A DNA stretch of 64,000 nucleotides, from contig NZ_JAKLTQ010000001.1 of NCBI RefSeq assembly GCF_022012395.1, forward strand, positions 310,001 to 374,000. The letters run 5' to 3'. The notes under the pieces are model-generated. The model made no database searches and was not told the origin of the DNA. It worked only from the letters and a program-made list of their open reading frames with translations. Of this stretch, positions 1 to 64,000 are shown in pieces; the stretch's first letter is position 1; each line of letters starts with the position of its first letter. This DNA is from Arthrobacter hankyongi. GTDB lineage: Bacteria; Actinomycetota; Actinomycetes; Actinomycetales; Micrococcaceae. A program made the position numbers and the translations under genes.

Positions 1-17
1 CATTCATCGCGGCAGTA

Positions 18-3000
18 TCACTCCGCCCGCGTTGGTCCCACCCAGAGGTTGTCCCATAGGGAGTAGACCGGCGCGTTCGTCGCCGAGCCCGACAGGTAGG
101 CCCCGAGCCCCGCCCTTCCCGAGGTCTGCAGGCTGGCGGTGGAATCCGAGGCCGTCAGCTGCCACTGACCAGGCTCCGGGGAACCCTGGGCCCAGACCTT
201 GAATCGGATTGTCGTTGGCGAGATCCCGGTAGCCTGCACCCTTGCATTGACCAACTCTCCCGGCTTGACCGTGAGTCCCGAAATGACCGTCTCGCTGGCG
301 ATGGTCGTTTCGATGCCGTCCACCGTGCGGTACAGACCGACGGCTACCTGCCCATTGGAGCGGAACCGGACTGCGGCCTCGTACTTGCCCACACCCGGCA
401 CACTACGAGCAATGATGTGGTTGTAGACGCCGCCGCCGGTGGCCGCCTTGTCGTTGCCCAACTGGACGGCGATTTCCGTGTTGCTGGCGTCGACCCCATC
501 CAAAGTGGCCGATGGCCCGGCACCGGGGCTGCCCATCCGGAGCTTACCCTGGCCGTCGGCCACGCTCAGGTTGGCAGCCGACCCGGAGCGCTGCCAGGTT
601 CCGCCCTGGTCGGCCTGTCCCCAGCCGCCGGTCAGACTGCGGCCGAAAGTGTCCAGCGCATACGCCGGCAATTCCTTGGCAGCAACCGAAACGGTCTGGG
701 TTGACGTGGCCTTCGTACCGGCGTTGTCAGTGACAATCAGCTTCACCTCATAGTCGCCCGCTGCCGCGTAGCGGTGCTCCACCGCGGTCCCCGTTGCCTG
801 GTTTCCGTCGCCGAAGTCCCACTCATAGGCTTCCACGGTGCCGTCCGGATCGGACGATTCGGAAGCATCGAAGCTGGTCTGCAGCCCATCGACGAGCGAA
901 CCGAACACGGCCGACGGGGCCGCATTGGCCACGGTGATCTGCTCGGTGAAGCGTCCGGTCCCGCCGTTGCTGTCCGTCACCACCAAGGTCACCGTATAGG
1001 TGCCGTCGGCGGCGAAGGTGTGGCTGGCAGTGCGGCCCTCGGCGGTCCTGCCGTCGCCGAAGTCCCATGCATAGCCGGTCACCGTGCCGGTCGGAGAACT
1101 GGAGCCGGATGCATCGAGCCGGATGCTGCGGCCGGTGACCTCCTTGCTGAAAACGGCCCCCGGCCCCGCCGGTCCGCTCACCGTCACGCTTTGGGCAAGG
1201 GTGCTCTTGGCGCCCAAGGCGTCGGTCACCGTCAGCACGGCCTCGTAGGTGCCGGCCTTCCCATAGCGGTGGGAGACGGTCCTCCCGCTGCCGTTGCTGC
1301 CGTCGCCGAAGTCCCAGGCGTAGTCGGCGATGCTGCCGTCCGCATCCGCGGACGCCCCCGCGTCGAAGGTGGCTTGCAACTCGTCGGTGCTGAAGCTGAA
1401 GGCGGCGGCCGGGACCGCGTTGGCAACAGTGACCGGAACCGTGGTGGCGGCGGAAGCGCCGTCGTTGTCGGTGACGGTCAGGGTGACCAGGTATTCGCCG
1501 TCCGCCCCGTACCGGTGCGTGGGGCTGGGCCCGGTGCCGGTTCCACCGTCGCCGAAGTCCCAGGCGTAGCTGTCGATCGTGCCGTCCGGATCCGAGGATC
1601 CCGTGCCGTCGAAAGCAACCTGCATCCCGGTAGCATTGCTGGTCAGCGCGGCCACGGGAGCTGCGTTGGGCCGCACCGTGGTCACCTCGGACGTCTTGGT
1701 AGCGCTGGCTCCGCGGTCGTCGGTGACGGTCAGGGTAACAGTATAGGTTCCCGCCTTCTCGTAAAGGTGCTGGATGCCCGTGCCTTCGCCGGTGGTTCCG
1801 TCGCCGAAGTCCCAGGCGTAGGTGGCGATCCTGCCGTCGGCATCGGTCGAGCCGCGGCCATCGAAGATGGCATTCAGGCCCTCGACGGCGGCGCTGAAGT
1901 CCGCCACCGGCACCTGGTTGGGTGTCCCGGCGAAGCCGTAGTGGGCCTTGACCCGCTCCGGGCCCAGTTCCTTGCCGTAGACCGCCACCTCGTCGATGGT
2001 TCCGTTGAACCATGGGCTGCTGGAATCCCAGGTCCGGTCGCCGCCGATCCGCCAGTAGCCGGTGTAGGACTCGGCAGCCGTCTGCGGGTTGGTGCCCACA
2101 AGGTCACCGTCCACATACAGCTTCATACCGTTGCCGGACTGGGTAGCCACCACGTGGTGCCAAGCGCCGTCGTTGTAGGGCTTAGGCGAGTCTATGACGT
2201 TCATAGCGCCCGTCCAGGTGCCGAAGGTCAAGGTCCCGTTGTCCCGCATGAACACGTGGCGGTCGTAGCTGCCGGAGAGGCCGGTGTTCGAATTGCCGAA
2301 GCCGATGATCTTGCCGCCGGAGGTGGTACTGGTCTTGAACCAGGCTTCCAGCGAGTAGACCTTTGGATTGGCCGCAGCTTGTCCGGCCGCCACGAAGGCT
2401 CCGTCGCTGCCAAAGGACATCGCCTTGCCGCCGCCGGTGGTGATGACGCCGTCCTGATCGAGCCGGGCGCTGCCGCGAATCAGGCCATTGTTCGCGAACA
2501 TGCCGACGTCCGCCGCGGTAGTGCCGTCGGTTTCATTCAGCCGCCAGTACAGCTGCGGGTCGTCCGCGTAGACCGCCTTGCCATACTCGTCCGTGGGGAC
2601 CGGCGGGATGTCGGCAGCGCGTCCGCTGGCTTCGTACAGGCTCAGCACCTTCTGCGGCGCCAGCACTTCCGGGTAGATGGCCACCTCATCGATGCTTCCG
2701 TTGAAGCCGGTGGAGGACGGCTGGGCGGGCCAGCCGTTCATGTTGTCTCCGCCGATCCGCCAATATCCGCTGTAGTCCTGTCCGGAGGTAACGTCGGCGC
2801 GTTCAGCGGCGCGGACGCCGTCGACGTACAAGGTCATGCCCCCGGCCCCGAGCGAGGCGGTGACCTGGTGCCACTGGCCGTCGTTGTAGGTCTTGGAACT
2901 GGTCACGGTGGCGGCGCTGCCCAGCCAGGTTCCGAACCACAGCCTTCCCGAGTTGTCCATCCAGACATGGCGGTCGTAGCTGCCGGAGTTGCCGGAGCGT

Positions 3001-4961
3001 GCATCGCCGTAGCCAATTATCTTGCCGCCTGTAGTGGAGGTGGTCTTGAACCATGCCTGGACGGTGAAGGTGTTGGGCGCCGGGGCCACGGACCGGGTGG
3101 AGAAACCTGCGGTGCCGGCGAAGCCCGTGGCAGCATTGCCGGTGATGGCGCCTTCAACTCCACGGGTCACTTCGCCGGCGAGATCAGCATCGCCGAATCC
3201 TACGTGGTCATAGACGAGTGTGCCGGACGGTTCGTCCAGCGGGTAATAGGCAGACGCGCCGGCCTCCCTGATAGTTTCCGTATACGGATTCACGGCTGCA
3301 TCCGACACCCTGACCTGATCCGAGCGCGGACCGATATATTCATTGCCCCAGGGGTCCTTCACCCTGACGCGATAGGTGTGGGTTGCCCCCGGCGTCCGGC
3401 CGGAGTCGATGAATCCCAGAGTCTTCTGATTCCACCAGATGGATTTTTCCTGCAGCGTGGCAACCGGAGTGAGGCTGTTGTCCCGCAGGAGTTCGTAGGT
3501 AAGGTTTTCGTCGTCGTAGTCCCACGTGGTGGGCCAGGCGACGCGGACAGTGCCCGACGAATTCGACATCACGGCCGGCTTGAGCGCCGTCGTGTACTCG
3601 GGCCGGATCTTGTTCGGGGCGGCCGAGCGCTTGGCAAAGACCGCCAGACCCTGCTGCGCCTGGCCGTTCACAGTGGTGAACTCGCCGCCGGCGACCAGAT
3701 AGGTATCGTTGTTCGCCAGCGCCCAGCCGCCCTGGTATTGGCCGGTGTAGAAGCCGGTGTTCAGCGCCGGGTACCAGTGCAGCAGTTCCGGAACCGGCTG
3801 GCCACTGTACATGCTGTTGTTCGACGGCGGTGCCTGGTCCGTGCCGACCGGGTAGATCGTCTCGGCCAGCGCACGCTTCCAGACCGTCGGGTTCGCCTCG
3901 GGGAATTCTCCGAGGCTGGAGCAGTCATGGGCGTGCGAGACGCTGTACATGACCTGGTCCATGACGGCGATGTCCGTGCTGGCGCCGTAGCAGTTGTCCA
4001 GCCATTTCAGGTCGCCGGTCTTGAAGTCGGCCGCGAACCGCCCGTCGAACCAGTGCCAGCCCTCCCCGTTCGCGGAAGCGTAGACGACCCCGTCCTTTTC
4101 GATCATGTTTGTGACCCAGGACCTCTCGGTACCCCGCCTTTCCGGGATGGGGGTACTGGACCAGGCTTGGGAGGCGCCCGTGGTCCCGTCAACGGCTCCG
4201 ATCCCGATCTGCCGAACTCCGTTCAGGTTCTGGAAGCGTCCCCCGACGACCACCCGGCTCCCATCCTGGGCCGCCACCACTCCATGGACGATGGAATCCG
4301 CTGTCGGCGCCCAAGGCAGCAGAACGCCGTTGCTGCGGCTGAAGGCCGCCAAGTTGCCCCGGGCCTGGCTCCCGACGCTGTTGAAGGAGCCGCCGACGTA
4401 CACCGTGCTCGGCGTAATGGAGATGCTGTTAACCTGTCCGCCGATGCTGCCGCCCACTGCGGCACCCAGGGCGCCGGTGGCCCGGTTGAAGACCGCGAGC
4501 TTGCTTCGCGGCGTGCCGCCGGCCGTAGCGAAGTCGCCGCCGACGTAGATCTGGCTGCCATCCGGGCTGATTTCCACCACGTTGGCCTGGGCGTTGAAGT
4601 TGGGATTCCACGGCAGGATGGAGCCCGTGGTGATATCGAAGGCCATGGCGTTGTTGCGTATCACCTCCCCGGCCCCGCCTGCGGCCACGCCTGAAGGCCG
4701 GGCCCTGGTAAATGCTCCGACAGCGTAAGCAATGTTGCCGTGCACCGCAGTGCTCCAGACCACCCCGTTGATTTGCGGCGTGGGCAAAACGTCCGCACTG
4801 ACCGTTTCCGGAGGCGGAACCTGACTTTCCCCGGCTGCGCTGGCCACCCCCGGGGACAGCGAAGTCAGCATCATTGCTGACGAGGCAGCGACTGCCCCTA
4901 GCCGTAGCAGAGGTCTGGACCACCTGCCTGGTTGCGATGCGAGTGAATTGGCTTTAGACAT
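18..4961 (-). CDS. Large secreted LamG/PKD multidomain surface protein
   Basis: The predicted 1647-residue product is exported and probably acts at the cell surface in adhesion or glycan binding. From the N-terminus it has a signal peptide ending near VASA (about residue 43) and a propeller-like region of YVGGDF-type repeats (about 45-455). These are followed by an FnIII-like segment (460-570) and two LamG/concanavalin-like domains (about 575-775 and 800-985). Five PKD domains with the WDFGDG signature follow (about 1005-1430), then a C-terminal beta-rich domain. I chose the ATG at 4961 because it precedes the signal peptide directly and overlaps the end of the upstream flippase gene by 8 bases. 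An in-frame start at 5021 would place 20 extra residues before it. No sortase motif or membrane anchor is visible at the C-terminus. Domain assignments are firm; the ligand is unknown. Confidence 0.9.
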   Translation of the reverse strand: MSKANSLASQPGRWSRPLLRLGAVAASSAMMLTSLSPGVASAAGESQVPPPETVSADVLPTPQINGVVWSTAVHGNIAYAVGAFTRARPSGVAAGGAGEVIRNNAMAFDITTGSILPWNPNFNAQANVVEISPDGSQIYVGGDFATAGGTPRSKLAVFNRATGALGAAVGGSIGGQVNSISITPSTVYVGGSFNSVGSQARGNLAAFSRSNGVLLPWAPTADSIVHGVVAAQDGSRVVVGGRFQNLNGVRQIGIGAVDGTTGASQAWSSTPIPERRGTERSWVTNMIEKDGVVYASANGEGWHWFDGRFAADFKTGDLKWLDNCYGASTDIAVMDQVMYSVSHAHDCSSLGEFPEANPTVWKRALAETIYPVGTDQAPPSNNSMYSGQPVPELLHWYPALNTGFYTGQYQGGWALANNDTYLVAGGEFTTVNGQAQQGLAVFAKRSAAPNKIRPEYTTALKPAVMSNSSGTVRVAWPTTWDYDDENLTYELLRDNSLTPVATLQEKSIWWNQKTLGFIDSGRTPGATHTYRVRVKDPWGNEYIGPRSDQVRVSDAAVNPYTETIREAGASAYYPLDEPSGTLVYDHVGFGDADLAGEVTRGVEGAITGNAATGFAGTAGFSTRSVAPAPNTFTVQAWFKTTSTTGGKIIGYGDARSGNSGSYDRHVWMDNSGRLWFGTWLGSAATVTSSKTYNDGQWHQVTASLGAGGMTLYVDGVRAAERADVTSGQDYSGYWRIGGDNMNGWPAQPSSTGFNGSIDEVAIYPEVLAPQKVLSLYEASGRAADIPPVPTDEYGKAVYADDPQLYWRLNETDGTTAADVGMFANNGLIRGSARLDQDGVITTGGGKAMSFGSDGAFVAAGQAAANPKVYSLEAWFKTSTTSGGKIIGFGNSNTGLSGSYDRHVFMRDNGTLTFGTWTGAMNVIDSPKPYNDGAWHHVVATQSGNGMKLYVDGDLVGTNPQTAAESYTGYWRIGGDRTWDSSSPWFNGTIDEVAVYGKELGPERVKAHYGFAGTPNQVPVADFSAAVEGLNAIFDGRGSTDADGRIATYAWDFGDGTTGEGTGIQHLYEKAGTYTVTLTVTDDRGASATKTSEVTTVRPNAAPVAALTSNATGMQVAFDGTGSSDPDGTIDSYAWDFGDGGTGTGPSPTHRYGADGEYLVTLTVTDNDGASAATTVPVTVANAVPAAAFSFSTDELQATFDAGASADADGSIADYAWDFGDGSNGSGRTVSHRYGKAGTYEAVLTVTDALGAKSTLAQSVTVSGPAGPGAVFSKEVTGRSIRLDASGSSSPTGTVTGYAWDFGDGRTAEGRTASHTFAADGTYTVTLVVTDSNGGTGRFTEQITVANAAPSAVFGSLVDGLQTSFDASESSDPDGTVEAYEWDFGDGNQATGTAVEHRYAAAGDYEVKLIVTDNAGTKATSTQTVSVAAKELPAYALDTFGRSLTGGWGQADQGGTWQRSGSAANLSVADGQGKLRMGSPGAGPSATLDGVDASNTEIAVQLGNDKAATGGGVYNHIIARSVPGVGKYEAAVRFRSNGQVAVGLYRTVDGIETTIASETVISGLTVKPGELVNARVQATGISPTTIRFKVWAQGSPEPGQWQLTASDSTASLQTSGRAGLGAYLSGSATNAPVYSLWDNLWVGPTRAE
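690..1910 (-). repeat. Five tandem PKD-domain repeats inside the surface protein
   Basis: Five units of about 250 bases encode the PKD domains. The segment encoding SPKSQ on the opposite strand (WDFGDG in sense) recurs near 805, 1049, 1300, 1546 and 1800 with almost the same bases. The similarity at DNA level suggests fairly recent duplication or gene conversion, and could allow changes in copy number. Confidence 0.8.
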
Positions 4962-6225
4962 GCGTGCTGGACCCCATTCCGCGTAGTGGTTGTTCGGCTG
5001 GCTGATAAGAAATTCGGACAAGTGGAACCAACAGGATCCGCCGGATGCCCCACCCGCCCAGGGCCGACCCGACGGCGGCCAGCAGCGGCGCGTAGGCTGC
5101 GTTGCCGGTAGCCGCCACGATCCCCCCGGCGGCCAGCAACGACAGTGCGGAGTCCGTCAACCGGATGATGAAGATCCGGTGCGCCTGCCCTCGCACGGCG
5201 GCCAGTGCCCCGTATGGCGTGACCGCGGCGATGGAGGCCGCGTACGCGAGCCATCCTGCCGTGGCCAGCAGGCCGGGTGTACCGCCGGTCATCAATGGAC
5301 CGGCCACCGGCAACAGCGGCAGCCCCACCGCGGCAATGGCCGCGGTGGCGGTCAGGAGAATGGCGACGCCGCGGTCCGACTGCTTGAGGAGGTCGGCCAC
5401 TGGAAGTTCGCGTTTGCGGGCAAACGATGCGAACAGATACGAGGAGATGCCGGAGACGAACAGCATGGCCGGGGCCGCGTAGAGCCGTGCGAGTTCCAGT
5501 TCCCCGGCAGCCGCCAGGCCGATGATGGCGACGACGGCAAGCCGGAGGGCGGTCAGCAGCGACGGCCGCAGCGCCTGTTGCGCCGCCCGCCAGAATCCGT
5601 AGCGGGCAACGCTCTTCCAGCTGGCCGGTGCCGACAGGCTGAGATAGCGCTCCTCACCCGGCAGCAGCAACATCGCCGCCACGGAAGCCGCAAACTGTCC
5701 GATGGCGATTGCCACCAGGAACGCGACGAGCTCCTGGCCGGCAGACAGCGACCACAGCCACAGGACGGCCATAGCCACCGCCAGTCCCACGAGGTCCACG
5801 ACAATCAGGCGCAGGAAGGACAGGTTGGCCATCAGCAGCCGGCGCATGATGTCGTTCAGCAGGAAGCAGACCAGGGCCGCAGCCAGGGCCATGGCCTCGG
5901 CAGGCGTGGTGAAGCCAGTCCCGGCAGAAACAGCTGCCATAGCAGTACCCGCGGCCAGGGCCAGCACCATCAGGGACCACTGCAACGCCGAGCGGATCGA
6001 GGGCTGGTGCCGGTCCAGGACCGTCAGGCTGTCGCCAATGAATCCGCTGGTGACCGCCGTGCACAGCACCATCACGCCGTACAGGACTGAAAGCTTTCCC
6101 AAGCTGTCGATGCCCAGCACCCTGGCTGCCACGGCCATCAGCAGGAAGCTGGCCAGAGCCTGGCTGGCCTGCGACCCGATGGCGCCTCCCGCGCCGCGGA
6201 GGAAACCCGCGAGCCTGGCTTTCAC
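4954..6225 (-). CDS. Polysaccharide flippase-like multispanning membrane protein
   Basis: This 423-residue protein is almost entirely hydrophobic helices (about 12 spans). Its N-terminus has the QASQALASFLLMAVAARVLG type of sequence seen in the oligosaccharide flippase/Wzx (MATE-like) superfamily. It probably moves a lipid-linked glycan or another envelope precursor across the membrane. It starts with GTG, which shares four bases (GTGA) with the stop of the upstream lipoprotein gene. Its own stop overlaps the start of the surface-protein gene by 8 bases, so all three should be translationally coupled. No glycosyltransferase or polymerase lies beside it in the window. The substrate cannot be inferred. 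Family membership is likely but based on topology and N-terminal resemblance only. Confidence 0.75.
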   Translation of the reverse strand: MKARLAGFLRGAGGAIGSQASQALASFLLMAVAARVLGIDSLGKLSVLYGVMVLCTAVTSGFIGDSLTVLDRHQPSIRSALQWSLMVLALAAGTAMAAVSAGTGFTTPAEAMALAAALVCFLLNDIMRRLLMANLSFLRLIVVDLVGLAVAMAVLWLWSLSAGQELVAFLVAIAIGQFAASVAAMLLLPGEERYLSLSAPASWKSVARYGFWRAAQQALRPSLLTALRLAVVAIIGLAAAGELELARLYAAPAMLFVSGISSYLFASFARKRELPVADLLKQSDRGVAILLTATAAIAAVGLPLLPVAGPLMTGGTPGLLATAGWLAYAASIAAVTPYGALAAVRGQAHRIFIIRLTDSALSLLAAGGIVAATGNAAYAPLLAAVGSALGGWGIRRILLVPLVRISYQPAEQPLRGMGSSTHV

Positions 6226-6890
6226 GGTAGCTCTCCGGTGATGATTGCGGGGGTGTGGGCCCCGTCGATGTCCACGTACAGGCTGGCCTCGCCGGTATCG
6301 GCGGGCAGTGCGAAGGCGTAGGTGGCCGTCTGCTCACCGCCGGGTTTGATTGTCCCGGTGAGGTCCTGGGCCCTGACGCTGCCATACAGCGGGGCCGCGG
6401 CGGTCCTGCCGCCGCCATATAGCAGGGTGACCACGACGGCGGAGGCGTCCAGCACCTTCCTCGTCCCGTTCCCCACGGTGATGTCCACCGTCAGGTAGCC
6501 GGCGCCCTTGACCACGCCGGCGCCCGTATCGTCGACCACCCCGCGCTTAAACCCCGAGGTGGAGACGCTCACGCCGTCGTCAAACGCCGCCGTTTTGCCA
6601 AACCCGGTCTTCGGCGCGGCGGCCCGCTGCGCCGGCGGCAGCGCCCCGGGGCGCTTGACCGCCGGGGCACCCCGGGTCGCCGCCTCGAAGGCCGGCCCCC
6701 CGGACGGGGCCGGCGTTTCGGTGGGATCCGGCGTCGGCAGGCTGTCCGCGGACGCAACGGCCCCGGCCGCCGGCCAGGCGGCCGGGGCGGAAGCCTCCGG
6801 CCCTGCGGCACCGCAGCCGCCCAACGACAGGGCTAGGACACCGGCCAGGCCCCACCGCCAGGCCGTGCCTCGGCGGCCGGCCGGCAGCAT
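6222..6890 (-). CDS. Putative lipoprotein of the envelope operon
   Basis: A predicted 222-residue lipoprotein. I chose the ATG at 6890 because it is followed by basic residues, a hydrophobic stretch and the lipobox LGGC with Cys26; a frame open further upstream has no signal features. After the lipobox comes a Pro/Ala/Thr-rich linker to about residue 95. A beta-rich C-terminal domain follows, with features of DUF4352-like extracellular domains (SVSTSGFKRG, GYLTVDITVGNG, IKPGGEQTATYAF). It is the first gene of a three-gene overlapping operon with the flippase and the PKD/LamG protein, so a role in presenting or assembling that surface structure is plausible. I do not recognise a precise family. 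Confidence 0.75.
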   Translation of the reverse strand: MLPAGRRGTAWRWGLAGVLALSLGGCGAAGPEASAPAAWPAAGAVASADSLPTPDPTETPAPSGGPAFEAATRGAPAVKRPGALPPAQRAAAPKTGFGKTAAFDDGVSVSTSGFKRGVVDDTGAGVVKGAGYLTVDITVGNGTRKVLDASAVVVTLLYGGGRTAAAPLYGSVRAQDLTGTIKPGGEQTATYAFALPADTGEASLYVDIDGAHTPAIITGELP

Positions 6891-7193
6891 GGCATTGCGT
6901 GGCTGCCCGGATCGGGCATCAGGATATCCGGCGCCCGAGCGCGCCGGCAGATATTCAATTGGCACTGACCGACCCCTAATTCCCCAGCAAATAAGAGCTT
7001 GTACCGCACAGGCTAGGAATGATCGGAAGTTCGGGCACGAGTACGGCCTACCCGAAAAACACCGGCACCTACCTACCGCGGCAACAGGCAACGCTGTGCC
7101 ACCAACCATGGGGCACGGTGGAACAGGCGTGGCGTCGGGCGTGCTGGTAGGCGCCGGCCGGCGGACGATAGCAGCTAGGAAGAGACCGTTTGT
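6891..7193. other. Intergenic region upstream of the lipoprotein operon
   Basis: This 303-base gap separates two minus-strand genes. It must hold the promoter of the lipoprotein-flippase-surface protein operon. It is somewhat less GC-rich near 6950-7080 than the flanking genes. I see no convincing promoter pair, long inverted repeat or small gene in it. Confidence 0.4.
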
Positions 7194-8735
7194 TTAGACG
7201 CCGGCGGGCAGCCGGACCGAGTTCCTGAGTAGTTCCAGCATGGCGGCTTCCGGGACCGGGCGGCTGAAATAGTAGCCTTGTCCGCTCACGCAGCCCATTT
7301 CCAGCAGGCGCTCAACCTGCACCTTGGTCTCGATGCCTTCGAACACGGCGTCCAGGCCGGCAGCCCGGATCAGCTGGATCACGGCCGCAATGAACTCGTT
7401 CTGGCTGATGTTCCCGCTGCTCTGCGAGAGGATGGACCGGTCCACCTTGACCATGCTCACCGGCAGGTTGCGCAGGTAGCTGATCGAGGAGTAGCCGGTA
7501 CCGAAATCGTCGATCTCGATGCCGATCCCCAGGCTCTTCAGGCTCAGCAGCGAGTACGTTTCCACATCACCGCCGGTGACCAAGGCGGTCTCGGTAATTT
7601 CCAGGACCAGGAACGCCGGATCGATCAGGGAATCCCGCAGCACCTCGCGCACGTAGTCGACCAAGTCGATCCGCTGCAGCTCCGCCACGGAAACGTTCAC
7701 GCGCAGCCGGAAATCGCTCGACAGGGGGACGGTCTCGCGCCACCGGGCGAAGGTCATGACAGCTTCGCACAGGATCCAGCGGCCCAGGTCAATGATGAGC
7801 CCGGTCTCCTCTGCCAGCGGTATGAATTCGTCCGGCATGACCAGCCCACGCTGCGGATGGTTCCAGCGCACCAGTACCTCGGCGCCCCGGATCTCGCCGC
7901 TCGCCAAATCCACCACCGGCTGGTAGTACAGCGTGAATTCACCGGCAGCAATGGCGTCCCGCAGCTCTGTTGCCATCTGGTTGTGCAGCTGGCGGGAATA
8001 GAGCATACGCTCCTGGAATACTTTCACACCGCCGCGGCGGGTCTTCTTGGCTTCGTACATGGCGGTGTCCGCTTCCAGGAGCAGCCGCTGGGCCGTCTCC
8101 CCCGGCTCGGCCACGCGCAGGCCGATGCTGGCCTGGGGCCAGACGTTCATCTCGTCCAACTGGATGCTGCGGCCAAGCACCTCGACGATGCGGTTGGCCG
8201 TGGCCATGGCCTGTTCCAGAGTGGCCTCGGGAATCAGCACGGCGAACTCGTCACCGCCCAGCCGGGCCACCATATCCCCTTCGCGCACCGCGCCGCGCAG
8301 CCGTTTGCCGACTGCGGCCAGCACCCGGTCGCCCGCCTCGTGGCCGAAGCTGTCATTGATCTGCTTGAAGGAATTCAGGTCCAGCAGGAGCAGGGCCGGA
8401 GTAGGCCGGCCTTCCACCGTGGATCCCAGCGCCTCATCCAGCCGTGCCGCTAGGGCCATACGGTTGGCCAGCCCGGTCAGCGCGTCGGTCATCGCCATTC
8501 GGCTCATGGCCTGGTGCGCCTCGCGCAGCATCGCGGTGCGCTCTTCCACCCGCTGTTCCAACTGCTTGTACATCAGTTCGAGCTCTTCGGCGAGCAGATT
8601 GATGCCCATGCTCACCGCATCGATGTCATCCCGTTCCGGCGACAGCTCAAACCGGGTGTTCAGGTCCCCTGAAGCGAGGCGGACAATGCCTTCCACCAGC
8701 TGGGACAGCCGGTGGTCGCCATCCTTAGTGGGCAC
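7194..8735 (-). CDS. GGDEF/EAL cyclic-di-GMP turnover protein with HAMP-like N-terminus
   Basis: A 513-residue cytoplasmic protein that should make and/or degrade cyclic di-GMP. Residues 1-70 form a helical, HAMP-like segment (GDLNTRFELSPERDD) without a membrane span. The GGDEF domain has an intact GGDEF motif at 160-164, preceded at the right distance by an inhibitory-site RxxD (REGD). The EAL domain has EVL (Glu286) in place of EAL and keeps LEITET, DDFGTGYSS, KVDRS and FEGIET, so it may be active too. I placed the start at the GTG at 8735, which follows GGAGGA by five bases and overlaps the stop of the upstream STAS-like gene by 11 bases. The overlap suggests the STAS-like protein is its sensory or regulatory partner. 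Confidence 0.9.
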   Translation of the reverse strand: MPTKDGDHRLSQLVEGIVRLASGDLNTRFELSPERDDIDAVSMGINLLAEELELMYKQLEQRVEERTAMLREAHQAMSRMAMTDALTGLANRMALAARLDEALGSTVEGRPTPALLLLDLNSFKQINDSFGHEAGDRVLAAVGKRLRGAVREGDMVARLGGDEFAVLIPEATLEQAMATANRIVEVLGRSIQLDEMNVWPQASIGLRVAEPGETAQRLLLEADTAMYEAKKTRRGGVKVFQERMLYSRQLHNQMATELRDAIAAGEFTLYYQPVVDLASGEIRGAEVLVRWNHPQRGLVMPDEFIPLAEETGLIIDLGRWILCEAVMTFARWRETVPLSSDFRLRVNVSVAELQRIDLVDYVREVLRDSLIDPAFLVLEITETALVTGGDVETYSLLSLKSLGIGIEIDDFGTGYSSISYLRNLPVSMVKVDRSILSQSSGNISQNEFIAAVIQLIRAAGLDAVFEGIETKVQVERLLEMGCVSGQGYYFSRPVPEAAMLELLRNSVRLPAGV

Positions 8736-9102
8736 AGACTTCCTCCAGCCATGCCAGGGCATGGGTCTCGGAGGTGAAGAAGCCGCCCGGGCACGGCAGG
8801 GGCATGGTCCCGAGGACAAAGTTGGCAATCACCCGGTCCACCGGGGACTCCCCCAGCACGGCGATGGCCGAGACGCCGGTCACCTGGGCCAGGACCGCCC
8901 GGGCTTCACGGGTGATCGCAGTGACGCCGGTAACCGTCAGGATGACGGGGCGGGGTCCCTCGGAAACAAGCTGTGTGAGCCGCGCTGCGGCAGCCTCTGC
9001 CATTGCTCCGGTGATGGGCACGCCGCGGGGCAGATCGATCCTGACGGCGTCATCTCCGTCACTCAGTACCGCATCCGTTTCCTGCAAAACAACCTCGGAC
9101 AT
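8725..9102 (-). CDS. STAS/SpoIIAA-like small protein (DUF7793-like)
   Basis: A 125-residue alpha/beta protein resembling the STAS/SEC14-like family common in Arthrobacter. The middle (PVILTVTGVTAITREARAVL) and the C-terminal SPVDRVIANFVLG and FFTSETHALAWLEE segments fit that family. Such proteins usually bind a partner or small ligand and do no chemistry. Its last codons contain the ribosome-binding site and start of the GGDEF/EAL gene, so the two are probably made in a fixed ratio and act together. The family name is from memory of similar sequences and is less certain than the fold. Confidence 0.65.
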   Translation of the reverse strand: MSEVVLQETDAVLSDGDDAVRIDLPRGVPITGAMAEAAAARLTQLVSEGPRPVILTVTGVTAITREARAVLAQVTGVSAIAVLGESPVDRVIANFVLGTMPLPCPGGFFTSETHALAWLEEVCAH

Positions 9103-9196
9103 GGCCGCTTAGCCCTTCACGGGGTGGCTGGATTGCGGGTCCGACGTCCGGATGTGCTTGGTACCGCGCATATCGATTCGCTCCCCAACGGTCCAC

Positions 9197-9317
9197 GGAG
9201 GGGCACGCCCCTCCCCCTGTCAGCTCCAGCAGGGCCGGCGTGTGCCGCAGCGGCACAGTCAGCTCCACGTGCACAGCATAAACGAATAACTGCCATTTTT
9301 AGCGGCAGAAACGCCGC
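9197..9317 (-). terminator. Two weak hairpins downstream of the TPR gene
   Basis: Between the TPR gene and the STAS-like gene there are two short inverted repeats. One is GGAGGGGC/GCCCCTCC at 9197-9204 and 9207-9214; the other is GCGGC/GCCGC at 9302-9306 and 9313-9317. Neither is followed by a T-run on the minus strand, so termination is only a possibility. Confidence 0.3.
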
Positions 9318-9322
9318 AAGTA

Positions 9323-10375
9323 CTATTGTGAAGCTTGCATTTCGGAAATCATTCCGGCGACCTGCACGGCCCGGTCAGCGGCCTCAGCCTGCCGGAAGAA
9401 CTCCTCGCTTTGCTGCAGATATTCCAAGGCACCAACCGAATCCCCTCTAGCCAGCAACCCCTTCCCCAATAGCATCAGCGCATCCCCCGCCATGTGAGTT
9501 GGCAGATCGGTAGCCCGGCTGCACACCCTCGCGAGAATATCGACTGCTTCAGGTAGATCGCCGTTAAGGTAATGCCAATGCCCCTTGATGAAGTCCATCA
9601 ATAGCCGGTCACGGTCATTGGCGCCGGCGATAGAAGTCGCCAACTCCGCACGCTGGATGCATTCATAAGTCTCTTCATCCACCAGTTCAGACGACAACCT
9701 CACAGTTGCCGAGGCCCGATTGAACCACGCCCAGAGTGCAAGATCGTTAGTTGGGGAGAGATGTTCGGCAGCAAGCCGGTGGTACTTGACTCCCTCGTCT
9801 GTGTCCTTACGAAGGAACGCAACGTTGCCTACTACCCAATACGCCTTTCCGGCCGTCTGGGAATCATCTCCGCCATCAAGCAGCGCTACCAAAACTACGC
9901 ACTCACACCATGCTTGTTCGAGTTGCTCACTTTCGGTAAGTGCCGCGATGAGCGCCAATTGTGCCTCAATACGCAGTCCGGACGACTGTTCGACCAAGTC
10001 GCTGAGCCGGAGCGCCTCGCGGGCAAGTTCGATTGCTTTAGGCAGCGCGCCGAGGATCTGTGACACAACCGAAAGCATCGTCAGCACTCTGGCGGTGAGC
10101 GCCGGTGAAGTAGCGGTGAAAGGATGGTTGTACAGTTCGTTGGCAACGGTGCCGCACTCCTCACAGAGCCCCTGCTCACGCAAGCATTCGCCTTGGAGGA
10201 AAGTCATCTGCCACCACGCCGCAGTATCCTCCCTCGCGGATGCGAGGTCGGCCGCTTCCCGAGCCAAAGCTAAGGCCTGGTCATAGCGGCGCCGCATGAA
10301 TGCTTCGCGCGCGCGGAGTTCCAACAATATGTCGGTTCCTGACTGTTGCTGTGCTGCCACGATCCTCCTATCCAT
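9323..10375 (-). CDS. TPR-repeat protein, Rap-like without a DNA-binding domain
   Basis: A 350-residue, all-helical protein made of tetratricopeptide-like repeats from about residue 20 to the end (for example RRRYDQALALAREAADLA, PKAIELAREALRLSD and DSVGALEYLQQSEEFF). The length and lack of a helix-turn-helix resemble Rap-type RRNPP peptide receptors more than the DNA-binding types. It diverges from a small gene for a secreted peptide 214 bases away, the usual layout of a receptor and its pheromone. The start is uncertain. The ATG at 10375 has only a weak upstream site. A GTG at 10360 has AGGAGG just three bases before it. Codon use is visibly less GC-rich than in neighbouring genes, which hints at transfer. 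The receptor role is inferred; the TPR fold is well supported. Confidence 0.75.
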   Translation of the reverse strand: MDRRIVAAQQQSGTDILLELRAREAFMRRRYDQALALAREAADLASAREDTAAWWQMTFLQGECLREQGLCEECGTVANELYNHPFTATSPALTARVLTMLSVVSQILGALPKAIELAREALRLSDLVEQSSGLRIEAQLALIAALTESEQLEQAWCECVVLVALLDGGDDSQTAGKAYWVVGNVAFLRKDTDEGVKYHRLAAEHLSPTNDLALWAWFNRASATVRLSSELVDEETYECIQRAELATSIAGANDRDRLLMDFIKGHWHYLNGDLPEAVDILARVCSRATDLPTHMAGDALMLLGKGLLARGDSVGALEYLQQSEEFFRQAEAADRAVQVAGMISEMQASQ

Positions 10376-10519
10376 CCACCAGCACCGCGCGGCCGGTCAC
10401 TGGCACGACCGCTCGCAATGCACCACCACTTGTTTATTACGCATTGAGCATATGCGAGGATTTTCGCCATTAATGAAAAGTTGCCCTGACCAGCTATTTC
10501 TCATGCAACGTTTCATCGG

Positions 10520-10525
10520 TAGACT
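10520..10525 (+). promoter_or_regulatory. Possible -10 box for the peptide gene
   Basis: TAGACT fits the actinobacterial TAnnnT box and lies about 65 bases before the peptide start. No good -35 is visible at the usual distance. The surrounding 10420-10590 region is distinctly AT-richer than the rest of the window. Confidence 0.3.
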
Positions 10526-10589
10526 GGCCCAGTCCGCGTCACCCGCATGGATTTTCGGATCTACGAATAGCTAACGATTGAGGAGCAAG

Positions 10590-10745
10590 ATGATCAAGAA
10601 GATTTCCACCTCCGTACTCATTGCCGCTGTCCTCGCCGTCGCCGGGGTTGCTGCTCCGGCCTCCGCGGCCGATAACGGCATCACCGTCACCAAGACAGGC
10701 ACCGGCACCAGCACCACCAACGGCACCGGTATTTGGCCGTACTAA
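10590..10745 (+). CDS. Small secreted peptide, candidate pheromone precursor (51 aa)
   Basis: A 51-codon gene preceded by AGGAG four bases before its ATG. The product starts with MIKKIS, has a hydrophobic core (VLIAAVLAVAGVAA) and a signal-peptidase site after ASA at about residue 26. This leaves a mature peptide of about 25 residues beginning ADNGITVT. The mature part is rich in Gly, Thr and Ser with a repeated TGTG/NGTG pattern, and ends in the aromatic tail GTGIWPY. It is followed by strong terminator hairpins, so it is a compact single-gene unit. Divergence from the Rap-like TPR gene suggests a signal peptide sensed by that protein after export and processing. A structural or antimicrobial peptide is an alternative. 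I know of no named family. Confidence 0.75.
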   Translation: MIKKISTSVLIAAVLAVAGVAAPASAADNGITVTKTGTGTSTTNGTGIWPY

Positions 10746-10763
10746 ACCGACAATCGGGTTTAC

Positions 10764-10823
10764 CCGGGCTTCGGCCCGGACCCTGACAGTGGCCATGGAC
10801 GGCGCAAGCCCTCCATGGCCACT
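10764..10823. terminator. Double hairpin terminator between peptide gene and kinase gene
   Basis: CCGGGC-TTCG-GCCCGG (10764-10779) is a tight tetraloop hairpin. It is followed by a perfect 12-base-pair inverted repeat (10788-10799 and 10812-10823, 12-base loop). The pair lies between the convergent peptide (+) and kinase (-) genes and could stop transcription from both sides. Confidence 0.75.
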
Positions 10824-10829
10824 TGTGCG

Positions 10830-12545
10830 TTAACCAGCCGAGCGTTTCTCCGGATGCAGGGACCGCGGGGATGCATCGGACACACGGGTCAGCGGCAGCT
10901 GGACGGAGAACGTCGTACCCTTGCCCACGGCGGACTCCACCGTCAGGTCGCCGCCATGCTGCTGGACCACCCCTTTGGCAATCGCCAGCCCCAGGCCGGT
11001 GCCTTGGATGGTCAGAGCGTTGGAGGCACGGAAGAAGCGGTGGAACAGATTGGGCAGGTCCTCGGCCGGAATCCCGATACCGGTATCGGAAACACGGATG
11101 ACGGCCCAGTCCGAGCCGTCCTCGTGCGTTTCCTGCTCGATATCCATGTGGACCTGGCCATTTGCCGGAGTGAACTTCACGGCATTGGACACGACGTTGG
11201 TCAGGACCTGTTCCAGCTTCTTCGCATCGCCATCGACTACCAGGTCCATGCCATTGTTGCAGACCAGGCTGACATCCTTGGCCGTGGCCACCGGCACCAG
11301 GGCGGTGGCCACGGCATCCAGCAGTTGGCCGATCCGCACCGGCTCGGACCGGCTGACCGCGTCGTCGAAGTCCATCCGGGACAGCATGAGCAGGTCCTCG
11401 ATCAGCTCCCGCAACCGGCTCGCGTTGCGCACCACAACCTCCAGCATGCGCACCGCCCCCTCCGGAACCTCACCGCCCGCACCTTCCAGCACCAGGTCCA
11501 GATAGCCAGCGATGGACGTAATAGGGGTACGCAGCTCATGATTCACCGTGGCCACGAAATTGTTCTTGGCCGTGTCGAGTTCTTGGAGCCGTTCAACAAC
11601 CTGCTGCTGGGCGGTAATCAGATGCCCCTGGATCAGCCCATGGGCCAGGTTGCCGGCCACATGCTGCAGGAGGGACGTCTCGGCCTGGGACCAGACCGCT
11701 GCCGCGCCTTCCTTTACCATCCAGACCAAGCCAAAGGCGCCGCCGCCGTGGCCGAGCGGAGCAACGGCCACGGCATGCACCTTCGGTACCGTGGCCCACT
11801 CCGACAGGCTGGGGTGGCCATCATGGTCTTCCTCGGCGTCGCGCCCGCCGGTCAATACAGTGCCTTTGTTCCACAGGGCCTGGGCCAGTTCCCTGGACTT
11901 ATCCTCGGGCGGATGCTGGAAATCCGCCGCGCCGTCGGGAGCCCAAGTGGTGTCCACCAGCGGTGCCCGTTCGTCATCAAAGGTGTAGAGCCATACGCTG
12001 CAGGCGCCGAAGGCCCTGCCCAGACCGCTGACCGCCAGCTCCACCATCAGGTAAGGGTCATTGGTCTCCCGGATCGCTGCGGAAATCCGGCGGGTGCTGG
12101 CACGCAAGGCGCCCATGGTCCGGCGTTCATGCTGCTTGCGGGCGGAGCGCGCCAAGGTGACCAGCGTCCGGTGGGCGAGCTGCTCATCGGTAAAAGGTTT
12201 CAGCACGTAATCATTGATACCAAGATCGAATGCACCTTCAACCAGGTCCCCGGCCGGTCCTCCGGCCAGCAGGATCACCGGGCAGCCGGTATCGCCCTCG
12301 TCACGGATCCGGCGCAACACTTCCAACCCCGGGATCCCCGGCAGGTCCGCATCCAGCAGTGCGACATCGGGCGCCTGGCTGTATAGCGCTTCCAGCGCAG
12401 CAGGTCCGTCCGCAACCGCATGCACCGTCAGGCCGGCATCGGTCAGGGCGGCTGCCGCAAGCTCGCGGACCTGCGGATCGCCATCCGCGATGAGGGCGGT
12501 CTTCCGCCCGACCGCTGGCAGTGCCGCAGTATCGCTCTCCACCAT
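10830..12545 (-). CDS. Soluble REC-GAF-histidine kinase hybrid
   Basis: A 571-residue signalling protein without membrane spans. It has an N-terminal receiver domain with phospho-acceptor Asp65 (LLDADLPG) and conserved Lys116 (DYVLKPF), then a GAF-like sensor (about 155-305). A HisKA domain follows with His336 in NHELRTP, then a HATPase domain with N-box NVVSNAVKF, DTGIGI and GTGLGLAI. All catalytic residues seem intact. The receiver may take phosphate from another kinase or be controlled by the protein's own kinase. The start has a strong GGGAGGAG site. No separate response regulator is adjacent, so its output is unknown. It converges on the peptide gene. Because Rap proteins act on receiver domains, a functional link to the TPR/peptide pair is an attractive but untested idea. 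Confidence 0.92.
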   Translation of the reverse strand: MVESDTAALPAVGRKTALIADGDPQVRELAAAALTDAGLTVHAVADGPAALEALYSQAPDVALLDADLPGIPGLEVLRRIRDEGDTGCPVILLAGGPAGDLVEGAFDLGINDYVLKPFTDEQLAHRTLVTLARSARKQHERRTMGALRASTRRISAAIRETNDPYLMVELAVSGLGRAFGACSVWLYTFDDERAPLVDTTWAPDGAADFQHPPEDKSRELAQALWNKGTVLTGGRDAEEDHDGHPSLSEWATVPKVHAVAVAPLGHGGGAFGLVWMVKEGAAAVWSQAETSLLQHVAGNLAHGLIQGHLITAQQQVVERLQELDTAKNNFVATVNHELRTPITSIAGYLDLVLEGAGGEVPEGAVRMLEVVVRNASRLRELIEDLLMLSRMDFDDAVSRSEPVRIGQLLDAVATALVPVATAKDVSLVCNNGMDLVVDGDAKKLEQVLTNVVSNAVKFTPANGQVHMDIEQETHEDGSDWAVIRVSDTGIGIPAEDLPNLFHRFFRASNALTIQGTGLGLAIAKGVVQQHGGDLTVESAVGKGTTFSVQLPLTRVSDASPRSLHPEKRSAG

Positions 12546-12877
12546 GTCTCCTCCCGTGCAGGAAGCGGCACGGGATACTGCCCGGCGCCACTAGTTCTGA
12601 ACTGACACTAACAGGGGCCCCGCTGCGGGCACGGTATTGGACGCGGCGCCGCCGCCTGCCCGGTCCTGCCGGTGGTGCAGGGCTGATCATCCGACCCATC
12701 GACACCTTCCCGGAGACTGGCCGCCGCGGCGGCCGCCGCCGTCGTCGAACCCGCCGCCCCCCCTGACGCCACACGATTTAATCCAGGCCGCTTCCTCCTG
12801 TTTGGCTGGCCAGGTGAAGGATCCGGCGCCCCCGCAGGGCCGTTCACAGGGCGGGCGGCCCGGCGTAGGCTGGGGGC
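12546..12877. other. Divergent intergenic region, kinase and SDR genes
   Basis: This 332-base region separates the divergent kinase and oxidoreductase genes and must contain both promoters. On the right side a TAGGCT box lies six bases before the oxidoreductase start. The rest is GC-rich with overlapping simple GC tracts, and I see no gene or clear operator. Confidence 0.4.
12866..12871 (+). promoter_or_regulatory. TAGGCT -10 box, leaderless SDR gene
   Basis: TAGGCT ends six bases before the ATG at 12878, so transcription should begin at or next to the start codon. Confidence 0.5.
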
Positions 12878-13693
12878 ATGACCCGCGTCCTTGTGGCCGG
12901 CGGCACCGGTTTGGTGGGAAGTGCCGTCGTAGCCGAATGCCTGGCCCGCGCCGCCGACGTGCGGGTGATCAGCCGCCATACCCTGACCCCGGACTCTCCG
13001 CGCCGCCAGCTCCAGGCCCAGTACCTGCAGGCCGATGTCGCGGAGGCGGACGGACTGAACGCCGCCCTGGCAGACGTGGACGTCGTCGTCGACGTCCTCA
13101 ACGGTGGATTGAGCAGCGCGCGCCGGACGCTGGCAGATGGGGCCAAAAACCTTGCCGCAGCAGCCGCGGCCGCTGGGGTTCGGCGCCTGGTAGTACTGTC
13201 GATCGTCAACGTCGACGAGGTGGAGTTCGGCTACTACCAGGCCAAGACGGCGCAGGAAACCATCTACCGGGAGTCGCGCGTGCCGGCCGCCATTGTCCGG
13301 GCCACGCAGTTCCACGAATTCGTGACCGCCGTGTTCGACTCCGGCCGCCGATTGCGGATCACGCCCCGCTTCCGGGGCGCGAAGTTCCAGACCATCGCCG
13401 TAGCGGACGTGGCCAAGGCACTCGCGGAAACTGCACTGTCGGACCACGAACCGGACCGCATCCGCAATATCGGCGGTCCGGAGGTCCTGGGCATGGATGC
13501 CATGGCCCGGATCTACCGGCAGTTCACCGGCGTGAGAGGACCCGTGGTCCCGGTTCCGCTGCCGGGGGCGCTCGGTAAGTATTTCCGGAACGGAGGAAAC
13601 CTCACCCGGAAGAATGCCGTGGGAAAAATCACCTACGCGCAGTGGCTGGAAGCCCGCGAGGCCGAAAGCCTGCCCGCGGTGGACCTGCGCTGA
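12878..13693 (+). CDS. NAD(P)-binding SDR/NmrA-like oxidoreductase
   Basis: A 271-residue Rossmann-fold protein with an N-terminal VLVAGGTGLVGSAVV dinucleotide-binding motif, and the SIVNVDEVEFGYYQAK segment where atypical SDR/NmrA proteins carry their active-site or ligand region. The Tyr-Tyr-x-x-Lys arrangement (YYQAK) could serve as the SDR Tyr-Lys pair. The C-terminal half resembles uncharacterised NmrA-like nucleoside-diphosphate-sugar epimerase-type proteins. The substrate is unknown. The TetR gene follows after 131 bases, and this enzyme could be one of its targets, although the visible operator sits nearer to the TetR gene. Confidence 0.8.
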   Translation: MTRVLVAGGTGLVGSAVVAECLARAADVRVISRHTLTPDSPRRQLQAQYLQADVAEADGLNAALADVDVVVDVLNGGLSSARRTLADGAKNLAAAAAAAGVRRLVVLSIVNVDEVEFGYYQAKTAQETIYRESRVPAAIVRATQFHEFVTAVFDSGRRLRITPRFRGAKFQTIAVADVAKALAETALSDHEPDRIRNIGGPEVLGMDAMARIYRQFTGVRGPVVPVPLPGALGKYFRNGGNLTRKNAVGKITYAQWLEAREAESLPAVDLR

Positions 13694-13777
13694 CAGCTCC
13701 GCACCGGCCAGTGGAATGTGCCGGACGTCACACATTGCCATCGTGTCCCGGTCCGGCGGCCATGAATGCAGACGGTA

Positions 13778-13793
13778 CTCTACAGATGTAGAG
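13778..13793 (+). promoter_or_regulatory. Palindromic operator upstream of the TetR gene
   Basis: CTCTACA-GA-TGTAGAG is a perfect 7-base inverted repeat with a two-base centre, 31 bases before the TetR start codon. It contains a TACAGAT sequence that could be the -10 box, so binding would block the promoter. It is a good candidate for TetR autorepression. Confidence 0.6.
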
Positions 13794-13824
13794 CCGTTCA
13801 CACGCACCATCAGGAGCACCACCC

Positions 13825-14490
13825 GTGCAGACCTTGCAGTCACCTTCCATGCCCTCCGAAAACCCCGGACAGCAGGCAGCCGACCCGACCGACCGCCGCG
13901 ACCTCATCGCCGAGGCCGCCACGGAGTTGATTGCCCAGGATGGCATGCGCGCCCTGACGCACCGGGCCCTGGACGCCCGACTGGGCCTGCCGGCAGGCTC
14001 AGCCAGCTATTACTTCCGGACCCGGGACGAGCTGCTGGCTGCCACTTTGGGACATCTGCGGGCCTACCCCGTCCGCCACATCCAGGCCGCGGAACTTGCC
14101 GTGCCGCTGAGCTCCCAGGGCACGGACCTTGAAGGTATGGCCGCGCTGCTCGCCGACTATCTGGAAAGCATCATCACCGCCCGGCCGCACCACATTAAGG
14201 CACGGTATGCCCTGGCCTTGGAGTTGTCCGGGCGCGAGGAGTTCTCCGACTCCATTTCCGACGCTCTGGTGTCCCGTGCCCAGGCCGTGGAGCTGTTCAC
14301 CTCGCTCGGATCCTCGGACCCGCAGACGCTGGCAGCGGGATTCCTTGCCTTGCTGGAGGGGCTGGCCTTCCGCAGCCTGGTGGAGCACGGGGCCGGGGCG
14401 CTGATGCCCAGCTCGCGCCGACTCTCGGTGTTCCGCGAGGCGATCGCGTCCTATCTGCTCGGCGTCGCCGAATCGGAACTGCCCGCCTAG
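13825..14490 (+). CDS. TetR-family transcriptional regulator
   Basis: A 221-residue repressor-type protein. After a 24-residue N-terminal tail comes the TetR helix-turn-helix (about 25-70; MRALTHRALDARLGLP followed by GSASYYFRTRDELL). A helical ligand-binding domain makes up the rest. It starts with GTG, eight bases after AGGAG. The palindrome at 13778-13793 is the likely autoregulatory site. Targets may include the preceding oxidoreductase. It may also affect the polyol operon that starts 361 bases downstream, but no copy of the palindrome is seen there. Confidence 0.9.
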   Translation: MQTLQSPSMPSENPGQQAADPTDRRDLIAEAATELIAQDGMRALTHRALDARLGLPAGSASYYFRTRDELLAATLGHLRAYPVRHIQAAELAVPLSSQGTDLEGMAALLADYLESIITARPHHIKARYALALELSGREEFSDSISDALVSRAQAVELFTSLGSSDPQTLAAGFLALLEGLAFRSLVEHGAGALMPSSRRLSVFREAIASYLLGVAESELPA

Positions 14491-14662
14491 CGTTCGCCGC
14501 TAGTGCCGAGGGTCCCGCTGCGAGCGGGCGGGGCAGGCCCTGTCGTGTCGCTGGCGCGCCACGCCGGGACCCGGCTGCCCCACCCTTGCGAACAGCGGGA
14601 AGGCACGACGCGCTGCCCCGCGCGCTCCACGCATGGGGACCCCGGGCGGGCTCTCTTGCCGG
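14487..14662. repeat. Dispersed composite repeat, copy A
   Basis: Three modules seen here recur near 44.4 kb. They are CTAGCGTTCGCCGCTAG (14487-14503), a 22-base module beginning GCCGAGGG and ending CGAGCG (14505-14526), and a module beginning GGGGACCCCGGGC and ending CTCTCTTGCCGG (14635-14662). The order of modules differs between the two places. The first module overlaps the stop codon of the TetR gene. They look like REP-type intergenic elements. Confidence 0.6.
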
Positions 14663-14851
14663 CAACTCCCCGGCGTTAGGAAGCCCCGACTGCGGACGTT
14701 CCCGGTGTCCGCAGAGTTCTGCCGGGCGAAAACTACAATCCGGTATACATATGGCGGCTACACACACCGGTGTGTAGCATGTGCGTGTGTGATGGACCAC
14801 ATCCACGCACGAAGGTCAGCGGCCCGTTCCAACCCATCAGGGGGTGCTGAA
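14491..14851. other. Intergenic region upstream of the polyol operon
   Basis: This 361-base region holds repeat copy A, an 8-base inverted repeat CTGCGGAC/GTCCGCAG (14690-14697 and 14707-14714) that may end TetR transcription, and the promoter region of the polyol operon. A possible -10 is TATACA at 14744-14749, without a clear -35. I see no gene in it. Confidence 0.5.
14762..14775 (+). promoter_or_regulatory. Perfect 14-base palindrome, candidate operator of the polyol operon
   Basis: ACACACCGGTGTGT is a perfect palindrome lying just after the possible -10 box and 77 bases before the dehydrogenase start. Its CG-centred form is like operators of LacI-type regulators. No such regulator is encoded in the operon. 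Confidence 0.5.
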
Positions 14852-15862
14852 ATGGCCAATACCGCAGCCGTCATGACCGGCCTGAATTCGATCGAGCTCC
14901 AGGATCGGCCAATGCCCGAGCCCGGCCCCGGCCAGGCGGTGGTCCGGGTCGAGGCGGTAGGTGTCTGCGGCTCGGACGTGGCCTATTACCGTTACGGGAA
15001 AATCGGCCCGTTTGTGGTCCAGGGCGACTTCATCCTCGGCCACGAGGTTTCCGGCCAAATCGTTGCCGTGGGCGACGGCGTCACCAATGTCCGGGCCGGG
15101 GACCGGGTAGCCGTGGAACCCGGGACGCCGGATAGAACGTGTGACCAGTGCCGTGCCGGACGGTACCATCTCTGCCCGAACCTGGAGTTCCTGGCCACCC
15201 CGCCGTACGACGGCGCGCTGCTGCAGTACCTGCTGATGGACGCCCGCTGCTATTTCCCGATTCCCGATTCCATGAGCTACGAGGACGGCGCGCTGATCGA
15301 GCCGCTGTCCGTGGGGCTGTGGGGCTGCCAGCGCGCCTCGCTGCGCCCGGGCGACGACGTGCTGGTCACCGGCGCGGGCCCCGTGGGGCTGCTGGCTGCA
15401 GAGAGCGCCCGCGCACTGGGCGCCGGCAGCGTCACCCTGACGGACCTCTCCGAATACCGTCTGGGTGTGGCCGCCTCCCACGGTTTCACCACCGAGCACA
15501 GCGGCTCCCCCACGGACCGGACCTTCGATGTGCTGCTGGAGTGTTCGGGCGCGAACGGCGTCCTTGCTGCCGCGCTGGCACGGCTGCACGAGGCCGGCCG
15601 TGCGGCCGTCATCGGCCTGAGCAAAGCCGAAGCCGTGCCGCTGCCATTGTCCATGCTGAACTGGAAGGAGATCAGCATCTCGATGGTGAACCGTTACAAC
15701 AACACCTGGCCGCTGGGCATCGACCTGGTTTCCTCCGGTCGGATCAACCTGGCCGGACTGGTCACCCACGAATTTTCCTTGGCGCAGACGGCAGCGGCCC
15801 TGGACAACACCTCCACCGAACCGGAATCACTGAAAGCGATGATCTATCCCCAGCGGACCTGA
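14852..15862 (+). CDS. Zinc-dependent polyol dehydrogenase (sorbitol/xylitol type)
   Basis: A 336-residue medium-chain dehydrogenase of the sorbitol/xylitol dehydrogenase type, expected to oxidise a sugar alcohol to a ketose with NAD. It has catalytic-zinc residues in GVCGSDVAYY and GHEVSG, and the Rossmann motif VTGAGPVGLLAAE. The structural-zinc loop reads PDRTCDQCRAGRYHLC. The first of the four usual cysteines is an Asp, so the second zinc is probably missing. I chose the ATG at 14852, which follows a GGGGG tract and begins at the expected family N-terminus; the frame is open upstream but has no family features. It is the first gene of an operon with a sugar ABC transporter and an FGGY kinase. 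Xylitol or arabitol catabolism through xylulose is the best guess. Confidence 0.85.
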   Translation: MANTAAVMTGLNSIELQDRPMPEPGPGQAVVRVEAVGVCGSDVAYYRYGKIGPFVVQGDFILGHEVSGQIVAVGDGVTNVRAGDRVAVEPGTPDRTCDQCRAGRYHLCPNLEFLATPPYDGALLQYLLMDARCYFPIPDSMSYEDGALIEPLSVGLWGCQRASLRPGDDVLVTGAGPVGLLAAESARALGAGSVTLTDLSEYRLGVAASHGFTTEHSGSPTDRTFDVLLECSGANGVLAAALARLHEAGRAAVIGLSKAEAVPLPLSMLNWKEISISMVNRYNNTWPLGIDLVSSGRINLAGLVTHEFSLAQTAAALDNTSTEPESLKAMIYPQRT

Positions 15863-15923
15863 TCCGGACGCACCTGCACCGGACACACTGCCCGGCCCCA
15901 CACCGGCACACAGAGGAGTTCCG

Positions 15924-17015
15924 ATGAAAAAAATCACCAGACGGACGACGGCGCTCTCCGCCGCCATGGTCCTGGCCGTCAGCCTGGCGGCCTGCGGGAA
16001 TGGCGGCGGCGGTGGCGGCGCCTCAGGGGGTGCCTCCGGCGGCTCGACCGCAGGCAAGATCGCGTTCCTGATGCCGGACCGGGCCTCCACGCGCTACGAG
16101 CAGCAGGACAGCCCGCTGTTCAAGGCCAAGGTCAAGGAACTCTGCCCCGACTGCGAGGTGCTCTACCAAAACGCCGACGGCGACGCCAACAAGCAGCAGC
16201 AGCAGGCCAATGCCATGATCACCCAGGGCGTGAAGGTCATGGTGCTGGATGCGGTGGACAGCACCGCAGCGGCGTCGCTGGTCAGCACCGCCAAGAGCCA
16301 GGGCATCAAGGTGGTCACCTACGACCGGCCGGTCCCGGATACGCCGGCAGACTTCTATGTCTCGTTCGACAACAAGAAGATCGGTTCGCTGATCGCCGGG
16401 GACCTGATCAAGCACCTGGATTCCAAGGGAGACACCACCGGCGGCCTGCTGATGGTCAACGGTTCGCCCACGGACCGGGCCGCGCAACTGATCAAGGAAG
16501 GCGCCACCGAATCCGTGAAGGCCAGCAAGCACCCGGTGCTGGCTTCCTATGACACCCCCGAATGGCAGCCGGCCAAGGCCCAGGACTGGGTGTCCGGCCA
16601 GATCACCCAGTTCGGGGACAAGATCACCGGCATCGTGGCCGCCAACGACGGCACGGCCGGCGGCTCCATTGCCGCGCTGAAGGCCGCCGGAATCACACCG
16701 ATACCGCCGGTGACCGGCAATGACGCCGAGATTGCGGCCGTCCAGCGCATCATTGGCGATTCCCAATACAACACCATTTCCAAGCCGATCAAGATCGTGG
16801 CCGAAAAGGCCGCGGAGGTGTCGGTGGACCTGCTCAACAACCGGACGCCATCGCCGGATGCCACCCTGTTCGAGACCCCGGCCGCTTTGTTCGTCCCGAC
16901 CGTGGTCACCAAGGCCAACGTCAAAGAAGTGATCTTCGACTCCGGCATCTACAAGGCCTCGGAGGTCTGCACCGGCGAGTACAAGGCAGGTTGCGACGAG
17001 CTGGGTATCAAGTAG
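15924..17015 (+). CDS. Sugar ABC transporter substrate-binding lipoprotein (XylF-like)
   Basis: A 363-residue lipoprotein with a signal peptide and lipobox LAAC (Cys24), followed by a Gly/Ser-rich tether and a periplasmic-binding-protein type 1 domain. The sequences IAFLMPDRASTRYEQQD, VMVLDAVDSTAAASL and GIVAANDGTAGG fit the XylF/RbsB group of pentose-binding proteins. It should capture the sugar or polyol for the transporter encoded downstream. A strong hairpin lies between it and the ATPase gene, as is common where binding protein is needed in excess. Confidence 0.9.
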   Translation: MKKITRRTTALSAAMVLAVSLAACGNGGGGGGASGGASGGSTAGKIAFLMPDRASTRYEQQDSPLFKAKVKELCPDCEVLYQNADGDANKQQQQANAMITQGVKVMVLDAVDSTAAASLVSTAKSQGIKVVTYDRPVPDTPADFYVSFDNKKIGSLIAGDLIKHLDSKGDTTGGLLMVNGSPTDRAAQLIKEGATESVKASKHPVLASYDTPEWQPAKAQDWVSGQITQFGDKITGIVAANDGTAGGSIAALKAAGITPIPPVTGNDAEIAAVQRIIGDSQYNTISKPIKIVAEKAAEVSVDLLNNRTPSPDATLFETPAALFVPTVVTKANVKEVIFDSGIYKASEVCTGEYKAGCDELGIK

Positions 17016-17042
17016 CGCATCCGGCGCCGGTCGCGGCCGGCG

Positions 17043-17075
17043 GCCTGGTCCGGATCCGGCGGATCCGGACCAGGC
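17043..17075 (+). promoter_or_regulatory. Intercistronic hairpin after the binding-protein gene
   Basis: A perfect 15-base-pair stem (17043-17057 and 17061-17075) with a three-base loop lies 27 bases after the binding-protein stop. It may stabilise that message or attenuate transcription into the ATPase and permease genes. There is no T-run. Confidence 0.65.
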
Positions 17076-17145
17076 GCGGCAGGGTGTCCGGACCGGTGCC
17101 GCGGCAACCGCGGCGGCTCCGCCGTCGTAAGGGAAGGGGAAGGCA

Positions 17146-18030
17146 ATGTCCACTCTGCCAGCGGAACGGCTGGAATCCTCCGCTCCGGTGCTCTCCATGC
17201 GCGGGGTCAGCAAGCACTTCGGGGCAGTCGCAGCCCTGACGGATATCGAACTGGACGTCCATGCCGGCGAGGTGGTCGCCTTGGTGGGCGACAACGGTGC
17301 AGGCAAATCCACGCTGGTCAAGATCCTCTCCGGAGTGCACCCGCAGGACGCCGGAACAGTGACCTTCGACGGCAAGGACGTGACCATCCACAGTCCGGTG
17401 GATGCGATCAACCTGGGCATCGCCACGGTGTTCCAGGACCTGGCCTTGTGCGACAACCTCACCGTCGTGGACAACCTGTTCCTGGGCCGGGAACTGGCAC
17501 CGTGGCGGCTGAACGAGGTGGAGATGGAGGTCCAGTCCTGGAAACTGCTGCGCCAGCTCTCGGCCAAGATCCCCTCGGTCCGGATCGCCGTCGCCTCCCT
17601 CTCCGGCGGCCAGCGGCAGACGGTAGCCATTGCCCGGTCGCTGCTGGGCAGTCCCAAGCTGATCATCCTGGACGAGCCCACCGCCGCCCTGGGCGTGGAG
17701 CAGACCGCAGAGGTGCTCAATCTGGTGGAGCGGCTGCGAGAGAACGGCCTGGCCGTGATCATGATCAGCCACAACATGCAGGATGTGCAGGCGGTCTCGG
17801 ACCGCGTCGCGGTGCTGCGGCTGGGCCGGAACAACGGCACCTTCCGCATGAAGGATGTCAGCACCGATGATCTGATCGCCGCGATCACCGGGGCCACGGA
17901 CAACGTGGTCACGCAGCGCGCGGCCCAAACCGGGGCGGCAGGCGCAGGCGGCAAACCGGGCGTGCCCCCCGAGGCACCCGCGGAGGACCGGCAACCTGCG
18001 GCCGGCACGGATGAAGGGAGCGAGCAATGA
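17146..18030 (+). CDS. Sugar ABC transporter ATPase, single domain (XylG-like)
   Basis: A 294-residue ATP-binding subunit with Walker A GDNGAGKS (48-55), the Q-loop in TVFQDLALCDN, signature LSGGQRQ and Walker B LIILDEPTAAL. The classical XylG/RbsA proteins have two fused nucleotide-binding domains of about 500 residues. This one has a single domain plus an Ala/Pro-rich tail, so it should function as a homodimer, as in the FrcA-like actinobacterial transporters. It is preceded by AAGGGGAAGG. Its stop overlaps the permease start by four bases. Confidence 0.92.
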   Translation: MSTLPAERLESSAPVLSMRGVSKHFGAVAALTDIELDVHAGEVVALVGDNGAGKSTLVKILSGVHPQDAGTVTFDGKDVTIHSPVDAINLGIATVFQDLALCDNLTVVDNLFLGRELAPWRLNEVEMEVQSWKLLRQLSAKIPSVRIAVASLSGGQRQTVAIARSLLGSPKLIILDEPTAALGVEQTAEVLNLVERLRENGLAVIMISHNMQDVQAVSDRVAVLRLGRNNGTFRMKDVSTDDLIAAITGATDNVVTQRAAQTGAAGAGGKPGVPPEAPAEDRQPAAGTDEGSEQ

Positions 18031-19283
18031 CAGTGAATCCAGCCAGCACCGACGTGCCGGTCGCCACCGACCTGCAGGATGAGCGCCTGATCCGGACCGA
18101 AGGGTTCCGCGGCGCGGTGAAGGTCGGTATCAACCGGGTCCGCGGCGGTGATCTGGGTGTGCTGCCGATCGTGGTCGGACTGCTGATCATCTGGACTATC
18201 TTCCAGCTGCTCAACCCGTTCTTCCTCTCCAGCGCGAACCTGGTCAACCTGCTGCTGGAAAGCGCGGCGGTGGGAGTCATTTCGCTCGGCATCGTCTGTG
18301 TCCTGCTGGTAGGCGAAATCGACCTGTCCGTCGGTTCGGTCAGCGGCCTGTCCGCAGCGATCGTCGGCGTCACCTTCGTCAAGCAGGGCTGGCCGATCGC
18401 ACTGGCCATCCTGGCCGCGATCGCCGTGGCGGCCGTCATCGGCCTGATCTATTCCTTTGTCTACAACAAGTTCGGCGTCCCGTCCTTCGTGATCACCCTG
18501 GCCGGCCTGCTGGGTTTCCTGGGCCTGCAGCTGTGGGTCCTCGGCGTCGAGGGCACCATCAACCTGCCGTTCGATGCCTTCCTGGTCTGGTTCGGCCAGC
18601 AGGCCTTCGTGCCGGCCTGGCTTTCCTACGTGCTGGCGGCCCTGGGTGTGGCAGGTTTCTTCCTGAGCCAACTCTCACTCTCCCGGCAGCGGGTCAAGGC
18701 GGGCCTGTCCGGACGTCCAATGGGGCTGGTGATCGGCCAGACCGTGATACTGGCCGTGGTCCTGTTCTTCTCGTTCTGGTACCTGAACCGGGCCCGCGGG
18801 GTCGGCTGGATGTTCGTCTTCTTCGCCGTGCTGGTCCTGATCATGCACTACGCCTTTACCCGGACCAGGTGGGGCCGGTCGGTCTACGCTGTCGGTGGCA
18901 ACCGGGAAGCGGCCCGCCGGGCCGGTATCGGCGTCACCGGCATTTACACCTCCATTTTCGTGCTCTGCTCCAGTTTCGCCGCCATCGGCGGCATCCTCGC
19001 CGCCGGGCGCCTGGCCGCCGCCGCGCAGAGCAGCGGCACGGGCGACGTGAACCTGAACGCCATCGCCGCGGCCGTGATCGGCGGCACCAGCCTGTTCGGC
19101 GGACGCGGATCGGCGTTCTCGGCGCTGCTGGGCATCCTCGTCATCCAGTCCATCACCAGCGGCCTGACGCTGCTGAACCTGGAATCCTCGTTCCGCTACA
19201 TGATCACCGGCCTGGTGCTGCTGCTGGCCGTGATCCTGGACGCCGTCTCGCGCAAGTCGCGTACGTCGCACGGCCGCGCCTGA
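18027..19283 (+). CDS. Sugar ABC transporter permease (XylH-like)
   Basis: A 418-residue membrane protein with about ten spans. It carries the family signature near GEIDLSVGSVSGLSA and the C-terminal GNREAARRAGIGV and GGTSLFGGRGS segments typical of RbsC/XylH permeases. Its ATG shares the bases ATGA with the ATPase stop, so the two subunits are translationally coupled. It forms the channel of the pentose/polyol importer. The kinase gene begins three bases after its stop. Confidence 0.92.
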   Translation: MTVNPASTDVPVATDLQDERLIRTEGFRGAVKVGINRVRGGDLGVLPIVVGLLIIWTIFQLLNPFFLSSANLVNLLLESAAVGVISLGIVCVLLVGEIDLSVGSVSGLSAAIVGVTFVKQGWPIALAILAAIAVAAVIGLIYSFVYNKFGVPSFVITLAGLLGFLGLQLWVLGVEGTINLPFDAFLVWFGQQAFVPAWLSYVLAALGVAGFFLSQLSLSRQRVKAGLSGRPMGLVIGQTVILAVVLFFSFWYLNRARGVGWMFVFFAVLVLIMHYAFTRTRWGRSVYAVGGNREAARRAGIGVTGIYTSIFVLCSSFAAIGGILAAGRLAAAAQSSGTGDVNLNAIAAAVIGGTSLFGGRGSAFSALLGILVIQSITSGLTLLNLESSFRYMITGLVLLLAVILDAVSRKSRTSHGRA

Positions 19284-19286
19284 TCG

Positions 19287-20771
19287 ATGTTCCTGGGCAT
19301 CGATATCGGCACCGGCAGCAGCAAGGCGGTGCTCGCGGACGCGGACGGGCACCTCCTGGACAGCGAGGTGGTGGCGCACGAGGTCTCCTACCCGCGGCCG
19401 GGCTGGGCCGAGTTCGACGCCGAGGGCACCGGCTGGACCGAGGTGGCGCGGCTGTGCCGCGCGCTCTTCGACCGGCACGACGCCGGAGCCGTCGCCGGGG
19501 TCTGCGTCAGTGCCATGGGCCCGAGCCTGGTGGTCACGGACGAGGACCTGGTCCCGCTCCGCCCGGCCATCCTCTACGGCATCGATTCGCGGGCCGGCGC
19601 GGAGATTGCCCAGCTGACCGAGGAATTCGGCGCGGAAGCGATCTTCGCGGACTCCGGCAAGGCGCTGTCCTCGCAGGCGGTCGGCCCCAAGATCCGCTGG
19701 CTGCGCAACCACGAGCCCGAGCTGTTTGCCCGGGCCCGGCGGTGGCACAGCCTCAGCTCCTACATCCTGGCCAAGCTGACCGGCGAGTTCGTGCTGGACC
19801 ACCACACTGCCAGCCAGTGCGACCCGCTCTACGATCTGCGGCACAACCAGTGGCACCCCGGCCGCTACGCCGCCGTCGCCGGCCACCTGCCCCAGCCCCG
19901 GCTCGCCTGGCCGGCCGAAGTATCCGGCACGGTGAACGCCGGTGCGGCCCAGGCAACCGGGCTGCCCGCCGGCGTGCCGGTCTGCGCCGGGACGGTGGAC
20001 GCCTGGGCCGAGGCGTTCAGTGCCGGCGTCAGGCATCCCGGGGACCTGATGCTGATGTACGGCTCCACCATGTTCTTTGTCCAGGTGCTCGGACAGTTCC
20101 GCGCCGAACCCAGGCTGTGGACCACCGCAGGGGTCGATCCGGGCTCGCTCACGCTCGCGGCCGGCATGTCGACGTCGGGCAGCCTGACCACCTGGCTGCA
20201 GCGGTTGTTCGGCGATACGCCCTTCGAAACGCTGGTGGCGGAGGCGGCAGCGGTGCGGCCGGGTTCGGACGGGCTGCTGCTGCTGCCCTACTTTGCCGGG
20301 GAACGCACGCCGGTCTTCGACCCGGACGCCCGCGGGCTGATCGCCGGACTGTCGCTGCGGCATGGACGCGGGCACCTGTTCCGGGCCGCCTATGAGGGCA
20401 TCGGCTTCGGCATCCGCCAGATCCTGGAGTACCTCGAAAACGCCGGTGAACCGATCCGGCGGGTCGTCGCCGTCGGGGGCGGTACGAAGGCGCGGCTGTG
20501 GACGGAAATCGTCAGCGACATCACCGGGCGCGAACAGATCGTGCCCGAGCAGACCATCGGCGCCAGCTACGGGGATGCCCTGATGGCAGCGATCGGCACC
20601 GGTGCCGTATCCGCGGCCACCGAGTGGGCCAGGACGGCTGCCATCGTGAAACCGGAGCCCGGCACCGCCGCGGTCTATGCGCAGCTGTATGCCACCTACG
20701 GGCAGCTCTACCCTTCCAACCGGGAGCACCTGCACGTCCTGGCGGCATTGCAGGAACCGGAGTCAGGCTAG
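19287..20771 (+). CDS. FGGY-family carbohydrate kinase (xylulokinase-like)
   Basis: A 494-residue sugar kinase with the N-terminal phosphate motif GIDIGTGSSKA, probable catalytic Asp238 in CAGTVDAWAEAF, and the C-terminal FGGY-type ATP site (VVAVGGGTKARLW). As the last gene of the operon it should phosphorylate the ketose produced by the dehydrogenase; xylulose is the most likely substrate given the XylFGH-like transporter. It begins three bases after the permease stop with no independent ribosome-binding site, so it depends on coupling. Other FGGY kinases (ribulokinase-like, L-fuculokinase-like) cannot be excluded. Confidence 0.88.
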   Translation: MFLGIDIGTGSSKAVLADADGHLLDSEVVAHEVSYPRPGWAEFDAEGTGWTEVARLCRALFDRHDAGAVAGVCVSAMGPSLVVTDEDLVPLRPAILYGIDSRAGAEIAQLTEEFGAEAIFADSGKALSSQAVGPKIRWLRNHEPELFARARRWHSLSSYILAKLTGEFVLDHHTASQCDPLYDLRHNQWHPGRYAAVAGHLPQPRLAWPAEVSGTVNAGAAQATGLPAGVPVCAGTVDAWAEAFSAGVRHPGDLMLMYGSTMFFVQVLGQFRAEPRLWTTAGVDPGSLTLAAGMSTSGSLTTWLQRLFGDTPFETLVAEAAAVRPGSDGLLLLPYFAGERTPVFDPDARGLIAGLSLRHGRGHLFRAAYEGIGFGIRQILEYLENAGEPIRRVVAVGGGTKARLWTEIVSDITGREQIVPEQTIGASYGDALMAAIGTGAVSAATEWARTAAIVKPEPGTAAVYAQLYATYGQLYPSNREHLHVLAALQEPESG

Positions 20772-20795
20772 TTCAGGTACCGGCGGTTAAACGGG

Positions 20796-20839
20796 GCGGA
20801 CCCTTGGTTCCGGTGAACGGTCCGGAACCAAGGGTCCGC
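20796..20839. terminator. Bidirectional terminator after the polyol operon
   Basis: A perfect 18-base-pair stem (20796-20813 and 20822-20839) with an eight-base loop lies between the convergent kinase (+) and FMN reductase (-) genes. No T-run is present on either side, as is common in GC-rich actinobacteria. Confidence 0.8.
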
Positions 20840-20869
20840 GCAGCACAGGGCTGCGCCGGGGCTTCGTTG

Positions 20870-21448
20870 TTACTTGGCGGCCGCGGACAGCTCGGCGCGG
20901 ACGGACTCCATGGCCCGGGTCCACACCACGAGCTGGTCCAGCATCGGGGCCAGGGTGCCGGCATTCTGCTCGGTCGGCTTGAATTCGGAGAAGTTCTCGA
21001 AGTCGGTGAAGAGGCTGAACATCACCTGGTTGCGCACGTGGGCGATCTGCAGCTCGGAGAGCACGTTGCGCAGGTGCTCGGCGGCGCGGGCGCCACCCAT
21101 CGAGCCGTAGGAAACAATCCCGGCAGCCTTGTTGTTGAACTCAACGTTCAGGTAGGACAGAGCGTTGGCCAGGGCCGGCATGACGGTGTGGTTGTACTCG
21201 CCGGTCACGAACACGAAACCGTCGAATTCGCTGATCTTGGCGGACCATGCCTTAGTGTGGTCATTCTGGTAGTTCTGGTACGCCGCCGGGTAGGCTTCGT
21301 CCAGCAGCGGGAGGTTGAAGTCAGCAATGTCGACAACTTCGAACTCCGCGTCGATGCGGGCCGAAGCGTTTGCCAGGACCCAGTCCGCGACCTGCTTGTT
21401 GACACGGCCGGGGCGGGTGCTGCCGGTGATGATGGCGATCTTGGTCAT
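20870..21448 (-). CDS. NADPH-dependent FMN reductase
   Basis: A 192-residue flavodoxin-like protein with the FMN-phosphate loop GSTRPGRVNKQVADW and the flavin-binding segment VTGEYNHTVMPALANAL found in the NADPH-dependent FMN reductase/azoreductase/chromate reductase family. It probably reduces quinones or other electrophiles and protects against oxidative stress. It diverges from a MarR regulator with two palindromic sites over its promoter, so it is likely induced when the regulator is released by an electrophile or oxidant. It is preceded by AAAGGG. Confidence 0.9.
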   Translation of the reverse strand: MTKIAIITGSTRPGRVNKQVADWVLANASARIDAEFEVVDIADFNLPLLDEAYPAAYQNYQNDHTKAWSAKISEFDGFVFVTGEYNHTVMPALANALSYLNVEFNNKAAGIVSYGSMGGARAAEHLRNVLSELQIAHVRNQVMFSLFTDFENFSEFKPTEQNAGTLAPMLDQLVVWTRAMESVRAELSAAAK

Positions 21449-21470
21449 GGGTAAACCCTTTCAAACTCTG

Positions 21471-21502
21471 TTGACGCGTCATAAAACTTGTTGACACGTC
21501 AA
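21471..21502 (-). promoter_or_regulatory. Two MarR-type operators
   Basis: TTGACGCGTCA (21471-21481) and TTGACACGTCAA (21491-21502) are near-perfect palindromes whose starts are exactly 20 bases apart, placing them on the same face of the helix. They lie between the -10 box and the start of the reductase gene. Confidence 0.65.
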
Positions 21503-21530
21503 TGATGACCAGTGAAACTTGAAATGTCAA
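21502..21530 (-). promoter_or_regulatory. Sigma-70-type promoter of the FMN reductase gene
   Basis: On the minus strand TTGACA (21530-21525) and CATCAT (21507-21502) are separated by 17 bases. The right-hand operator touches the -10 box, so its occupation should block transcription. Confidence 0.6.
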
Positions 21531-21552
21531 TCAAAGTTAGGGGGCCGGAGCC

Positions 21553-22041
21553 GTGAACTCCGATACACGGTGGCTCAATGAGCACGAGCAGGAGATCTGG
21601 CGGGGGCTGCGCGAGCTCATCTGGGGATTCGAATCCGCCTTGGACCGTCAGCTGATCCGGGACTCCGAGCTTTCGGGTGTCGAATACTCGGTCCTGGCCG
21701 CGCTCTCGGAAGCCGAGGGCGGCACCATGCGGGCGCGGGACATTGCCCACACCCTGGACTGGGAACGCAGCCGGCTCTCCCATCTGCTCAAGCGCATGGC
21801 GGCCCGCGGCCTGGTGGACCGGAACGAATGCCCGGATGACGCGCGCGGCTTCAATATCTCGATGACGGCCGCGGGCCAGGCAGCCATCGAGCAGGCCGCC
21901 CCCGGCCACGTCAGCTTCGTCCGGGAGAATGTCTTCGACCCGCTCACCCCCGCCGAGCAGGACGCCCTGCTCGCGGCCACCACGAAGATCCAGCACGCCC
22001 TGCGCGAGGCCGGCTGGTGGGAGCGCGGCAAGGTCGACTAG
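21553..22041 (+). CDS. MarR-family transcriptional regulator
   Basis: A 162-residue winged-helix regulator. The core GVEYSVLAALSEAEGGTMRA, the recognition helix near DWERSRLSHLLKRM and the wing around RGLVDRNECPDDARG fit MarR. It starts with GTG after a GGAG-like sequence. It is divergent from the FMN reductase gene and probably binds the two TTGACrCGTCA-type palindromes between them, repressing the reductase and perhaps itself. Cys is present in the wing (NECPDD) and could in principle sense oxidants; that is speculation. Confidence 0.9.
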   Translation: MNSDTRWLNEHEQEIWRGLRELIWGFESALDRQLIRDSELSGVEYSVLAALSEAEGGTMRARDIAHTLDWERSRLSHLLKRMAARGLVDRNECPDDARGFNISMTAAGQAAIEQAAPGHVSFVRENVFDPLTPAEQDALLAATTKIQHALREAGWWERGKVD

Positions 22042-22056
22042 GCAAAGCCCCCCCCG

Positions 22057-22090
22057 GCCTGCCCGGCAGCGGAAGGGCTGCCGGGCAGGC
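22057..22090. terminator. Bidirectional terminator between marR-like and ABC-F genes
   Basis: A perfect 14-base-pair stem (22057-22070 and 22077-22090) with a six-base loop lies between the convergent genes, its right arm reaching the ABC-F stop codon. On the left it is bordered by a run of C. Confidence 0.7.
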
Positions 22091-23937
22091 TACTCCAGGA
22101 TTTCGGAGGCTTCGAGCCATTCGAGTTCGAGCGACTCCTCCTCCTCCGCGAGCTCCTGCAGCTTCCGGTTCAGTTCGGCCAGCAGCTCGAAATCCACCTC
22201 GGCCGCGGATCCGGCCGCGGTCATCTGCTCCTGGAGCTTGTCCTTCTGCTGCCCGAGCTTGCCCAGCTGACGCTCAATCCGGTTCAGGTCCTTGCGCGCC
22301 TGCCGCCTCTGTCCCTCGCTGGCCCCCGCCGTTCCCGCGTCATCCCCGGCTTCGGCGGCCGCGGCGGCATCCGGCGCCCCGGCCGATGCCGCGGCGCCGG
22401 CGGCCAGCGCCGCCTGGCGCAGCTGCAGGTACTGGTCCACTCCCCCGGGCAGGCCGCGCAGCTTCCCGTCGCCGAGCAGCGCGAGCTGGTGGTCCGTCAC
22501 CCGCTCCAGCAGGTAGCGGTCGTGCGAGACCACCACCAAGGTCCCGGGCCAGCCGTCCAGCACGTCTTCGACGGCCGCGAGGGTATCCGTGTCCAGATCG
22601 TTGGTCGGTTCGTCCAGCATCAGCACGTTCGGCTCCCCGACCAGCAGCCGCAGCAGCTGCAGGCGGCGCCGCTCGCCGCCGGAGAGGTCCCGCACCGGGG
22701 TCCACTGCTTCTGGTTGGTGAAGCCCAGCTGTTCCACCAGCTGGCCGGCGGAAAGCTCGCGGCCGCCGACGTTGAACACCTGGCGCTCACGCTGGATGAC
22801 CTCGATGACCCGCAGGTCCATCACGTCGTCCAGTTCGCGCACTTCCTGCGTGAGCATGGCGGTCTTGACCGTCTTGCCGCGCTTGATCCGGCCGGTGGTG
22901 GGCTGGATGTCCCCATTAAGCATGTGCATCAGGGTGGACTTACCGGCTCCGTTCACCCCCACGATGCCGACCCGCTCGCCCGGCGCCAGGCGCAGCGTGA
23001 TGTTGTCGAAGAGGGGTGCCGGCGCCTGCGCCGTGTGCTCGCGGGCCGGCGGGGTGTAGCTGACGTGCTCGAGGTCGATGACGTCCTTGCCCAGCCGGGC
23101 CGTCGCCATCTTCGCCAGTGCCAGGGTGTCGCGCGGGGCCGGCACGTCGGCGATCAGTTCGTTGGCGGCCTCGATCCGGAACTTCGGCTTCGAGGTGCGC
23201 GCCGGCGCGCCGCGGCGCAGCCAGGCCAGCTCCTTCTTGACCAGCTGCTGGCGCTTGCCTTCGACGACGGCGGCCGTCCGGTCGCGTTCGGCCCGGGCGA
23301 GCACGTAGGCGGCATAGCCGCCGTCGAACGGATCCACCACGCCGTCGTGCACTTCCCAGGTCCGGGTGCACACCTCGTCCAGGAACCAGCGGTCGTGCGT
23401 GACCACCAGGAACGCGCCGTCGCTGGGCCGCCAGCGCTGCTTCAGGTGCTCGGCCAGCCAGGCCACGCCCTCGACGTCCAGATGGTTGGTGGGCTCGTCG
23501 AGCATGATCACGTCGTGCGGCTCGATCAGCAGTTTGGCCAGGGCCACCCGCCGGCGCTGGCCGCCGGAGAGCGAGGACACCTGCGCATGCCAGTCCACGT
23601 CCTCGACCAGGCCGGCCATGATTTCGCGGATGCGCGGGTTGGCGGCCCATTCGTGGTCCGCCGCCTCGCCGACGATCGCCACGCCCACCGGCAGGTCGCC
23701 GTCGAGCACGTCCTGCTGGTCCAGGAAGCCCACGTTCAGGCCGCTGCGCATGGTCACGCGGCCCTCGTCCGGGGAGCTGCGCTGGGCCAGCAGGCGCATC
23801 AGCGTGGACTTGCCGTCCCCGTTGCGTCCGACCATGCCGATCCGGTCCCCCTCGTTCAGGCCCAGGGACACCGAGTCCAGGACGGTGCGGGTGCCGAAGG
23901 AGATGCTGAGGTTTTCTGCGCCGAGCAGGTGGGCCAA
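22090..23937 (-). CDS. ABC-F family ATPase (Uup-like)
   Basis: A 615-residue protein with two nucleotide-binding domains and no membrane spans. The first domain has GRNGDGKS, LSGGQRRRVALAKLL and IMLDEPTNHLD; the second has GVNGAGKS, LSGGERRRLQLLRLL and LMLDEPTNDLD. A charged coiled-coil C-terminal tail (about 540-615) resembles Uup. ABC-F proteins bind the ribosome E-site and affect translation, ribosome assembly or antibiotic protection. The start appears to be TTG (23937), since no ATG or GTG fits before the conserved HLLGAENLS sequence. It follows ispE on the same strand. Confidence 0.92.
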   Translation of the reverse strand: MAHLLGAENLSISFGTRTVLDSVSLGLNEGDRIGMVGRNGDGKSTLMRLLAQRSSPDEGRVTMRSGLNVGFLDQQDVLDGDLPVGVAIVGEAADHEWAANPRIREIMAGLVEDVDWHAQVSSLSGGQRRRVALAKLLIEPHDVIMLDEPTNHLDVEGVAWLAEHLKQRWRPSDGAFLVVTHDRWFLDEVCTRTWEVHDGVVDPFDGGYAAYVLARAERDRTAAVVEGKRQQLVKKELAWLRRGAPARTSKPKFRIEAANELIADVPAPRDTLALAKMATARLGKDVIDLEHVSYTPPAREHTAQAPAPLFDNITLRLAPGERVGIVGVNGAGKSTLMHMLNGDIQPTTGRIKRGKTVKTAMLTQEVRELDDVMDLRVIEVIQRERQVFNVGGRELSAGQLVEQLGFTNQKQWTPVRDLSGGERRRLQLLRLLVGEPNVLMLDEPTNDLDTDTLAAVEDVLDGWPGTLVVVSHDRYLLERVTDHQLALLGDGKLRGLPGGVDQYLQLRQAALAAGAAASAGAPDAAAAAEAGDDAGTAGASEGQRRQARKDLNRIERQLGKLGQQKDKLQEQMTAAGSAAEVDFELLAELNRKLQELAEEEESLELEWLEASEILE

Positions 23938-23977
23938 GGGTGCTGCTTTCTGTTGCTGGATGGATCGGGGGGCCGGT

Positions 23978-24913
23978 TCAGGCCATGATGCGCGCGCCGT
24001 GGACAGGGCCGTGGACCGGCAGCGCCACCACGCCAGCCACGTCCGAGAGCCGCTGCGCGAGCTCCTCGGCGTCCCGCCGGCCGGCGGTCAGGAACGCCAC
24101 CGTGGGCCCGGAGCCGGAGACCAGCCCGGCGAGCGCGCCTTCGCCCACGCCGAGGTCCAGAATATCGGCCAGTTCCGGCGCCTGCTCAATTGCCGCCGCC
24201 TGCAGGTCGTTGGAGACCACCCGGGCCAGGGCCGCCACGTCCCCGGAGTTCATCGCCTGCAGCACCGCCGGATCCACCTCCTCGGGTTCCTCGGCCACGG
24301 TTCCGGCGCGTTCGCGCAGCTTGTCGGCCAGCGCGTACACCTTGGGCGTGGACAGGCCGAAGGAGGCGGGTACCAGCACCCAGTGCAGGTCCTTGCGGGC
24401 CAGCGCCGGGGTCAGTTCGTCTCCCACACCGAGGCCGACGGCGACCCCGCCGTGCAGGGCGAACGGCACGTCGGCGCCGAGCACCGACGAGATCCGCACC
24501 AGCTCCTCGCGGGAGAGGCCGGTGTCCCACAGCGCACTGCAGGCCACCAGCGCGGCGGCGGCGTCGGCGGATCCGCCGCCCATGCCGCCGGCCACCGGCA
24601 CCCGCTTGGTGATCTCCAGGTGCACTCCGCTGCCATGGCCGGTGAGGTCGCGCAGCAGCAGGGCGGCCTTGACGGCCAGGTTGGATTCGTCCAGCGGAAT
24701 CTCGTCCAGGTCGAAGTCCAGCTCCGAGCCGCTGCGGACCTCGACCGTGACCCGGCCATCCTCGCGCGGGCTGGCCAGGACCTCCTCGTAAAGCGAGACC
24801 GCCAGGTAGACGCTGGCCACCGAATGGTAGCCGTCCGGGCGCGGCGGGCCGACCCGGAAGGACACATTGATCTTTCCCGGGGCCATGGCGCGGACCGGTC
24901 GCGCAATCGTCAT
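23978..24913 (-). CDS. ispE: 4-diphosphocytidyl-2-C-methyl-D-erythritol kinase
   Basis: A 311-residue GHMP kinase that phosphorylates CDP-methylerythritol in the non-mevalonate isoprenoid pathway. The family motifs are all present: APGKINVSFRVG near the N-terminus with RPDGYH, the ATP loop PVAGGMGGGSADAAAAL, and GADVPFALHGG. The start has GGAAGG upstream. It lies downstream of rsmA with a 46-base gap, the usual rpfB-rsmA-ispE order in actinobacteria. Confidence 0.95.
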   Translation of the reverse strand: MTIARPVRAMAPGKINVSFRVGPPRPDGYHSVASVYLAVSLYEEVLASPREDGRVTVEVRSGSELDFDLDEIPLDESNLAVKAALLLRDLTGHGSGVHLEITKRVPVAGGMGGGSADAAAALVACSALWDTGLSREELVRISSVLGADVPFALHGGVAVGLGVGDELTPALARKDLHWVLVPASFGLSTPKVYALADKLRERAGTVAEEPEEVDPAVLQAMNSGDVAALARVVSNDLQAAAIEQAPELADILDLGVGEGALAGLVSGSGPTVAFLTAGRRDAEELAQRLSDVAGVVALPVHGPVHGARIMA

Positions 24914-24959
24914 GCTTGGACCTTCCTGTGGTTCGTCGGGCGAGTTCCGGGCATCCGGC

Positions 24960-25841
24960 TCAACCGGCAGGCTTGTGTTCGGCGATCCGGGCGAAGGCGG
25001 CCACGTCCAGCACCTCGCCGCGGGCGCCGGGGTCGACGCCGGCGGCGCGCAGCGCCTCCTCGGCCAAGGCCGGACTGCCGGCCCAGCCGGCCAGCGCGGC
25101 GCGCAGGGTCTTGCGGCGCTGGGCGAAGGCGGCGTCGATCACGGCGAACACCTCCCGGCGGCTGGCCCGGGTGACCGGCGGCTCGTGCCGGGTGAAGGCC
25201 ACCAGGCCGGAGGCGATCTTGGGGGCGGGCCAGAAGACATTCATCCCCACCACGCCGGCCTTGCGCATCTGGCTGTACCAGGCGGCCTTCACGCTGGGCA
25301 CGCCGTAGATCTTGGAGCCCGGTACCGCCGCGAGCCGGTCCGCCACCTCGTCCTGGACCATGACCAGCCCGTGCCGCAGCGACGGGAAATGCTCCAGCAG
25401 GTGCAGCACCACCGGCACGGCCACGTTGTACGGCAGGTTGGCCACCAGGGCGTCGGGCTGATGCGGCAACTCGGTCACCTTCATCGCGTCGGAGAGGACG
25501 ACGTCGAGCCGGCCGGCGGCGTCCGGCCGCCAGGCGGCGGCGGTCTGCGGCAGCCGGGCGGCCAGCTTCGGGTCGATTTCGACGGCAACCACCCGCCGGG
25601 CGGCGTCCAGCAGGCCCAGCGTCAGCGAGCCCAGGCCCGGACCGACCTCCAGCACGGTCTCGGCCGGATCCACCGCCGCGGCGGCGACGATCCGGCGGAT
25701 GGTGTTGCCGTCGATGACGAAGTTCTGGCCCAGCGTCTTGGTCGGGCGTACGTCCAGCTCGCCGGCCAGGCGGCGGATATCCGCGGCGCTAAGCAGGGGT
25801 GCGGTGGCCGGCTGGCCGGAAGAGGGATTCGCATCTGTCAC
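24960..25841 (-). CDS. rsmA: 16S rRNA dimethyladenosine transferase
   Basis: A 293-residue methyltransferase (KsgA) that dimethylates the two adjacent adenines near the 3' end of 16S rRNA. It has the SAM-binding motif [17 protein letters not shown] and the catalytic NLPYN motif, preceded by the KTLGQNFV region. It starts with GTG. A TACGAT box ends six bases upstream, so the message is probably leaderless. The long hairpin repeat at 25872-25935 separates it from rpfB. Confidence 0.95.
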
Positions 25842-25847
25842 TGTGCA

Positions 25848-25853
25848 ATCGTA
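25848..25853 (-). promoter_or_regulatory. TACGAT -10 box, leaderless rsmA
   Basis: Read on the minus strand, TACGAT ends six bases before the GTG at 25841; no Shine-Dalgarno is present. Confidence 0.5.
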
Positions 25854-25871
25854 TCCGGCCCGGCCCCGTGA

Positions 25872-25935
25872 CGAACTTGGGCGGGATAGTTGCTGTTATA
25901 GCCATGGATAACAGCAACTATCCCGCCCAAGTTCG
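25872..25935. repeat. Dispersed long hairpin repeat, copy 1
   Basis: A perfect 28-base-pair inverted repeat (25872-25899 and 25908-25935) with an eight-base loop. Its outer part, GAACTTGGGCGGGATAGTTG, is shared with copies near 35.9 and 49.6 kb. It lies between rpfB and rsmA, starting 19 bases beyond the rsmA -10 box, and may act as a transcription terminator for rpfB read-through or as a mobile REP-like element. Confidence 0.9.
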
Positions 25936-25958
25936 AGAAGAGGGTCGAGAGGTGGGGG

Positions 25959-27077
25959 CTAGAGCAGGCCCAGCTTGGCCGCGCAGGCCGGCCAGTGGCC
26001 CCAGCCGCCGCTGCTGCGCAGGGTCTCGGCGACGGCGATCTGCTCCGAGGCGCTGGCCATGTGCGGGTACGGGGCATACTGGCCGCCGCCGGCGCCGAGC
26101 CAGGAGCTCTGGCTGAACTGCAGGCCACCGTAATAGCCGTTGCCGGTGTTGATGGACCAGTTGCCGCCGGACTCGCACTGGGCCAGGGCCTGCCAGGTGC
26201 CACCGACATTGGACGTATCGGCCGCGGGCTTCGGGCGCTCCTTGGTACCCACGACCACCTTGCGGGCCACCGGTTCCCGGGTCACTTTGTCGCTGACCAG
26301 CTCGCGCTCGGTCTCGGTGCCGTCCTCGAGCACGATCGCGTACACCTTGGTGCGCGAGCCGGCCTCGCCCGCCTGGCTGACCTTCTCCTGGTCCGCGTAC
26401 ATCGAGGAGTCCTCGGTGGTCTTGGTGCTGAACGGGATGGCCTCGACGACCTTGACCGTCTGGCTCTTGTCCACGCGGACGATGGTGACCTTGAGGCCGT
26501 CGGTGACCTCTTTCGCCTGCGGCTTGGAGAGCTTGTCATCCTTGCCGAGCTTGATGTGCTGCTCCTGGAGCAGCTGCCCCACGGTGGCCGCGGTGGAAAT
26601 CTTCTTCTTCGTCCGGCCATCGGCCGTGATGGTGACGGTCTTCGGCGTCGTAATGGTCACGTTGCTGACCGAGGCGAGCTCGGCGGACAGCGGCACTGAC
26701 AGGGCAGAATCTTTGGCGACGCCGAGTTCGTCAAGCAGATCGCTGACGGTGGCCGAGGTGGACTGCACGGTGGTCTTGTCACCGTCAACACTGACGGTCA
26801 CGGGCTTGGCCGTGACGACCTCGATGCTGGTGCCGTCCTTGACCGGCTCGGCGGCGGCGGGGGTGAGCTTGTCCAGCGGGTCCACGCTGACCTCGGCCTC
26901 GTCCAGCACATCCTGGACCGTCTTGCCGAAGGTCGAAATGCTGCTTGCCCGGCCGTCCACGGTCAGCGTGACGCTCTTGTTGTTTCCCACGAATGCCACC
27001 ACGCCCAGCACGAGGGCGGTCAGCACCACTACCTGTGCAGCAATCTTTGCCCAGCGGTGCCTCAGAAATCGTCCCAC
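25959..27077 (-). CDS. rpfB: Resuscitation-promoting factor, RpfB type
   Basis: A 372-residue exported muralytic enzyme that cleaves peptidoglycan and promotes exit from dormancy. It has an N-terminal membrane/signal segment (about 10-28) and three DUF348 repeats (about 30-210). A G5 domain with KVVEAIPFSTKTTED follows (about 215-285), then a C-terminal lysozyme-like domain with Glu302 in CESGGNW and GYYGGLQFSQSSW. I chose the GTG at 27077, which follows GGGGGAACC, because 48 more codons upstream have no signal features. It lies between tatD and rsmA as in Mycobacterium. Confidence 0.93.
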   Translation of the reverse strand: MGRFLRHRWAKIAAQVVVLTALVLGVVAFVGNNKSVTLTVDGRASSISTFGKTVQDVLDEAEVSVDPLDKLTPAAAEPVKDGTSIEVVTAKPVTVSVDGDKTTVQSTSATVSDLLDELGVAKDSALSVPLSAELASVSNVTITTPKTVTITADGRTKKKISTAATVGQLLQEQHIKLGKDDKLSKPQAKEVTDGLKVTIVRVDKSQTVKVVEAIPFSTKTTEDSSMYADQEKVSQAGEAGSRTKVYAIVLEDGTETERELVSDKVTREPVARKVVVGTKERPKPAADTSNVGGTWQALAQCESGGNWSINTGNGYYGGLQFSQSSWLGAGGGQYAPYPHMASASEQIAVAETLRSSGGWGHWPACAAKLGLL

Positions 27078-27318
27078 GGTTCCCCCATTGTTACGTCTTC
27101 CCGGGCACGGGGACAAAACACCACCGCATAGCGCGCCGAATCGCACGGCACGCTGCTGTGTGCAGGCAGGACCGGTCGGGGCATCCGGGCGTCTGAACGG
27201 AACGTCCGGGTGCTCCAGCACAATCAGGTGATACCCGGATGCCTTCCCCGACCCCGGCTACTTTTCCCTACCGTAATCGAAACGTGATGTGTCCACAAAC
27301 TGATGTGCGGATGGTCAC

Positions 27319-28275
27319 TTACCATTGCCCATAGACGGACTCCGTGTTAAAAGCCACTTCCGAGCACAGCCGGGCCAGGTCCTTGCCCAGAATGGCGGCC
27401 ATCGCGCGCACCGTATAGGGCACCATGTAACTGGCGTTCGGCCGGCCCCGGTAGGGGTGCGGTGTGAGGAACGGCGCATCCGTCTCCACCAGGACCAGAC
27501 CCGGATCGGCCAGCTGCAGGGCCTCGCGCAGCTGGGCCGAATTCTTGAACGAGGTGGTGCCGGCGAAGGACATGTACCAGCCGCGGTCGTTGCAGATCCG
27601 GGCCAGCTCCGGTCCGCCGGAGAAGCAGTGGAAGACCACCCGGTCCGGCGCGCCTTCGGCCGCCAGGATGCGCACCACGTCGTCGTGGGCATCACGGTCA
27701 TGGATCTGCAGGGCCAGATCCAGCCGCTTGGCCAGGTCGATGTGCCGGCGGAAGGAATACTCCTGGTCCTTCAGTGCCTCGCCCTGGGTACGGAAGTAGT
27801 CCAGCCCGGTCTCACCGACGGCCCGGACCCGCGGATGCGCGGCCAGTTCCTCGATCTCGGCCAGGGCCGCCTCCAGGCTGCCGCCGGCAGCCAGCGGCGG
27901 GGCGTCGTTGGGATGAATGGCGACGGCGCCCAACAGCCGCGGCTCCGCCTCCAGAGCCGCAATGGTGAACCGCGAGGAGGCCAGGTCGCAGCCGACCTGG
28001 ACCGCCCCGCGCACACCCACGGCCTCGGCGGCGTCCAACGCTGCGGCGACGCCGACCTCGACCAGGCCGTCGCGGAAATCCAGGTGTGTGTGGTTATCCA
28101 TCACCGGCACCGGCAGCGGCTCCGGTGCCGGCGGGTAGGCCAAGTTGCGGCGGCGGCCGGTCTTCTCCTCGACCGCGCTGCGGGCCGCGGCACCTTCCTC
28201 CGCTTCCGCTGCTTCCGCCGCCGCCCGGTAGGCGGCAGGGGTTTCTCCGGGGATGACTGTCAGGACTTCACGCAT
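27319..28275 (-). CDS. tatD: TatD-family metal-dependent hydrolase
   Basis: A 318-residue TIM-barrel hydrolase, a DNase or proofreading-type nuclease in studied members. Metal ligands are visible in DNHTHLDF, GETGLDYF, IHDRD, FHCFSGG and VETDAPFL. It has an extra N-terminal segment of about 55 residues, Glu/Ala-rich, before the barrel. The start follows a TACGCT box by seven bases, suggesting a leaderless message. It precedes rpfB by 241 bases. Confidence 0.92.
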   Translation of the reverse strand: MREVLTVIPGETPAAYRAAAEAAEAEEGAAARSAVEEKTGRRRNLAYPPAPEPLPVPVMDNHTHLDFRDGLVEVGVAAALDAAEAVGVRGAVQVGCDLASSRFTIAALEAEPRLLGAVAIHPNDAPPLAAGGSLEAALAEIEELAAHPRVRAVGETGLDYFRTQGEALKDQEYSFRRHIDLAKRLDLALQIHDRDAHDDVVRILAAEGAPDRVVFHCFSGGPELARICNDRGWYMSFAGTTSFKNSAQLREALQLADPGLVLVETDAPFLTPHPYRGRPNASYMVPYTVRAMAAILGKDLARLCSEVAFNTESVYGQW

Positions 28276-28282
28276 GCCTTCC

Positions 28283-28288
28283 AGCGTA
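28283..28288 (-). promoter_or_regulatory. TACGCT -10 box, leaderless tatD
   Basis: On the minus strand TACGCT ends seven bases before the ATG at 28275. The intervening GGAAGG could alternatively be a very close ribosome-binding site. Confidence 0.45.
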
Positions 28289-28409
28289 GCGGGAGGGCGG
28301 TGGCAGGCGGGTTGGCGCTACCGTGGCCCAATACCAGCCAGTAGTGTGGTCTCATCTGCGTTGTTATATCTGTCCCAGCCGTCTCGGATTAGCTCTGCGG
28401 AAGGTTCCC

Positions 28410-29477
<1,068 letters not shown>

Positions 29478-29484
29478 GCCGCCG

Positions 29485-30870
29485 ATGCCTTCCGGATCAT
29501 GGCTGGGCAAACTGCCCACCCGCTACCTCACCCCCCGCGGCTGGGGCCTGCTCGGTACCGGGGTGCTGGCGCTGCTGCTGGCACAACTGCTGGGCCGTCG
29601 GGACCTGCTCGGGCTGGCCGTCTTCCTGCTCTGCCTGCCGCTGCTGGCCGCGCTGGCGATGCTGCTGCTCAAGCCCCGCTTCGCCGTCGAACGCCGGTTC
29701 CGGCCCGCGGTGGTCGAAACCGGAATGGTTGCCAACGTCCGGCTTTCCATTCAAGGCTCGGGTTCGGCCGGCGGAACGGTCTTTATGTCGGAGCACCTGC
29801 CGGCCCGCTTCGGCAGGGCCCCGATTTTCCGTTTCCCGGCGCGCCATCCGTCCCGTTCCGGAGCCAGCGTGTACGAATACCGGCTGCGCTCGGCCAAGCG
29901 CGGGCTGTACGGCATCGGTCCGGTCACCGCCGAGTTCGGCGACCCGTTCGGCCTGGCCCGGCAGCGGCACAGCCTCGGTGAAGCCTCCCGGCTGGTAGTG
30001 ACCCCGGCACCGGTAGACCTGCCCGCCACCTCCCTGACCGGGGCGCGCGGGCCGGACGGCAGCGCCAGCACCCGACGCCAGGCCAGTCCCAGCGACGACG
30101 ACGTAATGACCCGCGAATACCGTCACGGCGACCCGATGCGCCGGGTGCACTGGGCGGCCACGGCCCGGCACGGGGAGCTGATGGTCCGGCAGGAGGAGTC
30201 CGTCACGACCCCGCAGGCCACCATCCTGCTGGACCGGCGCGAGCCGGCCTTCGCCGGCTTACTCCCGCCGGCCGGACAGGCCGGGGACCTGCTGCGGACC
30301 TCCCCCCGTTTCGAATGGGCGGTGACCGCCGCCGTCTCGGCGGCCAACGACTTCATCCTGCGCGGCTTCAACGTGCGGCTGCTGGATGCCCATGGTGCTC
30401 CCGGCCTGCGGGACTCGCCATCCGCAGCCTGGCCCGAGGACGACGAGTACAGCGGCCCGGCCGGCTACCAGTCGTTCGCCGAGGGTCTGGCGGCCCTGCC
30501 GTTGGCCGGCGAACCGCGCCGCAAGGCGGACCGGTCCGATACCGCCGCCTTCGGGGACCAACTGCTGGACAAGCTCGCCGCGCACCGGCTCAAGGGGCCG
30601 CTGCTGGCCCTGCTGGGCGAACTGTCGCCGGCCGAGGCGGCCCGGCTGGCGCCCGCGGCCGAATTCGGCTCGCAGGCCTTCGCCATGATCATCACCGAGC
30701 ACCCCCGGCAGGCCACCGCGGCCATGGAGAAGCTGCGCGCCGGCGGCTGGCGCGCCGTGGCCGTCAATGCCGGCGCCTCGCTGCCTGCGGCCTGGTCCTG
30801 GTTCGACGGGTTGACCGCCGGGACCGCAGCGCGCGCGGAGGTCGGGCCCGTCCCGGAGGTTCAGCTGTGA
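29485..30870 (+). CDS. DUF58 domain membrane protein
   Basis: A 461-residue protein with two membrane helices near the N-terminus (about 20-65) and a DUF58 region with the signature TREYRHGDPMRRVHW. DUF58 proteins resemble von Willebrand factor A domains and work with MoxR ATPases. It begins eight bases after the moxR stop. Its TGA overlaps the GTG of the next gene, so the operon is tightly coupled. Confidence 0.9.
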   Translation: MPSGSWLGKLPTRYLTPRGWGLLGTGVLALLLAQLLGRRDLLGLAVFLLCLPLLAALAMLLLKPRFAVERRFRPAVVETGMVANVRLSIQGSGSAGGTVFMSEHLPARFGRAPIFRFPARHPSRSGASVYEYRLRSAKRGLYGIGPVTAEFGDPFGLARQRHSLGEASRLVVTPAPVDLPATSLTGARGPDGSASTRRQASPSDDDVMTREYRHGDPMRRVHWAATARHGELMVRQEESVTTPQATILLDRREPAFAGLLPPAGQAGDLLRTSPRFEWAVTAAVSAANDFILRGFNVRLLDAHGAPGLRDSPSAAWPEDDEYSGPAGYQSFAEGLAALPLAGEPRRKADRSDTAAFGDQLLDKLAAHRLKGPLLALLGELSPAEAARLAPAAEFGSQAFAMIITEHPRQATAAMEKLRAGGWRAVAVNAGASLPAAWSWFDGLTAGTAARAEVGPVPEVQL

Positions 30871-33251
30871 CCGCGATGCTGGAACGCCCGCCGGAAGCGG
30901 GGGCTGCGGTCCCCGGCCAGCAACTACCGCGGCGGCGGAGGCCCGACGCACGCGCCTGGCTGATGGGTGGCGCCCTGGCCTTGGCGGTATGCCTGGCCGC
31001 GGCCAGCCTGCACGGTGTGCTGGAGGGCTGGGACTGGCTCCCCAGCATCATGACCGCGGTCCTGGCCGTGGAGCTGGGGACCACGCTGGGCCGGGTCCTG
31101 CGCTGGCCCGGGCTCGCCGGGTTCCTGTTGGGCCTGGCCGGCTTGGTCGCCGCCACGACGGCGATGTTCCTGGCGCCGGCGAGCCTGTTCGGCTTTATTC
31201 CAGGGCCCGGCTTCACCCGGGCCCTGCAGCCGCTGCTGGCCCAGGCCGAGGACACGGTGGTGTCCCAGGTGGCCCCCGTGCTGGTGAACCCCGGGATCGT
31301 GCTGGCCGCCTGCGTGGGCATCGGCCTGGCCGCGCTGCTGCTGGACACGATCGCCGTGCCGCTGCAGATGCCGGCCGCCGCCGGTGCCATCCTGCTGGCG
31401 GTGGCCACCGTCCCGGCCGTCATCAAACCCGGCAGCATCGGCCCATGGGGCTTTGCCGCCGCAGCCGCCGGTTTCCTGCTGGTGCTGGGCTGCACACAGT
31501 GGTACCTCGCGGAGCCGGCCTCCCCCGGCGCCTCCGGCGCAGCAGCGCCCGGCCCGGGCCGGAAACAGCGGCCCGGTCCGGGCCGCTTCGGCCGGGGCGC
31601 GGTGATCGGGACCGCCTCGGTCCTGACGGCGCTGGTCCTGCCGCTGGCCGTCCCCGGCTTCAACGACGGGCTGTTCCCCGAGGGCTCGCGGCTGAACTGG
31701 CTGGGCCTGCCCACGGGACTGAATCCGATCGTCAGCCTGGGCGACAACCTGCGCCGCCCCGGCGCGGTCGGGCGGATGACCTACGCAACGGATGCCGGCA
31801 CCGGCCTGTACCTCAGGTCCGTGACGCTGGAGAAGCTCTCCGGGGCCCGCTGGCGGCCCAGCGATACCCGCGGCAGGGAGCGCCCAGTCGTCGAGGACAT
31901 CCCGCTGCCGCAACTGCGCACCCTGCTGGCCCAGGGCACCGTCACGACCACGGAGATCAGCACCGCCTCGTACACCAGCCCGTGGCTGCTGGCCCCCTAC
32001 GCGCCGGCGCGGATCGAGGGGCTGGCCGGAACCTGGACCTGGGACCCGCGCACGCTGAGCATCCGCGGCGAGGCCGGTACCACTACCGCCGACCAGGACT
32101 ACACGGTCACCAGTGTGGCGCCGCGGCTGACCCGCAGCCTGCTCGCTTCCATCGAGCCCTACGATGGCCGGCCGGAGGTTGATCCGGCCTTCTCGGAACT
32201 GCCTGCGGACATGCCGCAAATCATCCGGGACACCACCGCCGAGGTGGTCGGCGACCTGGACCGGCCGTTCGAGCAGGCGATGGCCATCCAGCGGTACCTG
32301 CGGGGCCCCGGCTTCGTTTACTCGGAACAGGCGCCGGTCGACGGCGGCTACGACCAGAGCGGCTTCGGCGTCGTCGGCGCCTTCCTCCAAGCCAAGGCCG
32401 GCTACTGTGTCCATTTCTCCGCCGCCATGGCCATCATGGCCCGGGAGGCGGGCATCCCCAGCCGGATCGCCGTCGGCTATGCGCCCGGACGCAAGACCGG
32501 CCATACGGTGGTCCGGGACGGCGTCGAACTCGACCAGTACGAGGTTGACTCACGGGATGCCCATGCCTGGCCGGAGTTGTATTTCGACAATGTCGGATGG
32601 GTGGCCTTCGAGCCCACCCCGGGCCGCGGGGTGGTCCCCGACTATGCCCAGGCCTCCAACTCGGGCCGGGCGCCGGGCCAGGCCCCGGAGGACACGCTGG
32701 ACCCCGGCCGCGGCGCCCCGGCCCGCGGGGAAACCACTCAGGCCGTCCCCGAGGCCGCACCGCAGGCCCGGCCCGCCCCCGAGCAGCCGGTCTGGGCCGT
32801 TGCCATGGCCGCCGTCGTGCTGCTGGCCCTGTTGTCGCCGCTGCTCGCCCGCACCGCCCGGCTCCGGCGGCGGCGGGCGCGGCTGCTTGACCCCGGGACG
32901 CCCGCGCAGCAGTCCGCGCTGCTGGCCTGGCGCGAGGTCCTCGATGCCGCCGCCGACTACGGGCAGCCGGCCGGGGACGCCGAGTCCGCGCGCGAGTTCG
33001 AGGCACGCCTGGGCCGCTCCGGAGCCCTGGCCGGGACGGGCCCGGCAGCGCTCGGCCGGCTGCGCACCCGGTACGAACGGGCCGCCTATGCCGGGCCCGG
33101 GGCGCAGCTCCAGCCGCCGGCTGCCGGCACGGCACTGCTGGCCGAGGTCGAACAGGTCCGGGCCGGCCTGCACGCCGCGGCCGGCTGGCGGCAGCGGCTG
33201 ACGGCCCGGCTGCTGCCGCGCTCGCTGGCCCGCAGCCGGCCGGAGGCATAG
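30867..33251 (+). CDS. Transglutaminase-like membrane protein (DUF3488/TgpA type)
   Basis: A 794-residue protein with an N-terminal block of about six membrane helices (DUF3488, about 25-240), an extracellular transglutaminase-like domain and a C-terminal membrane helix with a cytoplasmic DUF4129-like tail. The predicted triad is Cys514 (AGYCVHFSA), His566 (RDAHAWPE) and Asp574 (YFDNVGW). The start is the GTG overlapping the DUF58 stop (GTGA); an ATG nine bases later is an alternative. It probably modifies or cross-links envelope proteins, but the substrate is unknown. Confidence 0.92.
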   Translation: MTAMLERPPEAGAAVPGQQLPRRRRPDARAWLMGGALALAVCLAAASLHGVLEGWDWLPSIMTAVLAVELGTTLGRVLRWPGLAGFLLGLAGLVAATTAMFLAPASLFGFIPGPGFTRALQPLLAQAEDTVVSQVAPVLVNPGIVLAACVGIGLAALLLDTIAVPLQMPAAAGAILLAVATVPAVIKPGSIGPWGFAAAAAGFLLVLGCTQWYLAEPASPGASGAAAPGPGRKQRPGPGRFGRGAVIGTASVLTALVLPLAVPGFNDGLFPEGSRLNWLGLPTGLNPIVSLGDNLRRPGAVGRMTYATDAGTGLYLRSVTLEKLSGARWRPSDTRGRERPVVEDIPLPQLRTLLAQGTVTTTEISTASYTSPWLLAPYAPARIEGLAGTWTWDPRTLSIRGEAGTTTADQDYTVTSVAPRLTRSLLASIEPYDGRPEVDPAFSELPADMPQIIRDTTAEVVGDLDRPFEQAMAIQRYLRGPGFVYSEQAPVDGGYDQSGFGVVGAFLQAKAGYCVHFSAAMAIMAREAGIPSRIAVGYAPGRKTGHTVVRDGVELDQYEVDSRDAHAWPELYFDNVGWVAFEPTPGRGVVPDYAQASNSGRAPGQAPEDTLDPGRGAPARGETTQAVPEAAPQARPAPEQPVWAVAMAAVVLLALLSPLLARTARLRRRRARLLDPGTPAQQSALLAWREVLDAAADYGQPAGDAESAREFEARLGRSGALAGTGPAALGRLRTRYERAAYAGPGAQLQPPAAGTALLAEVEQVRAGLHAAAGWRQRLTARLLPRSLARSRPEA

Positions 33252-33265
33252 CCGTCCCCGAAGCA

Positions 33266-33300
33266 CGGCAGCCCCGCCGGCGGGGCCGGCGGGGCTGCCG
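33266..33300. terminator. Bidirectional terminator between tgpA-like and aldehyde dehydrogenase genes
   Basis: A perfect 15-base-pair GC-rich stem (33266-33280 and 33286-33300) with a five-base loop, between convergent genes. No T-run. Confidence 0.75.
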
Positions 33301-33327
33301 CTGGTACTGCGGTATCGCCGCCGGAGC

Positions 33328-34809
<1,482 letters not shown>

Positions 34810-34879
34810 AGCGGTGCCTCCAATATGTAAGCAATCTCAGCTTGCGTTGAGTGGACGGGCGAGGTGCCCAACTGCTTTC

Positions 34880-34932
34880 ACGTTAAGCGCTGTGGCTCCG
34901 GAAAGTAAATTCATAACTGCACTACGTTAAGC
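34880..34932. promoter_or_regulatory. Direct repeats upstream of the aldehyde dehydrogenase gene
   Basis: ACGTTAAGC occurs at 34880-34888 and 34924-34932, exactly 44 bases apart (about four helix turns), in an AT-richer stretch between rsmI and gabD. They could bind an activator or repressor. Confidence 0.35.
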
Positions 34933-34964
34933 AGAAGGTGCTGTGCAGTTGAACAGGACCGGGC

Positions 34965-35819
34965 TCAGCCGCGGGCGGCCAGCACGGCGGCGTAGAGTTC
35001 GCGCTTGCTCACCCGGGCATCGGCGGCGACCGCCGCCACGGCATCCTTGACCCGGGAGCCTTGCGCCACCAGTTCGTTGACGGCCGCCACGTGGTCCTCG
35101 GCCCGTTCCGGGGCGGCGTCCGGCGCGCCGGCGACGACGACGGCAATCTCCCCGCGCACCTCGTTGGCCTCGGCCCACTCCAGCAGCTGGCGCACCGGAC
35201 CGCGGAGCACCTCCTCGTGCAGCTTGGTCAGCTCGCGGCAGACCGCCGCCGGACGCCCGGACCCAAAGCCGGCGTCGACCGCCCGCAGCATGGCCTCCAG
35301 CCGGTGCGGTGCCTCGAAGAACACCATGGTCCGCCGCTCCGTGGCCAGTTCGTCCAGCCGGGCGCGGCGCTCCCCCGCCTTGCGCGGCAGGAACCCTTCG
35401 AAGGTGAACCGGTCCGTTGGCAGCCCGGACAGGGCCAGGGCGGTCAGTACGGCCGAGGGCCCGGGCACCGCGGTCACCAGCAGGTCCTCGCGGACGGCCG
35501 CCTCCACCAGCCGGAAGCCGGGGTCCGAAACCGCCGGCATGCCGGCGTCGGTCACCATCACCAGCGTCGCCCCGCCGCGCACCAGCTCCAGCAGCTCGGC
35601 CGTGCGGGCGTCCTCGTTGTGCTCGTGGTAGCTGATGATGCGGCCGGCGGTCCTGATGCCCAGCGCCTGCAGCAGCTTGTGCAGCCGGCGGGTGTCCTCG
35701 GCGGCCACCACGTCGGCGCTCTGCAGCAGCTCGATGAGGCGCGGCGAGGCATCCCCGATATTGCCGATCGGCGTCCCCGCCAGCACGATCTGTCCGGTCC
35801 GGCCTGTCTGCTCACTCAC
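34965..35819 (-). CDS. rsmI: 16S rRNA (cytidine1402-2'-O)-methyltransferase
   Basis: A 284-residue SAM-dependent methyltransferase of the tetrapyrrole-methylase fold that modifies C1402 in the ribosomal decoding centre. Family motifs are GTPIGNIGDASPR, AEDTRRLHKLL and VTDAGMPAVSDPG. It starts with GTG seven bases after a TAGGCT box, so it is probably leaderless. It diverges from the PMT gene, a conserved pairing in actinobacteria. Confidence 0.95.
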   Translation of the reverse strand: MSEQTGRTGQIVLAGTPIGNIGDASPRLIELLQSADVVAAEDTRRLHKLLQALGIRTAGRIISYHEHNEDARTAELLELVRGGATLVMVTDAGMPAVSDPGFRLVEAAVREDLLVTAVPGPSAVLTALALSGLPTDRFTFEGFLPRKAGERRARLDELATERRTMVFFEAPHRLEAMLRAVDAGFGSGRPAAVCRELTKLHEEVLRGPVRQLLEWAEANEVRGEIAVVVAGAPDAAPERAEDHVAAVNELVAQGSRVKDAVAAVAADARVSKRELYAAVLAARG

Positions 35820-35826
35820 AGGCTCC

Positions 35827-35832
35827 AGCCTA
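35827..35832 (-). promoter_or_regulatory. TAGGCT -10 box, leaderless rsmI
   Basis: On the minus strand TAGGCT ends seven bases before the GTG at 35819. Confidence 0.5.
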
Positions 35833-35859
35833 CCGCCCGTCCCAGCCGCCCCCTTCCCC

Positions 35860-35921
35860 GAACTTGGGCGGGATAGTTGTCGTTATCAAGCCCGTTGGCA
35901 GCATCTATCCCGCCCAAGTTC
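35860..35921. repeat. Dispersed long hairpin repeat, copy 2 (degenerate)
   Basis: The outer 17 bases of each arm (35860-35876 and 35905-35921) match copies 1 and 3 and pair perfectly. The inner arms have diverged (TTGTCG against GGCAGC) and no longer pair fully. It lies between the divergent rsmI and PMT genes, ending 16 bases before the PMT -10 box. Confidence 0.85.
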
Positions 35922-35936
35922 AGGGAGGGGGTCGGA

Positions 35937-35942
35937 TAAAGT
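35937..35942 (+). promoter_or_regulatory. TAAAGT -10 box, leaderless PMT gene
   Basis: TAAAGT ends six bases before the GTG at 35949; no Shine-Dalgarno is seen. Confidence 0.55.
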
Positions 35943-35948
35943 CGGTAT

Positions 35949-37580
35949 GTGACCCAGACAGACCACCAGCGACCGCCCACACCGGCGGCCACGTGGCTGG
36001 AGCCGCCGCAGCGGGCCTTCAGCGCCGCCGTGCTCCGGCGGCGGCTGGCCGGCCCCCCGCTGCCGTGGGGTCTCTGGGACTGGCTGCTGCCGCTGCTGGC
36101 GGCGCTCCTCGGCGGGGTGCTGCGTTTCTACCGGCTGGGCCAGCCCGGGTCCCTGGTCTTCGACGAGACCTACTACGTCAAGGACGCCTTCTCCTATCTG
36201 GTCTCCGGCTACGAGCGCGAGTGGCCCGAGGACGCCAACACCTCGTTCAACGCCGGCAACCCGGATGTCCTGCTCGGGACCCCCGAATATGTGGTCCATC
36301 CGCCGGTGGGCAAGTGGATGATCGCCTTCGGCATGTGGCTCTTCGGTCCCGACAACGCCTTCGGCTGGCGTTTCGCCGCCGCCGCCACCGGCACCATCTC
36401 CATCCTGCTGATCGCGCTGATCGCCCGGAAACTGTTCCGGTCCGCCGCCCTGGGCGGGATCGCGGGCCTGCTCACCGCCGTGGACGGACACCATCTGGTG
36501 CAGTCGCGCACCTCGCTGCTGGACATCTTCCTGATGTTCTGGGTGCTGGCGGCCTTCGGCGCGCTGCTGCTGGACCGGGACGACGGCCGGCGGCGCCTGG
36601 CCGGCAAGGTGGCTGCCCGCACCGGCCCGTCCGGCGTCCCGGCAGCCGGCAGCCTGCTCGCCGGCCCGCTCGTGCTGTGGCGGCCGTGGCGGCTGGCGGC
36701 CGGCGTCTGCCTCGGCCTGGCGGTAGGCACCAAGTGGTCCGCGCTGGCCTTCGTGGCCGTTTTCGGGCTGCTGACCGTGCTCTGGGACATCAACGCCCGG
36801 CGGGTGGCCGGGGTCCGCGGCTGGTTCTCCGCCGGTGTGCTGCGCGACGGCGTGCCCGCCTTCTTCACCCTGATCCCGGTGGCCGCGGCAACCTACCTGG
36901 CCACCTGGACCGGCTGGTTCCTGTCCACGGACGCCTATGACAGGCAGTGGGCCGCCACCCATCGGGGCGGGATCTGGGACTGGCTGCCCGGCCCGCTGCG
37001 GTCCCTGGCCGAATACCACCGCAGCGCCTACGCCTTCCACAACGGGCTCAATACGGAGCACCCCTACGAATCCAGTCCATGGAGCTGGCTGCTGCTGGGC
37101 CGGCCCACGTCCTTCTACTACCAGGGGGACGACGCGGGCCAGCACGGCTGCACCGTTCCGGGCGGCTGCTCGGCCGCCGTGACGGTGCTGGGCAACCCCA
37201 TCATCTGGTGGGCCGCCGCGCTGGCCCTGCTGGTGCTGGTCTTCTACTGGATCGGACGGCGGGACTGGCGCGCCGGCGCCGTGCTGTCCGGCGTGGCCGC
37301 CGGCTACCTGCCCTGGTTCCTGTATCCGGACCGCACGATGTTCTATTTCTACGCCATCGTGTTCGAGCCGTTCCTCATCCTGGCCCTGACCTACACACTG
37401 GGACTGATGATCGGTCCGCCCTCCGCACCGCCCTGGCGCCGGCACCGCGGTATCCTGGCCGCCGGCCTGTTCCTGGCCCTGGCGCTGGGCGCGGCGGCCT
37501 TCTTCCTGCCGGTTTGGACGGCCGAACAGATTCCCTACGAACACTGGCGCTGGCGCATGTGGATGCCGAGCTGGATATGA
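35949..37580 (+). CDS. Protein O-mannosyltransferase (PMT, GT39)
   Basis: A 543-residue membrane enzyme that transfers mannose from polyprenyl-phosphomannose to exported proteins during Sec translocation. The first extracytoplasmic loop carries the catalytic Asp72-Glu73 pair (LVFDETYYVKDAFSY). About ten membrane spans follow, with family sequences HPPVGKW and VGTKWSAL. It starts with GTG and appears leaderless. Its TGA overlaps the ATG of the acyl-CoA ligase gene. Likely substrates include lipoproteins and surface proteins such as the Ser/Thr-rich ones in this window. Confidence 0.95.
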   Translation: MTQTDHQRPPTPAATWLEPPQRAFSAAVLRRRLAGPPLPWGLWDWLLPLLAALLGGVLRFYRLGQPGSLVFDETYYVKDAFSYLVSGYEREWPEDANTSFNAGNPDVLLGTPEYVVHPPVGKWMIAFGMWLFGPDNAFGWRFAAAATGTISILLIALIARKLFRSAALGGIAGLLTAVDGHHLVQSRTSLLDIFLMFWVLAAFGALLLDRDDGRRRLAGKVAARTGPSGVPAAGSLLAGPLVLWRPWRLAAGVCLGLAVGTKWSALAFVAVFGLLTVLWDINARRVAGVRGWFSAGVLRDGVPAFFTLIPVAAATYLATWTGWFLSTDAYDRQWAATHRGGIWDWLPGPLRSLAEYHRSAYAFHNGLNTEHPYESSPWSWLLLGRPTSFYYQGDDAGQHGCTVPGGCSAAVTVLGNPIIWWAAALALLVLVFYWIGRRDWRAGAVLSGVAAGYLPWFLYPDRTMFYFYAIVFEPFLILALTYTLGLMIGPPSAPPWRRHRGILAAGLFLALALGAAAFFLPVWTAEQIPYEHWRWRMWMPSWI

Positions 37581-39433
37581 CCGACGAACCAACGGCCCTG
37601 GCCGGAAAGCGAGAACGCACCGTGCGGGAAGCTGCGACCGAACTGCTGGCAGAAATGCCGGCCGGATCCAACGTCACCGACATCCTGCTGGCCCGGCACC
37701 GGCAGGACCCGGCTGCCGCCCTCTATGCGCGCAAGCAGGACGGAGTCTGGACGGATGTGTCCACGGCGGAGCTGCTCGGACAGGTATCGGCTCTGGCCAA
37801 GGGCCTGGTTGCCGGAGGGCTGCGGCCCGGCGAACGCATCGCGGTCATCTCCAAGACCCGCTACGAATGGACCCTGGTGGATCTGGCCGGCTGGTTCGCC
37901 GGCGCCGTCGTCGTGCCTATCTACGAAACCTCCTCGGCGCACCAGGTGCAGTGGATCCTGCAGGATTCCGAGGCGGCCGCGGTCTTCGCCGAGGATGAGG
38001 CCAAGGAGGAGGTGGTGCGGCAGGCGATGGCCGGGCTGCCCCGCCAGCCGCGGATCTACCGGATGAGCGGGCCGGAATCCGGCCTGGACGCCCTGCGCGA
38101 AGCGGGCGCGGCGGTCACCGATGAGGAGTTGGAACGGGTCCGTTCCCTGGCCACGCTGGCGGATCCGGCGTCGCTGGTCTACACCTCGGGCACCACCGGC
38201 AGGCCCAAGGGCTGCATCATCACGCACGGCAACTTCGCCCAGCTGGCGCTGAACACCACCGAGTTCCTGCCCGAGATCCTGAAGGCGCCGGGAGCCAGGT
38301 CGCTGATGTTCCTGCCGCTGGCGCATGTGCTGGCCCGGGCCGTCCAGGTCATCTGCCTGGCGGCCGGGGTGAAGATGGGCCACACCGCGAACATGGCTGA
38401 GCTGATCGAGGATCTGGGCAGCTACCGGCCCACGTTCCTGCTGGTGGTCCCCCGCGTCTTCGAGAAGGTCTACGCCACCGCGCAGCAGAAGGCCCGTGCC
38501 GGCGGCAAGGGCAGGATTTTCGACGCCGCGGCGGCGACGGCGGTGGCCTATTCCCGGGCCTGCGACGCCTGCAACCGGGGCGCCGGTGCCGGTCCCGGCC
38601 TGCTGCTGAAGGCCCGCCGCGCCGTGTTCGACCGGCTGGTCTACCGCCGGCTGCGGGCGGCCTTCGGCGGCGAGGTATGCTATACGGTCTCCGGCGCCAG
38701 CGCGCTGAACCCCCGGCTGTCCCACTTCTTCAACGGCATCGGCGTGCCGGTGCTCGAAGGCTACGGCCTGACCGAGTCCACCGCCCCGGCGGCGGTGAAC
38801 CCGCCGGGGGCGAACCGGATCGGCACCGTGGGGCTTCCGCTGCCGGGCACCATCATCAAGATTGCCGACGACGGCGAGGTGCTGATCAAGGGCATCGGCA
38901 TCACCCCGGGCTACTACCACAATGACGAGGCCAACGTGGAAGCCTTCACCGAGGGTTTCCTCCGCACCGGGGACCTGGGCACGCTGGACGAGGACGGCTA
39001 CCTGACCATCACCGGCCGCAAGAAGGATCTGCTGGTCACGGCCGGCGGCAAGAACGTGGCGCCGGGGCCGCTGGAGGACGCGCTGCGCGAGCACCAACTG
39101 GTGGCCCAGGCCGTGGTCGTCGGCGAGGGCCGGCCCTACGTCGCCGCACTGCTGGGCCTGGACCCGGAGGGCCTGGCGGGCTGGCTGGCCGGCGCCGGCC
39201 GGGACCCGCTGGACCTGCAGGCCGCCGCCACCGACCCGGCGGTGCTGGACGAACTGCAGCACGCAGTGGACGGCGCCAACCGGCTGGTCTCCCGGGCCGA
39301 GCAGATCCGCAGGTTTTCCGTGCTGCATACGGAGCTGAGCGAGCAGTCCGGCCATCTGACCCCCTCGCTGAAGCTCAAACGCGGCCAGGTGGTCGAGGAC
39401 TTCGCCCGGGAGGTGGACGGTCTCTATCCCTGA
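37577..39433 (+). CDS. AMP-dependent long-chain fatty-acid-CoA ligase
   Basis: A 618-residue adenylate-forming enzyme that activates fatty acids to acyl-CoA. The P-loop YTSGTTGRPKG begins at Tyr202; VLEGYGLTESTAPAA and LRTGDLGTLDEDGYLTITGRKKD mark the adenylate-binding and hinge regions. It resembles the FadD15 group. I chose the ATG at 37577, which overlaps the PMT stop (ATGA), so the gene is coupled to PMT; frames open upstream lie inside PMT. Confidence 0.92.
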   Translation: MTDEPTALAGKRERTVREAATELLAEMPAGSNVTDILLARHRQDPAAALYARKQDGVWTDVSTAELLGQVSALAKGLVAGGLRPGERIAVISKTRYEWTLVDLAGWFAGAVVVPIYETSSAHQVQWILQDSEAAAVFAEDEAKEEVVRQAMAGLPRQPRIYRMSGPESGLDALREAGAAVTDEELERVRSLATLADPASLVYTSGTTGRPKGCIITHGNFAQLALNTTEFLPEILKAPGARSLMFLPLAHVLARAVQVICLAAGVKMGHTANMAELIEDLGSYRPTFLLVVPRVFEKVYATAQQKARAGGKGRIFDAAAATAVAYSRACDACNRGAGAGPGLLLKARRAVFDRLVYRRLRAAFGGEVCYTVSGASALNPRLSHFFNGIGVPVLEGYGLTESTAPAAVNPPGANRIGTVGLPLPGTIIKIADDGEVLIKGIGITPGYYHNDEANVEAFTEGFLRTGDLGTLDEDGYLTITGRKKDLLVTAGGKNVAPGPLEDALREHQLVAQAVVVGEGRPYVAALLGLDPEGLAGWLAGAGRDPLDLQAAATDPAVLDELQHAVDGANRLVSRAEQIRRFSVLHTELSEQSGHLTPSLKLKRGQVVEDFAREVDGLYP

Positions 39434-39460
39434 GACCCCGCTGAGGCGCAGAATCGGGGC

Positions 39461-42160
39461 ATGCAGCCTGCCCCGCCCCTGCCCGCCGGTCCCCCGGTCC
39501 TGGCGCTGACCGACGCGCGGGCGGACCTGGCCGCCGCCGGCGGCAAGGGCGCCTCGCTCGCCCGGCTGGCCTGTGCGGGACTGCACGTGCCGGCCGGTTT
39601 CCTGGTCACCACCGGCGCCTACCGGGCCTTCCTGCGGACCCACCGGCTGCAGCCGGCCCTGCTCCAGGCCCTGAAGCAGGACGACGCCGCGGCATCCGCC
39701 GCGATCGGGCGGTTGTTCGCGGCCCGCCCGCTGCCGTCGGAAACGGCCGCCGCCATCCGGCAGGCCTATGCCGGGCTCAGCGGGCCGGCCGGCGGACCGA
39801 ATGGCGGGGCTCCGGTGGCCGTGCGCTCCTCGGCCACCACCGAGGACCTGCCCGGGCTGTCGGCGGCGGGCCAGCAGGATACCTTCCTCGGCGTCAGCGG
39901 CGCGGAGGACGTGCTGGCCGCGGTCAGGCGCTGCTGGGCGTCGTTGTGGACGGAGCGGGCGATCGCCTACCGGCGCCGGCACGGCATCGACCCGGAACAC
40001 GCCGCCATCGCGGTGGTGGTCCAGCTGATGGTCCCGGCGGACGCCGCCGGCGTGCTGTTCACGGTGAATCCGCTCACCGGCGCGCGGGACGAACTGGTGA
40101 TTAACGCGGTCTGGGGCCTGGGCGAATCCCTGGTCGCCGGACAGGCCACCCCGGACACCCTGGTGCTCTCCCCCGGTGGCGGCGTCCTCCGGCGCAGCAC
40201 CGCCGACAAGACCGTGATGAGCGCGCCCGACGGAACCGGGCTGCAGCCGGTGCCGGACCGGCTGCGCCGCGCGCCGGTGCTCACCGATGCCCAGGCCGCC
40301 GAACTGGCCCGTGCCGGCGCCGCCGTCGGCCGGCTGTATGAGGGCCCGGTAGACATCGAGTGGGCGCTGCGGGACGGACTGTTCCACATTCTGCAGGCCC
40401 GGCCCGCCACCGGGCTTCCGGCCGGGCCGGCCTCCGCCGCTGCCTTCGATCCGGCCGGGGAATGGAACGATTCGCTGGCCGGGAACTACCTGTGGTCCAA
40501 CGGCAACTTCGCCGAAGCCGCGCCGGATGTGATGACGCCGGCCACCTGGTCCTTCCTGGAAATCTTCATGTCCACGGCGATGGCGTCCTCCTCCCTCCCC
40601 GGCTTCCGCGCCATCGGCCGGATCGGCGGACGGCCGTATATGAACATGTCGCTGGCCATGTCCATGGCCGGCCTGGTCGGGATCAGCGAGCCGCGCTTCC
40701 GGTCGCTCACCGAGGACGTCTACGGTCGGATCCCGCCCGACGTCCGGATCCCCGCCGTCGAGCTGCCGCGCTGGCAGGTGCTGCGCATGCTCCTGCCCGC
40801 GGGGCTGCACGTGATGGCCGAGGCCGGCCGGGCCGGCAGGCTGCTGCCACGGTTCCTGGCCAGCGCGGCCGAACGCTGCGAGACCGCCCGGGACCGCATC
40901 GCCGGCACCGCCACCGCGGCCGGGCTGGCCGCGCTCTGGCGCGCCGAGCTGGAGCCGATGCTGCGTGAGTACGGCGCCATGCTTTCCGTGGCCGGACGGC
41001 AGGGCGGGGCCGTGCTGGTCACCGTGCCGAAGCGGCTGCGGAAGCTGGCCGGCGGCGTGGACGCGGAGCTGATGCTCAGCGGGCTGTCCGGCCGGCCGGA
41101 CGGGTCCGGTGCGCCGGACGAGGGCGCGGGACCGGACGACGGCGCCGGGCTGGCCAGCCTCGGACCGCTGACGGGCATCGGCCAGGTCGCCGCCGGCAGC
41201 CTGGCCGCCGCGGACTACCTGCGCCGCTACGGACACCGCAGCCCGCACGAATTCGAAGTCTCCATCCCCCGCCCGCGCGAGGATCCCCAGTGGCTCCCCC
41301 GCCAGCTCGAGCTGCTCCGCGGGGCTCCCGCGCCGTCGGCCCTGCTGGCCCGGCGCCGCGAGGAGTCCGACGCCGCGTGGCGGCGGTTCGCAAACAGGCA
41401 CCCGCGCAGGGTGCGCGTCTGGCGCCGCCGGGTGCGGCGCTGGGCCACGGCCGCCCGCGGGCGGGAACTGGTCCGGTCCGAGGTGACGCGGATGTTCTGG
41501 GTGCTGCGCGCCTACTGCCTGCGGGCGGCCGAACTGACCGGCCTGGGCGACGGCGTGTTCTTCCTGTCCGACGAGGAGATCCTCGGCTGCCTGGAAGGGC
41601 AGCCCGCGGACCGGGCGGCCATCGCGCACCGCCGGGCGCTGCATGCCCACTATGCGGCGCTGCCTGCCTATCCCACCGTCATCCTGGGCCGCTTCGACCC
41701 GGATGCCTGGGCCAGGGACCCGGGCCGTCGCACCGACTTCTACCGCGCCGGCTTCCCCGGCTCCGGGGACCGGCAGGCGCCGTCGCTGACCATCTCCGGC
41801 TTCCCCGGCTCCGGCGGGCTGGCCGAAGGAGTTGCCCGGGTGCTGGCCAGCCCGGATGAGGCAGGCACCCTGGGGCCGGGCGAAATCCTCGTCACCACGC
41901 TGACGAACGTGGGCTGGACGCCGGTGTTCCCGCGGGCCGCCGCCGTGGTCACGGACATCGGCGCGCCGCTCTCGCATGCGGCGATCGTGGCACGCGAACT
42001 GGGGATCCCCGCGGTAGTCGGCTGCGGCAACGCCACCCTGCACATCCGGTCAGGGGACCGGCTGCGCGTGGACGGGGCGAACGGCGTCGTCGAGATCCTC
42101 GGCAGGTCCGCCGCTGCCTCAACGCCGGCTCCGGCAGCCGCGCCCGCAACGGACGAATAG
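39461..42160 (+). CDS. Rifampin phosphotransferase-like PEP-synthase family enzyme
   Basis: An 899-residue three-domain phosphotransferase. The N-terminal ATP-grasp domain (about 10-320) has GGKGASLARL, AVRSSATTEDLPGLS and AGQQDTFLGV. A long central helical domain (about 330-780) resembles the rifamycin-binding domain. A C-terminal swivelling domain carries phospho-carrier His839 (GAPLSHAAIVARELGIPAVVG). The absence of the C-terminal PEP-binding barrel of true PEP synthase, and this domain order, match rifampin phosphotransferase, which inactivates rifamycins by phosphorylation. The real substrate in this organism is not proven. It starts 27 bases after the acyl-CoA ligase stop and may be read from the same message. 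Confidence 0.8.
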   Translation: MQPAPPLPAGPPVLALTDARADLAAAGGKGASLARLACAGLHVPAGFLVTTGAYRAFLRTHRLQPALLQALKQDDAAASAAIGRLFAARPLPSETAAAIRQAYAGLSGPAGGPNGGAPVAVRSSATTEDLPGLSAAGQQDTFLGVSGAEDVLAAVRRCWASLWTERAIAYRRRHGIDPEHAAIAVVVQLMVPADAAGVLFTVNPLTGARDELVINAVWGLGESLVAGQATPDTLVLSPGGGVLRRSTADKTVMSAPDGTGLQPVPDRLRRAPVLTDAQAAELARAGAAVGRLYEGPVDIEWALRDGLFHILQARPATGLPAGPASAAAFDPAGEWNDSLAGNYLWSNGNFAEAAPDVMTPATWSFLEIFMSTAMASSSLPGFRAIGRIGGRPYMNMSLAMSMAGLVGISEPRFRSLTEDVYGRIPPDVRIPAVELPRWQVLRMLLPAGLHVMAEAGRAGRLLPRFLASAAERCETARDRIAGTATAAGLAALWRAELEPMLREYGAMLSVAGRQGGAVLVTVPKRLRKLAGGVDAELMLSGLSGRPDGSGAPDEGAGPDDGAGLASLGPLTGIGQVAAGSLAAADYLRRYGHRSPHEFEVSIPRPREDPQWLPRQLELLRGAPAPSALLARRREESDAAWRRFANRHPRRVRVWRRRVRRWATAARGRELVRSEVTRMFWVLRAYCLRAAELTGLGDGVFFLSDEEILGCLEGQPADRAAIAHRRALHAHYAALPAYPTVILGRFDPDAWARDPGRRTDFYRAGFPGSGDRQAPSLTISGFPGSGGLAEGVARVLASPDEAGTLGPGEILVTTLTNVGWTPVFPRAAAVVTDIGAPLSHAAIVARELGIPAVVGCGNATLHIRSGDRLRVDGANGVVEILGRSAAASTPAPAAAPATDE

Positions 42161-42174
42161 CCAGTGCGCGCCGG

Positions 42175-43185
42175 TCAGCCGTCCGACTGCAGCCGGGCCC
42201 GTGCTGCCGCGAGCCGCTCCGCGCTGCGGTCCCGCCGGCTTCTGGTCGGCCAGGTGAGCGCCAGCACCAGGCTGGAGACCAGCAGCACCCCCAGCCCGAT
42301 CACCAGGCCGGCGTCCATCCAGAACTGGCCCGGGAACAGCCTGATCAGCGTGTCGTCCGTGTAGAAGGTCCAGGTGCCGTCGGCGAAGAAGATGCGGTGG
42401 AACTCGGTGAAGAACCCCTGCCAGTTCAGCGCGCCCAGCACGCCCAGGGCGATGACCAGCAGCAGGGTGGCCGCCGACCCGGCGAACAGCCCGCGGCGGA
42501 TACCACCCGGGCAGTTGCGCCGCAGGTACAGCATGCAGGCCACCGCGGCCAGCAGCAGCACCGTCCCGGCCAGGAAGGTGACGGTGATGACCGTCTTCAC
42601 GTCCGCCATGTGGCTGACTTCGCCGGCGAGGAACAGCGGCTGCCCCGAAGGCGCCCGCAGATCCCCCAGATAGCGCGGGCCGGCCCAGTTGAGCAGGTAG
42701 TCCATGGCGTAAGAACCGTTGGTCATCCGGTCCTCGGTGCTAAAGCCGAAGCTGTCCGCCGGAAAACCGGGACGGTGGTACTCCACCCAGAGGAACAGCG
42801 GCGTGCAGACCAGCCGGATCGCGCCGATCAGCAGCACGAACGGGAAGGTCACGGCCAGCAGGATCTGGCAGAGCAGACCGCCGCGGGGCTTGGCATTGAC
42901 CGCGTCCTCACGGGCGGCCGCGCGTCGGTTGGCGCTTCGCGGTCCGGTGGCGTCCGGCCGCGCAGGGACGGCAGGGACCGGCTGGGCCGCCGGGACCGGC
43001 TGGGTGGCGGGCGCCGCGCCGGCCGCGGCAGGAGTCCCGGCCTCGGGGACGGCCGATGCCTGCGGCTCCGGACCGCCATAGGCGCCCAGGTCCGGAAGCC
43101 GGCTCGGCTGGCGCACTGGCATCATGAGCGCGTCATCCATCCGGCGGGGTCGCGCGGGGCCGGCAGGCTTCTCCTGATCGGACAT
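42175..43185 (-). CDS. DUF1461/TIGR01906-type integral membrane protein
   Basis: A 336-residue protein with an Ala/Pro-rich cytoplasmic N-terminus (1-105), then membrane helices at about 110-130, 205-230, 240-260 and 290-315. Between the first two is an extracellular segment with FSTEDRMTNGSYAMDYLLNW that matches DUF1461 (TIGR01906). The function of the family is unknown. The start follows GAGGAG by three bases. It converges on the rifampin phosphotransferase-like gene with only 14 bases between stops and no terminator. Confidence 0.8.
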   Translation of the reverse strand: MSDQEKPAGPARPRRMDDALMMPVRQPSRLPDLGAYGGPEPQASAVPEAGTPAAAGAAPATQPVPAAQPVPAVPARPDATGPRSANRRAAAREDAVNAKPRGGLLCQILLAVTFPFVLLIGAIRLVCTPLFLWVEYHRPGFPADSFGFSTEDRMTNGSYAMDYLLNWAGPRYLGDLRAPSGQPLFLAGEVSHMADVKTVITVTFLAGTVLLLAAVACMLYLRRNCPGGIRRGLFAGSAATLLLVIALGVLGALNWQGFFTEFHRIFFADGTWTFYTDDTLIRLFPGQFWMDAGLVIGLGVLLVSSLVLALTWPTRSRRDRSAERLAAARARLQSDG

Positions 43186-43325
43186 GTTCTCCTCTTTCGC
43201 TACAGTCGCCCGGGCAACCCGGTTCCTCGGTAATCGGTAGTAATTTCCATGGCTTTGCGCGGCTTTCTGGCCGGCCCGGCGCGGATTCCGCCGCGGGCTG
43301 GCGGACGCTGGCCGCCGGCGGCGGC

Positions 43326-44318
43326 CTACGCCGTCCTGGCCTCGGCACCGGCGTCGAACCGGTCCAGATCCCCGCGGGCACCGGCGTCGAACGCCCGTTT
43401 GCCCAGCACCAGCGTGTAGACCCAGTAGGCGGCCAGCAGCAACGCGCCGAGGCTGATCCGCAGCCAGTGCGGCAGCCCGCTGGGCGTGACGAACCCCTCG
43501 ACCAGACCGGAGAGGAAGAGCACCAGGACCAGGCCCAGGGCCACCGTGACCAGCGACCGCCCCTCGACGGCCATCGAGGCGAGCCGGGTCCGCGGCCCGG
43601 GCGAGACCCAGGACCAGAAGATCCGCAGGCCCGCCGCTGCGGCGATGAAGATGGCAGTCAGCTCCATCAGCCCGTGCGGGAGGATGTACAGGAAGAAGGT
43701 GTCGAGCCGGTCGTAGGCGGCCATCATGCCGCCGGCGATCCCCACCCCCTGCGCATTCAGGTACACGGTATAGGGCACCCAGAGGCCGGTGACTCCGAAG
43801 GCCACGCACTGGGCCGCGATCCAGGCGTTGTTGGTCCACACCATGCCGGCGAAGGAGGCGTGGGGGTTCTCGGTGTAGTAGTTGACGAAGTCCTCTTCGA
43901 CGTACCGGCGCAAATCGGCGTCGGAGCCCAGCGCCTTGATGACCTCCGGGTTCCCGGCCACCCAGGCCCCGTAGAGCCAGGCGATCAGGATGAAGGCCGC
44001 GCCCACGGCGACGGTGAGCCAGCGCAGCCGGTAGAACGCCGCCGGCAGGGAGCGGACGAAGAACCCGGCGACGTCCTCGGCAAAGCTGGACTTCGCGCCG
44101 GTGAACCGGGTCCGGGCGCGCGAGAGCCGGGCCGACAGCGCGGCGGACAACTGGCCCTCGGGTGCGACCGACCGGATCATGGACAGGTGCGTGGAGATCC
44201 GCTGGTAGAGCACCAGCAGTTCGTCCGCTTCGTCACCGGACAGCCGGCGCTTGGCGCTGAGTGCGTCCAGGCGCGCCCACTCGTCCCGGTGCACCGCGGT
44301 GAAGGCATCGATATCCAC
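43326..44318 (-). CDS. SpoIIM-family membrane protein
   Basis: A 330-residue protein with an N-terminal cytoplasmic helical part (1-100) and about five membrane spans, including the family segment NNAWIAAQCVAFGVTGL and LPHGLMELTAIFIAAAAGL. SpoIIM takes part in membrane remodelling in sporulating Firmicutes; in actinobacteria it accompanies RDD, MoxR and DUF58 genes and has an unknown role. It starts with GTG and a TAGGCT box lies six bases upstream. It is divergent from the RDD gene. Confidence 0.9.
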   Translation of the reverse strand: MDIDAFTAVHRDEWARLDALSAKRRLSGDEADELLVLYQRISTHLSMIRSVAPEGQLSAALSARLSRARTRFTGAKSSFAEDVAGFFVRSLPAAFYRLRWLTVAVGAAFILIAWLYGAWVAGNPEVIKALGSDADLRRYVEEDFVNYYTENPHASFAGMVWTNNAWIAAQCVAFGVTGLWVPYTVYLNAQGVGIAGGMMAAYDRLDTFFLYILPHGLMELTAIFIAAAAGLRIFWSWVSPGPRTRLASMAVEGRSLVTVALGLVLVLFLSGLVEGFVTPSGLPHWLRISLGALLLAAYWVYTLVLGKRAFDAGARGDLDRFDAGAEARTA

Positions 44319-44324
44319 ATCCCC

Positions 44325-44330
44325 AGCCTA
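44325..44330 (-). promoter_or_regulatory. TAGGCT -10 box, leaderless spoIIM-like gene
   Basis: On the minus strand TAGGCT ends six bases before the GTG at 44318. Confidence 0.5.
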
Positions 44331-44333
44331 GCC

Positions 44334-44466
44334 GCCGAGGGCCCCGCTCCGAGCGATGCGAGGAGTGGGAGGCGGCTCGGCGCTAGCGTTCGCCGCCAGC
44401 CCCGGCTTCGCAAGCTCAGCCCGGGGACCCCGGGCAGCTCTCTTGCCGAGGGCCCCGCTCCGAGCG
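44334..44466. repeat. Dispersed composite repeat, copies B and C
   Basis: The 22-base module beginning GCCGAGGG and ending CGAGCG occurs twice here (44334-44355 and 44445-44466). Between them lie CTAGCGTTCGCCGCCAG (44383-44399) and the GGGGACCCCGGGC...TCTTGCCG module (44423-44448). The same modules occur at 14.5 kb in a different order. They fill the divergent spoIIM/RDD promoter region. Confidence 0.65.
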
Positions 44467-44489
44467 ACGCGGGCACCCCGGGCCGCGGC

Positions 44490-44495
44490 TAGAGT
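44490..44495 (+). promoter_or_regulatory. TAGAGT -10 box of the RDD gene
   Basis: TAGAGT lies 47 bases before the ATG at 44543, giving a leader of about 40 bases with a GGAAAGGGG ribosome-binding site. Confidence 0.45.
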
Positions 44496-44542
44496 GGTGG
44501 AAACGGGTCGAACGGCCCGGAGGGCTGCCGGAAAGGGGTGCC

Positions 44543-45346
44543 ATGAGCCACGTGGTCACGGGCGAGGCCGTAGTGCTGGAACTGCGGCCGGCCTCCTTCG
44601 GTGTGCGGTCGCTGAGCTCGATAATTGACGCCGCGGTCTACGTAGGGCTGATGGTGCTGACCCTGGTGCTGCTGGCCGACACGCTGGGCACCGGTTTCGA
44701 CGCCGCGGCGGCCCAGGCACTGGCGGTCGCCACCGTGGCCTTCTTCCTGGCGGTGCTGCCGATCGGCGTGGAGGCACTGACCCGCGGCAAGTCGCTGGGC
44801 CGGCTGATCATGGGGCTGCGGATCGTGCGCGACGACGGCGGCTCCATCCGCTTCCGGCATGCGCTCGTGCGCGGGCTCCTGGGGGTTTTCGAGCTGTACC
44901 TGATGGTCGGCTCGGTGGCCTTCGTGGCAGCGCTGTTCAACGACCAGTCCAAGCGCGTGGGCGACATGCTGGCCGGCACCTACAGCATGCGCGAGCGGGT
45001 GGGTGTGCTGCCGCGGCAGCTGCCGCAGGTCCCCGCGCAGCTGCAGCCCTGGGTCCGGCTGGCCGACCTGGGCCGGCTGCCCGAGTCCCTGGCCCGCCGG
45101 GTCTCGGGCTTCCTGGCCCAGGCCCCCAAGATGATCCCCGCCTCCCGGTACCAGCTGGCCGTGGCACTGGCCGACGAGGTGGCCGGTTTCGTCGCGCCTC
45201 CGCCGCCGCCCGGGACGTCCCCGGAGCTGTACCTGATGGCCGTGATGGCCGAACGCCGCGAGCGTGATTTCACCCGGCTGAGCCGGCAGCATGCCAGCGC
45301 GCAGGAGCGCAGCCGGCGGCTGCACACCCTGCCGTTCGGCCAGTAG
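44543..45346 (+). CDS. RDD-family membrane protein
   Basis: A 267-residue protein with an RDD domain: ELRPASFGVRSLSSIIDAAVY, two to three membrane helices (about 25-50, 60-75 and 115-135) and KSLGRLIMGLRIVRDDG. The usual Arg and Asp positions are partly changed (RSLSSIIDA in place of R-L-x-A-x-x-I-D). The cytoplasmic C-terminal part (150-267) is charged. RDD proteins of this locus have no established function. It is divergent from the SpoIIM-like gene, its usual genomic partner. Confidence 0.85.
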   Translation: MSHVVTGEAVVLELRPASFGVRSLSSIIDAAVYVGLMVLTLVLLADTLGTGFDAAAAQALAVATVAFFLAVLPIGVEALTRGKSLGRLIMGLRIVRDDGGSIRFRHALVRGLLGVFELYLMVGSVAFVAALFNDQSKRVGDMLAGTYSMRERVGVLPRQLPQVPAQLQPWVRLADLGRLPESLARRVSGFLAQAPKMIPASRYQLAVALADEVAGFVAPPPPPGTSPELYLMAVMAERRERDFTRLSRQHASAQERSRRLHTLPFGQ

Positions 45347-45392
45347 CCGCCCGGATGCCTCCGGAGTCCGGTGCATCCGGGCCGGCCTGCCG

Positions 45393-46502
45393 CTAAGCCT
45401 TGGCGAGCGCTTCCTTCAGCGCACCAAGCAGCAGCGTCACCGAGGCCGGGTTGGCATTCGGGCCCATCAGGCCGATCCGCCACACCGTCGCCGCGTACTG
45501 GCCTGCCCCGGAACCGATCTCGATGTTGAAGTTCTCCAGCAGGTAGGCGCGCACGGCCGCGGAGTCTACCCCGTCGGGGACCTTCACGGTGGTCAGCTGC
45601 GGCAGCCGGTGCCCCTCGGCGGCGAACAGTTCCAGGCCCATCTCCTGCAGCCCGTCCTGCAGCCCCCGGCCCGCGGCCCGGTGCCGTTCGGTCACCGCTT
45701 CCAGCCCTTCGGCCAGGATCCGGTCGATGCCGGCCTCCAGGCTGGCGACCATGGCCACCGGCGCGGTGTGGTGGTAGGTCCGCTGGCCGCCGGGAGCGCC
45801 GTTGGTGTAGCCGCCCAGCAGGCCCAGGTCCAGGTACCAGGACTGCGGTTTGGGCACGCGGCGCTCGAAGGCACGGTCCGAGATGGTGAACGGGGCCAGC
45901 CCGGGCGCCACACCGATGCACTTCTGCGTCCCCGCATAGCCGACGTCGATCCCCCAGTCGTCGGCCAGCACCGGCATGCCGCCGATCGAGGTCACCGCAT
46001 CGGTGATCAGCAGGGCATCGCCCTTGACGGCACCGAGCGCCGCGATATCGGAGACGACGCCGGTGCTGGTCTCGGCATGCACTGCGGCGATGACGGTGGG
46101 GTTCGGGTGCGCCTCGGCGACGCGCCCGGCATCCACGGGGGTGCCCCATTCGTGGTCCACCCGGACCACCTCTGCACCGGCGCGGGCGGCGACTTCGCAC
46201 ATCCGCTCGCCGAACAGGCCGTTCACGGCGATGACGGCCACGTCCCCGGCCTGCACCGTGTTGACGAAGGCGGCTTCCATGCCCGCCGAGCCGGTGGCGC
46301 TCAGCGGCAGGGTCCGGGCGTTGCGGGTGCCCCACAGCGTGCGCAGGCCCTCACAGGTCCGGTCCATCCGCGCAATGAACGCCGGATCCAGGTGTCCGAT
46401 CAGCGGCAGTCCGAGCGCCGCGGTGGCCTCCGGATAGGGGTTGCACGGGCCCGGCCCGAACAGCTGGCGGGTGGGGATGATCTGGGCGGCATGGTGCGTC
46501 AT
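45393..46502 (-). CDS. PLP-dependent alanine/serine-glyoxylate aminotransferase family protein
   Basis: A 369-residue class-V aminotransferase. The N-terminal FGPGPCNPYPEAT, the SATGSAGMEAAFVN phosphate region, DAVTSIGGMPV and Lys194 in AGTQKCIGVAPG (Schiff-base lysine) all fit alanine-glyoxylate/serine-glyoxylate transaminases. It would interconvert glyoxylate or pyruvate with glycine, alanine or serine. The ATG is preceded by GGAGGAACC. It stands alone, downstream of the ahcY terminator on the same strand. Confidence 0.9.
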   Translation of the reverse strand: MTHHAAQIIPTRQLFGPGPCNPYPEATAALGLPLIGHLDPAFIARMDRTCEGLRTLWGTRNARTLPLSATGSAGMEAAFVNTVQAGDVAVIAVNGLFGERMCEVAARAGAEVVRVDHEWGTPVDAGRVAEAHPNPTVIAAVHAETSTGVVSDIAALGAVKGDALLITDAVTSIGGMPVLADDWGIDVGYAGTQKCIGVAPGLAPFTISDRAFERRVPKPQSWYLDLGLLGGYTNGAPGGQRTYHHTAPVAMVASLEAGIDRILAEGLEAVTERHRAAGRGLQDGLQEMGLELFAAEGHRLPQLTTVKVPDGVDSAAVRAYLLENFNIEIGSGAGQYAATVWRIGLMGPNANPASVTLLLGALKEALAKA

Positions 46503-46610
46503 GGGTGGTTCCTCCGGTTGTGCAGCAGGACATCGGGCGTCATCGGCCTCACAGCCAAGCGTACGGAACCGTGCGCCGCGCCGGTCTCCCGGCGGGCCGG
46601 GGCGGGCCGG

Positions 46611-46664
46611 AAAAAAACGACGGCGGCCGGCACCTTCCGGGCGGAAGGTGCCGGCCGCCGTCGT
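46611..46664 (-). terminator. Rho-independent terminator of ahcY
   Basis: A perfect 22-base-pair stem (46617-46638 and 46643-46664) with a GGGC/GCCC loop is followed, on the minus strand, by a run of seven T. It is the one textbook terminator in the window and lies 26 bases after the ahcY stop. Confidence 0.92.
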
Positions 46665-46689
46665 CAGGAACGGGACCGCGGGGCTCCGG

Positions 46690-48165
<1,476 letters not shown>

Positions 48166-48175
48166 GGAGTCGGTC

Positions 48176-48388
48176 CTAGGCTTTCTCGGGGGCGGGGGTT
48201 GCTGCGGTGTCCGTCCCGCCGGGTGCCGGCGGGAGCAGGACCGGGATGCCGTCGTCGATGCGGTAGCGCGGCTGCCGGCCGGCAGCGTCCTTGCCGGTGG
48301 CGACCAGTTCGTCGCCTTCCTGGACCAGCGAGGATCCGGTGACCGGGCAGCGCAGCACGTTGATCAGTTCGGGCGGAAGTTTGGCCAT
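48176..48388 (-). CDS. Trm112-family small protein
   Basis: A 70-residue protein with the family start [16 protein letters not shown] and the second half [13 protein letters not shown]. Trm112-like proteins support SAM-dependent methyltransferases. Only one Cys of the usual zinc site remains (RCPVTG), as in many bacterial members. A GAGGAA sequence lies upstream. It is encoded directly before ahcY. Confidence 0.9.
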
Positions 48389-48500
48389 TGGTGTTCCATT
48401 TCCTCAAGGGGCCGCCGCGCGGCGGCGGGTGGATCGGCGGCGGGCAGCCCACAGGCCGCCAGGCCCGCAGCGGACCGGGCAACGGTTCAAGGTTACCGTC

Positions 48501-48890
48501 CTAGGACTGGCCGCGCAGAATGCGCAGATGCCCGCGGCGGACAGTGTCCGCCCCGGCCGGAGGCTCCAGCGGTTCGCGTGCCCCGCGCTGCACCGGCGCC
48601 TCGTCCGCGGGCTCCGGCACGCTGCCGGCCTCGCGCACCGCGTCCGCGAGCGCCAGCAGGTCATCGGTATTGGGCTCGGGGGTGTGCTCCGGCAGGGCCA
48701 GGCGGAGCACTTCCCAGCCGCGCGGAACCGTCAGCCGGGCCGCGTGCTCGGCGCACAGGTCGTAGCAGTGCGGTTCGGCGTACGTGGCCAACGGCCCCAG
48801 CACGGCGGTGGAATCGGCATAGACGTACGTCAAAGTAGCTATGGCCGAACGTGTACAGGCCGAGCGTGAACATTGACGAATAGATCCCAC
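48501..48890 (-). CDS. DUF3499 family protein
   Basis: A predicted 129-residue actinobacterial protein of unknown function. It has a Cys-containing core (RQCSRSACTRSAIATLTYVY and HCYDLCAEHAARL) that could bind a metal. The start is uncertain. GTG at 48890 gives the usual family N-terminus and lies eight bases after a TAAACT box on the minus strand, while GTG at 48896 is the alternative. It is divergent from the metallopeptidase-family gene, a conserved pairing. Confidence 0.85.
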   Translation of the reverse strand: MGSIRQCSRSACTRSAIATLTYVYADSTAVLGPLATYAEPHCYDLCAEHAARLTVPRGWEVLRLALPEHTPEPNTDDLLALADAVREAGSVPEPADEAPVQRGAREPLEPPAGADTVRRGHLRILRGQS

Positions 48891-49033
48891 GACCACAAAG
48901 TTTACTCTGCTGCCGGCGAACTCCCGGCATTTCGCGCCCGGCACGGCGGACGCGCCGGATTCAGGCGGCATGGTCGCCCGAAACCGGCGCGGCAGCCGGT
49001 GCAACCGGACTGCCTTTTCGCACCGCGCAGGCT

Positions 49034-49039
49034 TAGAGT
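49034..49039 (+). promoter_or_regulatory. TAGAGT -10 box, leaderless metallopeptidase-family gene
   Basis: TAGAGT ends six bases before the ATG at 49046. The sequence around it, AGTCGGTAT before the start, is the same as at the PMT gene. Confidence 0.55.
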
Positions 49040-49045
49040 CGGTAT

Positions 49046-49546
49046 ATGGGAAACGGTCCATCATTGAGCATCAGGATCGCCGACGGGGCCGGCGCGGCCG
49101 GTTCCTCGACGGCCGGTCGGCCGTTCGGCAGGCGGCGGCGGAACCGTCACGGACGCGGGCTGCGCGGCGAACTGCTGCCGGCCCATCTGCCCGGCAACCG
49201 CACCCGCGCCGAACGGTTCGAGGATCTGGTCCTGGATTCGGTGGAACGCCTGCAGTACCTGTGGGGCGAACGCATCGACGCTGTGGAATTCCTCGTCGCG
49301 GAGATTCCGCCCGGGCTCGAGCAGCTGGCGGCGACCCGCTCCCCCGCGCCGCTGGGCAGCGTGGTGCGCGGCGGCGCCAGGACGCCCGCCGTCGTTACCA
49401 TCTACCGCAAGCCGGTGGAGGCCGAGGCCCGGATCAAGGCCGAACTGCCGGAAGTGGTGCACGACGTTGTGGTGGAGCAGGCGGCGGAGCTGCTGGGCAT
49501 GGCCCCGGAAGCGGTGGACCCGACCTACGGCCGCACCCGCCCCTGA
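49046..49546 (+). CDS. Metallopeptidase-family protein lacking the zinc motif
   Basis: A 166-residue protein of the small zincin-like metallopeptidase family paired with DUF3499 in actinobacteria. The N-terminal 45 residues are basic and low-complexity. The core FEDLVLDSVERL and the VVTIYRKPVEAEA segment match the family. At the place of the usual HExxHH motif the sequence reads VVHDVVVEQAAELLG, so the zinc ligands are missing and it is probably not a protease. It appears leaderless. It ends just before the long hairpin repeat copy 3. Confidence 0.8.
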   Translation: MGNGPSLSIRIADGAGAAGSSTAGRPFGRRRRNRHGRGLRGELLPAHLPGNRTRAERFEDLVLDSVERLQYLWGERIDAVEFLVAEIPPGLEQLAATRSPAPLGSVVRGGARTPAVVTIYRKPVEAEARIKAELPEVVHDVVVEQAAELLGMAPEAVDPTYGRTRP

Positions 49547-49560
49547 CCCCCACCCTATTG

Positions 49561-49622
49561 AAACTTGGGCGGGATAGTTGCTGTTTTCCGGCTCGAAAAC
49601 AGCAACTATCCCGCCCAAGTTT
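49561..49622. repeat. Dispersed long hairpin repeat, copy 3
   Basis: A perfect 28-base-pair inverted repeat (49561-49588 and 49595-49622) with a six-base loop. The outer arms match copies 1 and 2 (AACTTGGGCGGGATAGTTG). The loop-proximal bases differ from copy 1 on both arms but still pair. It sits between convergent genes, where it would be an effective bidirectional terminator. Confidence 0.9.
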
Positions 49623-49643
49623 TGAGGTGGGAAGGGGCCGGGG

Positions 49644-50924
49644 TTAGCGGCGGGCAAACTGCGGGGCGTGCTCGGGCAGCGGACCGAAGCCGATCATCCG
49701 CGCTGGCAGCATCCGCAGCGCCGGCACCCGCCGCACGGCGAAGGCGACGGTCCGGACCATCCTGCCCGGTCCGCGGCTGCGGCTGCCGAAGGCCGCCCCC
49801 TGGAACAAGCGCTGGAAGGCCTGGATCAGCACGGTCGGCATGGTCCGCCGCCACTGGACCTTGGCCAGTTTCCGTACCGGCACCGGGCCGGTCCGCAGCG
49901 GTCCGGCCAGGATGGCCGCCGCCGCCACCGCGTCCTGGATGGCCAGGTTGATTCCGACCCCGCCGGCCGGGGACATGGCGTGTGCCGCGTCCCCGATGCA
50001 CAACAGCCCGTCCCGGTACCACCGGCGCAGCCGGTCCAGCCGCACGTCCAGCACGTGGACATCATCCATGCTCCGGATGGCATCCGTGCGGTCGGCGAAG
50101 TCCGGACGCACCGCGGCCACGCGCCGCCTGAAGCTTTCCACCCCTTCCGCCCTCAGCCGGGCGTCCGAGCCCTTGTCGGTCAAATAGGCGATCTGGAAGA
50201 AATCCTTGCGGAACAGCGTGACCAGGGCCTCCCGGCCCCGGAATGCCGGCACGATGCCTGCCAGCGGCCCCGGCTCCTCCGGATGCCGCGGCAGCCTGAA
50301 CCACCAGACGTCGAACGGCACGGGATATTCGCGCGAGCGCAGCCCGGCCACCGACCGCAGCACCGAATGCCTGCCGTCGCAGGCCACGGTCAGGTGCGCG
50401 CGCAGTTCCCCGGTTCCCCCGTCCGGCCCGGTACTGCGGTAACTGACTCCGGCCACCCGCCCGTTGTCGAAGAGCAGCCCGGTGGCCTCGGTATTCATCC
50501 GCAGGCTGAAGGACGGCTCCCGGCCGGCCGCCTCGGCCAGGAAATTCAGGAAGTCCCACTGCGGGATCATGGCCACGTAGTTGTAGGGCGGGGGCAGCCG
50601 GCCGAAGTCCCCGATCCGGACCACGCTGCCGTTAGGGCCGGGGATGCCGAAACTGTCCAATTGGCTCTGCGGCAGCCCGCGGAACTGCTCGCCCAGGCCC
50701 AACTCGTCCAGCACCCGAATCGTGGAAGGGTGGACGGTATCGCCGCGGAAGTCCCGCAGGAAGTCCCCGTGCTTCTCCAGCACGGTGACGGCGATCCCGG
50801 CCCGGGCCAGCAGCAGCCCCAACATCATTCCGGCCGGTCCGCCGCCGACCACCACGCAGGTGGTGCGGTCCGCGGCGGCATCTGCTTCCCCGCGGGGCCG
50901 TTCCCCGCTGTGCGACGAAACCAT
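49644..50924 (-). CDS. FAD-dependent aromatic-type monooxygenase
   Basis: A 426-residue flavoprotein of the PHBH/UbiH group. It has the dinucleotide motif VVVGGGPAGMMLGLLLARAG, the DG motif ACDGRHSVLR and the GD motif CIGDAAHAMSPAGGVGINL. Such enzymes hydroxylate aromatic or polyketide substrates with NAD(P)H and oxygen. The C-terminal 60 residues are basic and Arg-rich. The ATG is six bases after a TAGACT box, suggesting a leaderless message. No catabolic or biosynthetic genes are adjacent, so the substrate is unknown. Confidence 0.9.
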   Translation of the reverse strand: MVSSHSGERPRGEADAAADRTTCVVVGGGPAGMMLGLLLARAGIAVTVLEKHGDFLRDFRGDTVHPSTIRVLDELGLGEQFRGLPQSQLDSFGIPGPNGSVVRIGDFGRLPPPYNYVAMIPQWDFLNFLAEAAGREPSFSLRMNTEATGLLFDNGRVAGVSYRSTGPDGGTGELRAHLTVACDGRHSVLRSVAGLRSREYPVPFDVWWFRLPRHPEEPGPLAGIVPAFRGREALVTLFRKDFFQIAYLTDKGSDARLRAEGVESFRRRVAAVRPDFADRTDAIRSMDDVHVLDVRLDRLRRWYRDGLLCIGDAAHAMSPAGGVGINLAIQDAVAAAAILAGPLRTGPVPVRKLAKVQWRRTMPTVLIQAFQRLFQGAAFGSRSRGPGRMVRTVAFAVRRVPALRMLPARMIGFGPLPEHAPQFARR

Positions 50925-50930
50925 GCCTGC

Positions 50931-50936
50931 AGTCTA
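50931..50936 (-). promoter_or_regulatory. TAGACT -10 box, leaderless monooxygenase gene
   Basis: On the minus strand TAGACT ends six bases before the ATG at 50924. Confidence 0.5.
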
Positions 50937-50998
50937 GGCGTCACCCACGCGGGCGGCGAGGGGTCGGCGCGCGGAGCCTGCGGGACCGCTGCGAACGA

Positions 50999-53218
50999 TT
51001 AATAGCCCAGGTACACCGGCACGCTTTGCCTGCCCTGGACGCCCGGGGGCACCGGCAGCACCGAAACGTCCGCCCGGTCCGCGCCGGTCAGCACCTGGGC
51101 GCCGTACACCGGTTCCCCCGACGCGCTGACCACTACCGCCGCCGGATCGGCCCCGCCGGCCTTGGGATCAACCGCAACAGTGCTCCCGCCCGGTACATGG
51201 ATCACCTGTTCCTTGCCCGGCTTGCCGTCCCGGTCCACCGGAACCAGCTTGACCGTGGCGTCGCCGGCGGGCGCCCCGAAGACCAGCCGGGACGCTGTGC
51301 CCCCGGGCACGACGGCCAGATGCTCGCTGCCCAGCCGGCCGGCTGCCGGAGACCAGGCGAAGTCCGGCGGCGTGTCCTTGCCCGCCGTCCGGCTGACGCG
51401 GGCCGCGGCCACCACCGAGACGTCGGAGGCGATCCGGATCGAGTAGGTTCCGGCAGGCAGCGCATCCAGCGGGACTTCCGTCACGGTGCCGGCTGCGGCG
51501 GTGAGCGCGCCGCCGCCGGGCAGCCGGGCCTCGCCGTCCTTGCCGAAGACCTGAATCTGGAGCCTGGCGTCCTGCCGTCCCGGGACTGCCACGGCCAGGG
51601 CCGGCTTCGCGGACCCGCCGCCGGTTTGCGCACGCGACCCGGCCGGCTTTCCGCCCTGGATTTGCACCCCGGTGACGACCTGTTCCACCGCGGCGTCGGC
51701 AGTGGGGGTCAGCAGTTCCACCCCGCCCGGGGCCAGGCCGCGCAGGAAACTTTGCTGGATGGTGCCGGACACGGGGCCGCCGGAGGTGCGCACGTGCACC
51801 GCCAGGGATTCCTGCTTCGCGGCCAGGCCGCCGAGCACAATAGCGCGGCTCTCGCCCGGCGCCAGCAGCAGGCCGCGGGTGCCGGCGGCCTGGATCCGTC
51901 CCCCGGCTCCGACCAGCTCGAGGTTGATCGTGGATGGGGTCTGGGTCGGGTTGTGCAGGTCCAGCACGGCGGTGGCCCCCACTGTCGTCGCGGCCCCAAG
52001 CAGCCAGAAATCGTTGGCAGGCGCCGTGCAGTTGGCGGCGGCGAGCCCGCGCAGGTCCCCGTCCCCGGCCTGGTAGGTCATCGCGGCACCGGCCAGCGCC
52101 TGCTGGCCGCCGATCGGTTCGACGCTGAGCACGGTGGGCTCGGTCAGGGCCTGGCCGGATACGACGCCGGCGAGCAGTTTGGTCTGCCCGTCGTCACTGC
52201 TGCCGCGGACTGCGGTGCTGGAATCCCCCGAGGACTTGGCGATGGTCACCAGCGGGTTCCGGGCACCGAGTTCGGCCAGCCGGCTGCCGGGCAGCACGCC
52301 GCCCAGGTCGCTGAAGACCACCGCGCGGGCGCGGCTGCGGGCGGACTCGGAGACCGGGCTGAACTGCGGATCCGTTTCGTCCGCGGTGCTGTCCAGCAGC
52401 CGCAGCGGTTCCGGACAGACCCCGGTGAAGTTCCCGGCAGCCACAGCCGCCGAAACCGCCGGCACTTCGGCGGCGGCGCCCTCAATGTCCCAGACGCTTC
52501 CGGCCGCCGCGGCGGCACCGGCCACGGCCAGCAGCCCGACGCCGGCTGCGATCCCCCAGGCGCTGCGCCGGCCGTCCGCCGGCCGTACCGCAGGCTTCGA
52601 TCCGTCCGGGTTCCGCGCCGCGGGCTTCCGCTCCTTCGGTTTCCGCGCAGTGGGTTTGCGGGCAGCGGGTTTGCCGGCAGCAGTGTCTGCCGATGCCGGG
52701 GCTGTCCCGCCGTGGTGGCCCGGTTTCGCGGAGCCGGCGCCGGAGGCGGCCGGCTGCGATCCCGCGGCCGTGGATCCGGACGGCGTCGCCAGCGGTACCG
52801 GAGCAGTGCCTTCGGTCCTACCGGATGCCGCTGTGGTGGAGGGCTCGCCAGTGGTGGAGGGCTTGGCGGCAGCAGAGGAACTGCCGGCGGATGCCTCCGC
52901 CTCGTCTACGTTCGAAGGCCGGGCGCCGGTTGGTTCGCCGGCCGCCGCGCCCGGCGAGGCAGCCGGTGCCGGCGTAACGCTCCCCGTGTCTGCCGGGGGC
53001 TGGGCCGCAGGCCTGGCCTTGCGCCAACGCAGGCCGGACCGGCCGCTGTCCTTGCGGTGGGCCCGGCGGCCACTCACCGCTGCCGGACCGTGCCCGGCGG
53101 CACCGCTGCCGGCACCTTCCGACGCCGGCGCGGCGCCGGACCCGCCGATTCCCGGGGCCGCGGCGGCCCGGCCGGCGGCACCGGACTCCGGCTGCGGTTG
53201 GGCTGGCTTGTCCGTCAT
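50999..53218 (-). CDS. DUF5719 family membrane-anchored protein
   Basis: A 739-residue protein with a very long low-complexity cytoplasmic N-terminus (1-215, rich in Ala, Pro, Gly, Ser and Lys, including KPTARKPKERKPAARN). One membrane helix follows (about 222-245), then a large extracellular beta-rich DUF5719 region. The function is unknown, but it is consistently encoded with the giant GT2 glycosyltransferase and WhiB in actinobacteria. The ATG at 53218 overlaps the GT2 stop by four bases (ATGA), which fixes the start. Confidence 0.85.
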   Translation of the reverse strand: MTDKPAQPQPESGAAGRAAAAPGIGGSGAAPASEGAGSGAAGHGPAAVSGRRAHRKDSGRSGLRWRKARPAAQPPADTGSVTPAPAASPGAAAGEPTGARPSNVDEAEASAGSSSAAAKPSTTGEPSTTAASGRTEGTAPVPLATPSGSTAAGSQPAASGAGSAKPGHHGGTAPASADTAAGKPAARKPTARKPKERKPAARNPDGSKPAVRPADGRRSAWGIAAGVGLLAVAGAAAAAGSVWDIEGAAAEVPAVSAAVAAGNFTGVCPEPLRLLDSTADETDPQFSPVSESARSRARAVVFSDLGGVLPGSRLAELGARNPLVTIAKSSGDSSTAVRGSSDDGQTKLLAGVVSGQALTEPTVLSVEPIGGQQALAGAAMTYQAGDGDLRGLAAANCTAPANDFWLLGAATTVGATAVLDLHNPTQTPSTINLELVGAGGRIQAAGTRGLLLAPGESRAIVLGGLAAKQESLAVHVRTSGGPVSGTIQQSFLRGLAPGGVELLTPTADAAVEQVVTGVQIQGGKPAGSRAQTGGGSAKPALAVAVPGRQDARLQIQVFGKDGEARLPGGGALTAAAGTVTEVPLDALPAGTYSIRIASDVSVVAAARVSRTAGKDTPPDFAWSPAAGRLGSEHLAVVPGGTASRLVFGAPAGDATVKLVPVDRDGKPGKEQVIHVPGGSTVAVDPKAGGADPAAVVVSASGEPVYGAQVLTGADRADVSVLPVPPGVQGRQSVPVYLGY

Positions 53219-56200
53219 GGCTGTGCATCCTTTCCGGCCGGTACCGGCTCGGGTGCGCCGAAGGGTCCGCCGTCCTTCCGGAGCGCGTCCTCCTTGTCGA
53301 TTTCGTGCGCCGCCAGCTGCAGTTCGCTGGCGCTGCTGTCCGTGCCGGTGGTCCGGATCCGGTCCAGCCGGCGGGGGGTGAAGCGGCGGCGGGACGGGAT
53401 CGGGATAGCCAGCAGTACCGTCAGGACAATTGTGGCGGCCTGCACGAGCCCCAGCCATACAGCCCACGGACTGGCATAGCTGACGTGCAGTTCCCCGCCG
53501 GCTGCAGGCACCTTGAAGGCTTGGAACCAGCCGTCTTCCACCGCTTCCAGCCGCCGGCCGTCCAGTGTGGCCTGCCAGCCCGGAGCCGCCCGGTCGGCCA
53601 GGACCAGGACCCGGCCGTCATTGCCGGCCGGGATGTGCCCGCCGGCGGACAGGCTCTGCGAGGGCAGGGTTTCGAGCACATTGCCCTGGTGGTCGAGCAG
53701 GTTGACCCGGCCGTTGACCGGCCCGGCCGCGGAGTCGCCGGCAGACTGCTCCGGCACCACCCGCCAGAGCCAGCCGCTGTCGGTCCGGCCTACCGGCGCC
53801 AGCCCGGGAACGGCATCGATCCGGTTGGCCAGCAGTTCGGCGGCGGTGTCGGTGCCGCGCACCACGACGAAGCCCACGCCGAGCCGGGTCAGTTCCGGCC
53901 GCGGGTCGACGCCGGTGCCGGCCACGATCACCGCCACCGAGTCGCGCACCGCGGCGGCCGCGCCGTCGTCGTCGGCCAACTGGGCGTCCAGCAGCGGACC
54001 GGCCAGCGTGCGCGCCGAATACACGGCGGAGAGCTGGTCCAGCGTGGTGCCCCCGGCATGCATCACCGAGGCGGTCACGCTGCCGGCTTGCCCGGCGCCC
54101 AGCACCAGCGACCGGGTCTGCTCCGGCCCGGTGCCGCGGTCGGCCGCCGTCGCCGGCAGTGTCCGCACCCCGCTGGGGCCCACCAGCATCCGGGTACCGA
54201 AGTCCTCCAGCTGCCGCTGCCCGCCGTCCTCGGCCTGGGCGTAGCCGGCGAACTGTGGCAGCAGCCACTGTGCGAGGTTGGCCACCGGTCCGGCGGCCAG
54301 CACGACGACGATGGTGGCGGCCGCGGCACGGGCGGCCCGCGGCCGCTTCCGGCCCAGCGCTGCCAGTCGGGGCAGCCCGCGGTCGGCCGCCACCAGGGCG
54401 GCCACGGCCAGCAGGAACAGGGCCAGCGAGACGAACGGGCCGGGGAACGGGGTGACCACCGCTCCCGGAGCGGCGGCGGTGGCCACCAGGCCTGCCGCCC
54501 AGCCGGCGGCCAGCGCGATCAGTGCGCCCAGCCAGGAGGTCCGGGCGAGCGCAGCACCACGGCCGGGCAGGAACAGCGCCGCAGCCGCCAGCAGCAGTAC
54601 GGGGATCGCCGTCAGCAGGGCGAAGAGCAGGGCCCACGGCCCATGGCCGAGGGATTCGAGCAGGCCGAAGGCGCCCAGCCCGCCAGCGGTATCGAAGGCC
54701 AGCGGGAAGCCCATGAGCTGCTGCCACGGCGGGGCCGCCTCGAAGGCCAGCGGCACCCCGGGATCGGCCAGCAGCACGCGTGGATTGCCCCAAGCCGAGA
54801 CCACCATGGGCAGCGCCAGCACCACCGGCGGCAGCAATGCCCACCAGACGGTCCTGGCCCGGCGGCGCAGGCCGGCGGCGATGACCCCCACGAACAGGAC
54901 GATGACCGGCAGCAGGGCCGGGGCCGCGGCAGTGACCACGGCCAGGCACAGGCCGGCGGCCGCCGCGGCGGTCCAGGACGGGATCCCATTGATCCCGGGC
55001 TTGTGGATCTTCTCGCCCCGGTCGCCGACGGCCTCCGGGTTGATCCGCTGCCTGGCCGAGCCGGTGGCCCGCAGCAGGCCGAGCACGGCCCACGGGATCA
55101 TCAGGTGCACAACCAGGGCACCCAGGCGGCCCTGGCCGAGGGCGACCTGCAGGGGCGGCAGCGCCGCCCAGAAGAATGCCGCCCAGAACCGCAGTCCGCG
55201 CCGCTGGGTCACCGCGCCGGCGGCCAGCCAGGCGCCGAAGGAAGCCAGCGGCATCGACAGCACGACCAGCACCACCACGGCGGCGGAGCCGTTGCCCAGC
55301 CCCAGTACGGACAGCAGGGCCAGGACATTGCCGAAGGGGTCGCTGTGCCCCGGATAGCCCGAGCCGATGCTCTGCCACCAGGCCGAGGCATTGTGCCAGA
55401 CCTCGCCGAGCGTGGCCGACACCGGCAGCAGCGCGCCGCCGGCCAGTGCCTCGGCACCGAGGAAGCCGAACATGCCGACGACGGCGAGCAGGGCCAGGAC
55501 CACCGCGGCCGTCACGGCTCCGGTGCCCACCCAGCCGCGGGCCGGCGCGGCCAGCGCCGCGAAGGCGTCCGAGTCGCCGGTGGGCTGGTGGCCGCCGCGG
55601 GCGTCGGTGCCGGTGCCATCCCCGACCAGCGGCCGGGCATGCTCCGGACTGAGGGATTCGAGCAGCGACCGGCGGTAGGCCAGGACCTCCTGCGGCCGGA
55701 CCATCAGGGTCCGTACGATCCGGCGCGATGTCCTGCGGGTCCTGGCCGCCTGCCGGCGGGAGGCACGCAGCTCCCGGGCCCGCACCAGCGCGGCCACGGT
55801 CGCGGCCAGCTGGCGCAGGCCGTGGGCGGGGTCTTTGGCAACGATGCTGAGCAGCAGGCCAAGCAGGCCGCCGAGCAGGGTGCCGGTCCAGACCAGCGGA
55901 AGTTTCCACCACGGCGCGTGCTTGAGCCGCAGGTGCACCTGGGCCTTGCGGGCCGCCGCGGCGGAGGACCGTCCGGCCCGCTGGGCGGTGGCGTGCCGGA
56001 CGGCAGCAGTGGGAACTACCACCACGCGGTGTCCGGCAAGGCGGTTGCGCCAGCACAGATCCACGTCGTCGCCGATGCCCGGGAACGCCGGGTCGAAGCC
56101 GGCGAGCTGGTCGAAGGCATCGCGCCGGATAAGCATGCCGGCCGAATTCACCGCGAAGAAGTCGCTGCGCCCGTCATACTGGCCCTGGTCCAGTTCGTCG

Positions 56201-56691
56201 AGGTCGATGAGCGTCAGGCGCTCGGCGCCGCGGCTGACCGTCAGCCCGACATCCACCAGTTTGCGCGGGTTGTCCCAATCCAACTGCTTGCAGCCGGCAA
56301 TAGTCACCGACGGCGCCGTCTCCACGGCCAGCAGCAGTTCCTCCAGCGCATCGTGTTTCGGCGCCGAATCGTCGTGCAGCAACCAGATCCAGTCCTGGAC
56401 GCCGCCTGGGCCGTCCCCCTGAGGCGCCCCGCCGGCGTCGTGGGCCGTGTCCGCCAGGGCCAGCCGGACGGCCGCACCGAATCCGGTGCGGGCCGGGGCG
56501 GCCACGACGGTGCTCTCCGCGGGCAGGCCGCGGCGCAGCAGGGACGCCGAACTGTCGGTGGAGCCGGTGTCCACCCCGATGCAGACATCTGCGGGACGGG
56601 TCTGGGCACTGAGGGCAGCCAAGGTTGCGGGCAGATATAACGAGCCGTCATGGGCAACCACGACGGCGGTGACGCGGACTTGCTGGTGAAT
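53215..56691 (-). CDS. Giant GT2-family membrane glycosyltransferase, probable ATT start
   Basis: A predicted 1158-residue protein. The N-terminal GT2 domain (about 5-320) has VRVTAVVVAHDGSLYLP, CIGVDTGSTDSSA and GIGDDVDLCWRN. A membrane domain of about 12 spans follows (about 390-950), then an extracellular C-terminal domain with a final helix. It probably adds sugars to an envelope polymer. No ATG, GTG or TTG lies in frame between the whiB stop and the GT2 domain. The stop TAA of whiB is followed as TAATT, exactly where TAATG coupling would be expected, so ATT at 56691 is the likely start. In-frame GTGs at 56787 and 56883 inside whiB are alternatives. Confidence 0.85.
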   Translation of the reverse strand: MHQQVRVTAVVVAHDGSLYLPATLAALSAQTRPADVCIGVDTGSTDSSASLLRRGLPAESTVVAAPARTGFGAAVRLALADTAHDAGGAPQGDGPGGVQDWIWLLHDDSAPKHDALEELLLAVETAPSVTIAGCKQLDWDNPRKLVDVGLTVSRGAERLTLIDLDELDQGQYDGRSDFFAVNSAGMLIRRDAFDQLAGFDPAFPGIGDDVDLCWRNRLAGHRVVVVPTAAVRHATAQRAGRSSAAAARKAQVHLRLKHAPWWKLPLVWTGTLLGGLLGLLLSIVAKDPAHGLRQLAATVAALVRARELRASRRQAARTRRTSRRIVRTLMVRPQEVLAYRRSLLESLSPEHARPLVGDGTGTDARGGHQPTGDSDAFAALAAPARGWVGTGAVTAAVVLALLAVVGMFGFLGAEALAGGALLPVSATLGEVWHNASAWWQSIGSGYPGHSDPFGNVLALLSVLGLGNGSAAVVVLVVLSMPLASFGAWLAAGAVTQRRGLRFWAAFFWAALPPLQVALGQGRLGALVVHLMIPWAVLGLLRATGSARQRINPEAVGDRGEKIHKPGINGIPSWTAAAAAGLCLAVVTAAAPALLPVIVLFVGVIAAGLRRRARTVWWALLPPVVLALPMVVSAWGNPRVLLADPGVPLAFEAAPPWQQLMGFPLAFDTAGGLGAFGLLESLGHGPWALLFALLTAIPVLLLAAAALFLPGRGAALARTSWLGALIALAAGWAAGLVATAAAPGAVVTPFPGPFVSLALFLLAVAALVAADRGLPRLAALGRKRPRAARAAAATIVVVLAAGPVANLAQWLLPQFAGYAQAEDGGQRQLEDFGTRMLVGPSGVRTLPATAADRGTGPEQTRSLVLGAGQAGSVTASVMHAGGTTLDQLSAVYSARTLAGPLLDAQLADDDGAAAAVRDSVAVIVAGTGVDPRPELTRLGVGFVVVRGTDTAAELLANRIDAVPGLAPVGRTDSGWLWRVVPEQSAGDSAAGPVNGRVNLLDHQGNVLETLPSQSLSAGGHIPAGNDGRVLVLADRAAPGWQATLDGRRLEAVEDGWFQAFKVPAAGGELHVSYASPWAVWLGLVQAATIVLTVLLAIPIPSRRRFTPRRLDRIRTTGTDSSASELQLAAHEIDKEDALRKDGGPFGAPEPVPAGKDAQP

Positions 56692-57230
56692 TAGAGCGCT
56701 CGCTTCCGCAGCCGCCGGCGCTCGCGCTCCGACAGGCCGCCCCAGATACCGAAGCGTTCGTCGTTGGCCAGGGCATATTCCAGGCACTGGGCCCGGACCG
56801 TGCAGGCTCCGCAGACCTTCTTGGCGTCGCGGGTCGATCCGCCCTTTTCGGGGAAGAACGCCTCCGGATCGGTCTGGGCGCACAGGGCATCGGCCTGCCA
56901 GCTGAGTTCGCCGTCATCGTCCAGCCCGGGCAGGCCGATCCACACGGCCGGCTCCCAGCGGGTGCCGGCCGCCGGCTCGGCCTGGACCGGCTCTTCTTCC
57001 GGCCCGGGGACACCGGTCAGGGCTTCGTGCGCGGCGAGGAAGGCAGTGGCCTGGTCCTCCAGGGACGGCTTGCTGGTCTCGCGGTAGCGCTCGGCCGCCG
57101 CGGGGTCCGCCGGATCCACATACCAGTCTGCCGGGACACCGCGCGAGCCGTATCCCGCAGGCGCCTGCGCCTGCCCTGCATTTTCTGGTCCATCTTGAAC
57201 CCGGGCAAAATTGCGCCCTGTCTGCCCCAT
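56691..57230 (-). CDS. WhiB-family iron-sulfur regulator
   Basis: A 179-residue protein with an unusual N-terminal extension of about 105 residues and a C-terminal WhiB domain. The four cluster ligands are Cys117, Cys140, Cys143 and Cys149 (LCAQTD, KKVCGACTVRAQC), followed by the G[I/V]WGG turn (GIWGGLSERERRRLRKR) and a basic tail. WhiB proteins bind a 4Fe-4S cluster and interact with the main sigma factor. The ATG follows GGGGAGGG. The type (WhiB2/WhcA-like) is likely from the long N-terminus and the neighbourhood, but not certain. Confidence 0.93.
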   Translation of the reverse strand: MGQTGRNFARVQDGPENAGQAQAPAGYGSRGVPADWYVDPADPAAAERYRETSKPSLEDQATAFLAAHEALTGVPGPEEEPVQAEPAAGTRWEPAVWIGLPGLDDDGELSWQADALCAQTDPEAFFPEKGGSTRDAKKVCGACTVRAQCLEYALANDERFGIWGGLSERERRRLRKRAL

Positions 57231-57588
57231 GACTAAGCCCTCCCCGTTTCGATGTCCCGGCCGGGCGCCGGAACCATAGCCGTGGCCGGTACACGGCCGC
57301 GGCGCATCTTCTGCGGTAATTGACTGCGGGGCCTCCCGGGCAGCTGCCGGCTGCCGACTAACAATTGTTGACTTTCCATCCGCAGTTGTTATTCAGTAGC
57401 CGCAGCGGCCAAGGCTGGTTATAGGAATAACCAGCGGTACCCGCAGTCACGCGTCCGATAATCCTAATTACATGGTTGTAATACCGTGGAAGTCAAGCGG
57501 GCCGGTCATCCTACCCGGCCGCGGGCCGGTCCGCGGCGCGCCACGCCCGGGCCGGAACTGGAACGGATCGCAGAACGAAGGAGCATCC
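57231..57588. other. Divergent regulatory region, whiB and TIGR03089 genes
   Basis: This 358-base region is AT-richer from 57300 to 57480. It contains a possible plus-strand promoter TTGACT (57368-57373) with TATTCA 16 bases later (57390-57395), and the two palindromes listed separately. I see no gene in it. Confidence 0.5.
57360..57435. promoter_or_regulatory. Two palindromes in the whiB/TIGR03089 divergent region
   Basis: AACAATTGTT (57360-57369) is a perfect 10-base palindrome. GCTGGTTAT-AGGA-ATAACCAGC (57414-57435) is a perfect 9-base inverted repeat with a four-base loop. Both suit regulator binding in a promoter region; the second could also form a small hairpin in RNA. Confidence 0.5.
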
Positions 57589-58314
57589 ATGGGAACGCTG
57601 GGAACACCGAGGAACATCGACCAGCTGTTGACTGCGCTGCGGCCGGACAGCTCCCCCAGCCTCGTCTGGTACGGCCCGGGCGGGGAACGGGTGGAATTGT
57701 CCGGCCGGGTCGTGGACAACTGGGTGGCCAAGACCGCCAATCTGCTCACCGAGGAATTCGATGCCGGGCCAGGCACCGTGGTGCGGCTGGAAATGCCGCC
57801 GCACTGGCGCAGCATCGTCTGGGCGCTGGCCACCTGGCAGGTCGGCGCCTGCCTCAGCATCGGCGGCAGCACCCCGGCCGACATCGTCGCCACCACCGAC
57901 CCGCTGCACCCGGCCGAGGACGCCTGGCCGGCACGGGCCCAGCTGGTGGCCGTGGCACCGGGCGCCCTGCAGCTGCGCTGGGACGGCGAACTGCCCGACG
58001 GCGTCATGGACTACGCCGCGGAAGTCAGGGCGTTTGCCGACTATTTTGCCGACCCGGCGGCCCTGGATCCGGCGGCCGCCGCACTGGAACATCCCGGCGG
58101 CACCATCAGCTTCGGCGAACTGCTGCCGCCGGCTGAAACCGGCGGAACCTCCGGCCCGAGGCATCTGCTGCTGCCGGCTGCCGCCGGGTGGACCACAGTC
58201 CTGGCCGAAACACTGGCCACCTGGCTCGCCTCCGGGACGGTGGTCCTGGTCCACCCCGAGGTGGAAGTGACCGCGCGGCTGCTCGAGAGCGAACGGATCG
58301 ACACACAGCTGTAG
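57589..58314 (+). CDS. TIGR03089 family protein
   Basis: A 241-residue actinobacterial protein related to the N-terminal part of AMP-binding enzymes (AKTANLLTEEFDAGPGTVVRLEMPPHWRS, written here only as a region at about residues 45-75). It is too short to be a ligase and has no ATP motif. The function is unknown. The ATG at 57589 follows AAGGAG and gives the usual family start. It is found next to LCP and envelope-sugar genes in this group of bacteria. Confidence 0.85.
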   Translation: MGTLGTPRNIDQLLTALRPDSSPSLVWYGPGGERVELSGRVVDNWVAKTANLLTEEFDAGPGTVVRLEMPPHWRSIVWALATWQVGACLSIGGSTPADIVATTDPLHPAEDAWPARAQLVAVAPGALQLRWDGELPDGVMDYAAEVRAFADYFADPAALDPAAAALEHPGGTISFGELLPPAETGGTSGPRHLLLPAAAGWTTVLAETLATWLASGTVVLVHPEVEVTARLLESERIDTQL

Positions 58315-58375
58315 CCGGTCCTGGCCGCCAGGTAAGGACTCCCCCGTCGCCGCGTACCGGCCGGGGCGGCGGGTA

Positions 58376-58912
58376 TCAGGGCTTCGCGCGCTCGGGAACA
58401 GCCGGTTGCGCCGCAGCGTCCCCGGCGGGCTCGAAGATGTCATGGTCCTGGGCGAACTCCGGCTCGGCGTCGAGCTCGGAGTTGAAGACCCAGAAACGGT
58501 ACGCGAAAAAGCGCACCACGGTGGCCAGGACCGTGCCGAAAATGCCGGCAAACAGCAGCAGGGCCGGGCTGCTGACCTCCAGCGGATACCGGGCGACCCA
58601 GACGCAGCCGGCGGAGATAACCATGCCGACCACGTTGATCAGGATAAACATCACAAGTTCGCGTACCGGATTGGGCTGGCGGCGGTGCCTGAAGGTCCAG
58701 TACCGGTTGGCGACCCAGGAGAAGATGGTGGCTACCGCGGCGGAGACGAACCGGCCCTTGACCACGCTTTCGGTCATCGGACCGTTGATCAGCCACCAGT
58801 ACAGGCCGTTGTCGATGATGAAGGCGAGGCCGCCCACGGTCCCGAACTTCGCCACCTCCCGCCAGAACAGGGAGACGAGCCCCTGGACGCGCTTGGTGAT
58901 CGTTGTGCTCAT
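58376..58912 (-). CDS. GtrA-family membrane protein
   Basis: A 178-residue protein with four membrane helices (about 18-38, 47-65, 80-100 and 110-130) and the family sequences FGTVGGLAFIIDNGLYWWL and NRYWTFRHRR. GtrA proteins are thought to carry lipid-linked sugars for surface glycan modification. I chose the ATG at 58912, 27 codons inside the longer frame, because the hydrophobic family domain starts soon after it. It converges on the TIGR03089 gene. Confidence 0.9.
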   Translation of the reverse strand: MSTTITKRVQGLVSLFWREVAKFGTVGGLAFIIDNGLYWWLINGPMTESVVKGRFVSAAVATIFSWVANRYWTFRHRRQPNPVRELVMFILINVVGMVISAGCVWVARYPLEVSSPALLLFAGIFGTVLATVVRFFAYRFWVFNSELDAEPEFAQDHDIFEPAGDAAAQPAVPERAKP

Positions 58913-59106
58913 ATACCGGTGGTTCCCTTTCTCAGCCGGATGACCCTGCCGTTTCCGCTCCGTGTGTCCGCTCAACGGCTGGCCGCGGACCAATAGTTCG
59001 CCGGGTCAACAGCCCATTCTAGATGTCCTAGCTGTGAGTTTCCTCGGACGGTGCCGCCTCCGCCCGGCCGCAGAGTGCGCCTGCACATGGCCGCCGGCAC
59101 GTTCGG

Positions 59107-59112
59107 TAACCT
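59107..59112 (+). promoter_or_regulatory. TAACCT -10 box, leaderless purK
   Basis: TAACCT ends seven bases before the GTG at 59120; no Shine-Dalgarno is present. Confidence 0.55.
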
Positions 59113-59119
59113 TGATTGT

Positions 59120-60307
59120 GTGACTTTCCCAGTAATCGGCGTTGTCGGCGGCGGCCAGCTCGCCCGCATGATGGCGCCCAGCGCCGTCGCCCTTGGTTTC
59201 GAACTCCGCGTCCTGGCGGAGTCATCCGACGTCTCCGCGGTCAAGGCCGTGTCCCGGGCACCGGTGGGCGACTACCGTGATTTGTCCACCCTCCGCGCGT
59301 TCGCCGAGGGCCTGGACGTCATGACCTTCGACCATGAGCACGTCCCGACCAAGCACCTGCACACCCTGATCGACGAGGGCATCAACGTGCAGCCGCACCC
59401 GGGCGCCCTGGTCTTCGCCCAGGACAAGCTCCGGATGCGCGAGGCCGTCGAACGGCTCGGCCTGCCCAATCCCGCCTGGGCGGCGGTGTCCACCGTCGAC
59501 GAACTGGTGGCCTTCGGGGACAAGATCGGCTGGCCCGTGGTGCTCAAGACCCCCCGCGGGGGCTACGACGGCAAGGGCGTGCGCATGATCGACGACGCCG
59601 CGGCGGCCGCAGCGTCCGCCGACTGGTTCACCGGCACCCCGCTGCTGGCCGAAGACAAGGTGGAGTTCAGCCGCGAGCTCTCCGCCCTGGTGGCCCGCCG
59701 CCCGTCCGGCGAAGCCAAGGCCTGGCCGGTGGTGCACACCATCCAGGTCCGGGGCGTCTGCGACGAGGTCATCGCCCCGGCCCAGGAACTGCCGGAGCAG
59801 GTGGCTGCAGCGGCCCAGCAGGCCGCCCTGCGCCTGGCCGAGGAGCTGGGCGTCACCGGCGTCATGGCCGCCGAACTGTTCGAGACCCCCGGCACCGGCG
59901 AGGGTTTCGTGGTCAACGAACTGGCCATGCGCCCGCACAACACCGGACACTGGACCATGGACGGATCCGTGACCAGCCAGTTCGAGCAGCACCTGCGTGC
60001 CGTGCTGGACCTGCCGCTGGGCGATACCTCGGTGCTCGGCGGCGCCGTCGTCATGAAGAACTATCTGGGCGGGGAGAACACGGACCTGTTCGGCGCCTAT
60101 CCGCAGGCGCTGGCGGCCGACCCCGGCGTCAAGCTGCATGGTTACGGCAAATCGGTGCGGCCGGGCCGTAAGATCGGCCACGTGAACGTGGTGGGGGCCG
60201 CGGCCGACATCCCGGACCTGCGCCGGCGGGCCGGCCGGGTGGCCTCGATCATCCGCGACGGCGTCGACCCGGTTGACGTCAATCCTGCTGAAGGAGACCA
60301 GCAATGA
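59120..60307 (+). CDS. purK: 5-(carboxyamino)imidazole ribonucleotide synthase
   Basis: A 395-residue ATP-grasp enzyme that uses ATP and bicarbonate to convert AIR to N5-CAIR in purine synthesis. It has [12 protein letters not shown] at the N-terminus, [13 protein letters not shown] in the ATP-grasp loop and [13 protein letters not shown] in the active site. The GTG at 59120 begins the family sequence [11 protein letters not shown]. Its TGA overlaps the ATG of purE, so the two successive enzymes are coupled. Confidence 0.96.
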
Positions 60308-60822
60308 GCAGCCAGCCACTTGTCGGCGTCGTGATGGGTTCGGATTCGGACTGGCCCGTCATGGAGGCCGCGGCACAGGCCCTGGCCGAATTCGGCATCC
60401 CCTACGAGGCCGATGTCGTTTCGGCCCACCGCATGCCCGAGGACATGATCCGCTACGGCAAGGAAGCCCATACCCGCGGGCTGCGGGCCATCATCGCCGG
60501 CGCCGGCGGTGCCGCGCACCTGCCGGGCATGCTGGCCGCCGTCACGCCGCTGCCGGTGATCGGCGTCCCGGTGCCGCTGAAGACCCTGGACGGGATGGAT
60601 TCCCTGCTCTCCATCGTGCAGATGCCTGCCGGCGTGCCGGTGGCTACCGTCTCGATCGGCGGGGCCCGGAATGCCGGGCTGCTGGCGGTACGGATGCTGG
60701 CGGCCGGCACCGACGAACTGGCCGGACGCCTGCAGCCTCAGCTGCTCGAGTTCGCCGGCGCGCTGCGGCAAAGTGCCTACGACAAGGGCGCCGCCCTGCG
60801 CAGCCGCGCCGGCGGGTCCTGA
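60304..60822 (+). CDS. purE: N5-CAIR mutase
   Basis: A 172-residue enzyme that rearranges N5-CAIR to CAIR. It has the signature [12 protein letters not shown], the catalytic-loop SAHRMPEDM and [15 protein letters not shown]. The start overlaps the purK stop (ATGA). The LCP gene begins three bases after its stop, so purine and envelope genes appear to share a transcript, as often seen in Micrococcaceae. Confidence 0.97.
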
Positions 60823-60825
60823 TCG

Positions 60826-62430
60826 ATGGCCGGGCACCTGCGGGAGCGCAGCCGCGGCGGGTCTTCCGGGTATCCCGGGATGGTGGACCCGGTCCGCAAT
60901 CCGCAGAGCGCGCCGGCCCCGGTGCGGACCAAGCGGGCGTTCCTGCTGCTGCTGCTGACCCTGGTCATCCCGGGCAGCGCGCAGCTGGTGGCGGGCGACC
61001 GCAGGCTCGGGCGTAAGGCCCTGCGCGTGACCTTCGTGCTCTGGGCGGTGGTCCTGCTGGCCATCGTGGTGGCCCTGGTGGACGGTCCGGCACTGGTCAG
61101 CATCGCCACGAACCCGTGGGGTTCGCTGCTGCTGATGGCCGCCATGGTGGCGCTGGCCCTGTTCTGGGCGTTCCTGTTCCTGAACACGCTGCGCCTCATC
61201 CGGCCCCGGCTGCTGGCCCCGGGCATGCGGCCGATCCTGGGCGTCAGTCTGGCGGCCCTGATGCTGGCCACCTCCGGCAGCCTGGGCTACGGGGCCTACC
61301 TGCTCAATGTCGGGCGCAACGCGCTGGGCAGCATCTTCGCCTCCGGCCCCGCCTTCGCCCCGGCGGACGGCCGCTACAACTTCCTGCTCATGGGCGGCGA
61401 CGCCGGTGCCGGACGCATCGGCCTGCGCCCGGACAGTATCTCGGTCCTCAGCGTGGACGCCAAGACCGGGCACACGGTCACCTTCAGCATCCCGCGCAAC
61501 TTCCAGAACGCCCAGTTCCCGGACGACTCGCCGATGAAGCAGGTCTACCCGCAGGGCTTCAACTGCGGCGACGAGTGCATCATCAACGCGCTGTACATGG
61601 ACGTGACCAACAACCACGCGGACCTGTACCCCGATGCCAAGGATCCCGGCGCCGAGGCCATGAAGGACGCCGTCAGCGGCACCCTCGGCATCGACATCCA
61701 GGCATACGCCCTGGTGGACATGGGCGGGTTCGAGAAGCTCATCGACGCGATGGGCGGGATCACGATCAAGGCCGGCAACTGGGTACCCATCTCCAACCGG
61801 TCCATCCCGGGCACCAACCTGCATTACCCGCCCAAGGACTGGATTGCCCCGGGCGTGCAGAAACTGGACGGCTACCATGCCCTCTGGTACGGACGCTCCC
61901 GCGAATTCGCCACCGACTATGACCGGATCCAGCGCCAGCAGTGCGTGCAGAAGGCCATGATCAAGCAGTTGGATCCGGGTACCGTGCTGACCCGTTTCCA
62001 GGCCCTGGCCGAGGCCGGCGAGCAGGTGGTGGAGTCCGACATCCCCGCCGGCCAGCTCGGCAGCTTCGTCTCGCTCGCTGCCAAGGCCAAGGGCCAGGAG
62101 GTGGACCGGCTGACCATCGGACCGCCGGACTTCGGCACCGCGGCGGACAATTTCGTCACCTACCCGGACTTTGACCGGATCCACCAGCGGGTTCAGGCAA
62201 TGTTCACCTCGGCAGGGAAGACTGGCACGGAATCCCCGTCCGGGGCCGCGCCCGAGGACCGTTCCGGGCTTGCCGGCGGGGCCTTCTCGAGGGCATCTGC
62301 GGTGCGGCCGGCCATGGTCCGCCAGGAACCGCCGATCACCAAGGAATACCTGCAGCAGCTGGCCGAAGCCGGCGACGTCGACACGCTCGGCGCGCTGCTG
62401 GCCGACAACGGCAAGTGCTCGGTGCCCTGA
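60826..62430 (+). CDS. LCP (LytR-CpsA-Psr) family cell-wall ligase
   Basis: A 534-residue protein with N-terminal membrane helices (about 36-55, 63-83, 93-115 and 130-150) and an extracellular LCP domain. Family features are FLLMGGDAGAGRIGLRPDS, FSIPRNFQN, MGGITI and GYHALWYGRSREFATDYDR. LCP enzymes transfer glycopolymers from a polyprenyl-phosphate carrier to peptidoglycan. The three extra helices before the usual single anchor are notable. It begins three bases after purE. Confidence 0.93.
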   Translation: MAGHLRERSRGGSSGYPGMVDPVRNPQSAPAPVRTKRAFLLLLLTLVIPGSAQLVAGDRRLGRKALRVTFVLWAVVLLAIVVALVDGPALVSIATNPWGSLLLMAAMVALALFWAFLFLNTLRLIRPRLLAPGMRPILGVSLAALMLATSGSLGYGAYLLNVGRNALGSIFASGPAFAPADGRYNFLLMGGDAGAGRIGLRPDSISVLSVDAKTGHTVTFSIPRNFQNAQFPDDSPMKQVYPQGFNCGDECIINALYMDVTNNHADLYPDAKDPGAEAMKDAVSGTLGIDIQAYALVDMGGFEKLIDAMGGITIKAGNWVPISNRSIPGTNLHYPPKDWIAPGVQKLDGYHALWYGRSREFATDYDRIQRQQCVQKAMIKQLDPGTVLTRFQALAEAGEQVVESDIPAGQLGSFVSLAAKAKGQEVDRLTIGPPDFGTAADNFVTYPDFDRIHQRVQAMFTSAGKTGTESPSGAAPEDRSGLAGGAFSRASAVRPAMVRQEPPITKEYLQQLAEAGDVDTLGALLADNGKCSVP

Positions 62431-62489
62431 CGGTTGGGGCGCTCCCGCAGTGTCGGCTCCGGACGACCACACGATAGACAAGGCGGACT

Positions 62490-63743
62490 ATGTACCGGTT
62501 GAAGAATGTCCTGCGCCCCTATGCCTGGGGCTCGGCAACGGCGATGGCGGAGCTGTTCGGGCGCCAGCCGTCCGGCGGCCCGGAAGCCGAACTGTGGATC
62601 GGCGCCCACCCCGATTCGCCGTCGTCGGTGCTGCTGCCCGGCGGCACGGCACAGCCGCTGGACGCCTTCATCGCCGACCAGCCGGACTTCGCCCTCGGCG
62701 GCGAATCGATTCGGCGCTTCGGCGCCCGGCTGCCCTTCCTGGCCAAGGTGCTCGCGGCCGACTCCGCACTGTCCCTGCAGGTGCACCCCAGCCAGGAACA
62801 GGCCCGGGCCGGCTACGCCGCCGAAAACGCGGCGCAGATTCCGGTCAGCGATCCGGCGCGCAGCTACAAGGACGAAAACCACAAGCCGGAGATGATCTAC
62901 GCGCTGACCAGCTTCGAGGCCCTGTGCGGTTTCCGCCAGCCCCGGGATGCCGCGCGGCTGTTCACCGGCCTGCGCGGCAAGCTCGCCGCCGCCGGCGCCG
63001 ACACCGCATTGCTGGACCGGGTGGTCGCCGCGCTGCAGCAGCCGGACGGCAGCGCCGGGCTGCGCACGGCCTTCGTGGCCCTGCTCGAAGGCGGCGCCGA
63101 GTCGGCCGCGCTGGTGGACGCCACGGCCGAGCTGCTCGCCGGCATGGCCCCGGGCCGGCTGGGGCCGGATTTCACCACCGTGGCGTGGCTGGCCGAACTC
63201 TACCCGCAGGATCCGGGCACCCTGATCTCGCTGCTGCTCAACCGGGTCACCCTCGAACCGGGCCAGGCGCTGTGCCTGCCGGCCGGCCAGATCCACGCCT
63301 ACCTGCGCGGGCTCGGCGTGGAGGTGATGGCTTCCTCGGACAACGTGCTGCGCTGCGGGCTGACCCCCAAGCATGTCGACATCGCCGAGCTGGTCAGGAT
63401 CTGCGACTTCTCCCCGCTCGGGCCACCGCTCGTCGAAGCCACGGGCACCGAAGCCGGCCAGGAACTGTACTGCCCGCCCTTCGCCGAATTCCAACTGCAG
63501 CGCATCGAACTGCGGGACGGGGACGAACCGGTACCCTTGGACCAGCACGGTCCCGCAGTAGTCCTGGCTGTCGCCGGCAGCGCCCGGCTGGATTCCCCGC
63601 GCGCGGACCTGGCCCTGCGGCCCGGGGACTCGGCCTTCATCCCGGACTCCGAACAGCCGGTGCTGGCCCACCCGGTCCCGGGCAGCCAGGACACCGCCGT
63701 GCTGTTCGCCGTCACCACGTCCGGCCACGCCGGCAGCAACTGA
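62490..63743 (+). CDS. manA: Mannose-6-phosphate isomerase, class I
   Basis: A 417-residue zinc enzyme that interconverts fructose-6-phosphate and mannose-6-phosphate, feeding GDP-mannose and mannosylated envelope polymers. Zinc-site residues are in LQVHPSQEQA, DENHKPEM and PAGQIHAYLRG, with LRCGLTPKHVD later. The ATG follows AAGGCGG. It supplies mannose for the PMT pathway and for glycans assembled by the neighbouring genes. Confidence 0.95.
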   Translation: MYRLKNVLRPYAWGSATAMAELFGRQPSGGPEAELWIGAHPDSPSSVLLPGGTAQPLDAFIADQPDFALGGESIRRFGARLPFLAKVLAADSALSLQVHPSQEQARAGYAAENAAQIPVSDPARSYKDENHKPEMIYALTSFEALCGFRQPRDAARLFTGLRGKLAAAGADTALLDRVVAALQQPDGSAGLRTAFVALLEGGAESAALVDATAELLAGMAPGRLGPDFTTVAWLAELYPQDPGTLISLLLNRVTLEPGQALCLPAGQIHAYLRGLGVEVMASSDNVLRCGLTPKHVDIAELVRICDFSPLGPPLVEATGTEAGQELYCPPFAEFQLQRIELRDGDEPVPLDQHGPAVVLAVAGSARLDSPRADLALRPGDSAFIPDSEQPVLAHPVPGSQDTAVLFAVTTSGHAGSN

Positions 63744-63763
63744 ACACCAACGGAAGAGAGTAC

Positions 63764-64000
63764 ATGTCCGCCTCCATCCTGCAGTCCGCCCCGTGGGCCG
63801 AATTCCAGCGCAGGCTGGGAAAACAGGTCTTCGAACGAAGCGGCGAAGGCTGGAACTTCCTGGCCATCCGCGAAAAGACCCCGCTGGGTTCCTTCCTGTA
63901 CACCCCCTACGGGCCCGTGGCCCAAAACCCGGCAGCCTTCGCCCGGGCCCTGGAAGCGCTGCGTTCCCTGGCCAAGGCCGAAGGCACGCACTACGTCCGG
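63764..64000 (+). CDS. FemABX-type aminoacyltransferase (partial, runs off the window)
   Basis: The first 79 codons of a gene cut by the window end. The start SASILQSAPWAEFQRRLGKQ and the later GSFLYTPYGPV resemble FemA/FemX/MurM-type lipid II aminoacyltransferases, which add amino acids to the peptidoglycan cross-bridge. The ATG is preceded by GGAAGAGAG and lies 20 bases after manA. The rest of the protein is not visible, so the assignment is provisional. Confidence 0.75.
   Translation, partial: MSASILQSAPWAEFQRRLGKQVFERSGEGWNFLAIREKTPLGSFLYTPYGPVAQNPAAFARALEALRSLAKAEGTHYVR

Follow-up and report, generated by a model that had tools for sequence, protein, structure and literature searches.

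A TPR protein paired with a secreted-type Trp-Pro propeptide in Arthrobacter hankyongi: a candidate RRNPP-like signalling cassette of Actinobacteria

Described peptide-receptor systems and the gene pair of the window

PlcR-PapR, NprR-NprX and AimR-AimP are RRNPP systems with HTH-TPR receptors, and Rap proteins contact response regulators through an N-terminal helical bundle. The available parts of two papers describe peptide signalling through intracellular receptors for Firmicutes and give small molecules as the signals of Actinobacteria (PMC10075063, PMC13220807). The first of them reports a survey of complete genomes of Firmicutes and viruses with RRNPP_detector; its candidates resemble the locus studied here in being gene pairs of a TPR protein of 250 to 500 amino acids (aa) and a small propeptide with a Sec signal (PMC10075063). 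RRNPPA systems of Bacillota include tandemly duplicated pheromone propeptides, as stated in the portion of the paper at hand (PMC11343458), and thus carry several signal copies per propeptide as the present family does, the difference being the host and the up to eight Trp-Pro (W-P) units found here. A review from 2016 on actinobacterial quorum sensing lists, in its accessible sections, Arthrobacter only with predicted LuxR, REC and AAA domains, and its table names TPR among the predicted quorum-sensing domains of Streptomyces, Rhodococcus, Saccharopolyspora and Thermobifida, with no peptide given (PMC4748050). No system of the kind reported here was seen in the available parts of this review or of a 2026 review (PMC13220807), and no TPR/W-P peptide system of Actinobacteria was found in the literature searched, the scope of which excluded preprints and most subscription papers.

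In this study, we examined a gene pair in a 64-kb stretch of the A. hankyongi genome (5.2 Mb, 67 contigs); "the window" denotes this whole stretch. The features of the locus are as follows.

7194-8828, minus strand: HAMP-GGDEF-EAL protein, the proposed output; true start uncertain, as the listed TTG start overlaps the DUF7793 gene
8725-9102, minus strand: DUF7793 (SpoIIAA-like) protein, from Pfam
9290-9308, minus strand: terminator-like hairpin 3' of the TPR gene (1 found, 1.7 expected by chance)
9323-10375, minus strand: TPR protein, 350 aa, about nine TPR repeats (Pfam TPR_12; AlphaFold2 pLDDT 93.3)
10376-10589, no strand: divergent intergenic region, 214 nt between the two start codons
10545-10556, no strand: element GCATGGATTT[TG]C, common to loci L002 and L003
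10580-10585, plus strand: GAGGAG ribosome-binding site, 4 nt ahead of the ATG, read from the sequence
10590-10745, plus strand: propeptide gene, 51 codons, ATG at 10590; product MIKKISTSVLIAAVLAVAGVAAPASAADNGITVTKTGTGTSTTNGTGIWPY
10590-10667, plus strand: Sec-type signal sequence, roughly residues 1-26, with the cleavage site placed by eye
10725-10742, plus strand: conserved core TGIWPY, residues 46-51, the proposed signalling unit
10764-10779 and 10786-10826, no strand: two hairpins between the convergent peptide and kinase genes, no T-run
10830-12545, minus strand: histidine kinase REC-GAF-HisKA-HATPase, from Pfam; no membrane segment seen by eye

An earlier note on this DNA had described a 350-residue TPR protein without a DNA-binding domain and, 214 nt away on the opposite strand, a 51-codon gene; both ORFs are as claimed. 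A Pfam scan of the TPR protein gave TPR_12 (E 3.5e-11), further TPR-type matches, Sel1 (E 0.52) and a sub-threshold DUF6247 (E 0.049), and matched no DNA-binding domain or HTH. No signal sequence was seen in this protein, the proposed cytosolic peptide receptor. The ribosome site, the Sec-like signal and the Gly/Thr-rich mature part with TGIWPY at its C-terminal end, all attributed to the small gene beforehand, are present in the sequence; signal sequences were called throughout from hydrophobicity and charge rather than from a trained predictor. The terminator likewise ascribed to the small gene was borne out in part: the hairpins behind it are strong, yet they were not listed by the terminator scan, and given the missing T-run they are plausible as a terminator of a non-classical kind. 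The region is indeed AT-richer than its surroundings, since the two 1-kb bins holding the pair have a GC content of 58.1% and 60.8%, compared with 62.7 to 76.3% in the other 62 bins and 69.5% in the window as a whole. A match of the peptide to NCBIfam WGxxGxxG (E 0.008; 16.7 bits against a cut-off of 35) was rejected as signal-sequence similarity only.

The AlphaFold2 model of the TPR protein (50 sequences; mean pLDDT 93.3, pTM 0.85) predicts helices that pair as TPRs throughout residues 13-349, judged from the DSSP string, and contains no separate N-terminal helical bundle of the Rap type. Residues W180, G183, N184, H199, W215, F218, N219 and R226 in the middle of the protein are invariant in both alignments; N184 and N219, 35 residues apart, occupy the first helix of one repeat and that of the next, and such positions presumably line the ligand groove in TPR proteins. 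In Foldseek searches of solved structures, eukaryotic LGN and consensus TPRs were the best matches, with RapF (4i9e, 3ulq), Rap of pLS20 (6t3h) and RapI (4i1a) among the best 50 of 142 (E up to 0.001). RapF 4i9e reached E 5.5e-5 and TMq 0.59 and RapI 4i1a TMt 0.74, but other TPRs score better, so that the likeness to Rap is one of fold class only. The model of an HTH-type receptor from the family is good in its TPR part only and again retrieved TPRs, with Rap of pLS20 and RapH among the best 50.

The locus thus shares with Rap-Phr of Bacillus an HTH-less TPR protein, predicted to form a TPR superhelix as in Rap, and a small propeptide with a Sec-like signal. It differs in its merely generic TPR-type Pfam matches, in the bundle missing from the model, on which ground we do not file it as Rap, in the divergent orientation of the peptide gene, in the often repeated W-P core, in the frequent GGDEF-EAL neighbour and in its actinobacterial host. 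A sister branch of the family resembles PlcR-PapR, NprR-NprX and AimR-AimP in combining an N-terminal HTH with TPRs, an adjoining secreted-like propeptide and a predicted operator that lies close to the peptide promoter, in the promoter region common to both genes; the peptides, however, are others, and no Rap, PlcR, NprR or AimR chain appeared in profile searches of the PDB (20 and 16 hits, E up to 1). Hence the family is not filed as RRNPP by descent, although such absence is no proof of a separate origin. The gene pair itself has the RRNPP signature, a TPR protein of 250 to 500 aa adjoining a small Sec-signal propeptide, and both the pair and the peptide core are conserved across species. 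Since nine ORFs on the two strands of the window satisfy a loose W-P/signal criterion, the motif test alone is unspecific, and the case rests on position and conservation.

Conservation of the pair, receptor branches and neighbouring genes

Within the genus, the peptide and the TPR gene are both present in three of ten genomes and both absent from the other seven. A search with the peptide as query gave E 1e-6 or better in exactly those three and E 0.48 at best in the rest. In the two genus mates with the pair, a small divergent ORF lies at the same place (ending in NGGLWPY in G006 and NAGNWPH in G008), and the three orthologous peptides show pN/pS values of 0.43 to 0.49 (0.49 and 0.45 for the window peptide against its two orthologues).

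In the family, relatives of the TPR protein (E up to 1e-8) were found in 221 of 395 genomes and 17 of 32 genera. The best 80 of 287 confirmed stretches in named genomes belong to Arthrobacter, Paenarthrobacter and Pseudarthrobacter, with two exceptions, a metagenome bin of the Micrococcaceae and a record that bears the title Vibrio cholerae. The latter (L063; WNZI01000017.1, strain 35D) carries an Arthrobacter-type TPR/peptide/GGDEF-EAL locus that groups with A. bussei and A. ruber, and the record is therefore probably mislabelled or contaminated. Within the limits used, no relative was detected among viral contigs, plasmids or phages, and an arbitrium-like origin by phage or plasmid carriage was discarded.

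For the loci numbered L001-L160 and L171-L175, 184 TPR matches of at least 250 aa (three shorter ones left out) were collapsed at 99% identity to 117 genes, 115 of which are preceded by 450 nt or more of sequence. Of these 115, 108 are accompanied by a divergent ORF that is no longer than 140 codons, has a signal-like start and contains W-P, and stricter collapse left 83/90 (95% identity), 57/64 (85%) and 34/40 (70%). The seven exceptions are the first copy of L055/L011, L149, L153, L172, L173, L174 and L175. Control windows from L051-L130 satisfied the same criterion in 25 of 576 cases; with a Lys/Arg pair near the start added, the figures were 110/114 peptides and 3/576 control windows. Since these loci are mostly best hits, an extra sample of 24 genomes from 12 genera was drawn, which yielded 31 TPR matches, 30 of them with loci. 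A W-P propeptide was found at 19 of the 30, a doubtful one (L230) included; the remaining 11 (L212-L221 and L233) comprise all three loci sampled from genus g10 and all three from g24. Retention of the small gene beside TPR homologues, which the earlier note had set beforehand as its refutation test, was thus observed in both samples, and its proposal of an actinobacterial analogue of RRNPP pairs is supported by this conserved pairing, as judged from sequence. As a separate observation, the HTH-TPR receptors at L212-L218, which belong to genera g10 and g24 except for one from g22, have no W-P propeptide by the filter used; their peptide may be lost, encoded elsewhere or of another kind.

Beyond the family, 23 of 347 genomes matched at the level of the order (20 in the window's own family and three in f17) and nine of 394 at the level of the class (four in the own family, two each in f17 and f37, and one in f53). 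The propeptide of L151 (f17) contains GGSWPT three times and that of L152 (f17) ends in SDTWPA. The f37 receptor, used as query in the class, matched 11 of 394 genomes. Clear DIxWP repeats in divergent orientation are present at three of the 14 loci, namely L193, L194 and L190 (the last being the gene of L171); at L199, a small ORF on the same strand ends in IEWP.

Pfam matched N-terminal HTH_31 and HTH_3 domains in the relatives L107, L151, L152 and L171. In a tree of 126 rows (quick method, midpoint root, long branches; loci from the distant genera left out), the HTH-less proteins fall into a single group of 71 (SH-aLRT 97) when L171 is counted with the HTH rows. As HTH rows surround this group, the tree rows are most simply explained by a single loss of the HTH. 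Several distant loci (e.g., L223-L227) also seem HTH-less by a pattern crude enough to flag L220 as lacking an HTH despite its HTH-like start, and further losses may have occurred among them.

The intergenic region of the HTH branch contains a sigma-70-like promoter, TTGACA followed by TTTACAAT, overlapped by the inverted repeat TTGAC[AG]-N28-TG[TA][CT]AA, which ends 49 to 81 nt before the peptide start. The repeat is present in 44 of 49 HTH-type and none of 65 HTH-less intergenic regions, and in none of 2280 letter shuffles, for a pattern drawn from an alignment of 18 of the same, closely related HTH loci. The HTH-type regions lacking it are L047, which has an imperfect copy, L150, L151, L152 and L171. 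Given its position in the shared promoter region, the HTH receptor probably controls its own peptide gene through this predicted operator. The 214-nt region of the window holds no copy, and in the HTH-less intergenic regions no conserved operator was seen beyond the genus-level GCATGGATTT element, so that the window's branch would have to work through protein contacts. Six HTH-type loci (L107, L113, L128, L075, L105 and L130) have common flanking genes: exporter-type ABC transporter genes lie convergent to the peptide gene (a Pfam scan covered those of L107), and the receptor is followed by what look by eye like purine-synthesis genes.

In the window, the TPR gene is followed on the same strand by the DUF7793 gene and then by that of the HAMP-GGDEF-EAL protein (GGDEF E 8.2e-42, EAL E 3.8e-70). 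Among TPR genes with enough downstream DNA and collapsed at 99% identity, a co-directional GGDEF-EAL gene lies within 2.6 kb downstream of 30 of 41 HTH-less and none of 28 HTH-type genes; another TPR gene intervenes in three of the 30, and 11 of the 41 have no such neighbour. A kinase gene precedes 19 of 49 HTH-less and none of 34 HTH-type genes. Collapse at 85% identity gave 24/32 versus 0/2 for GGDEF-EAL and 10/36 versus 0/4 for the kinase, so the HTH side of the contrast rests on few lineages. At L092, the TPR and GGDEF-EAL genes overlap by 4 nt if a GTG start is used. Furthermore, of the seven genus mates that lack the TPR gene, six have the kinase and GGDEF-EAL matches only 27 to 119 nt apart, too short a distance for a gene between them, and G002 gave no match at E 1e-60; the peptide-TPR-DUF7793 cassette of the window therefore sits between otherwise adjoining genes. 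Together, linkage and placement make c-di-GMP the likeliest output as far as gene order tells, and the window's branch probably feeds c-di-GMP, even though 220 nt and a terminator-like hairpin between the TPR gene and the DUF7793 gene count against it.

Five HTH-less TPR genes without GGDEF-EAL (L052, L053, L059, L068 and L085) are convergent to a gene for a secreted-looking protein; the only one of the five tested with Pfam, that of L059, is a GH18 protein with CBM5/12. The kinase linked at L092 (L092:1776-3467) is a GAF-HisKA-HATPase protein without a receiver match, and the window kinase has a clear receiver domain.

The same peptide-receptor pair might instead act on the REC-GAF-HisKA kinase, touching its receiver or the kinase itself in a Rap-like manner, with the GGDEF-EAL linkage being incidental. 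We regard this as unlikely, though worth serious attention: the kinase adjoins the peptide side in the window and in two genus mates, its linkage is likewise confined to the HTH-less genes, and its proximity to the GGDEF-EAL gene in TPR-less genus mates suggests that both may belong to one pathway. However, the linkage is rarer than that of GGDEF-EAL, the kinase of L092 lacks a REC match, and a separate N-terminal bundle, with which Rap proteins contact response regulators, is missing from the model. A receiver kinase as constant partner was ruled out, the linkage not being constant (19/49). The earlier note had pointed to a neighbour with a receiver domain as a Rap-type target; the product of 10830-12545 does start with REC, but the whole protein is a kinase, and Rap-like action on a receiver found no support, given helices that pair as TPRs throughout the model and the more frequent linkage to GGDEF-EAL.

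The Trp-Pro core and its repeats

The cores of the propeptides include GNWPD, GWWPN, NNWPY, DDWPH, GSWPF, GIWPY and others. The conserved aromatic C-terminus expected from the window peptide does occur, but it proved to be one case of a more general W-P core (WPY, WPH, WPD, WPN, WPF and others). At least two units are present in 68 of 114 propeptides, such as IGDWPN three times in L004, VGDWPH six times in L146 and AVGNWPD five times in L150, and up to eight W-P units occur in one propeptide (L211). Altogether, 51 different unit sets were counted among the 114 propeptides; these and the tree rows derive from a 126-gene set in which a few near-copies are counted twice.

At the four variable positions, units agree at 3.96 on average inside one propeptide (176 pairs) and at 2.15 between propeptides (25,249 pairs). 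The DNA of 175 unit pairs inside propeptides differs by 283 synonymous and eight nonsynonymous changes (pN/pS 0.007), with 38 pairs identical in DNA; the pairs are not independent, as propeptides and relatives recur among them. Such an excess of synonymous differences argues for selection on a translated short unit rather than for recent copying. Covariation of peptide and receptor was tried by mutual information, at an effective number of about 33.

In genus g31 (L032, L033, L034, L035 and L036), two TPR-peptide cassettes were observed in tandem, each with a core of its own: IDDWPH or IDNWPN, and [KIVS]GNWP repeats, L032 combining IDDWPH with KIGNWPD. These tandem cassettes are duplicated, diverged channels.

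The small gene could also encode a secreted bacteriocin-like, adhesive or structural peptide, with the TPR protein as no more than a local regulator or chaperone and neither import nor sensing taking place. The secretion signal is evident, import and binding are proposals, and such a product could be handled by the exporter-type ABC transporter genes found close to the HTH-type locus L107. With regard to immunity or modification genes, the view of the surroundings comprised the ORF lists of 13 loci and Pfam scans of four neighbours. A six-residue core conserved unit by unit between variable linkers, however, suits a processed ligand, as does the possession of its own core by each tandem receptor paralogue, and we consider a bacteriocin or structural role improbable. 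That the small ORF is untranslated, the conserved stretch being regulatory DNA or RNA or a chance ORF, can practically be dismissed: the ORF is short and the case for translation comes from sequence comparison, but the control windows, the pN/pS values among repeat units and genus orthologues, and the preservation of reading frame and signal sequence across genera all speak against it.

Proposed mechanism and its implications

Comparison of the loci reveals a propeptide with a Sec-like signal and one or several W-P cores, kept divergent to a TPR protein without an export signal. As a peptide-receptor pair, it is strongly supported by this comparison. The gene pair singled out earlier is real, and it is probably important. 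We think it probable that the cassette is an RRNPP-like peptide signalling system of Actinobacteria, one member of a large family, and that the window's branch acts on a protein partner, for which the GGDEF-EAL protein is the best candidate.

In such a system, the propeptide would be exported and trimmed to a short W-P fragment, in the case of the window one around TGIWPY, which would accumulate outside the cell and re-enter through an oligopeptide ABC importer; seven SBP_bac_5 proteins, candidate importer parts, are encoded in the genome. Inside, the peptide would be bound on the concave side of the TPR superhelix. Receptors of the HTH-bearing sister branch would thereupon act at the divergent promoter common to both genes. 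Those of the HTH-less branch would alter the activity of a protein partner, preferably the linked GGDEF-EAL protein (with DUF7793), so that the signal would set c-di-GMP; the linked kinase is the second candidate. The output of this branch is a reasoned guess, with c-di-GMP as the choice.

A broader reading, which we offer tentatively and with somewhat more doubt than belief, is that Actinobacteria possess a large Trp-Pro peptide-pheromone language of their own, with HTH receptors in several families, and that a Micrococcaceae branch lost its HTH and became a direct peptide-gated switch of c-di-GMP enzymes, having arisen in parallel with Rap-Phr.

If the signalling reading is true, a major lineage of soil bacteria possesses many different peptide signals, as indicated by the number of unit sets, and these could be made as short synthetic peptides. 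It would also pose a testable question, namely whether a peptide pheromone can control c-di-GMP directly. Should the c-di-GMP reading hold as well, intracellular peptide quorum sensing would here be wired straight to a second messenger.
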